64,000 bases of DNA from NCBI GenBank assembly GCA_025786725.1, contig JAHLTZ010000059.1, positions 1-64,000 of the forward strand. Direction: 5' to 3'. Made by a program: the position numbers and the translations under genes. The notes under the pieces were generated by a model that worked only from the letters and a program-made list of their open reading frames with translations, did not search any database and was not told the origin of the DNA. Within the stretch, counting starts at the first letter, position 1; each line of letters begins with the position of its first letter. Of this stretch, positions 1 through 64,000 are shown one piece after another. Source of the stretch: Syncephalis fuscata (taxonomy: Eukaryota; Zoopagomycota; Zoopagomycetes; Zoopagales; Piptocephalidaceae).

Positions 1-2
1 AA

Positions 3-705
3 AGTGATGCGGCAACACGTGGTGCCACCGAGATGATTGTCAATACTGAATGGGGTGCATTCGACGCTGAACGTAAAGTATTGCCGCTAACACGCTTTGA
101 CGCCCGTCTTGATCGAATGACGCAAAATCCATTTAATCAGCTATTTGAAAAGATGGTTTCTGGCATGTATTTAGGAGAGATTGTTCGTCTTATATTGCTT
201 GATCTTACGGATCGTCGTCTATTGTTTGACGGTGGTCATCGGATGAATTTAACAAAGCATATACCTTTGACACTGCCTATATGAGTGAGATTGAAGGTGA
301 TACGACGACGAATCTTGAAGGAACGCGTCGAGTACTCGAAGATGTTATGGGCATGCCAAATGGATCGACTACCCATGTTGACCGGTACTTTGTACGGGAG
401 ATGTGTAAGCTTGTGGGTGTTCGTGCTGCTCGACTAGGTGGTGCTGCGTTGGCTGCACTTCTTCATACCGACCTGAACTACTCGAAGGTCCAGATGCCAA
501 GGTTGCCGTAGGTATTGATGGCAGTCTATTCGAATACTATCCCCACTTTGACGAGCGTATTATGACGGCTATGCACGAGATCCTCGGTGCCGATCAGATT
601 CAGGATAAAGTGTCGTTGGCATTGGCCAAGGATGGTAGTGGTGTAGGTGCTGCTTTGGCAGCTATGCTTGCAGCTTCTAAGCGTGAACAAACAGTTAGGA
701 GCTAA
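3..705 (+). CDS. Hexokinase, C-terminal part (5' end outside window)
   Basis: ATP-dependent phosphorylation of glucose and other hexoses in the cytosol, the first step of glycolysis. Translation from position 3 gives the family block MIVNTEWGAFD, followed by NPFNQLFEKMVSGMYLGEI, then the C-terminal lobe with VGVRAARLGGAALAAL and the near-terminal DGSLFEYYPHF and DGSGVGAALAAML stretches, ending at TAA 703-705. All are hallmarks of fungal hexokinase. The frame changes twice, near 240 and near 508; at both places one extra base restores the family alignment. I read these as missing bases rather than a pseudogene, because both flanks are fully conserved. The upstream two thirds of the gene, including the phosphate-1 loop, lie outside the window, so hexokinase versus glucokinase rests on the C-terminal half only. 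Confidence 0.9.
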
Positions 706-819
706 AAGTACTGTGTATATTACACATTCCAGAATAAAGATATAATCAATTATATACAGTTTAACATTATATCAGATAGGAATTCTATATTAATTACTTT
801 TTGTGTTAATAACCTTTAT

Positions 820-1090
820 TCATTTACTATTAATCTGTTTTATGATGTATCAACATGTTGGATAGATTGACTTTTATTATTTACACTCCATTTATTGATC
901 AATTAAACTCGGCTGTTTATAAATATTGACTGACAGGCTCACATCTCACAATCTACGTCATCACATTTCCTTTCTCTTTCTTACACTTGATGCATATATC
1001 CATACATATACTTGTACACTCTATATGTATATATAATAGTGTCAGTAGTTGACTGACTATTAGTAGTACAACACCTTCTACACTATGTAC
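820..1090 (+). repeat. Dispersed repeat, copy 1: promoter and start of a small secreted gene
   Basis: About 270 bp that recur, inverted and roughly 85-90% identical by eye, at 57485-57765; a weaker direct copy lies at about 5225-5400. The shared part runs from the ATTTACTATTAATCT region through a TATA-like element and a pyrimidine-rich 5' leader to the start codon at 1085. The repeat therefore carries a promoter plus the beginning of a gene. Confidence 0.75.
918..925 (+). promoter_or_regulatory. TATA-like element
   Basis: TATAAATA lies 160 bp upstream of the ATG at 1085. It is conserved in the inverted copy near 57.65 kb and has a TATAAAAG counterpart at 5228-5235. Confidence 0.5.
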
Positions 1091-1437
1091 TTGCATTGCT
1101 CTTTTGCAATTGCCTTCATTATTCCGATCATTGCGTTTGCAGCTTTATTGACACGGTAATGCATTCCTGGCTTGTTTTTATGTTATTTTGAGCATATGCT
1201 GTTAAATCTCGTTGTTGCTTTGTTTTTACGGTGGAGTGCAATTGGAGTTCATCTAACAGCAACTCTGCAATCTCAACAAAGGCAGTGGGATCTACTACTG
1301 TTGAGGCTGTTAAACTGCTGTTAATACGATCTGCCATGGCGATCTATAGCAAAACAGAGTATACAGTGTTTTTGGCAGCATATAGCCACGTAGTCATCAT
1401 GGACAGCTGCTGTATGCGCACAGCAGCAACAGTATAG
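1085..1437 (+). CDS. Small secreted protein candidate (two exons, about 82 aa)
   Basis: Exon 1 (1085-1155) encodes a signal peptide that begins MYLHCSFAIAFIIPIIAFAA. A GT-AG intron of 104 nt (1156-1259) joins in phase to exon 2 (1260-1437), which ends at TAG. The mature part contains VGSTTVEAVKLLLIRSAM and a Cys-Cys pair near the C-terminus. I do not recognise a family. Support comes from the signal peptide, the in-phase splice, a TATA-like element at -160, and a second, decayed copy at 5424-5760 that preserves the same exon order. The opposite strand is also open across exon 2 (1128-1337), so strand choice depends on the signal peptide and promoter. Confidence 0.45.
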
Positions 1438-2402
1438 AAAGCTTTGCTAGTATAGTCACTGAGCAAGTTTTCAGCACCAGTACAGCAGTGCGCTCTGCCA
1501 CTGTTGATAGTGTTGTATTTATATAGCTCTAACACGATGGCAGCGGTGGTTATATGCACTGCTAACTTCCCACCGATTGTTTTCTTTGTTATATATTCTA
1601 TTATCTTACACTTCAAACATGCGTCATTTCTTTAGATTCTCAAGTAAATCTTGCTACAGTTTATTGAATCTGGTATGCATTCATTAAACATAAACGATTT
1701 CATGTAAAATATAGTTTTATGTTTCCAAAAGTCTTTTTATTTGTCTTTATTTAGTGTTAAGTAATGTAAATCTAATTGAACAATCAAAAAAGTGTGTAAT
1801 GCTAACAACAAAAGTATAGTATTTATTTATACGTTTAAGTGAGTGAAATAAGCGCATTGCTTTGACGCTTATAATAAATGCAGCTAATGATAAACAGACA
1901 CCCTTTATTAGTGGTATGTGACCAGTATATAGTACAGTGATGTACAGTAGAATGAATATATAGTAATAGGCATGAGTTGCGGTGTGGGTGTTACAATATA
2001 TAACGCAATAGGCTAATTGAATAAAATGTACTGAAAGCTACAATGAATAAAATGTTTTTATCATATAATAGAATAAAATGAATGAATAGAAAATATTGTA
2101 TGTTTTAGCAGTTGACAAAATATACTATATAAAATACTCATATCTACAATATTTAGAAACAAACAAAAATGTCGGTAGTATCGTTATAGTACTAGTCAAT
2201 AAACTATTCGACAGCATTCTACTCCAAGAGCTATCGTCGGATGATGCCGTATCTGGTAAATACCAACAACAACTATAATTGATATGTCAGTGTAACAATT
2301 GTTGCATAATGTTTCAACAACAATCAATCAAGTACCCCTAAATGCTTACTGTCAAATATTATACAAAATAGTTTTAACGAGTCGCCTTAGCATAATGTTG
2401 AC
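1438..2402. other. Intergenic, AT-rich
   Basis: No convincing gene. The only ORF is 60 codons (2096-2278), without signal peptide or recognisable motif. Confidence 0.5.
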
Positions 2403-2660
2403 TTAGCAAATGAAATGGCAATTACCATTAATAGGATTATTTGTTGGATTGGGCGTAATTGCAATATCTGCACGGCGCAATAAGGGCTCATTAAGACCAT
2501 GATTACACATGTACTGGCCAAAGCCGGGTGTTGAATCAAAGTATATGTAATAGTGTAATGGTGATTCTTGTCTATTAGACATTGTATTATTAAAACTAGT
2601 ATTTAGATTAAACAGTATCAATAGTATCGAAAACCAGTATATATTGGACGCCTTAGGCAT
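2403..2660 (-). CDS. Possible small secreted protein (85 aa)
   Basis: An ATG-initiated ORF. A polar MPKASN start leads into a hydrophobic WFSILLILFNLNTSF stretch that resembles a signal peptide or signal anchor. The following polar part has Cys residues in YMCNHG and in the terminal NCHFIC, and an Arg-Arg in LLRRAD that could be a processing site. No homologue is recognised and no promoter element stands out. It may be a chance ORF in an AT-rich region, but the leader followed by terminal cysteines is typical of the fungal secreted peptides seen elsewhere in this window. Confidence 0.35.
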   Translation of the reverse strand: MPKASNIYWFSILLILFNLNTSFNNTMSNRQESPLHYYIYFDSTPGFGQYMCNHGLNEPLLRRADIAITPNPTNNPINGNCHFIC

Positions 2661-3110
2661 GCCATGAACAAATTATTATTTTAATGACTATTGCGTTGTT
2701 TGATACAATTATGGATGCTTGGTAGATTGTCGAATTGGCTATTTTGAATATGCATGATGGCTGGTTTCCCCTAGCTCACGGCATTGAAAGCTTGCTAAAG
2801 CGTGAGTTGGTTTACAGTACACGCACAATTAGCGTGATACTATGTTTTAAACGCAGAACAAGACCACACTAATTATTTAATTTCAACGTTTATGTTTTAT
2901 CTTGCAGCAATATTTTCACAAAAAGTTGGTTACCACGTTCTATAACTTGTTTAAGCCGATGCCATTCAAAGAAATTGCTATAAATTACACAAGCCTTTTG
3001 TCTTCAACTGTAGGGGTATCTATATACTATTCAAAACTATTACTTTTGTTCTATTGCTATTGAATCTAAACTAGTATAAAATAAAGTAATAGCTCACTGT
3101 TATATATTAA

Positions 3111-3389
3111 TTATTGTGGACTAATATCGTGTTTAAATATCAACAGAGTATGTAAAATCAAAATCAATGGTGCAAGGGTAGACGGCAGCAAATGTTGCCA
3201 TTTAGCGAGTGCATGTGGATAGATTTCAGCTAGAATGGGCCTGAACTTTAGGGGTGATGTCCCGTTACATTGAACATTTATGGAACATAAGCTGATAATA
3301 AAAATGTTACACAATATAGTAACAAATACAGGTATGCGATGTATGGTATGTGCGTGTTCCAGATACGTTGTCCATTGAACTGGGTACAT
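3111..3389 (-). CDS. Possible small membrane protein (92 aa)
   Basis: An ATG-initiated ORF with two hydrophobic stretches: PVFVTILCNIFIISLCSI near residue 25 and LAPLILILHTLLIF near the C-terminus. No family is recognised. The region between the candidate at 2403-2660 and the 7TM gene at 3704 is otherwise empty. An ORF of this length can occur by chance. Confidence 0.25.
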   Translation of the reverse strand: MYPVQWTTYLEHAHTIHRIPVFVTILCNIFIISLCSINVQCNGTSPLKFRPILAEIYPHALAKWQHLLPSTLAPLILILHTLLIFKHDISPQ

Positions 3390-3470
3390 GCCAACTTACT
3401 AGGCTATTTCTGAATGTTGTTTATTGGTATCAGTGACTTAAGTCAGAATAGAAATTTAGAAGTTTAATGC

Positions 3471-3478
3471 TATAAAAG
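3471..3478 (+). promoter_or_regulatory. TATA box of the 7TM orphan gene
   Basis: TATAAAAG lies 233 bp upstream of the ATG at 3704, followed by a pyrimidine-rich leader (TCTTCCTCTATC). Confidence 0.45.
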
Positions 3479-3703
3479 TTCAAGCAAATAACCAAGTTCA
3501 TCATAACCTATATTCATACTTTATTTTCTATTACCTCGAACTCTTCCTCTATCATCAAGTGCGATTTTAGTTTTTGATAAACAACACTTAGCTACCTCTT
3601 TTTTGTTACAATTTGCTATTACAATTACTAGCTCATATAGTATCGCACACTTTTGGCGTCACTCTTTACGAGACAATACTTTTTTATAAACAACTATACC
3701 ACC

Positions 3704-4869
3704 ATGTCAGATGATTCCAATTCAGACTCCTTTGGTTATGTGGCTCCAACAGAACCTTTCTTACGTGGAACTGACCCAGTCGGAGACATTATAATGGCAA
3801 TTTTATTCTTTGGCGTTGGCTGCCTTCATCTTTGGCGCAACAGTCAGACAAATAATAGCTGCCATGTTATAATGACTGGTGCCGTATTGTTTGCCATAAT
3901 TAGCTTTGGTATGCGTATTGATGGTGCCTATAATTTCAAGATTATAGTTTTTAATTATTCATGGTCGGTACTTGCTGTCTCCGGATGGATAATTAAGGTT
4001 ACTGTTGCGTATTTGGGATTAGCATGGTAAGATATATGTACATTTTCCCTTTATTTACTTATCATACATCCACTTAACATTGTATCAATATTATAATAAT
4101 ATGTAACTAATTAAATTCGTGTAATAGGAGTCGTTCTATGGGGAAGGCAATTACCCAGCGAGCTCAATTGGTTCATCGATTTAGCATCGGCGGAATATTT
4201 ATCTATAACATTGGTATTACTTTGGTGATTAGCGGTTGGCTCGTTTATTTTCATTCTACTACTCTATCGGCGTTTAATGCAACACCTACTTTAATTAAGT
4301 TTGGCTATGGCATAACCTTAGCATTCAACCTTCCCTCAGCTGGCTTGTTTATTTGGCAATTTTTTGAAACCAAAAATGATAGCATTCCAGGATTAAGCGC
4401 TAAGCGTAAACAATTACTCGTATTAACAGCCCATTGCATCTTAATATTCATAGCTGATATGTTCTATCTTCTTGAACTCGTTAGGGCTAATCATGTTTTC
4501 CATGTTCTTGTTTTGTGTGTCGGTGTCTATACACGTAAAGCTTTAACAGGATTTGATAAAGAGCCTGATCTTACCAGTTGCATGCCTATTGTTATACCCA
4601 CCGTCGCTTATGGTCAGCAAACGGTAAATATGGCAGTTAATCCTAGTATGGTGTTTATGCAGCCTGTACACATGGAGCATCCTGTTGTTTATCAACACCA
4701 CGTCGGCACTGAAGAAGCCAATGCAACCACTCCAGCTATTTATACTAATGTACAAGCTGCCAATTCTTCCGAATCTGACACTTTGTCATTTAGCGATAAT
4801 CATGCATTTGTGGTTGAAGATCCAGCCTCAAATCCAAATCCAAATGCTGCACCTTATCCACAAGAATAA
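3704..4869 (+). CDS. Seven-transmembrane orphan protein (two exons, 354 aa)
   Basis: Exon 1 is 3704-4026 and exon 2 is 4128-4869; the GT-AG junction completes a Trp codon and keeps the frame. A short acidic N-terminus (MSDDSNSDSFG) precedes seven hydrophobic segments: three in exon 1 (GDIIMAILFFGVGCLHLW, the CHVIMTGAVLFAIISFG region, and SWSVLAVSGWIIKVTVAYLG) and four in exon 2, ending with FHVLVLCVGVYTRKAL near residue 250. A roughly 100-residue cytosolic-type tail follows, rich in Pro, Asn and Ser and ending PNAAPYPQE. The topology resembles fungal RTA1-like or GPCR-like receptors, but I cannot assign a family. It lacks the C-x-W-x6-C signature of the 39-54 kb receptors and looks like a separate family. 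The start was chosen as the first ATG in good context (ACCATGTC). Confidence 0.75.
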
Positions 4870-5420
4870 CTGATTAAGGTTATTTATGATATATTCGTAT
4901 TTCATTAACATTGGTTAATTTAAATGAATAAACAATAAGAGGCAGCAGTTTAGTATAGAAATGTCTATTTGAAAGTGTGTGCTTTTACTTAAAACCTCAT
5001 TTTATTATGCTTTATTTGTAACTATTGTCTGTTCAAATCCAGCTTGACTATTTATAAATTTGTGTTGTTTTGCTCATCAAGTCATACGCAGCAATAGAAC
5101 AAACTATATTGTAAATAACATTGCAGTATAAGGAAAATGAAATACGAAAATAAATAATATATGTATATTAAATACTAAATCTATGATAATGAGTATTTTG
5201 ATCATTTCATCATTTTACTTTGCATCTTATAAAAGCAGTCTATCAATCACATAGTATATGATTTATTTTATAACTTGCTTTTTCACTTTTTTACACTTGA
5301 TAACATTTATCGATTGTACACATTATGCATTTATATGCTATTTAGATAGTGTCAGTAGTGACTAATTACTAATTAAATGTAAACACTTACTTTTTTGGTT
5401 TACTCTTCTTTACTCTTATC
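4870..5420. other. Intergenic region with degenerate repeat copy
   Basis: AT-rich, no gene. The distal part (about 5225-5400) is a diverged copy of the promoter repeat at 820-1090, including TATAAAAG at 5228-5235. Confidence 0.5.
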
Positions 5421-5423
5421 TTT

Positions 5424-5760
5424 TTGCTAATAACTTTTCTCACTCTAATCATTACTTTTGGCAGCTTTTTTAATACGGCAAGTGCATCTCTGGCGTGTTT
5501 TTATGTTATTTTGAGTATATGCAGTGTAATCTTGTTGCTTGTTTTGTTTTTTGCTATAGATTGCTGTTGCAAGTCATTTGGCAACAGTCTTGCAATATCA
5601 ACAGCAACAGTGGGATCTACTACTGTTGAGGCTGTATAAACTACTATCAGTATGGTCTGCAATAGCGATCTATAGCAAAACAGAGTATACAGTGTTTTTG
5701 GCAACATATAGCCACCGCAGTCATCATGTGCAACTGTCAGCACAATGGTTGTAGTGGTTG
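5424..5760 (+). pseudogene. Decayed copy of the small secreted gene at 1085-1437
   Basis: The same two-exon arrangement can be followed: a hydrophobic leader (LITFLTLIITFGSFFNTASA), an intron-like stretch, then the shared exon containing AVGSTTVEAV-type sequence and the conserved DNA around GAGTATACAGTGTTTTTGGCA. Several lesions differ from copy 1. No ATG is present at the leader start, the donor position reads GC instead of GT, and the exon-2 frame hits TAA directly after the conserved VEAV. These are substitutions rather than single missing bases, so genuine decay is likely. Confidence 0.55.
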
Positions 5761-6276
5761 TGTTGTTTATTAATATTTGTAAGCAGGTATTACTAAGTTT
5801 TTATTGAACTATGTATGTTTACAAACAACAGCAATATCATGCAAATAGCCGCTGTTGTCCTATCGTTGAATTGCCTTTTAATAGCACAAACAATTGGTAT
5901 GATATCGCTACTGCACATGATTGAAGCTGTCATAAGATATGTTCTGCTCTTTTACTCAACTGTCGTTTTCAGTGACATTCTGATGTAAATAATTAAAAGG
6001 TAAAATACTAGTATCATTGTCTGTATTCATATCGCTATATTTTGTATTCTTTTTAAATAAAATTGGTTGGCAAAGTTATACAATCATTGCATAAGTAATT
6101 TATATTAATGTTTTTGCTAACTTTAGTATAGTGATACAATCTACAAGAAACTAAATTTAGTATGAAAAGCAATCGTAGCAATTTTGCCACTATTTTTCTT
6201 TTTTGTTTTTTATACCACGCTAAGACTGTAAATTACAGGGACTAATTTAAATCCATTTAAATATATATAGTGTACA
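5761..6276. other. Intergenic, no gene seen
   Basis: AT-rich DNA without a supported ORF, serving as the upstream region of TSEN15. Confidence 0.5.
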
Positions 6277-6925
6277 ATGTCAGCCGATATAGCTAGTTTT
6301 GAACAAAAAGTAAGATTGGCCGTTGAGCTTTTGGAACAGTATCCAGATAATGGATCGGAAATGCGCATCGTTTACATGGATGCTTTAATTAGTAGGTTAT
6401 TGATTCTTTAATCCAGCTTATTTACAATCTAAACTATAGATCGTGGATGGCATGATTTGCGTATTATCGGTAATTCTACGTTAAAACGTTCGATCTTGTT
6501 AGCTAAACGATCTGCTCCTATTGTGGATGATAATAAGGTAATTCGATAAATTAACTTGTATGTAATTATTCTTATACATATTATCAAGATTGATCGCCCA
6601 TTGGAAGAGTCGTTAGTAGTATTACCAGTGGCAGCGAGTGACCACTGGTCTCCAAATAGGTAAGTATATGGTAAATATATATGCTCATAATAATAAACTG
6701 CTTTATTTCAGCCTACTCGACACGTTAAAGACAATATCCGATGCGCTAAACATTAATATCCAAACGTAAGTGCGTCAATCAAACGTCGCGTGTTAATTGA
6801 CTATTGGCTATATTAGTTTTAGTTTATGGATTGCCATTGTGGCCACCGATGGCACTGTTGTCTATTACCAAATAACTCAGCCTACTTCGATGTCTTCCGA
6901 GTGCATACTGCCTTCGTTAACTTGA
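6277..6925 (+). CDS. TSEN15: tRNA-splicing endonuclease subunit Sen15
   Basis: Structural subunit of the nuclear heterotetrameric endonuclease that cuts introns out of pre-tRNA. Five exons join in frame: 6277-6391, 6440-6537, 6589-6659, 6712-6765 and 6817-6925, with introns of 46-52 nt. The roughly 147-aa product follows the Sen15 pattern: VYMDALINRGWHDLRII (strand and Trp-His-Asp block), LPVAASDHWSPNSLLDTL, and the C-terminal SLWIAIVATDGTVVYYQIT, equivalent to the LAIVESDSTIVYYKL-type strand pair of known Sen15 proteins. The size is usual for the family. No catalytic triad is expected in this subunit. All exon phases agree without any frame correction. Confidence 0.88.
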
Positions 6926-7478
6926 TGCTAGTATAATTGTAATTGACTGATTAAAGCACTTTCTTCTAATAGTAATAATTATTAAATTGTATGTTGACAT
7001 CCAGTAGAGAGTGCTGTTTTTGGTAAATCATTTACATATATTTATGCATCTTTTTAGCTGTTAGATACAAGTCAAATTTATGCTACGCTTTAGTACGCTG
7101 AATCATTTCAATTACTTATATATTTGGATTTCTGTAGTTATTTAACACCATCAAAAAGAAATCATATAAATGTTTTATTATTTTATTATGGCTTATATCT
7201 TCATTAATACAAAATGCAATAGTCTAACCTATATTATGACTTCTATCACACTGCCATTCTTTTCAATTAGAAGCTAATTTATATTTATCCTTATTATGGA
7301 CTTGGAAGGATTATTGTAATGCTAATGTGTAGTAATATTTTTATTTTTTTATTTTTTGTTTTTTGTCACAGCTTTTTCTGCTGCTCATCCAGCTGAATTC
7401 ATTCATTATTTCATTGACGACTACAACTACGGCGTAACTAGTATTCTATAAACATAAGCTAGAAGCACGAATAGAGCA
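6926..7478. other. Intergenic, no gene seen
   Basis: AT-rich spacer between TSEN15 and NOL10. A pyrimidine-rich stretch at about 7340-7380 precedes the NOL10 5' leader. Confidence 0.5.
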
Positions 7479-10242
7479 ATGGCGCTACGTGTTAATAATC
7501 CTAATAATGTACGTGTTTACACGGTTTCCGGCGACAATTTGTCAAGATCACTGCCGGATTGGCTGGAAAAGAAGCGACGTCGCCAGCTTAACAAAGATCT
7601 CGGTAAATAGCATATTAGCATAACAGTTAGACAAAAAAGTCTTATTATACGTAAATAGATTTTCGGCATCGCGTAGAATTGTTGCAGGACTTTGATTTTC
7701 CTGAAGCGGCAGTTCGAGTAAAAACGACAGCTGATGGCAAATATGCTATGGCTACAGGTAAGCAGCCATTAATACATGGTGATTAAATGGCTTATTAGTT
7801 GGTAAAGGTGTCTATAAGCCACAAATACGTGTTTATGAATACGCAGAAATGTCTATGAAGTTTGAACGACATACCGATGGGAGAATGTCACATTTGAGGC
7901 AGGTATATTGTATTTGAATGAATTACCGTGTACTTACAAATAGTATAGATATTGTCTGATGACTGGACCAAAAGTGTCCATTTACAAAATGATCGATCAG
8001 TCGAGTTTCATGCACAGGGTGGAATTCATTATCGCACACGTATACCAAAGGTAGATATTAGCATTATGATAAATACGATTAATATGACTGACTTGGGCAA
8101 TGTTATTAGTTTGGGCGTGACTTGGCGTATCATTATCCGAGTTGTGATCTAATGGTATCAGCAGCCGGCCCTGAAGTATATCGACTCAATTTGGATCAAG
8201 GCCGTTTTCTTAACTCATTAGTAACAGAGGCTACATCGGGCGTGAATGTATGTGAGATCAATCCGGCACATCAGCTTTTTGGATTTGGTACAGCCGATGG
8301 AACCGTTGAGTTCTGGGATCCTCGTGCACGTGCGCGCGTTAGTTTATTAACACCTCATTTACCGACAAGCGTTGACACCAGTGGACTTGAAGTAACGGCT
8401 TTAAAGTTTAGACATGACGGCTTGTCGATGGCTTTGGGTACATCAACTGGCCATACTATGCTTTATGATTTGCGCCATCCACGTCCCTGGTTGGTTAAAG
8501 ATCAGCAATATGGTTGCCGATTATTTCGGTTCATTGGCATGATGGAGCAGGTGTTGCTGCTGATGCCACGGATGCTGATGGTACAACGCTAGAGGCAGAA
8601 GGTGGTGCCAAAATCATTAGTGCCGATGCCAAAATCATTAAGATATGGGATCGAAATACTGTAAGTTGATAATGAGTATTGATGGCGCTGACTATCAGTG
8701 CTAACATGTGCTATAGGGAGGACTGTTTACATCTATTGAACCATCTGCCGATATTAATAGCGTTTGTCCAGTACCAAATTCCGGAATGTTATTCACAGCC
8801 AATGAGTGCAGTCGAATGCACATCTATTATATTCCTGCACTAGGACCAGCTCCTCGTTGGTGCTCATTCTTAGACAATCTAACGGTATTTAACTAGTTGT
8901 TAGCAATAACAGATCAGTAGCTTATTTTGTACATTTAATAGGAGGAGATGGAAGAGAATCCACAACAGACAACATACGACGACTTTAGATTTGTAACAAA
9001 GAAAGAACTCGAAAGGTTAGTGCTATAAAATACAAGTATTAATAGCTTATGCATATACATATATACATATACATAGTCTTGGTATGGAACATTTGATTGG
9101 AACCAATGTACTCAAAGCATATATGCACGGTTACTTCGTCGATCTTCGTTTGTACGAAAAGGTTGGTTTATAAGCAGTATTTTATTAGTACAATCTAACA
9201 GAATAATAGGCAAAACTGATTGCCAATCCATTTGCCTATGAGGAACACCGGAAACGTGCCATTGCAGAGAAATTGGAGAAACAACGGGAGAGTCGTATTC
9301 GTGCTACTATTAAACTGCCCAAGGTTAATCGTGAGATGGCCGCACGTCTGGCAACCGAAGAGCCAAGTAAACGAAATAAAAAGAAGGCAGAGGTAAATAT
9401 ACAGACTTATAAACATATTTCTACGCCATATTAATGACTATTCATTGTATTAGGCGGCTGAGAGTTTGCTTAAAGACGATCGATTTGCAGATATGTTTGC
9501 CAATCCAGACTTCCAGGTGGATGAAGCATCTGAAGAATTCAAGCTACTTAATCCAAGCTCTGTTCCGGTACGTAAATATTTATTGAGAACAACTATGTTT
9601 ATTAACTTTGTTGCCGAGTAGAAAAAACTCAATTATCAGCCAATTGAGGAAGAAGATGACGAGGCCAATGTCGAAATGGACGTCGAAATGGACGTGGAGA
9701 GTGAGCCAGAAGGACACGGCAGCGACGAATCATCAGGCGATGATAATGGCAATTACCAAACAGATAGTGATGATGGTCAGTTAATGGTAAAAAAGTATTC
9801 ATTACATATTTGTTAACCATTGTTTAATGCAGATTTGGTAACGCAAGTGAGACGTAAACGAGGCGAACGTGTTCAAAAGAAGGAGCGTGAACTGACTCGT
9901 TCACAGCGCGAATCAATTCGACCACAAGACAACCGTCATTTGCGCACACAATCGGGAAGCCGCAAGGTACAAAAACGCCCTCCAAAATTCTACGAAATGG
10001 GCAGCAGTACTGGCGATGCAGCTACTGGTAACAAATCGTTTGGAGAACGGGCCAATGACTTGGCTGGTAAAGATCATAGTCAAATTAAGCGTGGCTCGAT
10101 GCGCGCTATGGAATCTACTTTCCGATCACGAGGACCTCGGGAAAATGCTCGCGGAGAAAGACGTGGAGCTCCCGAAACAAGTCGCGGTCGTGGTCGCGGT
10201 CGTGGCCGTGGCCGTGGTCGTGGTCGTGGTCGTGGCCATTGA
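7479..10242 (+). CDS. NOL10: Nucleolar protein NOL10 / Enp2 homologue
   Basis: WD-repeat nucleolar protein needed for early 18S rRNA processing in the small-subunit processome. The ATG at 7479 opens with VRVYTVSGDNLSRSLPDWL and a KKRRRQ run typical of Enp2. WD-like blades follow (for example EILSDDW region, HFAQGG-type motif, FGFGTADGTVEFWDPRA, LKFRHDGLSMALGTSTGH). The NUC153 motif is clear at 9470-9570: DDRFADMFANPDFQVDEAS. An acidic stretch and a basic C-terminus follow, ending in about nine Arg-Gly units. At least eight short introns are present. One frame break near 8516, after DQQYG, is repaired by one T in a T run, giving the expected ISVHWHDG strand. The long RG tail resembles a GAR domain and could bind RNA or be arginine-methylated; this is inference. 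Confidence 0.9.
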
Positions 10243-10711
10243 TAAAGTTAATGCAATTCTATTTTATCCAATATAATTTGTTTTCCATATTGCAATATTA
10301 GTGATAATTGAGTAATTGCAAATCTATAAGATGTATGATCATGTCATATCTAACTATTAAAACGTAAATTGTAACTTGGTTGTACAATTAATCAGCTGAC
10401 TCAGCTTAAATGGCTAGCTTAGCTAGAATGATTTTGCAAGGCAGTATTCCCGCACAATTACCTGGTAAAGTAATAAAAAATCTAAATATATTACATTGCC
10501 TTTTCCTACTTGATTAACGGCCTTATAAGCAGATGCCTAGCTGGCAAGACTTGTAAGTATTACTAAATTAAACTGAACGGGCACTTGTCATGATGCTTTA
10601 TCAGTAATTGTCGGAGTAGTAGCTACTTTTCCCATTTCCTTGGAATTCCATAGTAGCATCGACGAGCAATTTAGCTGCTTTGTATAAACGCTTGTGCAAT
10701 GGTGCTATGTG
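10243..10711. other. Intergenic, no gene seen
   Basis: NOL10 3' flank and upstream region of the mucin-like gene; no supported ORF. Confidence 0.5.
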
Positions 10712-10720
10712 TATATAAAG
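10712..10720 (+). promoter_or_regulatory. TATA box of the mucin-like gene
   Basis: TATATAAAG lies about 120 bp upstream of the ATG at 10841, with a pyrimidine-rich leader in between. Confidence 0.5.
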
Positions 10721-10840
10721 TGACGGTTAGATCGTATTTACTATACACATTAAACCCCATCTGTCCTGTTTATTTCTACCAACTGCTATCAAGTCTTTTA
10801 TTGTTGATATTTCACAAACACAATTATTATTATTAATAAC

Positions 10841-11289
10841 ATGCGTGCTATTTTAATTGCTCTTGTCACGATTGCCACAGCTGCTGCTGGTGAGTATAGC
10901 ACTACAAAACATAACTATCATGCCACTAAACATTGCCTTTAGTTGTGGCTATTCCCGGGTATGGCTACTATGATTGTGCCACAAACACTGTAACTGCCAC
11001 AGAAACAGTCACCGCAACCGCTACAGAAACAGTCACCGCAGCTGCCACGGAAACAGCTACTATAACTGCCACGGAAACAACCACTGCAACTACCACGAAG
11101 ACAACCACAAAAACGAGCACAAAAACGGTTACGCAAACGGTTACGCAAACGGTCACTGCAACTCCAACTGCTTCCAGCACTTCTACTGGAGCGGCTACCG
11201 ATACCACAAGTAGCCAAACGATAACACCAGGCTTCACCAGACCTCAACCAACAGGTACTATCTCTCTTCCTGGACATATTACCTCGTAA
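10841..11289 (+). CDS. Threonine-rich mucin-like secreted protein (about 131 aa)
   Basis: Two exons (10841-10889 and 10943-11289) separated by a 53-nt GT-AG intron; the junction completes a Val codon. Exon 1 is almost exactly the signal peptide MRAILIALVTIATAAA. The mature protein begins VVAIPGYGYYDC and then consists mainly of Thr-Glu-Thr / Thr-Ala-Thr repeats (for example TATETVTAAATETATITATE), shifting to TKTTTKTSTKTVTQTVTQ and a Ser/Thr/Pro tail ending LPGHITS. Such a chain would be heavily O-glycosylated and exposed at the wall or outside the cell. There is no obvious GPI signal, since the C-terminus is not hydrophobic. The four other long ORFs across this repeat are shadows of its triplet composition. 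Confidence 0.8.
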
Positions 11290-11718
11290 TCTAGTGATAG
11301 ATCAATTCAACAATAGCGTTACTGTTTATTAATAAAACGCGATAGTTTTAAATTCTATTTATTATAATGTAAAAACAGTCTATTCAAAATATTTGACAGA
11401 AATACCAAAACATGGGTATTGTTACCCATTAGATAGATGGTCAGCTATTATTGGCGACCAAATAACTAAAGTAGAAATTCTTTTATATCCAAATGCGTGG
11501 TTTTAATTCCGATAGATTGCCTTAATGGTATATCTGGGATTCAATAATCTGAAACAACATCATGCTACTTCTCCGGATTATGCCATAAATACAATCGCAA
11601 AACGTGTTTGTTTGCTGTTTTATTTTTTCTAAATTCCTTCAATTTAACGCAAACAACTGTACTCTTTGATTTACACTTTACAATTCTTTAACGCTTAGAA
11701 TACATCTATAAACAAATA
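11290..11718. other. Intergenic, no gene seen
   Basis: Spacer between two signal-peptide genes; AT-rich, no supported ORF. Confidence 0.5.
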
Positions 11719-12990
11719 ATGTTTTTCAAATACTATATAACTGCTGCTTGCCTATTTGGCACTACTGTAGCCATTCAACATCAACTATTAGATTTTATGA
11801 GTGCACATCAACGAGGTATTGCTTATGAAATCAATTATTGATAAGGTCCGCTAATTAGTTTGTATCAGTTGGCGACGTTCAACCTTCTTTATTTTCAGAT
11901 GTGAAACTAGGCAAATTGGGTGCTTTAAACCAACAAGCCCTTCAGATTGATAAGATCTTAAAGCAGACCATAGATAAACAAACTGCAATAGGTGTTTATA
12001 GTGGTACTCGCGCTTTTATCAAATGCGCGCCAATAAGCCCATTAATGCAGTACGAATTAAACATGTTAAAAGTAATTATAATGCAATCTACATATCTGTG
12101 TGCTAATCATCTATTAAATCGATTCAGATACTAGAAAAGGCCGAAACAGATAAGAGAAAGTCCATTGATAGCCAAAACTACATTGTACGGCTGTTGCATA
12201 ATTTTGAGGTCAATTCCAAATTTGATGCTAGTACTTGCTTTGTTTTGTCATATGGCGGAGACAGAACTCTAGCAGAGTATGCAAAACAAACAATGGTAAC
12301 AACTAAAAAAAAGGAATTGCCAGCCATGTTGGAACAGGTCATACGAGGTGTGCAGTTGTTTTCTTCAAGCTAAATTAAAACTAATACATTCATTACTAGG
12401 AGTTGCGTATTTACATCGTGCCAAGATTGCCCATACCAATATTTCGCCTTCAAGTAAGCTTTCAACCTGTAAATATCGTTAGATTTATAAACTCATTTTG
12501 TCTAGATATCATTGTAAATCGTAAATCTACCTTTGCTCCTCCAACAATTATGATTGTTAATTTTACGCAAGCACAACAATTGGAATTCGATAACTCTGGC
12601 AATTTGGAACCAAACCTTGCTGTTATGAGTAATTCTCTTTTAAAAGCCCCAGAATCGTTTTGGGAACTGCCTATAAATTTGCAAAAATATGATAGCTGGA
12701 CAATTGGCGCAACATTTTATTATGCAGCATTTGGTCGCTTTCCTTTTGAAAAGAAATATTTGGAATATCGAAATACCAATCAAACCATTTTATTTGTCAA
12801 AATGATGCAAAACCTTTCAAATAATGCGCTGAACGAAATACTACCACCGTCAAAGCTTTCTTTTATAAACAAGAAGCTTTTAAGCTCTTTTACAATACTG
12901 CTTAGAAAACTATTGGTTCCTGATGCATCGCAGCGACCAACGCCTGAGGCATACATAGACTGGATTATTAATCCTAAAAACAAAGCTTAA
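11719..12990 (+). CDS. Secreted or luminal protein-kinase-like pseudokinase (342 aa)
   Basis: Five exons (11719-11815, 11899-12071, 12128-12347, 12400-12453, 12506-12990) join in frame. The N-terminus MFFKYYITAACLFGTTVAIQ is a signal peptide or signal anchor. A protein-kinase fold follows: GTRAFIKCAP carries the beta-3 Lys near residue 74, GVAYLHRAKIAHTNISPSNI is the catalytic loop near 164-183, and APESFW with YDSWTIGATFYYAAFGRFPF are the APE and helix-F regions. The C-lobe ends RPTPEAYIDWI. The HRD position reads His-Thr-Asn and the DFG position reads Asn-Phe-Thr, so both catalytic Asp residues are replaced. A glycine loop is not evident. The protein is therefore probably catalytically dead, entering the secretory pathway. 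A divergent active kinase is less likely. Confidence 0.82.
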
Positions 12991-13608
12991 GGCGTTACTT
13001 TATTAAGAAACAATTTGAGATCTCTACAAATAATCAGTATGAGCAATACATAATATTATTAAAATAAATTACTAAATAAATTAATAGCATTATTTGTTTA
13101 TTTAAAGTTGCGTATGTATAATTGAAGACATAGCTTACCTGTAGATTACAATACAATAAAATAATGCTAAAAATGAAATATCGAAAATGGATAGTGTTTT
13201 ATTTGTCTGCAACTTTGCATGCCTTTTATATTTGTGTAGCCTCGGTTATTTTGGTTGAAACTAGCAAATAAAAGAAAAAGAAAATAAAATAAAAAATAGA
13301 AAGTAAAAGATAAATGCAAAAGAATATTCGTTTTGCGTAGGCCATGCAGTGGCCATGTTCTATGGTCGATGTTTAAAGCATTGACCATAGTGCTAAATAA
13401 AGTTATGTTCAATGGCACCGGAAGGCCATCGTGCTACAATTAGTGCCATGCAAATAGTACGATAGGACTATTTTGCTATACTAATAATAAACATTTTACG
13501 TTGCAGAAACACTCTTTGTGCACCCATGCATTGATGCAAATGAGCACATGCACAAGCGTGTATATGTATGTACACCACGCCTATATGTATAGGATGGTTA
13601 TCGTCTGA
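12991..13608. other. Intergenic between convergent genes
   Basis: AT-rich sequence with no supported gene. An ORF on the minus strand at 13167-13418 shows only low-complexity Phe/Leu and was not accepted. Confidence 0.5.
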
Positions 13609-15250
13609 TTAAACGTGCCAGCTAGTGACGGCGCGTCGTTGTTCAATACGCGTGTCACGACCACCATGCTGGCCTAGTTCGTGTAATTCACGCGTTACCG
13701 CGACATTGGACGAGACGGGTAACTCGATACTGTGCGGCCGTTCATTACGTAGAACTGGCCGTCCAGCCAGTAATGAACTATAGTGATAGCCAGATTTTGA
13801 CTTGTTGCCATTACCAGGTACCGATGAAATAGAGACACGACACGATGTATCATGGTAGTGGTGATGGTGATCGCTGCAACCGTCGTCAAACGATGATTTA
13901 CGCATGTATAATGCGTGTGTGTGCTGTACGATAAGCATGCTGATGGTGGTGTTGGTGGTGGTGATCACAGTGTGACAAAGCGCTATTTACACTGCCAACA
14001 GACGGTGCACCCGATGAATTGGCTGCAATACTACGGCGACCACGAGACCACCAATGGCTGCCTGGCTGACCAAATGTACCGGCCGGCGAGGGTGCCGCTT
14101 TAGATGAGACGTGAGATTCGATAGATGACGATGTAACCGAAGCCAGCGATGTTTGTGATTTATTTTTAGGCGGTTGTAGTCGTAGTGATTGGCGCTGCGA
14201 TGACGGTACGCTAAGATGTAATGAAGAGTTGGACACAAATTCAGCCGATACAACAAGCGGTGAGGGCGATGGTGAGGGCGGTGTTTCTGTTACTATTGCC
14301 ACGCTTGATGATAAAGAAGATGAAGCACTTTCGCGACTACCACGTAATCTTAAAGTAAGCATACGAGGTGGCACCGATGGGCTCATAAGCTCTGAAGGAA
14401 TATGCAGATCCGGCTCGCTAAGAGTAGACGGCTCTTCAGCTACACTTGTTGTTGCAACGTTAGTGTCGGTGATGGTAGTGGCTGCTGCGCCATAAGCCAT
14501 ATCTGTAACTATAGCAGGTGTGTTTTTTGTAAGGGATGTACTATTTCTACGCAATGTATCAGCCAGTGATCCATGCCGCCATAATGTCTTGCCCAGCATC
14601 GTATCAGTAAGTGAACGTTGGCGACGAGTATTACCATTGAATAGATCACTATGTGTATTCTTTTCATTACTCGCTACCATTTTCTTGCTATCAAATAAAG
14701 CATCGGTTTCTGTTTCATCTTGCCGCTGCAATGTATGAAAATCCACCGAATGGCGCATATCATGCTTATTTTTCTTAGTCTTACTTGACCTTGAAAACCG
14801 TTTACGATGGCCGGTAAGACTACGTTTCACAAACCTGGTTAAATTATTCTCACTACTGGCCGATGGCAATGTATCCTCATCGTCATTATCATGTTGCTGC
14901 CCTTGATATTTATCGGTAATGGTGGTTACACATGGTTCGGACTTTCCATGATGTGCCATCTGTAAATGATCTTTACTAATGGCAGCTTGTGCTGCATTAT
15001 GATGTGTTGGCAATAATGAGAGCGGCTGACTATTGATATCTTGAGAGACGACCGGTTTATGCTCGGTTAGACTGCCATTAGGCAACCAATCAGCGCCGGT
15101 CTGACAAGGCAGCGGCCCTTCCAACGATGTAAAATACATTGGTAGTCGGCGCGATGTCTCATCAATGTCAATACTTTGTGTGCGACACATAATAGAGGAT
15201 AGGAAACGGCGAAGACGTCGCCGCGGTGGCGATGAAGACCGCCGTTTCAT
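13609..15250 (-). CDS. Orphan Ser/His-rich, basic N-terminal protein (about 545 aa with one frame break)
   Basis: The ATG at 15250 begins MKRRSSSPPRRRLRRFLSSI. The chain is low in hydrophobic content and rich in Ser, Thr, His and Arg, with possible phosphorylation clusters (RRQRSLTDTM, RRNSTSLT, RGSRESASSSLSS) and a His tract (CDHHHQHHHQH). The 450-codon frame stops at 13898, but a second frame (RKSSFDDGCSDHHHHYHD ... RAVTSWHV) continues to 13609 with the same composition. The switch falls at a CACACACGC run, consistent with a missing base. No domain is recognised. R-x-x-S sites suggest a target of basophilic kinases such as PKA; this is inference. Confidence 0.6.
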
Positions 15251-17015
15251 GAAAAGCGACTATCTAACTAACCGACTAAATAGATGATAAATAAATAACT
15301 AGCTAATTAGATAGATAGATAGATAGACTGGTGGATTGGTACCAAGTACCGTTTGTAGTCAATTTCTAGAAAAGATGGCACAAATGTAATAATAAACGTG
15401 AATGCTAATGGCTATCAATGATCAATAGGTTGTATAAAATTAGGGAAAACATAGATGGCCTATTGAATGTGATAAGCAACGTATCGATTATAAAATTGTA
15501 ATAATAACAATAGCAATAATCACTACAATTACTACTACGGCTACTACGGCTACGATAAATGGGAGGCGAAAATTGTATAAAATTAAAGGATTGGTAAGAA
15601 TGCTTTTTAAACACAAAATAAAGAGTATGGTCGTGCGGTTAAATCAAGGATGAATCAAGGTGGCAGTGACTGCGTGGTATTTAAAAAGCCTGTCGTGATG
15701 TTGTTTTGAATGTGGGGAGAGATAATGAAAGAGCAAGTTGATGAAATAGCTACGCGCTTAAAGGAAACTTCCATTCGTCAAAACAAGGAATCTCAATGCC
15801 GCCAGGTCCTATGTATATCAACGTACGTGTGGACGTGCATGTACATTTATATGGTAATAACGGTGTTGTTAATCACAAATCACTTGTTGTGTAATTCAAT
15901 TTATTGCTGCATTGGCAAGAACAACAACAGTACACAGACAATAACAACAATAACAATATCAATAAAACTGACCGTAAAAATGGCTGTGACAACTTGTAAA
16001 AGGCCAAATAACCGGTAAATGGATCAGTTCTTGTATATCGAGCACCAAAAGTCGAGGCGTAAGCATGAGATTTGCGCGCCAATGAAATGTTAGCAATGTG
16101 GTAGAAAAGGAGGATCCTATTTGGTGTGTGTGTGTACTTGTGTATCAGGAGCCACTATAGCTCGTGTGGGTGTATGTATGTGTATGTGGCTGTTTGTTTG
16201 GCCACATGTCATCCACGATAATGATAATAATTATTACTTGAACAATTACATGTGGCGACTACACTCTTCCTTCCTTCTAGAGTAGCCATTTTTCGACCAG
16301 CTGTGCCGATGTTGTAACACGCAATAAACGAGTCGATGACAGTATTTATTACTAGCAAGTCGATTACTCGATATTTTGGCATAACCACATCATATCAATG
16401 TATTTATATTGTAAAGTCATTAGTATCTCTATTATGATTATTATTATTAGCGAGTTATACAAAGGCCAGTACACAAATAGTTGCAAATCAAAGGGCTTTT
16501 ATTACACCACTGTGATATGGACCCATGTTGTTTGCTTAAACGTAGTACTAAAAACAATCTCGTTTAGTAAACAGTAAAACAGCCACAGTATACCAAGGCC
16601 AAATCTACTAAATTGGACCATCTCGCCTTGTAATATGTGTGTGTGTGTGTGGTGTGTTATGTGCACCAATATGTGTGGTGAGATTATATTTGTCTTTATT
16701 CCTCGTAACTACCCATTTTGTATGGCTGTCTATTCATTAACATGACATCATATAGCAATCCGCCTTGACTCTAGTGCATATGCATGCCTATATATACTCG
16801 TGCCATTCCTCTCTCTATAGTTATATAACCAGTTCTGCCTATCACAACATCTCGGCCCATCTGGCTAGACTCACGAGTGCATAAAAGCATGAATGGCAAG
16901 TTTAAGGGGAATTAATTAAATTACCAAATTGGGTAATCTAAGTAATGCGTGCTGATCAATTTATTAGACAAAGTTTATTCAGCCAATTGCTTTATTCTAA
17001 ATAGTGCCAATCCAT
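15251..17015. other. Intergenic, 1.8 kb
   Basis: Upstream region of the orphan gene and 3' flank of TFB2. It contains (ATAG)n at 15308-15328 and GT-rich runs at about 16120-16200 and 16635-16651. The ORF at 15710-16018 has no leader, motif or consistent composition. Confidence 0.5.
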
Positions 17016-19123
17016 TCAATTGGGCGTGCCTTGAGGTTTAGTTTTACGCCGTTGCACATAAGCTCGCACCTGGACATGTCCTTCATCGGTGACTACAAGC
17101 ATTCGTTTATTCTTGCTATACCATGTCACTACACCGAGTTCTTGAGCATATTGCAGCACCGTATCAAAGTCTTGTTGTCGCGCAAATTGTTGATATAGAA
17201 ATCCTATTAATACATAGCTATCATAAGCACTTGCAATCTATGGTAATATGAATAGCCACTTACCATGAGTAGGCTGTAAGCGATTCTTCTCCATCTCCCA
17301 TAAACGAATTTGATCCACAACGGTTAATGGCAAAATGGGTGTCTAGATGCAAGTTAATCAATTAATTAATCAATTATTTTATTTACTGTTCATGTCACTT
17401 ACTTGTTGTCGCATAAGTGGATGGGCATGTGAAGATAAATAAGTTACAATCTATGATGTTTTAGAATAAGTAACCTTTAATCTATATCTCTATTACTATT
17501 ACCTGATCGGACGTAATACCATTGGCCAGAGCCGAACGAATGCTTTCACGGGTAACAGCACCGCATACCATATTTTGAAATCGACTGCGCATTGTGCAAA
17601 ATAAGCTCAACACAGCAATTTGTAACGGAGAATCTACAATGCATTCCAATATTATCAATAGTTAGATAAATTGACTTGACAAATTCTACTCACCAGTATA
17701 AGCATAGACTCGATAGTTTGTTTCAAGAATAATATAGCCGCTTTCACCTTGTTCTGACGCCAGTGTGGCCGAGTGGCCTGACGCCAGGGTAATCGCCAGT
17801 CTAGTTGGATAATAGCGTCGAGATCCTTTCTATATCATACTTTTAGTAAGTCATAGATGTTGCTGCACCAACACTGTCTACAACCTTTCTTCGATAACAA
17901 AGACCATAGTCTTGGAGGTCATCGAGCATTCTTCGCTGTGTATCGGTTAATGGCTCAACAGAGTAATCCTACACACTCAATATAAGCTTTAATCGCCCTT
18001 GGTATCTATCATTGCCTACTTTGCCTAGTTCAAGTGTGCCCAATTGAAATAGAAAGTTGAGCACTTCTACTAAATCCATGCCCAGATCCTAGCCGTCTTT
18101 TAGCCTATTTAAATTCTTTTCATGCTGTCCATGTCTTTATTTACCTGAACCATATCTAGATATTGCAGTAGAAATGCCCACATTTGTGTATTGACATCTT
18201 GTAGTAAAAATTGAAATCCCTTATTGGTGATGGCCATAGACACCGAGTCGGCATCGCCCGTATGACTAGTTCAGTTAGTTTCATCGCTCGTAATTGCCTA
18301 TCATCTTTATTACCTTGATGCCATAAGACCGGAACGGCGAAGTAGATTCAATGCTGCTCGGCCCGGTCGTTTTGTCACCGCAGTACCAATCATAAAATGC
18401 AAAATGGCCTATTCCATATTGATTATTATCGCCATACCCTTTATATTATTGCTTACCTCCCATTGTTGTGTGGCATAACTATCTAGAAATGCTTCATCAA
18501 CTGAATGTTTATCGGGCACTTGACATGGCACACCAAATGTACCATGCTCACCTCTATAATAATAACAATAATAATCCACAACAAGTAAACAACACGTCAA
18601 TTTACTATTGCTTATTAATTCAATTTAATACTTACCCGCCAGTTAGTGCATTACGCAATTCACGACCAAATACAACATTCATACGTAATTTGTTTTCAGC
18701 TGCGTTACTATTATTTTTGCTACTATCGGCATGTTCGATAATATGAAGTCTAACTAGTTTCTGTAGACTTTCGTTGAATGTTCTATTACGATATTGCAGA
18801 ATAGCTGTTAAAAGCCAAATCAATACAAGTGCTGCTCACTTACTCTGCGTATTCTTGGAAACAACGCGCAGCAATATCAGCTGCTGCTACGTCACCTTGT
18901 ATATAAAGTAAGGACATAACGAGCTGCTTGGCAAGATTCGGCAGCAATCTATCGTGGACCTTGGATTAGTCCAAGCTAGTCATGATATTGAATCTTACCG
19001 AAATACGGCCAGACAAGACGCTGGACTCTGGTAGAGTCGCTGGCATGTTTGTGCTGGTAACGTTTCTAAATACTCATCGATGGCGGTGCGGAAATGCGAA
19101 TGCTCGCTATCTGCGGCCGGCAT
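17016..19123 (-). CDS. TFB2: TFIIH subunit p52 / Tfb2
   Basis: Core TFIIH subunit that anchors and stimulates the XPB translocase in transcription initiation and nucleotide excision repair. On the minus strand the gene opens at 19123 with a p52-type N-terminus ([18 protein letters not shown], then [20 protein letters not shown]). Recognisable blocks follow: [49 protein letters not shown], the [10 protein letters not shown] strand, and the C-terminal winged region ending [20 protein letters not shown] and [19 protein letters not shown]. Introns are numerous and short, about 45-70 nt. No frame correction was needed in the parts I read. A DNA stretch resembling a tRNA-Ser A box near 17768 is part of this coding sequence. 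Confidence 0.88.
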
Positions 19124-19207
19124 GACTAAAGCAATACTGCGTATGCCGCAAATAATACACTACGCGACAATAAAAGAAGATTGTTTAGTAGCTAGTATGA
19201 TAGTTGC

Positions 19208-19234
19208 AATAATAATAATAATAATAATAATAAC
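19208..19234. repeat. (AAT)n microsatellite
   Basis: About nine AAT units between the TFB2 start and the CobW gene. Confidence 0.9.
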
Positions 19235-19410
19235 GGTGTAATAAAAGAAAGCACAATTAAAAATGATACCTCGGCTTATTGCTATTCTATTAAAACATTT
19301 ACTTTGTAGAAACGTTATTTACTACAAAATATACATTCATATCAATTAATGTATATTGGTCACGTCTTAGTAATAAATATATAAAACATAGCAGCTTTAA
19401 TTAACGTCTA

Positions 19411-20762
19411 TTAAGGGCGCCAATAAGATTGAACATGATCAGAATCATTCGGTAATCCAAATCCTTCTGTAATCTTGGTAGTTAAATAGCGTAGATCTTG
19501 TCCCATGACCGTAATACGTATGCTGTAATCAACAGCCTGTGGATGTTCTTGTGCTGCTTTGGTTAGAGTACATCGACCAAAAGCACTATTAACAATCCAC
19601 AGATCGTTGGTATCGTGGTCGACAAATCGAACAAATCCTTTGACCCGATATACTTGATCGGTGGGCAGCGATGCAAGGAATGTTTCAAGTGTAGAACGGG
19701 TTAGCGAACTTGCAACAGACGCTGCAAGTGTTAGTTGAACAATATCGATTTCACGTGCATGGTGGTGTCGTAGCTGTTCTATTGCTTCGAAATCTGTTGG
19801 TTGTTGACGTGAAAATAGTGGCGTATCAAGACCAAATGCCATCTGCGGTGATAGTCCTTGAGTCAAATCAACCTTAAGTTTAGGTGTATCCGTATTAAGA
19901 TCGTTGACATGATCAATAACTTTATCTAGATGACGTTCATCGACCTAATCATACAATATAATAGTGTTTATTGCGCAATGACTATTAATAAAAATACACC
20001 ACTTACCAGCTCGTGTTTATTAAGTATAATGAGATCGGTGTATTTGGCCTGCATCTTTGCTGTATATGATGTGTCTTCATATCCCATGAAATTAACGCAA
20101 TCAATTACAGTTAAAATGGCATCGAGGACAAATCCATTCGATGCCATTTCGCGTATTTGCCATGCAATAGGCGCTAATAAATGATAATTGCAATTAATAC
20201 TTGATGAACAGCATTAGCATTATTTACTTGCCTGGAAATGCTGATCCACTTGTCTCGACAATAACACGATCTGGATTATATTTTTCTATTTCATTTAACA
20301 TAATCATTAGATTAAGCAGATAGCTGACCGCTGTTCATTGGCTATGTCTTATATAATCTATTATGATATTTATATACCTTGAAGTTCAAGCAATGCATTC
20401 TTCATTTGTCCAACCAAAACACAGCATAAACAGCCATTAAGCATTTCCTGGATCTATTAGTATATATATATATATATAAGTCATTCAATACTATAGAAGC
20501 AATAAAAGTTCCTACAGCAACGTTGCTATCTCGTACTAGCGCACTATCCACCTCAACGTCGCCAAATTCATTTTTAAGAACCACTAGTCAAAATAAATAC
20601 AGCAATTCATAGTATGTTATAGTAAATACTTACCAATCTTATAATCACTGGGCACTTTACTAAGCAAAGATAAAATAATACTTGTTTTTCCAGCACCTAG
20701 GAATCCTGTAAACACAGTAACTGGCACAGTTTTAGTGTTGTGGTTATTTAGATAGTCATGGC
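19411..20762 (-). CDS. CobW/COG0523-type G3E GTPase (putative metallochaperone)
   Basis: Family of Ras-like GTPases that deliver metal ions; eukaryotic members include the zinc chaperone ZNG1. The minus strand shows PVTVFTGFLGAGKTS (Walker A), LKNEFGDVEVDSAL (switch region), the CxCC metal site in MLNGCLCCVL, RVIVETSGSAFPAP (Walker B-type), TDLIILNKHEL (guanine-specificity motif), and the CobW C-terminal domain in the last exon, with VKGFVRFVD and GQDLRYLTTKI. The gene has about six exons. The start is uncertain: the first coding exon opens after an AG at about 20763, and the first ATG there (MTI) meets TAA unless a base is missing or an upstream exon supplies the start. The usual N-terminal Zng1 docking motif was not seen, so ZNG1 identity is not claimed. 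Confidence 0.85.
20461..20478. repeat. (AT)n run inside a CobW-gene intron
   Basis: Nine AT units in the intron that follows the exon ending in DSNVAV. Confidence 0.9.
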
Positions 20763-21154
20763 TGCAAAGACGTGATGGAAATGTATAAAGTTAGCTTATT
20801 TAAAATAAGAAAACAGACAGTAAAATACGTTGTTTGCCATTTGCCAGCTTTTAAGTTGAAATAGAAACTATGGCTAAATGACCTATTAAACAACTAATAT
20901 CATAAATGACAATGTATATATTAAAGCAATAATAGAAATAACTAATTAATTACATTATTATACCAATAATTACATATAAATTAATTAATGTTGGATGTAA
21001 TATTATACATGTTACAGTGGTGGATAAGTGTTTAATTGTATTTAAAAGTATTAAGAAAAATGAAATGAAATGAGTAAATAAAGATATGGATAACGTATAA
21101 TAATCATTCAAAACACAATAGCAAAGCAGAGGTCTTTTTCTTTACATTAAAAGT
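20763..21154. other. Divergent intergenic region
   Basis: Shared upstream region of the CobW gene (minus) and the orphan gene at 21155 (plus). It is AT-rich with no supported ORF; it may hide the missing 5' exon of the CobW gene. Confidence 0.45.
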
Positions 21155-22704
21155 ATGTTTGGACCTGAAAACAAGATTCCCGTCTTATTTCTACTTCTAA
21201 TCATTGCGATCATACTTCGCTTCTAAGTCGGAAGCAAGCCAGTTTGCGTCATAAATCCTTAATAGAGGCCGCGCTAACTCGTCGAACTAACCAAGTAACG
21301 GGTAAACATTTTGACAAACAACTAGTTTAGTTAGTAACATTATATTTTTACTTATGTTTATTCTGTTATTGGCGTTATTAAACAATAGCTCCCTCTGACT
21401 GTAACGATCAGAATGGCTCATTAAACGTAAATGATGATATAGATAAGGATGGTTGTTTACAAAGGAGGTGGCAGTTAAAACACTTCACTGGTTACTTGAA
21501 CATTATACGACGCAAGCATCCAATCATTTGACATCAAGTGTAGAAAAAAGTATGTTAAAACAGTCTTATTGATTGCATCTACTTATCCAAGATATTGGTG
21601 CAAATAGAACTTTGCGAAGCAGCACTAATTGCTGATCAGGCCGTGTTTGAAAAAAGATGTCAAAAATACATGGCCGAACTGGAGGAAGTCAAGAATACAA
21701 TAGCACAGGATCGACCATCACATCCTGATGCTCGTCTATCGGTAATTACAGCCGTGTTAGTGATACACGCGGCAACTCCACGTAACCCGTCGGAAATACC
21801 TTGGCATAGTATGAAACGAGCTATTTGTTTATGGGATCGCTTACACTTTAGCTATCTGGCACTGGCAAGAAGTAAAGAAGGTCATGTGCTGCCTTCGCTG
21901 CCACTGATCGATATGGGCGATTGGGAGAAGTGTGATGATTTTCAGTTTGTTTCAATGGCTCTACGGCGCGAGGTAGGTGATGAACAATGGACAATAGGCT
22001 ATAGACACTGACTGGAGCGGTTTATACACTTATGTTTAGTTTGCCTTACATGTAGTGGCTGAATCATGGTCAGATACAACTCGGTGTATGGCAACGCTGA
22101 ATTGGCTATTTCCATCTAAAACACGGAATGATGGTTACGATACAATTAAGCAGCAGTTACAGATAGATGAATTGTATTTGCAACGGAATTTAATGCAAAT
22201 AACAGCTGGTGATTTAAATCAGCCATTTTTACCATTACAAAATGTTGATAATATTCGATCAGAGTTGATTAATTTGTTACATACCATGACGGAATATGCA
22301 CGAAAACATTCGATTGGCAGGTAAGTGGTTTGCAATAGCGAATATAGAATGACTAGTTAATTAGCTTTAATGGCCTGTGTTATTAAAAGTGTTGCCGAAC
22401 AAAATAAATGGGGTGTTACCCAGTGTCCAGCATTTGCGAAAGCGGCTAGACGTGTTAGTTGGCTATCGATACGGCGTACGGTTCGTCATCAGCTAGTATG
22501 GCTACTTAAACAATTGCAAATAGAATACATAGCCAGTAATAATTTTCTTGAAGAGCAGCAGCTATTGGGTATTGCTGATAGTGATGATGTATTAACACGG
22601 GTATGGAATTAATATGATGTTAAATGTCGCTAAACTTTATTTAGATTGCTAAATGGGACGTTTGGAATCAAGAACAACTGAATGCGTTGCAAATGGTAGA
22701 ATAA
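21155..22704 (+). CDS. Orphan alpha-helical protein, at least five exons
   Basis: I do not recognise the family. The ATG at 21155 would give MFGPENKIPVLFLLLIIAII, a hydrophobic N-terminal segment, but the reading frame must then change to join SRKQASLRHKSLIEAALTRR and EVAVKTLHWLLEHYTTQ. The most secure part runs from about 21590: LVQIELCEAALIADQAVFEK, a long helix-rich region with CLWDRLHFSYLALARSKEG, TRCMATLNWLFPSKTRND, QNVDNIRSELINLLHTM, ACVIKSVAEQNKWGVTQC and VRHQLVWLLKQLQIEYIA, ending WNQEQLNALQMVE at TAA 22702-22704. Introns of about 50 nt separate these blocks. The helical character and single N-terminal membrane segment suggest an adaptor anchored at a membrane; this is inference. The 5' exon boundaries are uncertain. 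Confidence 0.6.
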
Positions 22705-22814
22705 TAAAACATAATTGATATATTGGTAAAAAGCAATAGTGTAATAATGGTTGTTAGATAGTTATTATCATAAGCGCAATAATAGTATATCAATAATTAT
22801 TTAATCAATTCAAG

Positions 22815-24075
22815 TCGATTCAGGTACAAAGCTTGTAATAAGTGTTGTTTTCTTATTCATCAATAGCATGTGCCGAATGCAAGTCTAAAATAATACACCT
22901 TGATATTGGAAATGGATAAACGTTTACATTCCCTGTTACAATATCAATAATGCAACATTGGTTAGTGGTATAACTATAGCCAATAATTTTTGTATCAATG
23001 AGGTTCTGAAATTGACAAAATGTATCACATAGGGTGCTTATATCAATGCTACGCTGGATCTTTCCATCAATAATGAAATGATAACCAGTGGCAGACTGCA
23101 TGTCGTGTAAAATGCGACCAAATATGTGCAGGAATTAAAAGCACCTTTCATAACTATTGATGGATAAAAACATTCAAAAATAGTTCCTTGCTTAAGAAAC
23201 TACTCTGATGTAACGCTGCCAACTTTTTACACTGTCATTCAAAGCACTTTTATGTTGGCAAAAGCAGCAGAAAAACAATACACATCACCGTCAATCAAAT
23301 AGGCTTCTAATTGCTGCGTGGATGCGTCGTTGGGCAAATTCAAACGTTTTGATGCAATTTCAGTTATTTTCGGTGTATCGTAATTGGTCATCAACAAATT
23401 GGCATCAGGAGTCAATAGAACGCGTATTATCTTATACAAGCTTGCCATTCCCAAAACAACGTATTGCAGGAGGACTATTTCGTTATTGTTTACCGTATGT
23501 ATTTTAAACATATTATATTGGCCAATGTTCAATACATTAATGCGCTGAGGCTCATCTACTTGCAATTTTGAAAGATTCCTATAGAACAGCTTAGTGATGC
23601 CATTGCTTTGCTATTGGAACAATAACATGGACGCATTTATAATTCTACCATCCCAATCGCCATTGAGATTGATAGACTGTAGCAGTTGGCGATGATTTGT
23701 GTTCCATACTTGAAGTACCTCTGGAGTGTTTCCAGCGTATTTTGAATGTAGAATTAAACGCAAATCTTTATCGTTGCCATTTACTTGCTGTCGATATTGA
23801 TAAAACCTTATGGCTTTTATCGCTTTTAGATGGGTTTTATCCAGATCTAGTGGATATGTTTTGGCTGTATTTGTCGACAAGAGTTCAATCAAATCAATAT
23901 CCCAATCTCGGCCAGTTGATATTGCAAACCAGCCAGGATAACTTGCAATAATTGCTGGCAAGTAATTTCTAAACTTATTATTTGAGTCATAACAAATGAT
24001 TTTAAATGTACTGTTGATGTTGGCTTGTTTTTTGCCAATTAAACCCGTGCCAATACGCTGGCTGTATAATATCTG
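22815..24075 (-). pseudogene. F-box-family gene copy A, 5'-truncated and broken
   Basis: About 1.26 kb that match the plus-strand copy at 37600-38855 almost base for base, in inverted orientation. The body encodes LIGKKQANINSTFKIICYD, YPGWFAISTGRDWDIDLIEL, LKAIKAIRFYQYRQQV and later GKIQRSIDISTLCDTFCQF. The N-terminal F-box part present in copy B is missing here. An in-frame TAG interrupts the chain at about 23612 where copy B has a Tyr codon (TAC). Further single-base losses relative to copy B occur near 23270, 23190 and 23135. The combination of truncation, nonsense codon and indels supports a real pseudogene. Confidence 0.75.
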
Positions 24076-24099
24076 TACTTTTGACAATATTAATGATGT

Positions 24100-24552
24100 A
24101 CTTGCAAATGATATATTCGGCTACATTACCAACATAAATTGTTACACTGTTCACACACATGATTACTATTTAAATAAAATCATTATTATAACCACGTCCA
24201 TTCATTTTTATGCTTAATATAACAACTTGTACAAAATTGGTGTTAACATACCTACACGGCTAATGATTGTTGATTGTTAAATACAGATAAGCCTTGACAT
24301 AAATATAATAACTTAATCAAATATAATTAAAATGGAACCATGTGTTTATTATTGCAGTTTGTACGACTGAATAGGTACAGTTATGTGCATACTTGCTGAT
24401 AATCCAATGATACCATTGATTAGAGAGTGAATAAACCAGAGCACTGACTGAAACTTGCTGTATGAATGGGCTGAACGGCAAAGGTAGGATGGTCTTGTTT
24501 CCACAAAATATATACCAAAAATATGTTAGCTGGTAATTCAATTATGCAAGCT
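24100..24552. other. Intergenic, no gene seen
   Basis: AT-rich sequence beyond the end of F-box copy A. An ORF at 24317-24541 (minus) has no supporting feature. Confidence 0.5.
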
Positions 24553-24774
24553 TTAAATGACTGGAGCCGTTACCGCCTGTGCCAACGTGAGCGTATATGC
24601 CTTGGTAGCTAGGGGTAGCGCCATCTTCAAGCAGCTAGCACAATAACCTTCAAAATTTCGACATTCGCAAGAGTCAAAGTTTTCACGACGGGCTAGAGCT
24701 GGCTTGGCATCCACCATGACTGTAGTAGCTACAAAAGCCACGACGACGGTGCAAACGACGGCAATGGAAAGCTG
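24553..24774 (-). CDS. Small secreted cysteine-containing protein (about 73 aa)
   Basis: The likely start is the second ATG of the frame (24774), which gives the signal peptide MQLSIAVVCTVVVAFVATTV; an upstream in-frame ATG at 24801 would add nine residues. After the leader comes VDAKPALARR, with an Arg-Arg that fits Kex2-type pro-peptide cleavage, then ENFDSCECRNFEGYCASCLK with four Cys in a C-x-C-x7-C-x2-C pattern, and an Ala/Thr-rich C-terminus. The size, leader, dibasic site and compact cysteine cluster are typical of fungal secreted peptides. No homologue is recognised. No intron is needed. Confidence 0.65.
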   Translation of the reverse strand, partial: QLSIAVVCTVVVAFVATTVMVDAKPALARRENFDSCECRNFEGYCASCLKMALPLATKAYTLTLAQAVTAPVI

Positions 24775-24801
24775 CATGGTAATGTTGACTTGTTGAAACA
24801 A

Positions 24802-26916
24802 AGTAGAGCAAAAAGTAGGAAGCGGTAGTTTAAAGTAGATAGTTGCAAGTACTTGCCAGCAAGTAAAAAATGATAACCTAATGTATGTGGTTTCCTAGAG
24901 TAGATAGAATAAATGTTTAGTAGAAAGCAGAATGTGGTGATAATGTCACTGGTCAGTTGTGTGCATTTTGTGGGCTATTTAACATATTTGTGTTATGGAA
25001 GTGTTCAATCAATGCATAGAGCAGCGAACATTAGTTTATTACTTAATTTAGTAATATAGTTGCCAAATAATTAATGATGGGAAAACATTAATAATATATT
25101 TATAAATGTATGTATTGCATTTAAGGAAATACTAAATAAGATATTTATAATAATGTTTTGGTTATTGTGTGAATTTTATGGGTTATTCAACTTTCTAACT
25201 ACGCTAAAGCGCCAAGAAATGCATTGTATTAACTATTCCATTGCGCGTTAATAAAATCAATATCAACACTCACATGCAATTTGAATTGTGTTTATACCGA
25301 TATACCAATGGTATGCTATTATACAATAACTAATTAACTCAGCCTACTCAGACATCTGAAATAGCAATACCGGTAATTCAATGCGTATATTGCAGGGATG
25401 TATATATTAACCTGGGTTCTATTACGCAATTTGGTCATTTAACGATATAACCTGTAATTCACAAAAAATAATGACTACTTTGCTGTCCCTTCTATCAATT
25501 CAAGCATCAGTATTTATATATAACCAAGCCAACACAATACTAATGCATTAACAAATTTAATAAAATATACGGCATTTTGCACAAACATATACTTTTGTGC
25601 ATAAACCAGCCATACCTTTTCAAATCATAAAAATTACTGATTGGTTCACAAATTTATTTAATTCAACACTATAAGAACTATTACATAAATAACTAGTGTT
25701 TGAATTTATAAATACGTTATATCCAAGTATACAAATGCCAAAAATTGTGCTATCTCCGACACTTCATACGATAGCTAATCGGAATTAGCTAAGAATTAGT
25801 TGTGCAATAGAAACTATTGTAGTGCAATACATCGCTATATCTTAAGAAATAATCATTTCACTCAATCATTGACGACATTAACGTTTGACTGTAAAATAAG
25901 CTGTATTTATTAAATTACATACAACACAATTTTTAAAACTAAATACACACATCATACAGTATCAGACAAATAATATTAGTGTTGAATGTACAGCGGTAGC
26001 GGACCGCATATTAATCAATAATCACTCAAAATCTAGTTGATAATATATGTTCAAAAACATGACTCTGATAATAGATTAAACAAAGTTTTCGACAAAATAA
26101 CAAACTAAAACAGAGGTTAATGAAAAGCATTTGGTAATACAAGTATTAATGGTTCAGCTTAATAGCAAACTATTACAGGTATGCCAGCCTGTATTGGGTT
26201 TAATAAATTTAACTAGTGTTGATGCAGTTAAAAAGACAATGCTAAGCAGAAGTGAGTTATAAAAAAAAGAAAACATTGCGTATAATACCTAATAATTTAA
26301 TTACTTTCTAAAATTAAATTAGCAAAACCTAATGATTAAATAACATATTATTATTTGTAGTATTTATTTATAAATGTTTTAATATTTGTGTCATATATTG
26401 ACTTAGTCAAAATGACAACAGCGCGATCATATACGCAATTCATAAAAGCCACAACATATGGTCAAAACGTTTAATTATATATTAACAAGAACTTGGTGTA
26501 CAATAAAAGAAGCTATACAGTGCTTGATTTTTAGCTTGTAATTGTATATTTGGTGTTGATATAACTGCAGCCAAAAGAACATAAACTAAACACAACTTTT
26601 ACATTAAATCAAACCATTAATGATGATTCTACTATAACATTATATATTTATTAATTAATAAAATCAAAGAATGACGTGTTTTTTTGTTACCATTTTTATA
26701 AAATATACTTTTCTTTTTTCTTCACGTTAATTGCTACTTTTTGTTTCAACTTTAATGGTTATTGTTACTACAACTGCTATAGTTGTTATAAATAGTATTA
26801 TATTTCTATAGTCGCGCCATAGTTTAACATACTCAAGTATTGAGACAGCAGTAGCACCTGCATAAACTAGCTTGATCATTGAATAGTCCCGCTACTTGGT
26901 GTATGCACAATTTGTG
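24802..26916. other. Intergenic, 2.1 kb
   Basis: Very AT-rich sequence without an ORF I would support, leading into the SMARCAD1 promoter region. No obvious repeat was recognised by eye. Confidence 0.5.
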
Positions 26917-29900
26917 ATGGTGCAATCACATACAGTCAAGCATTCAGGGGTGGCCACTACCAACGGCATTTACATAGATGACAGTAGCACAACGGACAGC
27001 GATCATGGCAAGGCGGTACGCATTCTCGAAACACCTCCGCGTCGTCGTCAACAGCAAACAAAGCTTTTTCAGTGGATCAAATCGCCTAGTATCGATAGCA
27101 ATAGCGAGCATCACCATCGAAGTACTACAGATATAAAGTCACCCACGCCAACAAAGCGAACGATTCTCGGCCAACATACTAATCTATCAAATTATTGTAA
27201 ATTGACTGGTGACCATTCGGAGTTGGTGTCTGATGACATATCAGATCATACAAAAGAGCCAATAACACTATCATCATCGATGTCACCATTATCAACTAAT
27301 AAGAATGGCCATGGCAGTATAAAACAATCAACAAGCCATATTATGGATCCATTATCAATTAATGATGATCTATATAGTGAGGAGCCCAGTGAACTATTAC
27401 CACTTAATCCAGTTCGACGACGCGTAAAAAGAATTATTGATAGTCCTGAACCAGAATCATTTATAGCTAATGATGATGGAATTGAAGAGAAAGAAGAAGA
27501 AGAAGAAGAAGGAGAAGAAGAAGAGATATTGCAACAATCGTATAAAAATAACGAGAATCTATTAAATAGAAAGCGGTCATCTATCGAATCAGAACCAATG
27601 GATGTAGACCAGGATCCGTTAATGATATTCAACGATGATATACAAACAGCAAATAGAAAGCGGCGACTTGTTACTAGAGCAGATTCAATTAAACCAATTG
27701 AAATGGATATTCAAGCACCATTAGTAGACATAAATACGCCAACTATTGATTTAACAGCTATGGTGAAGACACACCGTTGGATACCATTGATATTGATAGT
27801 GACGACACTGACGAGGATATGGACGAACAAAGTGAAAGCACAGTAGAGTTCTTTAGTAATGCATCACAACAAGAATTACAAGATGCATTGCGTATTAGTG
27901 ATAAACAAGCAGTGACCATTATTGAACAGCGTCCATTTACCGATATCGATCATCTATATACACTGTTAGGCAAGGCACGTGGTGTATCAGCACAGCTTAT
28001 TAACCGTTATGAAGAAATGATAGAAGGATATGAAGCAGTTGATAAGTTGATTAAACATTGCCAGAATGAATCTAAACGCGTAGTGCCACCCACCATATCT
28101 GAAGAAATGTTTGCCATTATGACAGAGGCACAACAACCCACTGGATTAGCACCGGATTTAAATTAAAAGGCTATCAAGTAGCCGGTGTTCAATGGCTGAC
28201 TTCACTCTATAGCAATCAATTAAAGGCGGCATATTAGCTGATGAAGTAAGTATCAATTGCTATTATAGATGTTAGTATTAATATAATGTCTATATGTATT
28301 CGATTAGATGGGATTGGGCAAGACGGCACAAGTCATTGCATTTCTATCCGAGTTACGGCATAGTTTAAACGAAGAAGGACCTCATTTAATTATTGTTCCA
28401 TCATCAACACTTGGTTAGTTAGTTTATTAATGAATTACCATAATTAATAGTAATTATTACTGTTGTTATTATTATTATAGATAATTGGTTAAGAGAATTC
28501 GAAAAGTTTTGTCCAAGTTTACGGGTCATTTCATATTATGGTAAGTAATTAAATATTGTATTGTATTGTATTGTATTGTATTTATTATATTTATTTGAAT
28601 ATAGGCAGTCAAACAGAGCGTAGGGAATTAAGAGAAGATATTCTTAGTTTACGTCATACAGATACAGACTATCATGCCGTTATTTCAACGTAAGTATTTC
28701 ATTGTTGTAGCTTATAATGGCGTTAATCCTATTGGGATGAATAGATACTCTGTTGCCACTTCGGATAAACATGATAGGATATTTATGCGTAAAATGCATT
28801 TCAAGGTAAGCATGGCTAGAATATTGATTAGTATTGACTGTAACATCAATAGACTATGATACTTGATGAAGGGCATATGGTGAAGAACTTTACCAGCGAT
28901 CGATATGTTAAGCTTATGAGTATCAATGTTTCATTTCGTCTTTTACTCACTGGAACACCATTGCAAAATAATCTACAAGAACTGTTGTCGCTATTAACCT
29001 TTGTGATGCCACTTAATAAAGAACATGATGTGGCAACAATGCGTTGTGTATTTCGGCCTGTATCAGTGGCCGAGATTGACGGACAAGGTAATAGAAGAGC
29101 GGCTAAATTTGCTCTATTGTCGGTCAACGTATGAATCGGGCCAAGAGTATGTTGGATCCATTTATCCTACGACGTCGTAAGGCTCAAGTAAGTTGTTAGC
29201 TATTTAAAAATATTTACTAATAACTAGACTAGGTATTAAAAGACTTGCCCAAAAAGATCCGTTATCAGATTACATGTTCAATGACGCCATTTCAACGACG
29301 GGTCTATGCACAAATTGATAAAAGATCGCGTGATCAATGCCAACAAGAAACGGAGAATCAATCGGCTCAATCCAGTGCAGTCATTCAATTACGTAAAGCA
29401 TCGTGTCATCCACTTCTATTCCGCACCCTTTATACCGATAAAATGTTACATAAAATGGCCACTAATTTATTAAAGGTAAATAGCCAGTAGTGGATGTCTA
29501 TAGGATAGATACTGAATGAAGCAATAGGAACCGGATTACTACGACTCAGAACATCAATATCTAGTAGAGGATATGCAAGTAATGAGTGATAGTGAATTAC
29601 ATAATTTATGTAAAAAGTTTAAAGTAAGTAGTTAGTAATGTAGTATTAATAACTAATGTACTGTTATAGCATATTAATTCATATCGATTAAAGAATAACG
29701 AATGGATGGATGCCGGTAAAGTAAAGGAGCTGTGTGATATTATTGATAAAGCAAAAGAAAAGGTAATTAGTATAGATACAATATGTATGTATGTATATAT
29801 TATTTAAACTGTCTATTAGAATGATCGTGTTTTAGTATTTAGCCAATTCACTATGGTACTTGATGTTTTAGAATTAGTAATGGAAACAAGAAATGAAAAC

Positions 29901-30562
29901 TATCTACGTCTTGATGGCAATACTAAAGTGGATACAAGGTAAATAACATTCATATTAACATAATGATTAATTGTTAATATTATTTAGACAAGATATGCTT
30001 GATACATTTGCCACAGATACATCTATTTCTGTATTTCTACTATCTACAAAGGCAGGTGGATTTGGTCTTAATATTACTGCGGCCAATGTAGTCATACTCT
30101 ATGATCCCGACTTTAATCCACATAATGACCGACAAGCTGAAGATCGGGCTCATCGAGTGGGTCAAACCAAAGATGTTACTATTTATAAACTTATCAGTCA
30201 AGGATCCATTGAGGTAACTAGCCTCGTCTATCCATTAATTATTTAACATTTATTTATTTATTATTTATTGCTATTTAGGAATATATGATTCAATGTGCTA
30301 AATTAAAATTAAAACTTGATAAAAGTTTACGTGGTCGATCAGGATCTGCAGTATCTGGCGATAAAGCAGTATCCGATAATAGTGGTAATTAGTAATTCTA
30401 TTTAACTATTTACTATATACTAACTAATTGACACTCATTGTATTAATTATAGATGATAGCGATAGTGATGCAGATGACGATAATCAACGCAAGATTAATG
30501 ATGCACTACGAATGACTACACTACGACAAGCATGGCTAGCATCTCAATTGATAGAAGAATGA
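26917..30562 (+). CDS. SMARCAD1: SMARCAD1 / Fun30-type chromatin remodeller
   Basis: SNF2-family ATPase acting in heterochromatin maintenance and DNA end resection. The ATG at 26917 opens a disordered acidic N-terminus with QQTKLFQWI (a possible PIP-like motif), an E-rich tract and RKRRLV. A helical segment follows, [17 protein letters not shown], which is characteristic of SMARCAD1. The ATPase core shows [45 protein letters not shown] (DEGH form of motif II, as in SMARCAD1), [18 protein letters not shown] and the C-terminal lobe [15 protein letters not shown] with [20 protein letters not shown]. It ends WLASQLIEE. Frame breaks near 27770, 28160, 28220 and 28690 are each consistent with one missing base. 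About ten short introns are present. Confidence 0.88.
28555..28580. repeat. (ATTGT)n pentanucleotide repeat in an intron
   Basis: About five ATTGT units in the SMARCAD1 intron following the exon that encodes RVISYYG. Confidence 0.85.
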
Positions 30563-30641
30563 TGGAATTATACGAATACTACAATGAATTCTATTTAAAA
30601 TAAACCTATTTATTTTATGGTATGCAATCAATCTTATCCTA

Positions 30642-33475
30642 TTAATCCTGTGGCTGTTTCCCTTCAGCTTTATCCATTTGCATTAACTGACGAGCCAGTG
30701 TAATAGCCCGTTGAAATTCACGTCTTGATTTCCCCTCTTCATTTGTATCAGTATTAGCTTGTTCATCTTCATCGCCTAGTTCTTTAGCATAGTCTACAGT
30801 ATATATTATTAATGAATAATTAATTACTAGTTAAATGATCAATACTTGCCTAATAAATCTCGACTAACATCTTCGAGTGTTGTGCTATTACGTCGTAATA
30901 ACATACGAATATGATTTAATAGCTATATTGGATGGTTTAATTCTGTTAGATGGTCATACTACACACACACACACACACACACTATAATATAGCTATATTT
31001 ACCTTGTTATCCATAAGTGCTAGTTGAGCAATAACTAGATCGGCCATCTGTACAGTAAATAATCCTGCATCGAGTCGACGTAAATAAATGAAATCTGGAT
31101 TAAGTTCTGAATCATCGTCATCACTATCACCATTTGATTCATGTTTGGCCATTTGCTCATACTATTGAATTAATAAATATAGATCAGTACACTGGGTGAT
31201 GTACTTATGGTATGGGACCTACAGTGCGTTTACGTTGTCGTTTCTGCTGTTCAGCAATAATGCTATCAACTGCTGTCACTTTAGATTGCCAATGACTACG
31301 TAATTCAATTAAGCGATTTACTTTTTCCATATTGTCATCAATGAATTTAAATAACATTCGATCACGGGCTGATAATGTATTACTAGATTCAGAGGATAGT
31401 GGTGATGGATTATCCGTCTTTGTTGTAATAGTGGGCAGTGAACGGAATAGTGCAGCAAATATAGCCATAATATGTTCTAATAATAACCATTCTTATTATT
31501 AATCTAATGAGAGTAATGGTAATAGTGTGACATACCTTCATCTTCAGATTCAGAAAATGATTTATATACTTTTTTAATCTTCTTATTGCCCTATTACAAT
31601 AATAAAATAATTATAGTGAGTAATCCTACATCTATCTATCTATCTATCTATCTATCTATATTCTATATGTTATATACCTTTTGCATAAATGCAGAGAATA
31701 ATGGACCAAGTCCACGGGCATCAACTAATCTTTGAGCACAGGCTGTAGATGCCATATCATGTCCACCAACTGCGTGACTAATTACTTTAAGTGCTCGTAA
31801 TCGAGCAAATTTCTTTTCTCTATTCATATCGATAGCCATACCACTAATAAATAAAGCGATGATTATAATTATTCTAATACTTACTTTAAAAGAATAAGCA
31901 TTAGTTCAATACCTTCTGATTTAAAGAATGCTTCACGTCCCTCTGGTTCCAATAGTACTGAACACAGTATATTAAATAGGTTTTCTACATGTTCCTCTAC
32001 TTCAATATCCTCTGGATCACGTCGTTTATATATCTATTCATCATCACAAATATTAAATATAACTAGACTAATTAACTGATTAACTTACTGCTAGTCCACG
32101 CAATAATACATCCATGCCACCCTTTGTGACCAATAATACACGATTGGCTATATTAAATATTAATAATATGCTAATATTGCACATCCGCTATAGTATCTAC
32201 CTTGTTGTTCTTGTACAAAGATGGCCAATAGTTCACTGGCATAGTTTCTATTAGAATCAGATTCACGTTGTCCAATACGTGACAATAGCCACTCCAGTAA
32301 TGCTGTACTATTTAGAATAGTGCGGGCATGTTGTTGATCAACAGAAATCATATTTTCAAATACACCTATTATAATATTAATATACACGTAAAAGTATATA
32401 ACTATAATTACCTAATGTATAAAATATGCCTTGACGGTCAGCTGAATTGGATTCATCAAGTCGTTTTAAATTATGTACAAGCATTTCTGGGGCCTGTTCT
32501 TCAATCTATTATGGTTATTGTGGTTATTATCTTAGTACTATTGCTAATACTATAACTATAATATAACTTACCAATGCTTCAACAAACTTTTGTATGGCTT
32601 CTTCATTCTCTTCCGTCACCAGTTCTTCATCTAGTAACTCGTTTAACAATTCAACTACATCGATAGAAATATCTGTATTATCATGTCCTAACAAGCCTAG
32701 AATCGATGGTATCGAATTCTGTTTAATAAGTTCAGGATACAAATGAGGTGCCTGTGATAATGCCAATAAATGTTTAATTGACTCGTCAAGGTCAGCTTCA
32801 GAGTCTCCAAATCTGTCATTCAGTGTTAATAGACTGATTAGTTATTATAGTTATTTATATTGCTATTACTTACTTGACTGGATTATTGGGATATTTAAGT
32901 CGCATCATTTGATTCTTATTAATTGAATCTTCCAACTTTAACAACATTCTACGTACACCTTGTACATCAAGACGTTCAATCTATACAATATATAATATAC
33001 AATATATGTTATAGAGCATCAATACAAGTAGGTTGTTAATTCATTAACTTAATAGTTAATCTATTTCTAACCATACTTACCTTGATATCTTCGGCTGCAT
33101 CGACTAAAGATAACAGCTCAGCATAATCTTCATCAACACCTGCTTCATAGAATCGACCGTCTTCTTCCTCTTCTTCTTCTGTAGTGCCATTGCGATGCGA
33201 TAATTGACTTTCCGGTAACTCATCTTCAATTAATACGCGATCATGAAATGAGACCTCTTTTTTACTTTGTCGTTGGGTTACGTGTGTCGCGTCATTCTCT
33301 GGTGTTGTAGACAATTTACGCTTTAGAGTGGTCTTCGTCGGACTCTATTATTATAGATATAGATATAGATATATAGATATAATGATAAGATATAATATCA
33401 TGGTGGTGCATTCCTCGTATAAGCTATCTCTATAGTCTCTAGTTTACCCACCTTAAATATAGAATCAATATCCAT
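30642..33475 (-). CDS. CTNNBL1: Beta-catenin-like protein 1 (spliceosome-associated ARM protein)
   Basis: Armadillo-repeat protein of the Prp19-associated spliceosome. It is widespread in eukaryotes and absent from Saccharomyces. Exon 1 is short (MDIDSIFK, start 33475). The N-terminus carries a basic segment, then VSFHDRVLIEDELPES, an E-rich tract and FYEAGVDEDYAELLSLVDAA. The ARM region includes LLKLEDSINKNQMMRLKYP, HLYPELIKQNSIPSILGLL, DISIDVVELLNELLDEELV, EALIEEQAPEMLVHNLKRL and LLEWLLSRIGQRESDSN, ending ARQLMQMDKAEGKQPQD. These match the family order. About twelve introns were read, and no frame break was found in the parts translated. It lies tail to tail with SMARCAD1, with only 79 bp between the stop codons. 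Confidence 0.9.
30961..30980. repeat. (AC)n microsatellite in a CTNNBL1 intron
   Basis: Ten AC units. Confidence 0.9.
31630..31660. repeat. (ATCT)n microsatellite in a CTNNBL1 intron
   Basis: About seven ATCT units. Confidence 0.9.
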
Positions 33476-34118
33476 GTTTACACGATACAACAGTTAGAAC
33501 GCGGCGCCTATTATGTATATTTATGTATATGACACTGAATACAACACGATGTAACAGTACCGTGATAGTCAACAGTTGGTTAACAATAATCAATAGTAAA
33601 ATGATGAGGTGTGCGCTATTATAACACTTTATTTTCATAAACATGGAGTAATACGTAGTTTATTAAAAACTCTATAAATAATTTAACATTTATTATTATT
33701 ATTATATCATTTAACTATTGAACTATAAGTAAATAGAATGTAGATAAAATTCAGTTTATAGTTACATGGATTACTGTAAAAGTAATAAAATGATATCGAC
33801 ATAAACAAATGATGAATAAATATACAATAGCATAATTTTTTACTACCACTATACTTGTATCTATATTGGTGAATTTATATACTATCGTTTGATTCTGAAT
33901 AGATTTATTATTTAATTATCTAATTATTTGGTTTTTGTAAAATATTTTAATAACCACAATAGACGTATAATTAAACATTTGATAGCCATTTTGTTATTCA
34001 ATATAGGGGTTCTTAGTGTAAACTTGGTTTTATTTGTTTTACTAAACAGTAACGTAGTAAAACATCACCATAGGGAGAGACGATGCCATATAACGTGCAG
34101 TTGAAAAAGAAAAGCTAT
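33476..34118. other. Intergenic, no gene seen
   Basis: CTNNBL1 upstream region and RPL31 3' flank; very AT-rich in the second half. Confidence 0.5.
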
Positions 34119-34712
34119 TTACTCTTCAACCACTTGAGTCTGGAGACCTGTCATATTACCATTCATTAGCCATTATATCAACTATTCGAGCGGCTATCCC
34201 GTCGTATGATAGCCCTACTATTAATACTTACCCTTGAAGTTGGTCACTGGGACAAAAGTCACGAAGGTGAAAAGCTTGTCGGCAGCCTCCTCATCGTCAC
34301 TGCGACGGCGAGCCAAGCGCAGACGAATGCGGTGTGGCACGTTACGGACACCACGGCCCCAGACTTGCTCGTTCAAGCTTGGGTCGATGCGGACATCCTT
34401 GGTGCCCATATGCTTGGTGGCGAAAGCCTTAATAGCCTTGATGGCAGATGGAGCACGTTCCTTGAAACCACTATCATTGATATAAAATAATTAATGTGTT
34501 GTATATAAATGTATAAATGTGTATAAAGATATACAGTATGGTAAGTTTAACACATCCATGACACAGCGTGTCGTTCCAAGTCTATCACGCGCCAATAACG
34601 CATCATTGTCTATAACTTACCGGCCGTGAATGTGACGGTGGAGATGGAGGGTGTATTCGCGAGTCACCACTTCGGCGATCGTGGACCGCTTGGTCTGGTT
34701 GTCCTTGGCCAT
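34119..34712 (-). CDS. RPL31: 60S ribosomal protein eL31
   Basis: Component of the large ribosomal subunit near the exit tunnel. Three coding exons on the minus strand. Exon 1 starts at 34712 and covers MAKDNQTKRSTIAEVVTREY through HLHRHIHGR. Exon 2 carries GFKERAPSAIKAIKAFATKH, MGTKDVRIDPSLNEQVWGRG and NVPHRIRLRLARRR. Exon 3 gives LQTQVVEE and the TAA at 34119-34121. These are diagnostic eL31 sequences, and the roughly 122-aa length is normal. A separate 5' untranslated exon seems to lie at about 35153-35210, spliced over about 440 nt by a GTGAGT donor. Codon choice is more GC-rich than in neighbouring genes, as expected for high expression. Confidence 0.95.
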
Positions 34713-35152
34713 TGCTATGACAAACAAACAAACAAATATATACGTTAGTATCAATAGCAAATATGACTATGACTAGTATTATGCGGCTATGGACTATAGT
34801 CAATTTTGTAGAATAGATTGCTAGTGAATCTACAGCACGTACACTCTATACATTCCAAATAGTAATATACTGCACTGTTCATGTATACCGTCTAGCTATT
34901 ACCACTACCCGTAACATTGTAACAGTGTCAAGTAATAGTAGTAAATAGCTAGACGCAACAATAACCACCACTAGTATACTATATACTATTTTAGTATTGC
35001 TATATTCGCCAATGTTTTTGTCTATTCATCTAACATGCTGTATATCATCCATCCATCTTTCTATTTATCTATCCATCCATCCATCCATCCATTCTTATGA
35101 ATTGAATCGCTATAATGACCAATATTGAACTATATTGTCATGAATACTCACC
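34713..35152 (-). other. 5' UTR intron of RPL31 with an internal stem-loop
   Basis: A long leader intron compared with the roughly 50-nt introns elsewhere. It contains near-complementary arms at about 34889-34909 and 34933-34955 (around CGTCTAGCTATT and its complement) with a short inner hairpin, plus CCAT repeats near 35060-35092. Confidence 0.5.
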
Positions 35153-35553
35153 TCCAATAGATAGAACGCGTCGACGGTTCTGGTTGAACTGGAAAGGATG
35201 GAAGAGGCCGTTCCTTGTGGCGGATGATGGCCCACCCACTGCGGATCACTCTCCCCCACTCGGAAATTGGTTTGATCTCAGTCTATATTTATGACTCGTT
35301 TCAGTTTAATTTCAATAAATGGCAATGCATCGTTGATAATCCATCTATGTTAGTAATCTTCTTTGCCATTGGCTTAGATCAAACGCAGTAGCTATGTTAG
35401 TTATTTAAACAAATAAAGCATATCTTTCTCCCTCTATCTGTGTGAGTTATTGTCTATCTTTCTTCTTAGCAATTGCTACAAGCTTGACTTTAGCAGTAGT
35501 ATTTGTAGTAAGAGTGCAAAATTGCAATAGTTGGTTTGTAGTTTTAATACAGT

Positions 35554-36988
35554 ATGAATACCAAACACGCTGTATCCATGTCGTCGCCAGAAGAAAATAC
35601 GCCAGTACTTCGTGACCGTTTACGCGGTTTTGCAGCTGGTATTGCATCCGGTGTAAGCAAATTGGTTATTGGCCACCCTTTTGGTAAGTGGAACTATGTC
35701 GATGCATCTTATTGGTAATAATAAAGAAGTGTATTTATTGTACAGATACGTTAAAGGTACGCCTACAAACTGAAGGAGGGGCTGGCCGATTTAACGGTTT
35801 AACCGACTGTTTACTATCAACAATACGCAAGGTCAGTATTATGTATGTTATGTTATTTATACGCCAATGTTGATGAATGGGGAACTGTAGGAGGGCATAT
35901 TTGCATTGTACAAGGGTAGGTGTGCAATATTAACAACACCTTTAATCTAACTAGTTGCACATTATAGGTGCTACTCCGCCATTAATCGGATGGATGTTTA
36001 TGGACTCTATTATGTATGTAAACATGGATCGACAATAGCTAGTTTCTATTGATGGTTTTAAATAGGTTGGGCTCATTGTCAAATTACCGACTACTATTGC
36101 AAAAAGGAGATAAAACAAAGCCGTTGTCGATTAAGCAACACGCCATTGCAGGTTGTGGTATGTTGTTATTGATCCACCCATTCAGAGTATTGGCTGAATG
36201 AGCTATTTAGGCGCTGGATGGACTGTTTCTTTAGTGGCTACACCAGTAGAGCATATTAAGGCGCGTCTACAAGTGCAGTATGGCGACAAAGCCACACGTA
36301 CCTATACTGGACCTATTGATTGTGCCCGTAAATTGGTAGGCTATTAGCTATTAGTTGTATTTATAGCATTAATTGAGTATTAGATTCACAATAATGGCAT
36401 ATTTGGTTTGTGGAAAGGATTAGGATTGACACTAGCGTTTCGTAGTTTCTTTGGTGCATTCTGGGGTAGTTACGAGGTAAGTAAGACGGTAATAAGTAAT
36501 GCAAATTGTTGAATACAGTATTTCATTGTAGATTTATTCAAGAAAGTTGCGCAGTTTAGGTTATGATAAAAACACCGTTAGCTTTATTGCTGGTGGACTG
36601 GCCGCCAATACTTATTGGACATTGGCATTTCCAGTTGGTGAGTATTTATTTATGTTATGCGTTGATTATTTATCCACATTTAACGCAATAGATGTTGTTA
36701 AGAACCGATGGATGACGCAACCTGACGTAAAACCACCGCGCTATCCCAATGTAATGGCTGTATAAATGATGTGTATCGAGTAGGCAAGTAAAATACACTT
36801 TTAAAAATAGACAAACTGACTAGTAACTACCAAAGAGGGGCTTCGTGGTTTTTATAGAGGTAAGTAAGTGGAGTTTTGTTACAATTAGCTTATTATGGCT
36901 ATTAGGATTTTTGCCAGCATTCTTACGTTCATTCCCTACCAATGCGTGTGCAGTAACTGTGTTTGAAGCATGTATGAGATATCTGTAA
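35554..36988 (+). CDS. Mitochondrial carrier (SLC25 family)
   Basis: Inner-membrane solute transporter with three repeats of about 100 residues. The ATG is at 35554. The signature motifs are GHPFDTLKVRLQT (repeat 1), ATPVEHIKARLQVQYGD (repeat 2) and FPVDVVKNRWMTQ (repeat 3). Each P-x-[D/E]-x-x-[K/R] is followed downstream by a glycine-containing second half (GIFALYKGATPPLIGWM, GIFGLWKGLGLTLAFRS, GLRGFYRGFLPAFLRSF). The C-terminus is NACAVTVFEACMRYL. The PPLIGWMFMDS context resembles fungal carriers of the carnitine/ornithine-like subgroup, but the substrate cannot be named from sequence alone. About nine short introns are present. One frame break near 36760, in MAV-(I)-NDVYR, fits a single missing base. 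Confidence 0.88.
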
Positions 36989-37019
36989 TTTACTATATAA
37001 AATAAAATATTTATTTTTT

Positions 37020-37155
37020 ATTAATAACCATAGTGTGTTTGGTGCAAATGACTACATTTAATAACGTTCAATTTATTGAACATGATGATGAGTGGCGAGT
37101 GACATCAATCATCAAAATACTCATCATCTATTAGATTAGTCATTGGTTACTGAAT
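37020..37155. mobile_element. Palindromic MITE-like element, copy 1
   Basis: About 135 bp whose inverted counterpart occurs at 44650-44810 with roughly 85% identity. The unit is itself partly palindromic: AATGACTACATTTAAT on the left opposes ATTAGATTAGTCATT on the right, and GATGATGAGT opposes ACTCATCATC inside. There is no coding capacity. Size, terminal inverted repeats and dispersed copies fit a miniature inverted-repeat element; target-site duplications were not established. Confidence 0.55.
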
Positions 37156-37339
37156 CACAATATTACTAAAAAGTTATTGTCAGCTTAAAATGTTTAGTTT
37201 AATATGTTCGATATTCAGGTCGCCATGTTATTTTTATTTAGTCCAAAGGCCCGTTGGGTTTCAAGCAACTTATTCGTTTTTTGATTTATTTCATTATGTC
37301 GATTTAGAATAATAACGCATTGCCAAAGATATGACAAAT

Positions 37340-38855
37340 TGTTGAAGTAGTTCATCATATATCGCTGTTGAGTAAAATAGCTGTCTCTATTGCTTTGTTA
37401 CGTACTTGTAAAACATTGTATAATTCTATCATAAAATGCGATAGTCTATGGTACCAATTATACCAGCTTGATTTTCCCCGTGACATTGATACCGATATTG
37501 ACTGGTCAGAGTGGCAATTAGAACAAGAGCAACAAGTACCAAGAACAGTAGCTAATGTGGATAATGAAATAACGCCAATAGTTACTTACTTTAGCTATAC
37601 AGCCAGCGTATTGGCACGGGTTTAATTGGCAAAAAAAAAGCCAACATCAACAGTACATTTAAAATCATTTGTTATAACTCAAATAATAAGTTTAGAAATT
37701 ACTTGCTAGCAATTATTGCAAGTTATCCTGGCTGGTTTGCAATATCAACTGGCCGAGATTGGGATATTGATCTGATTGAACTCTTGTCGACAAATACAGC
37801 CAAAAATATCCACTAGATTGGATAAAACCCATCTAAAAGCGATAAAAGCCATAAGGTTTTATCAATATCGACAGCAAGTAAATGGCAACGATAAAGACTT
37901 GCGTTTAATTCTACATTCAAAATACGCTGGAAACACTCCAGAGGTACTTCAAGTATGAACACAAATCATCGCCAACTGCTACAGTCTATCAATCTCAATG
38001 GCGATTGGGATGGTAGAATTATAAATGCGTCCATGTTATTTTCCAATACCAAAGCGATGGCATCACTAAGCTGTTCTATAGGAATCTTTCAAAATTGCAA
38101 GTAGATGAGCCTCAGCGCATTAATGTATTGAACATTGGCCAATATAATAGGTTTAAAATACATACGGTAAACAATAACGAAATAGTCCTCCTGCAATGCG
38201 TTGTTTTGGGAATGGCAAGCTTGTATAAGATAATACGCGTTCTATAGACTCCTGATGCCAATTTGTTGATGACCGATTACGATACACCGAAAATAACTGA
38301 AATTGCATCAGAACGTTTGAATTTGCCCAACGACGCATCCACGCAGCAATTAGAAGCCTATTTGATTGACGGTGATCGTGTATTGTTTTTCTGCTGCTTT
38401 TGCCAACATAAAAGTGCTTTGAATGACAGTGTAAAAAGTTGGCAGCGTTACATCAGAGTAGTTTTCTTAAGCAAACGAACTATTTTTGAATGTTTTTATC
38501 CATCAAATAGTTATGAAAGCGTGCTTTTAATTCCTGCACATAGTTTGGTCGCATTTTACACGACATGCAGTCTGCCACTAGTTATCATTTCATTATTAGA
38601 TGGAAAGATCCAGCGTAGCATTGATATAAGCACCCTATGTGATACATTTTGTCAATTTCAGAACCTCATTGATACAAAAATTATTGGCTATAGTTATACC
38701 ACTAATCAATGTTGCATTATTGATATTGTAACAGGGAATGTAAACGTTTATCCATTTCCAATATCAAGGTGTATTATTTTAGACTTGCATTCGGGCACAT
38801 GCTATTGACGAATAAGAAAACAACACTTATTACAAGCTTTGCACCTGAATCTAAT
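37340..38855 (+). pseudogene. F-box-family gene copy B, full length but broken
   Basis: The 5' part encodes an F-box-like end (VSIALLRTCKTLYNSII, then CDSLWYQLYQLDFPRDID) and a WSEWQLEQEQQV linker. From 37600 on it is the inverted twin of 22815-24075. The central region has losses relative to copy A at about 37613, 37800, 37815, 37955 and 38040. The stretch 38263-38808 is one open frame (DGKIQRSIDIST, TFCQFQNLIDTKIIGYSYTT). Some of the breaks may be assembly errors, but each copy lacks different bases, so neither is intact as read. F-box proteins select substrates for SCF ubiquitin ligases. Confidence 0.65.
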
Positions 38856-39269
38856 TCATAACAAAAACTTAAATATAATAAACATACCAATTTGCAATGT
38901 AATATAAAAGTGAAGTAATAGCGTACCAATTAAACAAATACCTTGTGTTTTGCAAATATTAACATATCATAACTAGTTACATTTGATATAATTACACTCA
39001 CCAATTATTTAATAATAATAGCAATGGTTTATTTAGCTAATTATCTTATTTATTTATATTGCTGTTACTATATTAATAAATATGTGGACTGGTTTATAGG
39101 CTCTACATAATGCAGCGGTTTTTAGATAGTAGTTTACTTAAAATGCTATTTTTAATACTTTCCCATGCACACTTTGTCCAATACATTATTATTTATATTT
39201 ATTAATACTAATAACTGATATGATTCGAGAATTAATGAGCAATTTTGTTATAAAAATAGCAACGACATG
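38856..39269. other. Intergenic, no gene seen
   Basis: AT-rich 3' flank between F-box copy B and the end of the first clustered 7TM gene. Confidence 0.5.
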
Positions 39270-41319
39270 TTAAATGGTTGGATATACGTCTTCGTTGTGA
39301 TAATCATCAGCAAGATCGCCTCTCCAACTATGCAGTGAATGGCCAGTACCACTGTTAATAGAGTTGTTTATAAACGATGACACTGATAATGATTGCAGTG
39401 TATTAATAGGTTCTGGCGCAATGACATTTACCGGAAGATTGGCTATTTCGTTTTGAAAAATGCTGGCTTGAGAGGGAGTTGAATTGATGAGACCGCCATA
39501 ATGAGCCATTAATAAATGATCAGAATTAATTGAAAGCCTTAGCGTATCACGCACTCTGTCAGGCGAATCGCTTGCTGTGCTGTTGTTACATTGAACATAG
39601 TCATCGATGCTAAAAGTATCTTCACGTCGATCGGCACTACTTGTTTGCACTCTTACAGCTGCCTCAATGGCGGCTTTTTCCTCAGTCGACAGTATTTCAT
39701 CTTGATCAGCTATTAAAGATGTATTGCTTGGTATGGGTGTATCGGCACGGCTATAGCGTATTGTTGCTGCTGTACTGTTTGCAGTCTCAGCCATTTTTTC
39801 AACTGCATCAGCAAGTCCACGTAGCAGCAAATGATGCGAGTTCGACTCGCCACTTAAATTATGTGGACTGTTTGACCGTAGACTAGAGATGGTATCACGT
39901 GGCGATGTACTGGATTTTGTCGACGTATTCTCGTCCTCCAGCTCAGCGCTAGGCTTCAGTGTAATTATGACATCACTAATGCCCTCAGGACGACTTTCGA
40001 GGGTATTTGCGCGATTTACAATGATTGCCGTTGGTATCATTAGCGCATTGCCGTGCTGGGAGATACGCCAATCCACCGATGATGCCGACATGCTTTTTGG
40101 TCGATTGTTGCTCGTGCACTCACCTGTGTTTTCGACCATCAAAGAGTGGCTGGTCCACTGCTTTCCATTACTGTTTGGCGCAGCCATTAGGGCCGATGTT
40201 CGCCGGCTTGTTTTGACATTTACTTCTATATCACTTAATGTATCCCATTCATTTAATCCGGCATTATAGCGAGACTGTCGTGCGGTGTTTATAGTCATTT
40301 TGCTACTTGTATTTATGGAATTGTGTTGCGTCGACTGGCGAGCAATAGATGCTGCTTTTGCCGCCGAATTGATGTAAATACGCTTCATTATGACGAGTAC
40401 AATTCCAGGCCACCAAAAAATATGAATAGGTATTTCCATAATTAAAGAAAGCCAGAATCGACTCATTACTTGAGTGTGAAAAAATCCCCAAGTAATACAG
40501 ATTGATGTGCCACCAAAACAAACTAACCAATTGTAAAGAAAGGTGCGCTGTAGATGATGTACCGAGGCCATTTCTTGGCCATTGGCATTGGATGACTTGT
40601 GAAGTTTAGATTTTCTCGAATGATAATAAGCAAAGAAATGCAGTAGTAGCAAGCAACGGCGCCAAGTATTATTAAATTTATAGACCACATACTGTAGCCC
40701 CACTGTAGGCCCCAGTCAAACAATTCCCAGTCTCCAATGTCTGCGCCATGACCGCCTATATAGACGAATGGAGCCGTCAAGCAAGCACCCCAAAGCATAA
40801 GCACTGTAAAACAGCTGACAAATATCCAGCGTGACGGCACCCAAACTGTCAGCTGTGGACCATACATGTTTGGATCATTATCACAAACTGAATTGCCAAT
40901 CCCTCGAACAAACACTGGCGGAATAGCTTCAATAATACCGGCTAGAAACACGGTAACGCCCATAGACCAAACCAGTACGAAAAGTCATTGAAGAGTTCGC
41001 GTGTCGCAAATGTTGGTAGTGCATCGGTGAGTACCAGAATTGTTTGAATTAACCGGGTAACACATGCACCTAGAAAACAGCCTATCATTCCGTCGGCTGG
41101 CAGTCGAACTATCTTTCCTGATCCAGAGTCTGCCAGTAATGTTGGCCAAAGGTAATGCCAACGGTACCACAGTAAATAGCCACCAAATATAATTGGAACT
41201 GAATGTGCAACTAAACTGATATACATAATCCATCGATGAACCATTTCGTGTTCACACTCGTAGATAGAAAGCATCCAGTAGCATTCTCTTCCAAATGGTG
41301 CGGAATCTGGAAACCTCAT
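39270..41319 (-). CDS. Clustered 7TM receptor-like protein, paralogue 1
   Basis: The ATG at 41319 leads to ECYWMLSIYECEHEMVH, the C-x-W-x6-C signature shared by the cluster. Seven hydrophobic segments follow: IMYISLVAHSVPIIFGG, GMIGCFLGACVTRLIQTIL, a TM3 ending VFLAGIIEAIPP, IFVSCFTVLMLWGACLTAP, INLIILGAVACYYCISLL, LYNWLVCFGGTSICITWGF and MEIPIHIFWWPGIVLVIM. A cytosolic-type tail of about 330 residues is rich in Ser, Thr and Asn. Two frame breaks, near 40945 (within WA-VTVFLAG) and 40530 (within APF-LYNW), need one base each; paralogue 2 has WALAVFLAG at the first site, which supports the repair. No signal peptide is visible, and a short 5' exon may be missing. No known family is recognised. 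Confidence 0.75.
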
Positions 41320-42783
41320 TTAGGCAAGGATTTTTAGCTAAAAAATATTATTACGCAAGATAAAAGATCTATAGTGTATATGAGCAAGATGGTAACAAGC
41401 AATTTTGAAATAATGGTTTAAAAACAAGTCCTGAAAACATTTATTTTCTCCTTTAACATACTGCAGAAAACTACAACTATGACTGGCGTTTATAGTATAA
41501 GGTTCAGCCCAAAGTTATGTAATCTTTCTTATGAAGGATACCATCAACCGTGGATCCTTACAGTCACTATAGACGATCAATTGCAACGATCTAAGCCGGT
41601 GATCAAATAAATCCAGTTTGCAACTAATGTGCCATTATATCAGCCGTATTCTAGCAAATTATGCTATGTTTAGCTTTAATATGTAATTTTATAGTCATAA
41701 TAAAGTAACAATAATATAAAAAAGAACAAATATTGAGCAATATTGTTTATTGCCAGTTGTGTTTGCTTATTAAGTGCATATTTTCATCTTATCATCTTAA
41801 TTTGGCTTGAATAGGTTTATAGTACAATACAAATGAATTAAAATATATGCTTTAAGCGATAATGTAAAATAGTTTAAAGGGATAGCATAGTGTTATGCGT
41901 AAGTTTAACAATTGGTGTCATAACTATTAAACTTTACCATGCTGCTATTCCCCGGCCTATTCCAGATTATGATCATATAGCATTGCGTATTCCAGCACCG
42001 TTAAGATTTATTTTGCCTATGGCAATTTGAAGCAGTTCTATAAAAAGTGCGTATTAGCTATTGTTTGTATAATCTGGGACGACACATGGTCAGTGTGCTA
42101 CTATGATGCAAAGATCTGCATAGCGCATGAGATAGCAGGACTGCTTTTGTGTCTGAATCATTTCGGAAGTGCTTTTGGCAACAGCTTTCATCCATTGCCT
42201 TTGTACAACAAGTAGGTATACGGATAAAGAAAGTCAAGTAACGGCACTTCCAAAACAAAAAAGGCTGTATGACACAAATTTAGAAAGTAGGGCGTTACTT
42301 GGTACTGGGCAATAGACTGGCTACTAGTATACTCTTTGCTCTGTGTGATGGCTTACAATTTAAGAAAATATGCCATGATCCGCGCCAATGGTACAAGAGC
42401 ACCGCTGCAACTTATAAAACAAACAGGATTTTAAGCCAGGATACATATATTATTCTGGTTATGTTGCACAAGACTTAATGGCTCGCCGCTTGCGGAAATA
42501 TTCTAGGCAGCATCATCAGCTGCACGCCATATCGTTTATTTCAAATTTCCGGCATGTTCAAGGAAATGCTAAATTCATTTTGTTCCGTATCCGACGACTT
42601 ACACAGTCCTTGAAACCATTTCTAATTTAATATCGCAATAGTCGTATCAGCTCAGAGAGCAGGCCTGTGCCTGTAAAGTACTCATTTTGAGTGACTGAAT
42701 ATATAATTGCCACCTTAATATGGTTGCACCTGGCACTAGTTTTATTTTACCCTTCAAATTTATCTGATATTAATTTTCATTTC
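41320..42783. other. Intergenic, 1.5 kb, divergent 7TM promoters
   Basis: Between paralogue 1 (minus) and paralogue 2 (plus). Short ORFs with coding-like fragments (for example 42027-42215) do not form a gene. The region could include a decayed gene, but I cannot show homology. Confidence 0.4.
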
Positions 42784-44250
42784 ATGCAGACACTTTGTTT
42801 GCAACGTTCGTAATTGCGCATAAACTTACAGCTGTGCTGTAACTTGCGGCTTTTATTTTATTTTATTTTAGTTTACCATTAACATTCATTATTACTGCTC
42901 ATGCACTTCAAAAAGCTGTCCCTTTTGATGGAAACTGCTTGTGGACAATCAATATTTATGACTGCAAGCAGCAATCAGTGTTTATTTTTGTAGCTTCGCC
43001 AGCTGTGCCATTTATGGCATGGCTGCACTTATGGGAGTTTCCTTGCTAATTTATCGCTACCGACATGTTTGGTCGGTTGAAACGCGCGTTAACAGTGCTC
43101 GATTGATTCGACGCCCCGTTGACTGGATGATTGTTCATTTGGCCTGGTGCTCATTCGCACGTTCAGCGTACACTCTTTTGTTGGCAATTGACGTAATTCC
43201 AGGTGCAGCCATTCGCCAGTTGATTCTGGCATTTACCAATTGGGGCTACTTGTGGGCGCTGGCTGTTTTTCTGGCCGGTGTGGTAGAAGCATTATTTTTA
43301 GTTTTACAACAAACTTCTTTTGAAACTAACTTTCGTTGGTGTCGTGACACAAATCAGCCAAGTAGCCCAGGACGAGGAACGAGAAAGTTTTGTGGCATTT
43401 CACTACACTCGATAATGGAGCGAGGTATTCTGATGGTCATTGGACTCATAGTGTGCGTTGTGCCATGTACGGCCACTGCTCTTTCGTATATGGCTGGTCA
43501 AGCACTAGATACAGAAAATTGGGATGAATACGCAAGACTAGAGCAGCTCAGTTGGCTAACTTGGACTGCAGGCCTAGGATGCTTAGCCTTTTTGGCTTCA
43601 CTCTATCTGGGCTCTCTTTCATCTGTTCTACGCCAGTCGGCAAATCTATTACGCTTAAGCGCTGCAAGTTATGACGCTGATACATCGCAGCAATTATTAT
43701 GGCTCATCAAATTAATGATATGTTTTTATATTAGCAGCACGTTAGCATCTATTGCTCATTCACTATTATTTTCAATAATGTTGGCTCATTTCTACCCAAG
43801 TATTGCTTATTTTGCCTTTTTTGAAGTAATTTGGTGGCCATGTCTTACTTTGATTATATTTATTGTTATTAGTCAAAATAGACAACGGACGCCTTCAAAT
43901 ACATTTGAAAGCAATCAGTCCAACACATTGCCAGCTTTATGGCACTCTGGCTTCTCCAGAGGACTTGCCCAAACTTCAACACAAAGCCCAGGAATGCTTG
44001 CGCTCAATAGAAGCATTTTTCAATCCCAAATTCTTTGCATTCTGAGGATAACTTTTCTGTTCATACCTGGTCGCCTTTAATAGATAATGACACAGAGATA
44101 ACACCAATACTTCCTATACGAACCTGCTCATTACCTCGTGAGTTGCCCCCATCACCCTCTGTCTCTGTTACAGTAGTTATAGAAAAGTCATTTATGGATG
44201 CGGCTGTAAACGCAGTGCCAAAGCACAAGTCGGTGCCAAACTTTTTCTAA
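42784..44250 (+). CDS. Clustered 7TM receptor-like protein, paralogue 2
   Basis: Exon 1 (42784-42809, MQTLCLQRS) splices over 62 nt to exon 2 (from 42872). Together they give a leader containing LPLTFIITAHALQ. The ectodomain has NCLWTINIYDCKQQSVF, the C-x-W-x6-C signature. Membrane segments follow, with GVSLLIYRYRHVW after TM1, PVDWMIVHLAWCSFARSAY, LWALAVFLAGVVEALF (TM3), MVIGLIVCVVPCTATALSY, LTWTAGLGCLAFLASLYLG and CLTLIIFIVI near TM7. The acidic NWDEYARLEQLSW loop corresponds to GDWELFDWG of paralogue 1. Frame breaks near 43013 and 44030 each fit one missing base. After the second, the tail ends VPKHKSVPNFF at 44250. The tail is shorter than in the other paralogues. Confidence 0.75.
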
Positions 44251-44649
44251 TACGAATAAGCCGGTGTACCTCCTACGCTGTATAATTGTGACGAATTCAG
44301 GCTTGTCAAAGTGGGTGCATTTATTTATTATATAAGCCAGTAAATCATTGCTTTATTTCTTGAACATGTCAGCGTGCAATATTTTTATGTGGGTTGGCCT
44401 AAAAGTGTCATGCGACGGTAATTTTTAAATAGTAATCCATTTAAAATATTTTTTGTCAATGCTGTCATTATTTTATTAATGACATTGTTCTATGAATATG
44501 CTTGCCTTTAAACAATTGATAATAATCTTTTACTCCTTAATTATTCTCGCTGTTTATTTGTTTTACAATACTGAACTTTGATATAAAATAAAACTTGAGT
44601 ATAATTTATCGGCTAAATTCATACATTTATTTAAACAATTAAATTATTT

Positions 44650-44810
44650 AATTATATTGTGATTTAGTAACCAAATGACTAAACTTAATAGATGATGCGT
44701 ATTTGATGACTGATGTCACTCATCACCCATCAGCATCATGTTAATAAATTAAATGTTATTAGATGTTAGTCATTTGCCCAAAGCACACTATGGTTATTAA
44801 TAAATTGTTT
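44650..44810. mobile_element. Palindromic MITE-like element, copy 2 (inverted)
   Basis: Reverse complement of 37020-37155 with about 85% identity by eye, including TTAGTAACCAAATGACTAA, the GATGTCACTC core and CACACTATGGTTATTAATAA. It lies in the spacer between paralogue 2 and the BTB gene. The two copies sit in unrelated surroundings, which argues for transposition rather than segmental duplication. Confidence 0.55.
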
Positions 44811-44874
44811 AATATTTGCAATATCGTAGTATTTATCTATTTATTTCGTTGCACTTGATGCCGTACTTTTGTCT

Positions 44875-46521
44875 TCAATCCGCCACGAGTTGTAGAACAC
44901 GAATGCGGTTGTTAGAAGACATTTTCTGCTTGGAATTATCAACCAGATCCTGTTCTTGCACGCCAATAACTATGTGTATATCCTATTAGCTAATCGTATT
45001 AATACATTGTCATTTACCTTCTGCTAATTCTTGGACAACATCATTGGGCAGCCATGCAAATCCATTGTTTGCAGCAATACTTGGCCACCTTACTGTCAAG
45101 TATTCTATACAATTCTAATAAAGTTGCATAATATTGCCATGTTAGGATCGGATATTTCAATCTCATTATACTGGCCATTTTCCTGTTTAATTGGTTGATC
45201 GTTGGTTATAGATTGATTTAGATTTGTTGGTACTGTTGTTGCGAATAGTATTTCTGTAGTTAATTGAGATGAAAAGAAGATGATATTATTCAGCATTTTG
45301 AAAGCGACGTTCTGTCTCTTTACAATAAGCTTTTTGATTTCCATGTAAATCACTAGTTTATCTCGCTCTCGACCAGAAAGAGAAAGCATTGCATCTAACC
45401 ATTCTTTAATTATCTCTGCATTCCAACCAACTAGCAGCTTTGGCAAATCTTTATCAGTCGTTAAACAGCCAGAAAATTCTTTTGCAGCACATTCGATTGC
45501 CCGACTATATATTTCATCATTCATCAAATGGACCTGTGACATCCATTGGGAGGAGTTTGAAGCACCAGCTATCGCTTTCCGTTCTGAAAGCTGCCATTTC
45601 AACTCGTGACATCGCATCAATGTATCAGCTATTGAATTAGGCGTACATTTTCCAATACTAGCTGTAAAATCTCATCACGTTTTTCCTTAGATAAACGATT
45701 AACAAAGTTTGCCGAAAGCCAGGCCCGGTTGTAGCCATGAGTAAGAACATAATTGCAGCCTTTTGTTAATGCAGTCAAGTTGTAGCGTTCCGAAAATGAT
45801 AAAAGACCGGGTATCTGTGGTACACACGTATCACATATACAGCGCAGACCATGAAGGCGATGGACTATTCGGTGCAAGCAATAGGAATGTAGAGATGGGA
45901 AGTCAAGGAAATCGGCTGCACGCCAAATAGCCGTCCAATCTGCTAATGTTAGTGTGGCTTCTTTTTCAGCTGAAGCAACGCTAGAGCCTGTATAAAGAAA
46001 ATGTATCATATATGGCAGTGCGCGCGCAGGAACGCAACTATCTGGCAGGTGAAATTGCCCTAAAGATGATTCAATATAACGATCATCAACAGATAGCATA
46101 GCTCGGAAATATCCAGATCGTGCTGCTAGAGAAATCGGTGTACGCGCTCTTCTGTCTTTTGCTCCTTCAATATTTTATCTGTATCTTCAATGTCTATAAC
46201 CAGTTTTGCATCTCCGTGAGCACGGCTTGCTAAAAGACAGTCTAGCGAGGTAATAGCAGCGTAATAGCTACGCAGTTCAATGGCTGAACTAGATGTCGAA
46301 TTCCATACAAGCTTTGTATCTGATGCCGTATCGTCTCCACTTGTAGTACTAGTGCTATTATCATAAGCTGTATTTGTTGTACAATTGCAACGACCGTAGC
46401 AATGCAGTATAGCTTGGTGTGTTTGCAAGCCATCAATAGTAGTATCGGCAAACATCGGCGCATCACAGTTAGTATCACCGCCAAGAATACAAATAGCTCC
46501 GCTAATTCTTTGCCCAGACAT
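44875..46521 (-). CDS. BTB/POZ-domain protein
   Basis: Probable substrate adaptor of a Cullin-3 ubiquitin ligase or a scaffold protein. The start at 46521 is one choice; an upstream ATG at 46610 opens another frame that would need a frame change to join. A Cys/Thr-rich N-terminus (ICILGGDTNCDAPMFADTT, then HCYGRCNCTT) precedes the BTB core: HGDAKLVIDIEDTD, RRARTPISLAARSGYFRAML, ALPYMIHFLYTGSS, WTAIWRAADFLDFPSLHSYC and YNLTALTKGCNYVLTHGYN. Helical sequence continues to IEYLTVRWPSIAANNGFAWL and, after one intron near 45000, VIGVQEQDLVDNSK, ending RIRVLQLVAD. Frame breaks near 46165, 45655 and 45110 each need one base. The gene sits between 7TM paralogues without visible relation to them. Confidence 0.75.
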
Positions 46522-46610
46522 GACTCTGGTCGAACAAGTAAATGGCGCAATTCCTTAGAGGCATGTGGTAATAGAAAACGTTTAGAAGGCTTAGTGTTCT
46601 TGTGTGCCAT

Positions 46611-47580
46611 AGTAAGTCCAAGTAATTATGGAATTCAAAAACTACAGCGTGTGATAAAGACAACGATTATTCATGCTGGAACATTTCAAAGGTCTTGTGA
46701 TTAGTAATGTACACGACGCTAAATAAAACGTGTGATCCATCCATACAAACTCTTTAGCATGAATGAATACGCTGCTGCTACGATGTTTAAAATAATGATA
46801 TATTCCGCCATATACTGTAACTATATCACTTGGTAAACGAGTAATACAAATACACAAGTAATTCCATATTATTAGCTTCATTTATATTTATTCCCATCAG
46901 GAACCTACTTTAATAGCCAAAAGCTTATTTTGATCAAACACAAAACAATAGAATATATTAAGCAAGCTTTTTATTTAAATCAACAATTTTTGTCTTGATA
47001 GTTTAATATATCCTGTGTTTTATCCACTATTTCAAATTGTTTATTTGATTTTAAGTAGCAAATATGTAATACCGCAGATCCTTTACAATTATTAATAGAA
47101 GCATAAAGAGTAGTATAGCTTGGTTTATACAATTGCTAGAATAATAATGTTCAGTCAATTAGCTTAGTAATAGTGCCACGCTTGTAAAAACAGAATTACC
47201 ATAACGTGAAATGACGTGTTATCTACACATGTATATAATGGTATAACAGCAATAGAAATAAATAAGCCAATTAGTCAAATGGTTTATTTCTATTATTGTT
47301 AATAATGGATAGTATGATGTAGTCGTATTAACGTGACTAGTATTGATCAAAATAGTCATAGAGATGGGATGGATGAATAAGGATGTGTAAATAGCACTGC
47401 AACTGCAACTGCAACATGCTATGTAACTATGATTTAATAATTAATGTTACTTAGCATCTTAATTCATTCATACTAGGATAAATTCTTAGTAACAAATAGC
47501 GCAATACTATGAAACTATGTGTTTTGAATAACTCGCGCAAGTACTTTTGTGCTTAAATTAGAGTCGGCATGCTGTCTTTA
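46611..47580. other. Intergenic, no gene seen
   Basis: AT-rich region. The ORF at 46642-46881 (minus) has no leader, motif or homology I can point to. Confidence 0.45.
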
Positions 47581-47589
47581 TTTGGTAAC

Positions 47590-47935
47590 TGACAACAGAC
47601 CTCAATAGGCTGCCGAAACCTTTGCGTGGTTTAAAACGAAGCTCTAAAGCGCGGACAATATCTTGTATGGTTGGGCAAACGCGCCGTTGCACTGGCCAGA
47701 GCGGCAGTACGTTTCTGGGATCTTTGTGTTGCACTTTGTCTATTTTTGCTTTTGGAGCAGCGCTTGCAGCGTGGGTTTACTGGTCATTGCCATGTTGGTC
47801 GACGCTCCCTTGAATTTGTGTTACGGCGCATTGGCTTTTCGGGCATATTGGACCACGTACATGGTGTTAGTATGGATTGTCAACCTTGATCATACCATCT
47901 CAACAAGTACCCGAGCAACCTATTTTAATTTGTAG
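47590..47935 (+). pseudogene. Membrane-protein fragment, possible 7TM-family relic
   Basis: One frame reads WPERQYVSGIFVLHFVYFCF, CSVGLLVIAMLVDAPLNLC and FRAYWTTYMVLVWIVNLDH, which look like three adjacent membrane segments. They are more GC-rich and codon-like than the surrounding intergenic DNA. The VD...ALAFRAYW part loosely resembles VDWMIVHLAWCSFARSAY in TM2 of paralogue 2. The frame is closed upstream by TAA at 47644-47646, no start codon is evident, and no C-x-W-x6-C motif precedes it. It may be a decayed paralogue of the cluster or an exon of an unrecognised gene. Confidence 0.35.
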
Positions 47936-47940
47936 ATTAG

Positions 47941-48219
47941 TGGTTTATTTGTAAATAGCTACACTGTTGCTGCAACGCCAACATTCTACCATTTGTCTAT
48001 TCTTTTCTTGATGCTATTGAGCTAGCCTAATTTCATTGTTTCTTATTGTCCATAGCAGTTATCCTTACGCGACGCTAACAGCAAGCGTTGTTTCTACTTA
48101 ATCTATTTATCTGCAAGCTGGATACTTGTTACAGGTTTTATTTTAAAATTAACGTCGCACCCAAAAGACAAATTAACAACAACAACAGCAACAATAGCGT
48201 TGGCTCTAATTAACGCAAA
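47941..48219. other. Upstream region of 7TM paralogue 3
   Basis: No ORF of interest. Given the signal-peptide exons of paralogues 2 and 4, an unrecognised 5' exon of paralogue 3 could lie here. Confidence 0.35.
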
Positions 48220-50405
48220 ATGACACCAGAGTCGACTGCGCCAGAATGGACTCACCATTGTTATTGGCTCACTGAAGTGCGCAATTGTCGATACGATAAT
48301 GTCCACGAGAATATTGTCATTTTCAGTTTATGTGCGCATGCCATTCCAATGTTGGTTGGAACACATGCACTATGGCTTCGTTATCGACACTTATGGCGCG
48401 GCCTATACTGTCGTATTCGCGGCCATATTGTGCCATCCACCGTTGAATGTTTGCTTGTCCTTTGGACTGTTGAAAGCTATGCTCGCGTTGCCTTCTTGCT
48501 AGTTACTCTTTTGGGCGCTTGGCCTAGTCCAGTATGGCAAGAAGTGGCGTTTAGTGTTGCTATTTTTCCGTTTATATTTGGTATTATTCTCTTTTTGTGC
48601 GGTTTAATCGCCGCCATTCCGCCGTCACTTACCTATACGCACCATGTTAACGCCGACGGCACCGACAGCTTTCACTGGAGTTTTTCGCATTGGTCGAAAA
48701 TGCCACAGCGACTTTCCGGCGCTGGTGTCTACGTACCATCCATCCGTGCTTTGCAAATCACTACTATTATCATCATGCTTAGTATAGTAGGGGCCATTAT
48801 CCCACTTTCCGTGATGAATGGACTTGCATGGTCGCAAGGCAATTGGGACGCGCTTCTTTACTGGCGAAAAATCGAATTTCTCGTTTGGGGTGCCCATGTG
48901 TTTATAATCTTCGCTATTACCATCTACTACAGCCGCGGTCTATCGGCCATCATGAGAGGCAGTCTTCAAACGCCCGAATCAGAACATGATAACACCGAAC
49001 ACGGCTTTACTTCAACCGACCTCTCGATTGAGCACGGTCAACGCCGAACCAACCGTACCATGAATCAACGACAGTCCTATCCAATTCAAGAAAGCTTTGT
49101 CGAACCGGAGGCCCGCCCAAGATGGCCACTGGCTTTTGTGAAAAATCCTTTGAACCGTCGCCAAGATAGTAGTAATCAGGCCGCAGTCAATGCTGCTACC
49201 CGTGTTGAACACATTTTTACGGTGCTTCATATTGTAACGGTCTTATTTCAATATTCGCTATTATTTGGGCTTTTATTAATCATAAAATTATTTCCGATTC
49301 TGCGGCAAATATTGCTTTAAACATTGGTATGAATGGCATCGTTCTACCATTTACCTTAGGATTTACTTTGTGGAAGCTGCAACAGTCAACACTGGCCACA
49401 TTGCATACACATCTTTCTGCAGTCTATGAAAATACCAAAAATGCACTCTATCGCGTAAAAAATGCTGTACGCTATCCTCAACACATCATTAGTGATATTG
49501 ATGGTAAAGATGACTATGACATTGACGAATCCGTCAACGGTTTTAGAAAGCAGCCATTTGAGATGGCCGAAATCGACGAGGACCGCTACAACTTTTTCAG
49601 GCAAAACGAAGAGTATGTATGGCCAACAACGGCAGCTGAAGAGCAACTTAACCGAACCAACCGACCGGTAAGTAAAATATAACTAATTTGTGCTGCTATT
49701 ACCATTTATTAATATTCATTATTTTATTTAGCCAAGTGTGCCGTCAAAAACAAAACTATTCAAGAGTGCATCAAACGAAGATATTACAGAATTTAGTAGT
49801 AGTTGGCGACTACAAGCGGCATTTCACCCCAACGTCCGTCATCATCCTGTGTCTATTATCAACGGACCTGCCGTGCCACGAGCCATCCACAATGACACTG
49901 ATTTGCAACCAGCATGGTGTGATCGTAGCGATATTAGCATTAAAGAGCCATGGATCCATGTCGAGAACTCTTGCGCAAATAATATGGATTTTTCATCTGA
50001 TGCTATGCCACAAAACAAGCATCTTGATATGGAAGAGCTTGATGCGTTTGGCCCTCATCACAACTTTTACACAAGTCCGCCACGTCCACAATCACCTGAT
50101 CCATATGATCGGGGATTCGCCAGTGATGCAGAACCTGTTAATTATTATTTACGCAACAGCAATAACAATAACAATATTAATACTGTTACTGCTGCTACCA
50201 ATAATAATAATAATAACATTGATAATATTAGTATTGATATTAATGATAGCAGTCATCATCACTACGACGACGAAGATGATAACGAAAATCATATAAGCAG
50301 TTGGTGGACAAGTGCCACTCGGCCATCACCTATCATAATGATATGGATAACTCGTCTGATGACCAAGAGTCAACTCTGTACAGTAATCCCTTTCCAGAAG
50401 TATAG
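48220..50405 (+). CDS. Clustered 7TM receptor-like protein, paralogue 3
   Basis: The ATG at 48220 starts MTPESTAPEWTHHCYWLTEV, with C-x-W-x6-C (CYWLTEVRNC) and then HENIVIFSLCAHAIPMLVG (TM1) and LWLRYRHLWRG. TM2 is STVECLLVLWTVESYARVAF, TM3 ends LFLCGLIAAIPPS, and later segments include ITTIIIMLSIVGAIIPLSV and IEFLVWGAHVFIIFAITIY. NWDALLYW is the paralogue loop. The frame changes near 49275 to INHKIISDSAANIALNIG and FTLGFTLWKL. A 64-nt intron (49668-49731) precedes a long tail with Asn repeats. Near 50325 another break leads to a sensible end, DDQESTLYSNPFPEV, with TAG at 50403-50405, rather than the frame running to 50439. No signal peptide was seen. Confidence 0.75.
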
Positions 50406-51706
50406 TCGCCACTGGCACCATAAGCCATTAATTCAATAATTTAATAACTATAGTTTAAAAATAGCCGTATTTAATTCAAATCATGCCCATTTATCAGCAT
50501 TATTACTAATAGTACTATTATTATCGTCATCATTGCCATTATTGTTAGTCATTTTGCTTTTTTTCTATAAATCTTGTTGCATCTATTACTATTTACTGCT
50601 GTTGTCCGATAATAAATCTAGTTTGTTTGTGTAAAGTAGCCATTTGCTACAACATCAAATCAATAGATTGCTGATAGATACACGTCATTTGCAACACGTG
50701 CTAAATTACCCAATTAGCTGGTTCTTGCTAAATACACAACTACCGTATTCCGAGTTCAAACGGCTCTTTCTTAGTGTGTAACCATCGCTACAAGGAACAG
50801 CATAGGCGACATCCTAGTAAGTTTACTGTTATGATTGCGCAACTGCACATCGGCACATGATATCACTCGTCAAGTATCAGCTGATATGCACCCTGACTTT
50901 AATAGAACTAACATAGTAAAACTTGCAGTTATAGCAGCATTTGTTATTTTGATATCATACGGAAATGGCGAGTATTTATTCGACTGTCCCAATATAGTAT
51001 CGGCGATGACTTTTGTTACTAAATAGAACTAAATATAAAACATTCCACATGTGAAGACTTGAAATAAAAGATCTTTGCTCTTTATTATTTAGTATAAACT
51101 ATTCATTTAGCTATCTATGTTCTGCTTATACGCAAAATAGCACTACTGGAATAAATAAACGCAATGGTTACATTTATTTCTATTTACTAACGACTCATCC
51201 TACCATTATGGCAGGTTATCAAATTGTGTCGATGTAACGATAGCCGCTGCCTTAATAGCATTAACAATACACATTCGGTGAATCAATTTAAGTTGTACAC
51301 AGACACAGACGCCCCGTCCGCACTACCATCATGGTTACAATGATTATCGTTACAGTAGATTGACAGCAACAACAACAGCTACTACGATATAAGGACCATT
51401 TTCTTTATTATTATTAGTATGTCGCCTTTTTTGCCCTTTTTTCGCATTCCTTGATTTTGTTTTCTGTGCAGTGTTGTTGTTAACGATTTATTTGTTGGTT
51501 ACTGTGCCGATACTTACGTTTCCTTTTTTTGTTCTAACTAACACATCACACCGTTACTGCATACCAGTTACTTTACGATACCGTTCTAACGAATTGATGT
51601 TCACATTTTGTTGTGAAAAACCAACTTTTTTGTTCAAATTTAATTGATGTAATTACAGAGCTATTGTCTCTTTTGAACTTGAGTTTGTGCGTTTAATGGC
51701 CCCGCC
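50406..51706. other. Intergenic with one weak small ORF
   Basis: A frame at 50886-51026 encodes MHPDFNRTNIVKLAVIAAFV followed by ILISYGNGEYLFDCPN, which resembles a leader but has only 46 codons. Pyrimidine-rich leader-like sequence at about 51400-51560 precedes paralogue 4. No firm gene. Confidence 0.4.
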
Positions 51707-53656
51707 ATGATTAAACAACACCTACTATTTATTCTATTTATTCTATACTTACTGGCCATCAGTGATGTTGCACTATCAACGGAACCATCTATATCCAGAC
51801 AACTAATAGCAATAATTCCAATCATTATGATCACGATTCAATGGGAATGAATGGCCCATCCTCTGATGAACAACCGCTACCTAATTGTGACTGGCGTCTG
51901 TCGACAAGCAAATGCTATGCCAGTTGGATACATGAAGGTATTCTAGGCACGAGTTTAGGCTGTTACTTTTCCCTTATTCTCGCCGGCACTATACTATTAC
52001 GACGTCGATGGAAGGTTGACTGGACACTGTCACAGCTCGATCGCTCCTATGGACATGCTAGGGCCGATGATGGCGGTATTCGGCGCTACTGTCCTCTTTT
52101 TCGTCGTCTCGTGCACTACACTTATTGTAATGCACAAAAAGCGCCCACCTCGCACCATAGTCGACTCGGTTCGCCGAACAACAACCATGACGATACAGTG
52201 CACTGCAACGTACACGGCACTGGTCGTTGGTCGCGCATGATAACCTCCCCCGTCGATTGTCTCTTGCTATGCTGGACATGCTATGGACTACTAAGGCTGA
52301 TCGGGGTCACCATTACTCTACTCGGATTTATTAGCACAACGGAGATACAAGAAGTAGTATTTAATCTATCGCTATGGCCAGCCTCTATTGGGGCCATCAC
52401 TTTCATGGTGGGCCTAGTAGGTGGTGATCCACCTCGACGTCTTATCAACTGTTCAAGTAATAACGGCCAGCCAAAATACTGGATCCATAGACCACCTATT
52501 TGGTGTCTACAGTTTATTGCTCTATTCCATTTAATTGTCTATCCGGTTGTCACATTAACTTGTTCTATCTATTCGGGTATTAAGGCTGATTTATTTGATT
52601 TCTCGTCATCGCTGCAATGGGATAATATTTCTATATTATTCTGGTCTATTCAAACCTGGCCGTTTGCCATTATAGGCGCCGTTTATATGATTCATTGTTT
52701 ACGAGTACAGCGTCGCTTTAATAGCCCGATTTATCACGAAGCAGCCCCATCTAATAGTAATGGCAATGGCCATGGCCATACAATGACTTGCCAGCCGCTT
52801 AATAATGAAGAGCTGCTTTATATTCGACAACTAAACCGTATCTACGGCACTGTAGCTGCAGTAGGCATTGCCGTTGGTCTATGGACACTTACCGCCTCGT
52901 TATTGCCTGTACGCCGTATTGGTCATACTGTCACCTCATCCATGTTAAGCAATATTGCCTTTAACTGTATTGCCCCCATTCTAGCTATTGTTATTATGAT
53001 GACTGTCTAAACAAATCACGTGTCTACAAAGGCTTTTACAGCACTAATGGAAGTTATCGAATGTTATGGAGTTCCGATAAACGCTTATCTCCTCCAAAGA
53101 TGATGACAGAACAACAACATCCATGGTCAACGAGCAATTCTATTTATTTACCAAAAGGTTCACTTCATCCAACTGACTATCTTCAGCAACAAGCCATTGT
53201 TCTGATATACTTGAAAGTGTTCATTCAATGGAGATGCGATCACCTTCACCTATGAAACCACCTCCTATAGCCTATCAACGCAATGATCGACACCATCATT
53301 ACCAGCAACAGTTATATCATACCAATTCAACTGCTACCACTACAGATCATGATTATAGTAGGACTAGTATAACCAGTGCTACTAGCTATACGCACTATGA
53401 TGATCAAACGGGCAAACGCGTCTTTATTGAAGGGCGTGGTCCTCGAGTGAGTGCCGTGGGCACCCATAATAATGGATTCTTAACAGTGGGCACCTATAAC
53501 GAAGAACGACTCGTTAATAATGCCAGTGAATATATGTCACCACGAGGTTCGTTCTCTAGTGGAGATGGACGTGGTTATATTATTGAAATGTATTCAGTGG
53601 AAGAATCAGCTTATATTGAACGTGAAATTACTGATAGTTGTGATAGCCGTGTTTAA
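51707..53656 (+). CDS. Clustered 7TM receptor-like protein, paralogue 4
   Basis: The ATG at 51707 gives a clear signal peptide, MIKQHLLFILFILYLLAISD, and cleavage is likely near VALSTEP. One base is missing near 51812; the corrected frame continues as a polar NNSNHYDHDS stretch into PNCDWRLSTSKCYASWIHEG, the C-x-W-x6-C signature. TM1 is GTSLGCYFSLILAGTILL, followed by a longer loop than in other paralogues. TM2 is SPVDCLLLCWTCYGLLRLIG, TM3 ends FMVGLVGGDPPR, and further segments include LFHLIVYPVVTLTCSI and FAIIGAVYMIHCL. The last segment is FNCIAPILAIVIMMT. Breaks near 53010 and 53200 lead into a Ser/Pro/His tail (RSPSPMKPPPIAYQ) ending SCDSRV. The C-tail probably lies in the cytosol. Confidence 0.75.
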
Positions 53657-53766
53657 ATAAATATCATGTATTGTTAACAACATTAACACTGGTGTAAACA
53701 TTAACACGTTAGATGATGCATTTGATAATAACATAATATTAATTAATTAAAGTAAATACGTTCAAT

Positions 53767-54567
53767 TTAATGTTTGCTCTTCTTTTTCTTCTTTTTAGGT
53801 GTTTCTACTTCTGAATGATGTGATTTATGTTTCTTTTTATCACGTGGACTCTGATCAGTCTCCATTTCTACTTTGTTATCTGTCATAGTCACTATATTAA
53901 CTGAATGGCTATTATAATAGTTGTATTGTTTACCTGTTGTTGATTCAGTTTTACTAAAGATACAGCTTAGGGGAAATTGCATCTTCATTCCCTCAGGATG
54001 TAATCGCTTTTGAATAGTTTGTGCCTTAATCTCTTTAGCCAATGGTTTAGAGGAAGGAATGTTGACAGCATGCGTCAGTGTAATATGGCGAGTAAATGGC
54101 ATAGGTGCTACAAAACTATAAATATTGACTTTTACTATCAATACTGTATGACTTACCTAGAACCAACTTGTCTTCTGAGGGTACTAGACAGTGCATACCA
54201 CGCATTTCACGTCCACCGACAGCCGCTGATGCATCTGAACCCATACAGTGTACATTATACTGCTGATCGCTGACTTCAACTATAGATTCAGTGGAATCAC
54301 TCGGTAATTGGAGTGTGATACCGTCCAAGTCTGCTGCATTCACATTATCTGGTATTCTAATAAGCCATAGCTCTTTGTCGTCAGTGCTTGCTTCGAGTGT
54401 ATCGGCATCAAACGTAGATTCGTGTTCATCATCTATTGGAGCAGACACAAAGTGTTCCGGTGGTGTCCAAGTCGTTCTCTGTTGAATTCATAATAAATAG
54501 TTGTCAATAAGTATTGAAGCTAAATCAATAGATGTATGGTAGTCATTATAACTTACGTGATAGGCAT
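53767..54567 (-). CDS. RPA34: RNA polymerase I subunit RPA34 (A34.5/CD3EAP-type)
   Basis: Subunit of the A49-A34.5 heterodimer, which resembles TFIIF and supports rRNA transcription. Three exons on the minus strand; the start at 54567 reads MPIT and, using the AG directly before AACGACTTGG, continues in frame as TTWTPPEHFVSAPIDDE. Family blocks include DDKELWLIRIPDNVNAADLDG, LVPSEDKLVLG and, in the last exon, FVAPMPFTRHITLTHAVNI and LHPEGMKMQFPLS. The C-terminus is a Lys-rich tail (KKKKKKSKH), as usual for this subunit. The coupled upstream gene LCB2 diverges from the same roughly 720-bp intergenic region. Confidence 0.82.
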
Positions 54568-55289
54568 TGTAGGCTGTTCAACTAGTGTGTGTGCGCGTAA
54601 AGAATACTGACACAAGAAAATGAATCAATTTTCTTTTTTTTCTAATATTCTTTGATTTAAACCTTTAATTCATTCATTATTTTATTAATTATTTAGATAT
54701 TATGATTATAATTACTGTTCTTGCTCCTAATGATTACACAAACTAGTTTGCTATACCTGTTAAATAGTAAATACACTGCTGTTATTAATGTCTATAGTTA
54801 TTACAATCTATAATATAGAATGAATAGTAATTACGAGTGGATATGAATAAATGCGGTTAAACATCTTGTTCAAATGCCGTGGTTCCCAGGTTCTATCCAC
54901 ATTCATACTTGCCACACGAATGATGCGCGTGTCTCTCTGTCTCTATTTCTCTCTTTTTCACACTTTCTCATACTCACTGTCACTCTTACTACATATCACT
55001 TCTTTGTCACCACGTGTAGGCATAGACTCACTTGACTGTATGCTACATGCTTCATCCAAATACGCCACTTATTACATATTCTTTTATAATCCTTCACTAC
55101 TTACCACTACTATAGTTTGTATTCACAGACTATTGTCGCCTTTACTGTCGACTCAAGCTTAGGAATATTGATTACGCATCTGTACATCGCTTGGGTTATA
55201 GCCATCTATAGTTAATCTCTCATTACAACGGCTTCTATTACTGCCGCTACTAACAAGCATATACTATAAGCCTCAAGACCGATCACGCA
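54568..55289. other. Divergent promoter region of RPA34 and LCB2
   Basis: No gene seen. CT-rich stretches at about 54925-54975 lie upstream of LCB2. The plus-strand ORF at 54851-55162 lacks motifs. Confidence 0.5.
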
Positions 55290-57046
55290 ATGTCGTCTCA
55301 AACCACCACTACAAAGATCATGACCGCTGACCATAAAGCAGAGACGGCACCGATAGCCGAACGGACACGTCCTCATCCTGAAGAGATAGATGTGCCTCTA
55401 TTTACACTGCTTACCACCTATATATCCTATGCTATTCTGATTGCTGTTGGGCATGTACGCGACTTTTTCGGTAAGCGATTCCGTCGTGGTGCCTACGCCT
55501 ATTTGATGGAATCGGATGTAAGTAGTAATAGGCGCTGATACGAGCAATCATGGCTAGAACGACGAACAGCCAGTAGATATGAGTTGGGTTCTATTGTTGT
55601 TAATACTATCGCTATTATTGCTATTATTATAGGGATATGCACCCATTATTAGTGATTTTGAGTCTTTATATACTCGTCGTTTGTATTATCGTATTCGCGA
55701 CTGTTTTAACCGTCCTGTAACGGGTGTGCCAGGCCGTACCATTAAGGTATTGGGCCGTGCATCCAGCGATTATAACCGCACCTTCCGTATGACAGGAGAG
55801 GTGCGAGAAGTACTTAATCTTAGCTCGTATAACTATCTAGGATTTGCTCAAAGTCATGGTGCATGTGCTGATGCAGTAGAGGCGGCGCTTAACACGTATG
55901 GACCAGCTGGTGCTAGTACGCGCTTAGATTCGGGTACATTAGATCTACACATAGAAGCGGAGAAGCTAGTGGCCCGTTTTCTTGACCAAGAAGCCTCTAT
56001 TATTGTGTCGATGGGATTTGCTACTAACAGTACCATTATTCCAGCTTTAGTCTCTAAAGGCTGTTTAATCATTTCAGATGAACTTAACCATGCGTCTATT
56101 GTAACTGGTGTGCGTCTATCCGGTGCCGGTATCCGTGTATTTAAACATAATGATGTTGAGGATTTGGAATTAGTGATACGGATGCCATTTCTCAGGGACA
56201 ACCACGCACGCATCGTCCATGGAAGAAGATTCTTATTATTATTGAGGGATTGTACAGTATGGAAGGTGAATTTGCCGATTTACCAGCCATTATTGCGCTG
56301 AAGAAGAAATACAAGGTAAATAAGACGAATAGTGTTTAATGATTGCATTATTGATGTATTGCTATATAGTGCTATCTATTTTTGGATGAAGCGCATTCTA
56401 TCGGTGCCTTGGGTGCACGTGGTCGTGGTATTTGTGACTTTTACGGTGTCAATCCAAGTGAAGTGGATATACTGATGGGTACATTTACCAAGTCATTCGG
56501 TGCAGCTGGTGGCTATATTGCCGGCAAACAGGCCATTATTGATCATTTACGTATTAATAGCTATGCGCCAGTCTATGCAGAAGCAATGCCACCTCCAGTA
56601 CTACAACAAGTTGTGGCATCCATGCGTATGATTATGGGCGAAGATGGCACGGATGAAGGTGCAGAGAAACTTGAAGCATTGGCCCGTAATTCTCGTTACT
56701 TTTCATCGCGTCTTCGTGAAATGGGATTTATTGTGTATGGCAATGCCAATTCACCTGTTGTTCCTATGTTGCTATTCCATCCTGCAAAGATTGGTGCATT
56801 TTCTCGTGAATGTTTAAAGAGAAATGTTGCTGTAGTTGTTGTTTCCTATCCTGCTACACCTATCATCACTTCACGAGTTAGATTCTGTTTATCAGCTGCT
56901 CATACCATCGAGGACCTTGATTTGGCACTGGAAAAGATTAGGTAAGTAATACTGTTGTTGTTGTTGCTACTATTATTAATTGTAATACTAATACAACTAT
57001 TATTAGTGAGGTGGGAGATATTCTTAGTCTCAAGATGCTAGCCTAA
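55290..57046 (+). CDS. LCB2: Serine palmitoyltransferase subunit 2
   Basis: Catalytic PLP-binding subunit of the endoplasmic-reticulum enzyme that condenses serine with palmitoyl-CoA, the first step of sphingolipid synthesis. Four exons: 55290-55517, 55633-56315, 56370-56941 and 57007-57046, about 507 aa in total. An N-terminal membrane segment lies in [19 protein letters not shown]. The alpha-oxoamine synthase core shows [68 protein letters not shown] and the PLP-Lys motif [14 protein letters not shown]. One frame break near 56185, between LVIR and [16 protein letters not shown], needs one base. The C-terminus is LSLKMLA. Identity as LCB2 rather than LCB1 follows from the conserved PLP lysine. 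Confidence 0.93.
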
Positions 57047-57420
57047 GCTATGTTACACCTATCCAATGATACTGTACAGTATCAGGTGTATTACATAGAA
57101 ATAAAGTTGAATTTATTAATTAATTAGTGTGGATCAGTGTGTGTATTGTAAAAGGGAATAAATAGTGCTATAGATACTAACAAAAGAGCAATATAATGCA
57201 TTGTGATATATTGTATATCGTATTAATAGAGAGTAGAATAATATAGAATGCTATTATTGAACAAGTAAAGTACATGACAGCGATATGGATTAATATTTAT
57301 AGTAAACACAGCTAGTAACGAACATGTAGCTTTTATTAATGGTATGTATTCAGTAGATAATATATTGATATACAGTATAATGTTATTTATTATTTATCTT
57401 GTTAGTATGTCAGTACCAAT
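57047..57420. other. Intergenic, LCB2 3' flank
   Basis: AT-rich, no gene seen. Confidence 0.5.
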
Positions 57421-57765
57421 GATCGGAGTAGTGAACGTGATTTGTAAAAAAAAGATAAGATTAAATAAAAGCAATCCAAGTACATAGTGTAAATAGTATT
57501 TGTAATTAACTAGTATTCAGTCAACTACTAACACTATCTAGTTAGCATATATGGAGTGTACAAGTATATGCAATGGGTATATGTTGTCAAGTGTGAAGAA
57601 AGAGAAAGAGAAATGTGATGACGTAGATTGTGAGCTGTGAGCCTATTAGTCAATATTTATAAACAGCCGAGTTTAATTCATTAATAAATGGAGTGTAAAT
57701 AATAAAAGTCAATCTACCCAACATGTCAATACATCATAGAATAGATTAATAGTAAATGAACAAAT
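57420..57765 (-). repeat. Dispersed repeat, copy 3 (inverted): promoter and decayed secreted-gene start
   Basis: On the minus strand this reads like 820-1140: the ATTTACTATTAATCT region, GATTGACTTTTATTATTTAC, the TATAAATATTGACT element, a CTTTCTC-rich leader, and the start codon at 57485 with MYLDC as in MYLHC of copy 1. After about 25 codons the frame ends without a signal-peptide match of equal quality, so the gene part is decayed while the promoter part is 85-90% identical by eye. Confidence 0.7.
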
Positions 57766-58066
57766 GCATTGAGAATAAAAGCCATTTGACACCAAACTAC
57801 TCATTATTATAGAACATATATTCAATGTAATGGTAAAAGCATTAGGAAAAAGAGTATTTTAAATGGATTGTCTAAAAATTATTGTTGCATAATGCTTCTA
57901 ATTCAGTTTACGTAAAAAAGTGATACAACACATTTAAGATGGTAAAACAATTGCTTACTAGTATATATAAATAAAATGCACCCATTTTAACAAGTCTGGA
58001 TTTATTATAATTATGTACGAACACGGCTTAAACATTAGTCAATAATCTTTAAATTTATTCAAAACA
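57766..58066. other. Intergenic, GDSL gene 3' flank
   Basis: AT-rich, no gene seen. Confidence 0.5.
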
Positions 58067-59197
58067 TTAAGGTTGGGTAATGGCCACTTTTAAAAGCGAT
58101 AATACTTTTTGTCCTAGCACTTGATGAACATGTCGGGTTGGATGCAAACCATCCCAGAAGAAATAGCTGTCAGGATTGGCGCAAACCTTCATATTAGGCC
58201 CCAAACATGGATCGCGCATATTATTGAAAGAAAGCTGCTGCTGTTGTTCCCGAACGTTATATAAAAACGATGCTACATTATAGAAATGAAGTCGTGCATT
58301 GGGTAATCGCTGCTGCATAGCCGTTAAACGGTTCAGCAATAGCTCGTTGTGTTTTCGCGTAGCCATTAAGCCAATGTCTAAATGTTTAGGCTGCATATTA
58401 CGATATAAAGGCGATTGATCCATCGGTGGCATACCCATCACCAATACATGGGCCGTATTATTTGACGAGGCTTGAATAAGATTGACGGTATCCATCATCG
58501 TAGTAACGATACGATCAACGAGACCATTCAGCATTGTTATATTAGTACCAACGGCAGGAACACCCATAACATAATCGTTACCGCCCACTTGCAGTATATA
58601 CAACGGTTTTCCCTCGCGTCTAACTGACGTGGTTAACGACGGCAGTGGATCTTGTCGAGGAAATGTAGGAACAAAATACTATAGCATACAGTTAATTAAA
58701 AGTAACACAGATCAATAACTAATTAGGCTGCATCATATTAATCTTAATACTTACTTCACTGACTTGTTCGTAAGCGGTGGGTACCCAATTCGATTCAAGT
58801 GTACTGGTGGCAGCGCCTGGTGGCAGTATAGTGGCACCGGAAAGAGCACCGCCGAAAGCCAGTGTTACTAGTGGAACTCCTAGACCGTCGGCCATCCATT
58901 CAGACCATACACGTCCATTACTGAATCGTCCCTTGTAGTAAATATTGCCATCGGGTACTGCGCCATTCGTAAGCTCGAATACATTGCCCGTATCGAGTAA
59001 ACTATCGCCAAAAGCAATAATCTCGCTAATGTTGTAGTTATTGCTATTTTTATCAACTGCGGCAGTATAAACTTGCACGCACTAGATGGCGTGGCCAACG
59101 CAGCAAGCAGAATAACCGTGACGGCAATAGTAGCAGTCGCACCAACTGTAGTCGACCAAAAGCTGGGCATGTCCAAAAAGGGTAGCAACAACAACAA
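58067..59197 (-). CDS. Secreted GDSL/SGNH-family hydrolase
   Basis: Esterase or lipase with a Ser-Asp-His catalytic arrangement, probably extracellular. On the minus strand a leader (TVGATATIAVTVILLAALAT) follows either ATG at 59197 or 59170. The frame then changes by one missing base near 59070 into QVYTAAVDKN. Block I is IIAFGDSLLDTGNVFE (nucleophile Ser in GDSL), an oxyanion Gly lies in the FGGALSGATIL region, block III is LQVGGNDYVMGVP (GxND), and block V is FFWDGLHPTRHVHQVLG (Asp and His). One intron lies near 58685-58755. The order and spacing fit plant- and fungal-type GDSL lipases. The substrate is unknown. Confidence 0.87.
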
Positions 59198-59989
59198 TAA
59201 TAATGATTAAAAGAGGGAAATTTAAAAGGAGCTTTTTAAGATTTAAAGTGGCTTCACTTTATATGATGGGTGGATGATTGTATTGTTACTAACCATGTTA
59301 TTGTTATTGTAATGCTTATTTTTATTATTGTAGTTAAGGCATATGCCGACCAAGTGATATACAATAGCAGATTATTTACTTTCATATGATGTGTAAACAA
59401 TGCATTGCGCTCTCTGCTGAACAGTCATGTTGTTACCATCCTGACATTACAGCCATATTGTTATGAAATGTGAATAAGAAATACACCACGTAATTGGGTG
59501 ATCTATTAAAGTCACATGTATTTGGCCATAAAAATAATACATATATCAAATATCAGTATTAATTTCTAGTAACAGACAACGATTGCAAAGATTTAATTAG
59601 TAAATATCTGCTTGTTGAAAACATGTGAACAAGTGCATAAAATAATGCGCTGCGTTAATGATAAAATAGTATGTAGCTTTTAAATTTTATTATTAGTTAT
59701 GTTTACTATAGTTAAAACTGTAACAATTAATTATTAGTAAAAGATAAGTTTACTATCAAATCAACATAACCAACCAATGCATTGGGCCTTAAGCTTTAAA
59801 CTAAGTACTAAAAACGTCAAATTCTAAAATTATAGGATAGAATTAGGATAAGACGCTGTTTGATCATTTAGTTTACAATTCTTAAAAGCAAATTTGTGGC
59901 AACATTACTTATTATTGTCATCGCATATGGTTATCATAAAAAAGAATTATAGTATAGTTGTCAGTAAAATGCAATGAAATGTAAATTAA
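59198..59989. other. Intergenic, no gene seen
   Basis: AT-rich upstream region of the GDSL gene leading to the inverted-arm element. Confidence 0.5.
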
Positions 59990-60054
59990 TGGTGATAACT
60001 TAATTAATAAAGCGTTACTAAATCTATATACAACTTTACTAAAAATGAATCAAA

Positions 60055-60790
60055 TTGCTTGATATTTTGTACAAGCATGCATATAGCATACATGGAACTA
60101 TCGACAAAATATATTGCAATTGCATTGCTTTATGGACAATGAGTGTGCTAATGCGTTAATAAATGTGCAAAATAGCAGGCTTTTACTGTTTATGGCTTGT
60201 ATAACTAAAATATAGCAAACGATTGCCGGATTCAAGTTCTCCATGCTTAAATAAACCGTTTATTATGGCTTGTAAAATAATGATTTTTGCAACAAAAGTT
60301 GGCCAAAAATACGATTTATGCGATATAAACTAACGAAGCTTTACGTTATACATATGTGTATACGACATAAATTGTCATTGTATATCAGTATTTCTGCATA
60401 ATAGCAAGCCATTATGCTCGCTTTAGCGCTTTAGAGCGCTTGGATTTATCTTATACCAAATTTCGTTTAATATTGAGATTTTAAATCATAAGTTTAGTTG
60501 CTTTTTTGTTAGCTATTTACACGTAAATTGTTTTTTGGCTAACATTTATTGCAAAAATCGCTGTTCTATATTTTATACCAGACGCAGCACCTAAACATAA
60601 AAAACTTGAATCCGGCAATCGTTTTGCTATATTTTAGTTATACAAGCCATAAACAGTAAAAGCCTGCTATTTTTGCACATTTATTAACGCATTAGCACAC
60701 TCATTGTCCCATAAAGCAATACAATTGCAATATATTTTGTCGATAGTTCCATGTATGCTATATGCATGCTTGTACAAAATGTCAAGCAAT
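60055..60790. mobile_element. Non-coding element with about 186-bp terminal inverted arms
   Basis: The left arm (60055-60239) and right arm (60603-60790) are reverse complements, differing by two substitutions and three single-base homopolymer indels by eye. Weaker inverted similarity extends outward to about 60002 and 60850 (TAATTAATAAAGCGTTACTAA). The 363-bp centre has no ORF and contains AGCGCTTTAGAGCGCT. The structure fits a foldback or MITE-like DNA element. No transposase gene is present and no target-site duplication was established. Confidence 0.65.
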
Positions 60791-60859
60791 CAGTCTCATT
60801 TTACGCAAAATCATAAATAATCTTAGTAACGCTTATTAATTAATTAATTATTAGCTCCG

Positions 60860-62224
60860 CTATTGTCTTTTACCATCTAATTACACTAGAATCACTTTTT
60901 AATATTGCTGCATAATTTCACAGCATCCAATCAGCATTTTCGTTTTTAAACTTATAAATAGCGTTTTATTAGCATTTTAAGCTAATACAAGTAAAGATAT
61001 TACGTTTTTACAATGCCATATTCTTACATTCCAATATTATGGCCATACTGCTGTGCTAGCACGCCTAAAAAACTATCATATTATCAAAAACAATCACAGG
61101 TGAACAATTACAATAATAATATCTATCTATCTATCAAATGTCAACACTAATTACTAACAAAAAACAACTATTGCAAAGATATGACGCCTAAATACTTGTC
61201 GTTATAATAGTGTTATTATTTTAATAGCAATAGTAGTAATCTACATTGCCATCGTTGATGTGATAAGTGAATCTGGCTGCCAAATCAGTAAATTATTTGG
61301 TTTGGCAGCTGGCCGTTACCGGCTGGTTGGGTTTGTGGTGGGGGGGGGGTTTAGTCAGGCAAAGATTAAAGCTCCAATATTTGACTTTAATGTTTTTGTT
61401 AGCTCTTTGCTTATAACAATGAACAGCTGTTTGATAGCTTTATTTAGATAATAAATAATTTATAGTTGAATTGTTAGTTGTTATTACTTAATTTAACCTC
61501 TTATTGAGGTTCGCCATATTGACTACATTTGATGCAACAAACAAGACTGATGGTTACAGCTGCAAGATTTGACGCCATACGGTGACAATAGTGTTACTTC
61601 TTGTTATTCCGTAACTTTTGCTTAGTGGTGAATTCTATGTACTGTTGCTTCTATTTTGACGTGCAAAAAATTTCACACGTTTACCATTCTGCATGTGCTG
61701 ATATGCGCGACATTTACAACCAAAATAGCATGCATGAAATAGTGATGTCCATACTTCTTGGCAGTTTTACAGTACCATGTGATTGATAAGACGGAAGACT
61801 AAGTGTAAACATCACGTAAAATTAGTAACGTGTTTAATTGTATTTTATAATACCAATTTAACCAATATAATACTTATTGGCTTATAAATAAAATCAATAT
61901 TTATTCAGCACAGGCCATCAGCTTAGACTTGTTATTAGTGTTAACGTGGAGCAACAGCCAAAAGCAGTAGACACGCTTGCATTTTGCATATGTTATGCAT
62001 TGATGCACGTCAAATATTGTGCAGAAAACCTGTATTGCATACTATATTTTTTGTAAAGCTATTGATATACAACCCAGTATTTACATGGCAAAAATAAACA
62101 TGTATCAGCCTGTCTTTCGACTTAAAGGATCTAGTTTCAAGTACGACCGACGCGTGAATGGTTGACGTACAATTCAACGTGAAACAGTATATTTTACCGT
62201 GACAGCACCCATGTGACTTAATCC
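60860..62224. other. Intergenic with a possible gene start
   Basis: CCAAT at 60927-60931 and TATAAATA at 60953-60960 precede an ATG at 61013 opening 29 codons (MPYSYIPILWPYCCASTPKK) to a CAG-GTGAAC donor-like site. No continuing exon could be assembled. A G10 run lies at 61339-61350 and (ATCT)n at about 61120. Nothing else is supported. Confidence 0.35.
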
Positions 62225-62576
62225 ATGCATAATCTACTGCTGGTGGTCATTGGCTTATGTCGGCTGGTAGCTGCAGAGTATCGCTATCGTATAGCAAGTT
62301 ATTTATGGAACAAAGCTGCACGCAATGCATGTGAGGATTTTCTGCTACAAAGGCATTATAGTAAGCGACAATTGTTTCACAAGGCGACTTAATCGCGAAC
62401 GAACCATTGCAAGGTCTAACTGTACATGGCTGTCGTACCGAATAGAATGCTACATTGGCCGAATTATGCACGACTGTATTTTTTACCACAATGAGTGGTT
62501 CCGTATTATGCACAGTTTATTGCTTTCGTGTAAATACCGTTTTCCGAGTTGGACTATGGCCAGTCGATTAGTATAA
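62225..62576 (+). CDS. Possible secreted cysteine-containing protein, frame broken
   Basis: The ATG at 62225 gives a leader-like MHNLLLVVIGLCRLVAAEYR. Its frame stops at 62391. An overlapping frame (from about 62305) continues with cysteines in RIFCYKGIIVSDNCF, ARSNCTWLSYRIECYIGR and HDCIFYHNEWF, ending ASRLV at 62576. One missing base between 62300 and 62340 would join leader and cysteine-rich part, as seen in other genes here. Its end overlaps the TATA box of the next gene. The call depends on that frame correction. Confidence 0.3.
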
Positions 62577-62579
62577 AAG
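62572..62579 (+). promoter_or_regulatory. TATA box of the secreted repeat-protein gene
   Basis: TATAAAAG lies 173 bp upstream of the ATG at 62745. A TTTTCAG just before the ATG may be the acceptor of a leader intron. Confidence 0.5.
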
Positions 62580-62744
62580 ATGTGTTGGACGACGACGTTC
62601 TACTCCACAATATCATCACATAAGCTACCAACTGCTCTCTAGCACACTCACTCAGTTCTGCACTTAGTTGTTATACTAATCGTTTATATATTTGTTCGGT
62701 ATCTATTGCACAATACTTTTGGCATTATAAATATTATTTTCAGT

Positions 62745-63893
62745 ATGCGTACTTATTCTTCTTTGACTTTTGCCTGCTTCTTGGTCGCTGCGCTGGCCCG
62801 CATCGATACAACAGCCGCTCTGCCAACCTACAACAGCTATGGAGCTCCCGCAACATACACTGCACCAATGGCTAATCACCAACGACCAGAATTTGGCCAT
62901 GGACGTGAAATGAACAACCGTGACCACGAGCGTTATGGCAAGCCAGCTTATGGTGGCCGTCGCCCTGAGGACTGTGACGACGATCACAAGCCAGCATATA
63001 TTACCAAGCGTGGCTACAACGACTACTCGGCCAAGCCAGCCGGTGGACGTGACCACGACCGCGACTACGACAACCACGGCAAGCCAGGCATGGGTCACGG
63101 CAACGACCACCATGACAAACCAGCTCACGGTGGCCGTCGTCCTGAAGACTGCGATGATGAGCACAAGCCAGTGTATGTCACCAAGCGTGGCTACAACGAC
63201 TACTCGGCCAAGCCAGCTCATGGCAATCGTCCTGAAGACTGCGATGACGAGCATAGTCAAAAGCCAGCTGGTGGCCACGACCACGGCCGCGACTACGACA
63301 ACCACAGCAAGCCAGGCATGGGTCACGGCAACGATCACCACGACAAACCAGCTCACGGTGGCCGTCGTCCCGAAGACTGCGATGATGAGCACAAGCCAGT
63401 GTATGTCACCAAGCGTGGCTACAACGACTACTCGGCCAAGCCAGCTCATGGCAATCGTCCTGAAGACTGCGATGACGAGCATAGTCAAAAGCCAGCTGGT
63501 GGCCACGACCACGGCCGCGACTACAACGACCACGGCAAACCAGGCATGGGCCACGGCAACGACCACCACGACAAACCAGCTCACAATGGCCGTCGTCCCG
63601 AAGACTGCGATGATGAGCACAAGCCAGTGTATGTCACCAAGCGTGGCTACAACGACTACTCAGCCAAGCCGGCCGGTGGTCGTGACCACGACCGCGACTA
63701 CGGCAACCACGGCAAACCAGGCATGGGCCACGGCAACGACCACCACGACAAACCAGCTCACGGTGGTCGTCGTCCCGAAGACTGCGATGATGGGCACAAA
63801 CCCATCCCAGCTCCATACATTCCACCACGCAGGTAAGTTATTTTTATTCCAAATACATTTTTACTAATATATTTCTCGATTAGTGCATACTAA
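62745..63893 (+). CDS. Secreted His/Asp-rich tandem-repeat protein with Lys-Arg sites (365 aa)
   Basis: The ATG at 62745 gives a signal peptide, MRTYSSLTFACFLVAALARI. After a short unique part, the protein consists of repeats. Two 76-residue units (RRPEDCDDEHKPVYVTKRGY, NDYSAKPAHGNRPEDCDDEH, SQKPAGGHDHGRDYDNH, KPGMGHGNDHHDK) are flanked by two shorter 59-residue units that lack the NRPEDCDDEHSQ module, and a partial unit at the end. Each unit has T-K-R-G-Y-N-D-Y-S-A-K, so four Lys-Arg sites in identical context, a classic Kex2 site. It also has Arg-Arg before each long PEDC box. Many His-x-His and Asp/Glu clusters could bind metal. The last codons are spliced: exon 63884-63893 follows a donor at 63833 with TACTAAT near 63862, ending PPRSAY. 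Confidence 0.85.
62937..63790 (+). repeat. Tandem coding repeat, 228-bp and 177-bp units
   Basis: The two central units are 228 bp and the two outer ones 177 bp, differing by a 51-bp in-frame module. Unit-to-unit nucleotide identity is high, with many third-position differences, so the array is not a single very recent expansion. Confidence 0.8.
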
Positions 63894-64000
63894 ATAACTG
63901 CTAAACTTTAGTTTGTTGGCATTCAATTGGTGGATATATAGACGTCCAATCTTTATACTTAAAGATTAGCTCAATGTTTTCACATTGCTTACAAAAATAA
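63894..64000. other. 3' flank of the repeat-protein gene
   Basis: AT-rich, no gene seen before the window ends. Confidence 0.5.

Follow-up and report, generated by a model that had tools for sequence, protein, structure and literature searches.

Four neighbouring genes of Syncephalis fuscata, here A–D, belong, with a probability of roughly 0.78, to a receptor family of Syncephalis that is large, evolves fast and has a GPCR-like seven-helix build, with presumed ligand binding and coupling. Syncephalis is a genus of mycoparasites whose hosts are other fungi. The window analysed, a stretch of 64,000 nucleotides, comprises positions 1–64,000 of contig JAHLTZ010000059.1 (termed C255), and the original prediction, made on this stretch, had described a local family of four genes. 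That family proved to be far from local: the S. fuscata genome holds about 28 loci, which fall into two groups, and C255 carries six of them, including two further members just beyond the window end (~71.6–72.6 kb and 73.9–75.4 kb). What the analysis shows is family membership, the predicted fold, a partial topology bias, tail conservation and the presence of G-alpha genes in the genome, two of them on C234; a disulfide, ligand binding, coupling and a biological cue are what we infer beyond these.

Membership was assessed with a family HMM built from 18 members, with A–D left out, which was scored against 270 targets. The first piece of gene C reached 125 bits, B 87, A 75, 51 and 31 (as three pieces) and D 64, and the next-best target, at 10.6 bits, was the TM7 piece of C itself. 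The best unrelated frames of the window scored 8.8 and then 5.5 bits, the best reversed member 5.2 and the best shuffled sequence 3.3. A–D belong to one 7TM family, beyond chance. Among the searches run, none gave an HMM match to any characterised family of transporters or enzymes, which had been named beforehand as one outcome that would count against a receptor family. Protein searches matched Syncephalis proteins and one JGI protein; in the PDB, neither the D, C and E sequences nor a 22-row profile retrieved any meaningful relative, and an Rfam search of the whole window gave nothing at gathering thresholds.

Gene A (39270..41319, minus strand) encodes a GPCR-like 7TM protein with a long Ser/Asn-rich tail and is open over three frames. 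Gene B (42843..44250, plus strand, ends approximate), likewise GPCR-like and 7TM, has its core frame at 43019–44080, the ectodomain motif in another frame and the tail end in a third. In the GPCR-like 7TM gene C (48220..50439, plus strand), TM1–6 (48220–49320) are followed by TM7 with tail (49329–49682) and further tail (49738–50439), with a putative GT-AG intron, placed by eye, at ~49670–49735; its relative P0011 is 69% identical. Gene D (51707..53656, plus strand) carries a signal peptide, a 7TM core (51841–53010) and a conserved tail in several frames, and these parts are joined in one protein in two other species, in the predicted P0012 (616 aa, from S. pseudoplumigaleata) and the predicted P0013 (600 aa).

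The sequence motifs by which the four genes had been recognised were largely borne out. All four carry C-x-W-x6-C, located before TM1 in A (CYWMLSIYEC, 41254..41283, minus strand) and found on the plus strand in B (CLWTINIYDC, 42936..42965), C (CYWLTEVRNC, 48259..48288) and D (CDWRLSTSKC, 51886..51915). As an ectodomain signature it holds for A–D, but the family as a whole shows C-x8-C ahead of TM1, of which this is a local version: the Trp was seen only in the five C255 genes A–E and their relatives. F-[LM]-x-G-[ILV]-[IV] is likewise present in 4/4 genes; PP comes directly after it in all but B, as described. The proposed N/D-W-[ED] loop was found in A (GDWE), B (ENWD) and C (GNWD) and is replaced in D by FDF. 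Of signal peptides, judged by eye, D has one from 51707, in a frame other than that of the core, and P0012 and P0013 begin with similar hydrophobic stretches; one in B is plausible, though in an open frame without ATG, and A, C and P0011 have short N-terminal starts. The suggested tandem origin of the four was rejected: in one FastTree tree, with A joined from its pieces, A–D form no clade of their own, and E and the F group nest with A and B (supports 0.85–0.93).

Each of A–D is open only over two or more frames (4/4), as would be expected if the genes on C255 were decaying pseudogenes of a real family. Degraded family pieces do occur elsewhere (C90:10104-10448, with three stops, and C24:175k), and no second copy of B, C or D was found in the assembly, A, which was not a query, showing one copy only. 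We nevertheless consider decay improbable, because the adjoining single-copy LCB2 gene is, by eye, frame-broken in the same way, and because gene E is broken in its C284 copy and intact in its C255 and C185 copies. Over 4061 columns, C255 and C284 differ by 2 mismatches and 23 gap bases, but mismatches equal or exceed gap bases in 4/6 contig comparisons. The tip of the D tail, too, lies in a frame different from that of the core, yet it is 84–86% identical to its orthologs.

The receptor reading favoured here is consistent with the predicted structures. AlphaFold models of two members are seven-helix bundles in the GPCR arrangement, which agrees with the structural expectation of the original prediction, and a structural aligner placed GPCRs in the top rows for both, with Z up to 17.7 and 15.9. 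Foldseek alone was weak, giving no match at E<=0.001 with either model. This, together with the absence of a DRY-like motif and of a Pfam label, would suit a different sort of 7TM protein, whether transporter, enzyme, scaffold or component of the secretory pathway, whose likeness to GPCRs goes no further than the arrangement of the helices; we regard that as unlikely, given the GPCRs heading the second aligner's list, a single Arg as the sole nearly invariant charged residue among 22 aligned rows, and a combination of D signal peptide, short Cys-paired ectodomain, long conserved tails and lineage expansion that fits receptors. An N-out/C-in topology agrees with the charges of the N-terminus, ICL1 and ICL2 and with the D signal peptide, but not with ECL3. 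The model of member L029 also has a predicted beta hairpin in ICL1.

Because Foldseek lists structures of microbial rhodopsins among its matches to L029, we also weighed whether the family could be microbial-type rhodopsins, acting as light sensors or pumps. This is highly improbable: Bac_rhodopsin matched 0/22 members, and the aligned rows share no TM7 Lys and therefore no retinal Schiff base, although L016 has a Lys at the start of TM7 and the TM7 of C lies in another frame. Among the 50 matches listed by VIA for L029 there was no microbial rhodopsin.

Fungal GPCRs are currently sorted into classes I–XVII (Liu et al. 2025, PMC12842992; table in PMC13308352). Like them, the family has seven helices and occurs in a fungus with G-alpha genes, and some of those classes sense other organisms; it differs in its own C-x8-C, TM3 and tail motifs and in having no class Pfam domain. 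At E<=1, the 22 members searched matched 14 Pfam families, none of them a GPCR domain or a class label, the labels for classes I–III, V, VII–XIV, XVI and XVII being, as tabulated in PMC13308352, PF02116, PF02076, PF11710, PF05462, PF00002, PF03006, PF01036, PF06814, PF12430, PF11309, PF03619, PF05730/PF20684, PF00003 and PF01534/PF01392. Nor did the 22 members match 7tm_1 (PF00001; class XV, class A rhodopsin-like), or PQ-loop (PF04193) and RGS (PF00615) for classes IV and VI, a scan that took in, of the tail pieces of the window genes, only those of A and the first C piece. E/DRY at the end of TM3 is a motif of class A rhodopsin-like receptors; it was not seen by eye in 17 aligned rows, in which a Pro in TM7 is common. 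Frizzled/Smoothened (class F) gave the top structural rows, but within 1 Z of class A receptors, and the family has no Frizzled or Fz Pfam match and, in most members, only ~20 residues ahead of TM1. These results support the proposal that the 7TM family is receptor-like and orphan and falls into none of the named fungal classes.

Two kinds of GPCR, class V and 7tm_1, were searched genome-wide. Class V (Dicty_CAR) candidates lie at three places on C212 (164k, 176k and 180k), and the single 7tm_1 match falls on one of these; C104 holds a copy of the 180k candidate that scores equally. Unlike the new family, the class V genes, including L001, are found by Pfam; hhalign of the family against a 157-residue piece of L001 gave a probability of 0.1%, a weak comparison with one short sequence. 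With its ~28 paralogous loci, compared with the three places of class V, the family would be the largest receptor-like family in the genome among the classes searched, and would extend a 17-class catalogue that relies on Pfam labels, which miss this family. Liu et al. (PMC12842992) list 141,666 unassigned 7TM proteins and propose DUF6534, also 7TM outside the known classes, as a new fungal class whose consensus predictions there are all from Agaricomycotina; no DUF6534 match occurred among the 22 members.

The C-terminal tails are conserved in places. The 55-residue tip of the D tail (53489..53653, plus strand) is identical at 47/55 and 46/55 positions in two other Syncephalis species, against 41–44% identity for the core. 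A tail motif is common to 9/15 of the group II genes read and occurs in 12/22 tail pieces, some of them partial pieces without a tail, against 0.0 expected (2000 shuffles each); since it was spotted in the same sequences in which it was then counted, the shuffle is its sole control. Among 28 tail pairs tested, only E–P0003 exceeds every shuffle, the lowest remaining pairs being A–B (6/200 shuffles) and D–C3 (8/200). A candidate MAH tail motif common to A and E was dropped, its tail score being equalled by 104/200 shuffles.

We suggest that a C-x8-C disulfide would pin the short extracellular N-terminus just before TM1, and that the N-terminus and extracellular helix ends may bind the cue, upon which the seven-helix bundle would change shape. 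The basic inner loops ICL1 and ICL2 and, in group II, the TM6 start A-R-x-x-R-N-I-F could then contact a heterotrimeric G protein, a cytosolic partner that would dock on the conserved tail motifs, or both. Mycoparasites must recognise other fungi, and the family expansion fits chemosensing, most likely of host or partner fungi, through a presumed cue; the host, prey or mating cues of the original prediction would be candidates. In the mycoparasite Trichoderma atroviride, the class V receptor Gpr1 has a role in prey recognition, as summarized in PMC13308352. The literature listings yielded no description of the receptor repertoire of Syncephalis or Zoopagales, and Syncephalis may sense prey or partners with uncatalogued sensors.

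Inside the cluster, with gene D on one side and L029 and E on the other, lies a candidate peptide precursor (62745..63836, plus strand), a putatively secreted protein resembling KEX2-processed repeat proteins. It has a signal peptide, judged by eye, four fragments of 16 residues each bounded by RR and KR, together 64/363 residues, and one variant. As set out in PMC6339444, such proteins have a signal peptide, at least 3 repeats, KEX2 sites between them and repeats making up at least 15% of the length, and by sequence the protein qualifies. Under a rather improbable reading, the family would make up an eighteenth class of fungal GPCRs that has expanded in mycoparasitic Syncephalis, with C255 as a receptor–ligand module in which a 14-residue peptide (PEDCDDEHKPVYVT type) released from the precursor would be sensed by at least one adjoining C-x-W receptor and the receptor tails would bind a cytosolic partner in common. 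The tail motifs and the adjacent repeat precursor offer handles for finding partners and ligands. Further copies of the repeat precursor are present on contig C284.

Genes A to D, the four frame-broken GPCR-like 7TM genes of the window (C255:1-64000, on a contig of 76974 bases), lie at 41319 to 39270 (A, minus strand, three frames), ~42843-44250 (B, plus), 48220-50439 (C, plus, with an intron inferred by eye) and 51707-53656 (D, plus). A profile HMM built from 18 members of the C-x8-C family, with A-D excluded, recovered A-D. Searches with seven members, counted by hand, gave a lower bound of 28 family loci in the S. fuscata genome, several of them fragments; for this count, copies on C284, C185, C163, C63 and C279 that are nearly identical to other loci (the last judged on near-equal scores only) were collapsed. 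Six loci are on C255, five on C234 (343k, 345k, 898k, 916k and 918k), four each on C112 (23k, 197k, 540k and 797k) and C24 (73k, 121k, 173k and 175k), two on C232 (109k and 165k), and one each on C289, C267, C1, C90, C201, C237 and C245. Because further local groups occur at C234:343-346k, C234:898-918k and C24:173-175k, clustering is not special to C255.

A tree of 30 sequences split, with support 0.998, into group I, which comprises 10 loci of the A to F types, and group II, with 18 loci of the L029/L055 types; A, B, C and D formed separate deep branches within group I, the placing of C there being weakly supported (0.449). Profiles of group II (4 rows) and of C/D (2 rows) aligned in hhalign over 163 columns with a probability of 97.2% (E 3e-11). 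C-x8-C was present in 27 of the 30 sequences. Among N-termini other than those of C24:173k and C24:175k, only A, B, C, D, E (a further member on C255) and relatives of these genes showed Trp at the third position of the motif; in the F group this residue is Ile, Tyr or Phe. Common to the family are an Arg of TM2 and a TM3 motif, F-x-x-G. In most group II rows VPS precedes TM4 and TM6 is preceded by A-R-x-x-R-N-I-F, and many family rows have Pro in TM7.

The original prediction placed A-D in an orphan receptor family. Consistent with this, Pfam domains of 17 fungal GPCR classes had no match in 22 family members, and no such family was described in titles and abstracts, with few full texts, on Syncephalis, Zoopagomycota, Zoopagales (the order of Syncephalis) or Piptocephalis receptors. 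Since the protein searches scored only ~8000 candidates sharing short words with the query, distant relatives outside Syncephalis may exist. Two well-supported G-alpha places in the genome (C234:469-470k and 484-486k), with two weaker matches, and three class V-like sites on C212, of which one has a copy of equal score on C104, indicate that G-protein signalling probably exists in S. fuscata.

Gene C is 69% identical to P0011, a protein of JGI origin, and the public model of D (P0014) is a hypothetical protein of 291 residues. Relatives of D from S. pseudoplumigaleata (P0012, 616 aa), a species handled as an obligate mycoparasite in excerpts of PMC6784888, and S. plumigaleata (P0013, 600 aa) unite the hydrophobic start, C-x-W-x6-C, core and tail in a single predicted protein, although the P0013 prediction is missing the sequence for most of TM1 and TM7. 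In S. plumigaleata, relatives of D and E are probably on one contig (3046566 bases). The first inner loop of D (~52040-52260, plus strand) is a long insert, possibly metal-binding, whose Cys and His residues (Y-T-x-C ... C-x-[VI]-H-G) are conserved in P0012 and P0013.

The last 55 residues of D are identical to P0012 at 47 and to P0013 at 46 positions, against core identities of 43.7% and 41.0%. For E and its relative P0003, the tail is 55.5% and the core 62.9% identical, RGRSPTNLT and SLSEHNAS being among the tail runs kept. In group II, [LIVFA][IVF]W[QH][ST][FL] occurs in 12/22 tail pieces, starting 22-41 residues past the column of L029 residue 333. Counted by gene, it is present in nine of 15 genes read among the 18 S. 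fuscata loci and in three of four proteins of other species, which suggests that the tails dock a shared partner.

The frame breaks in A-D are best, though not conclusively, explained by assembly error. That A-D are instead decaying pseudogenes is improbable: the tail of D is conserved despite lying in a different frame from the core, and the adjoining LCB2 (serine palmitoyltransferase 2) gene at ~55300-56945 (plus strand, with an apparent intron) is likewise broken over frames, as judged by eye and with its pieces identified, and no second copy was found in the genome, the other match, on C2, being 35% identical. No ortholog of A or B was found, so their breaks may reflect decay. Six comparisons of redundant contigs bear on assembly error and, taken together, slightly raise the probability of the pseudogene reading. 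Gaps dominate between C255 and C284 at E (23 gap bases, 2 mismatches in 4061) and at L029, another C255 member (10 and 4 in 3425); between C255 and C185 the two are balanced (6 of each in 4443). Mismatches lead or dominate over gap bases in C163/C234 (23 vs 8 in 3728; 7 vs 5 in 2646) and in C232/C63 (11 vs 1 in 3660), contig pairs that probably differ as alleles.

At 62745-63836 (plus strand) lies a gene for a putative secreted, His/Asp-rich protein of 363 residues with a signal-peptide-like start and a tandem repeat (228-base unit). Cutting at KR/RR would give four 16-residue fragments, PEDCDD[DE]HKP[AV]Y[IV]TKR, and one variant, as expected of a KEX2-processed repeat protein (KEP) as defined in excerpts of PMC6339444; its only Pfam match, PhdYeFM_antitox (18.4 bits), is far under the cut-off of 29.8. 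Because its position inside the receptor cluster was noticed post hoc and the survey in PMC6339444 found KEPs in almost every fungus, a link to the cluster is only suggestive. On C284, four near-identical copies of this gene in alternating direction, which may be an assembly artefact, stand beside copies of E and L029, and C284 is possibly a palindromic artefact. Other neighbours are a GDSL lipase/acylhydrolase piece (58067-58603, minus; PF00657), a BTB/POZ-like gene between B and C (45105-46521, minus; sub-threshold in Pfam, E 0.051, and broken over frames) and a NOL10-type beta-propeller piece (8122-8592, plus; PF23098).
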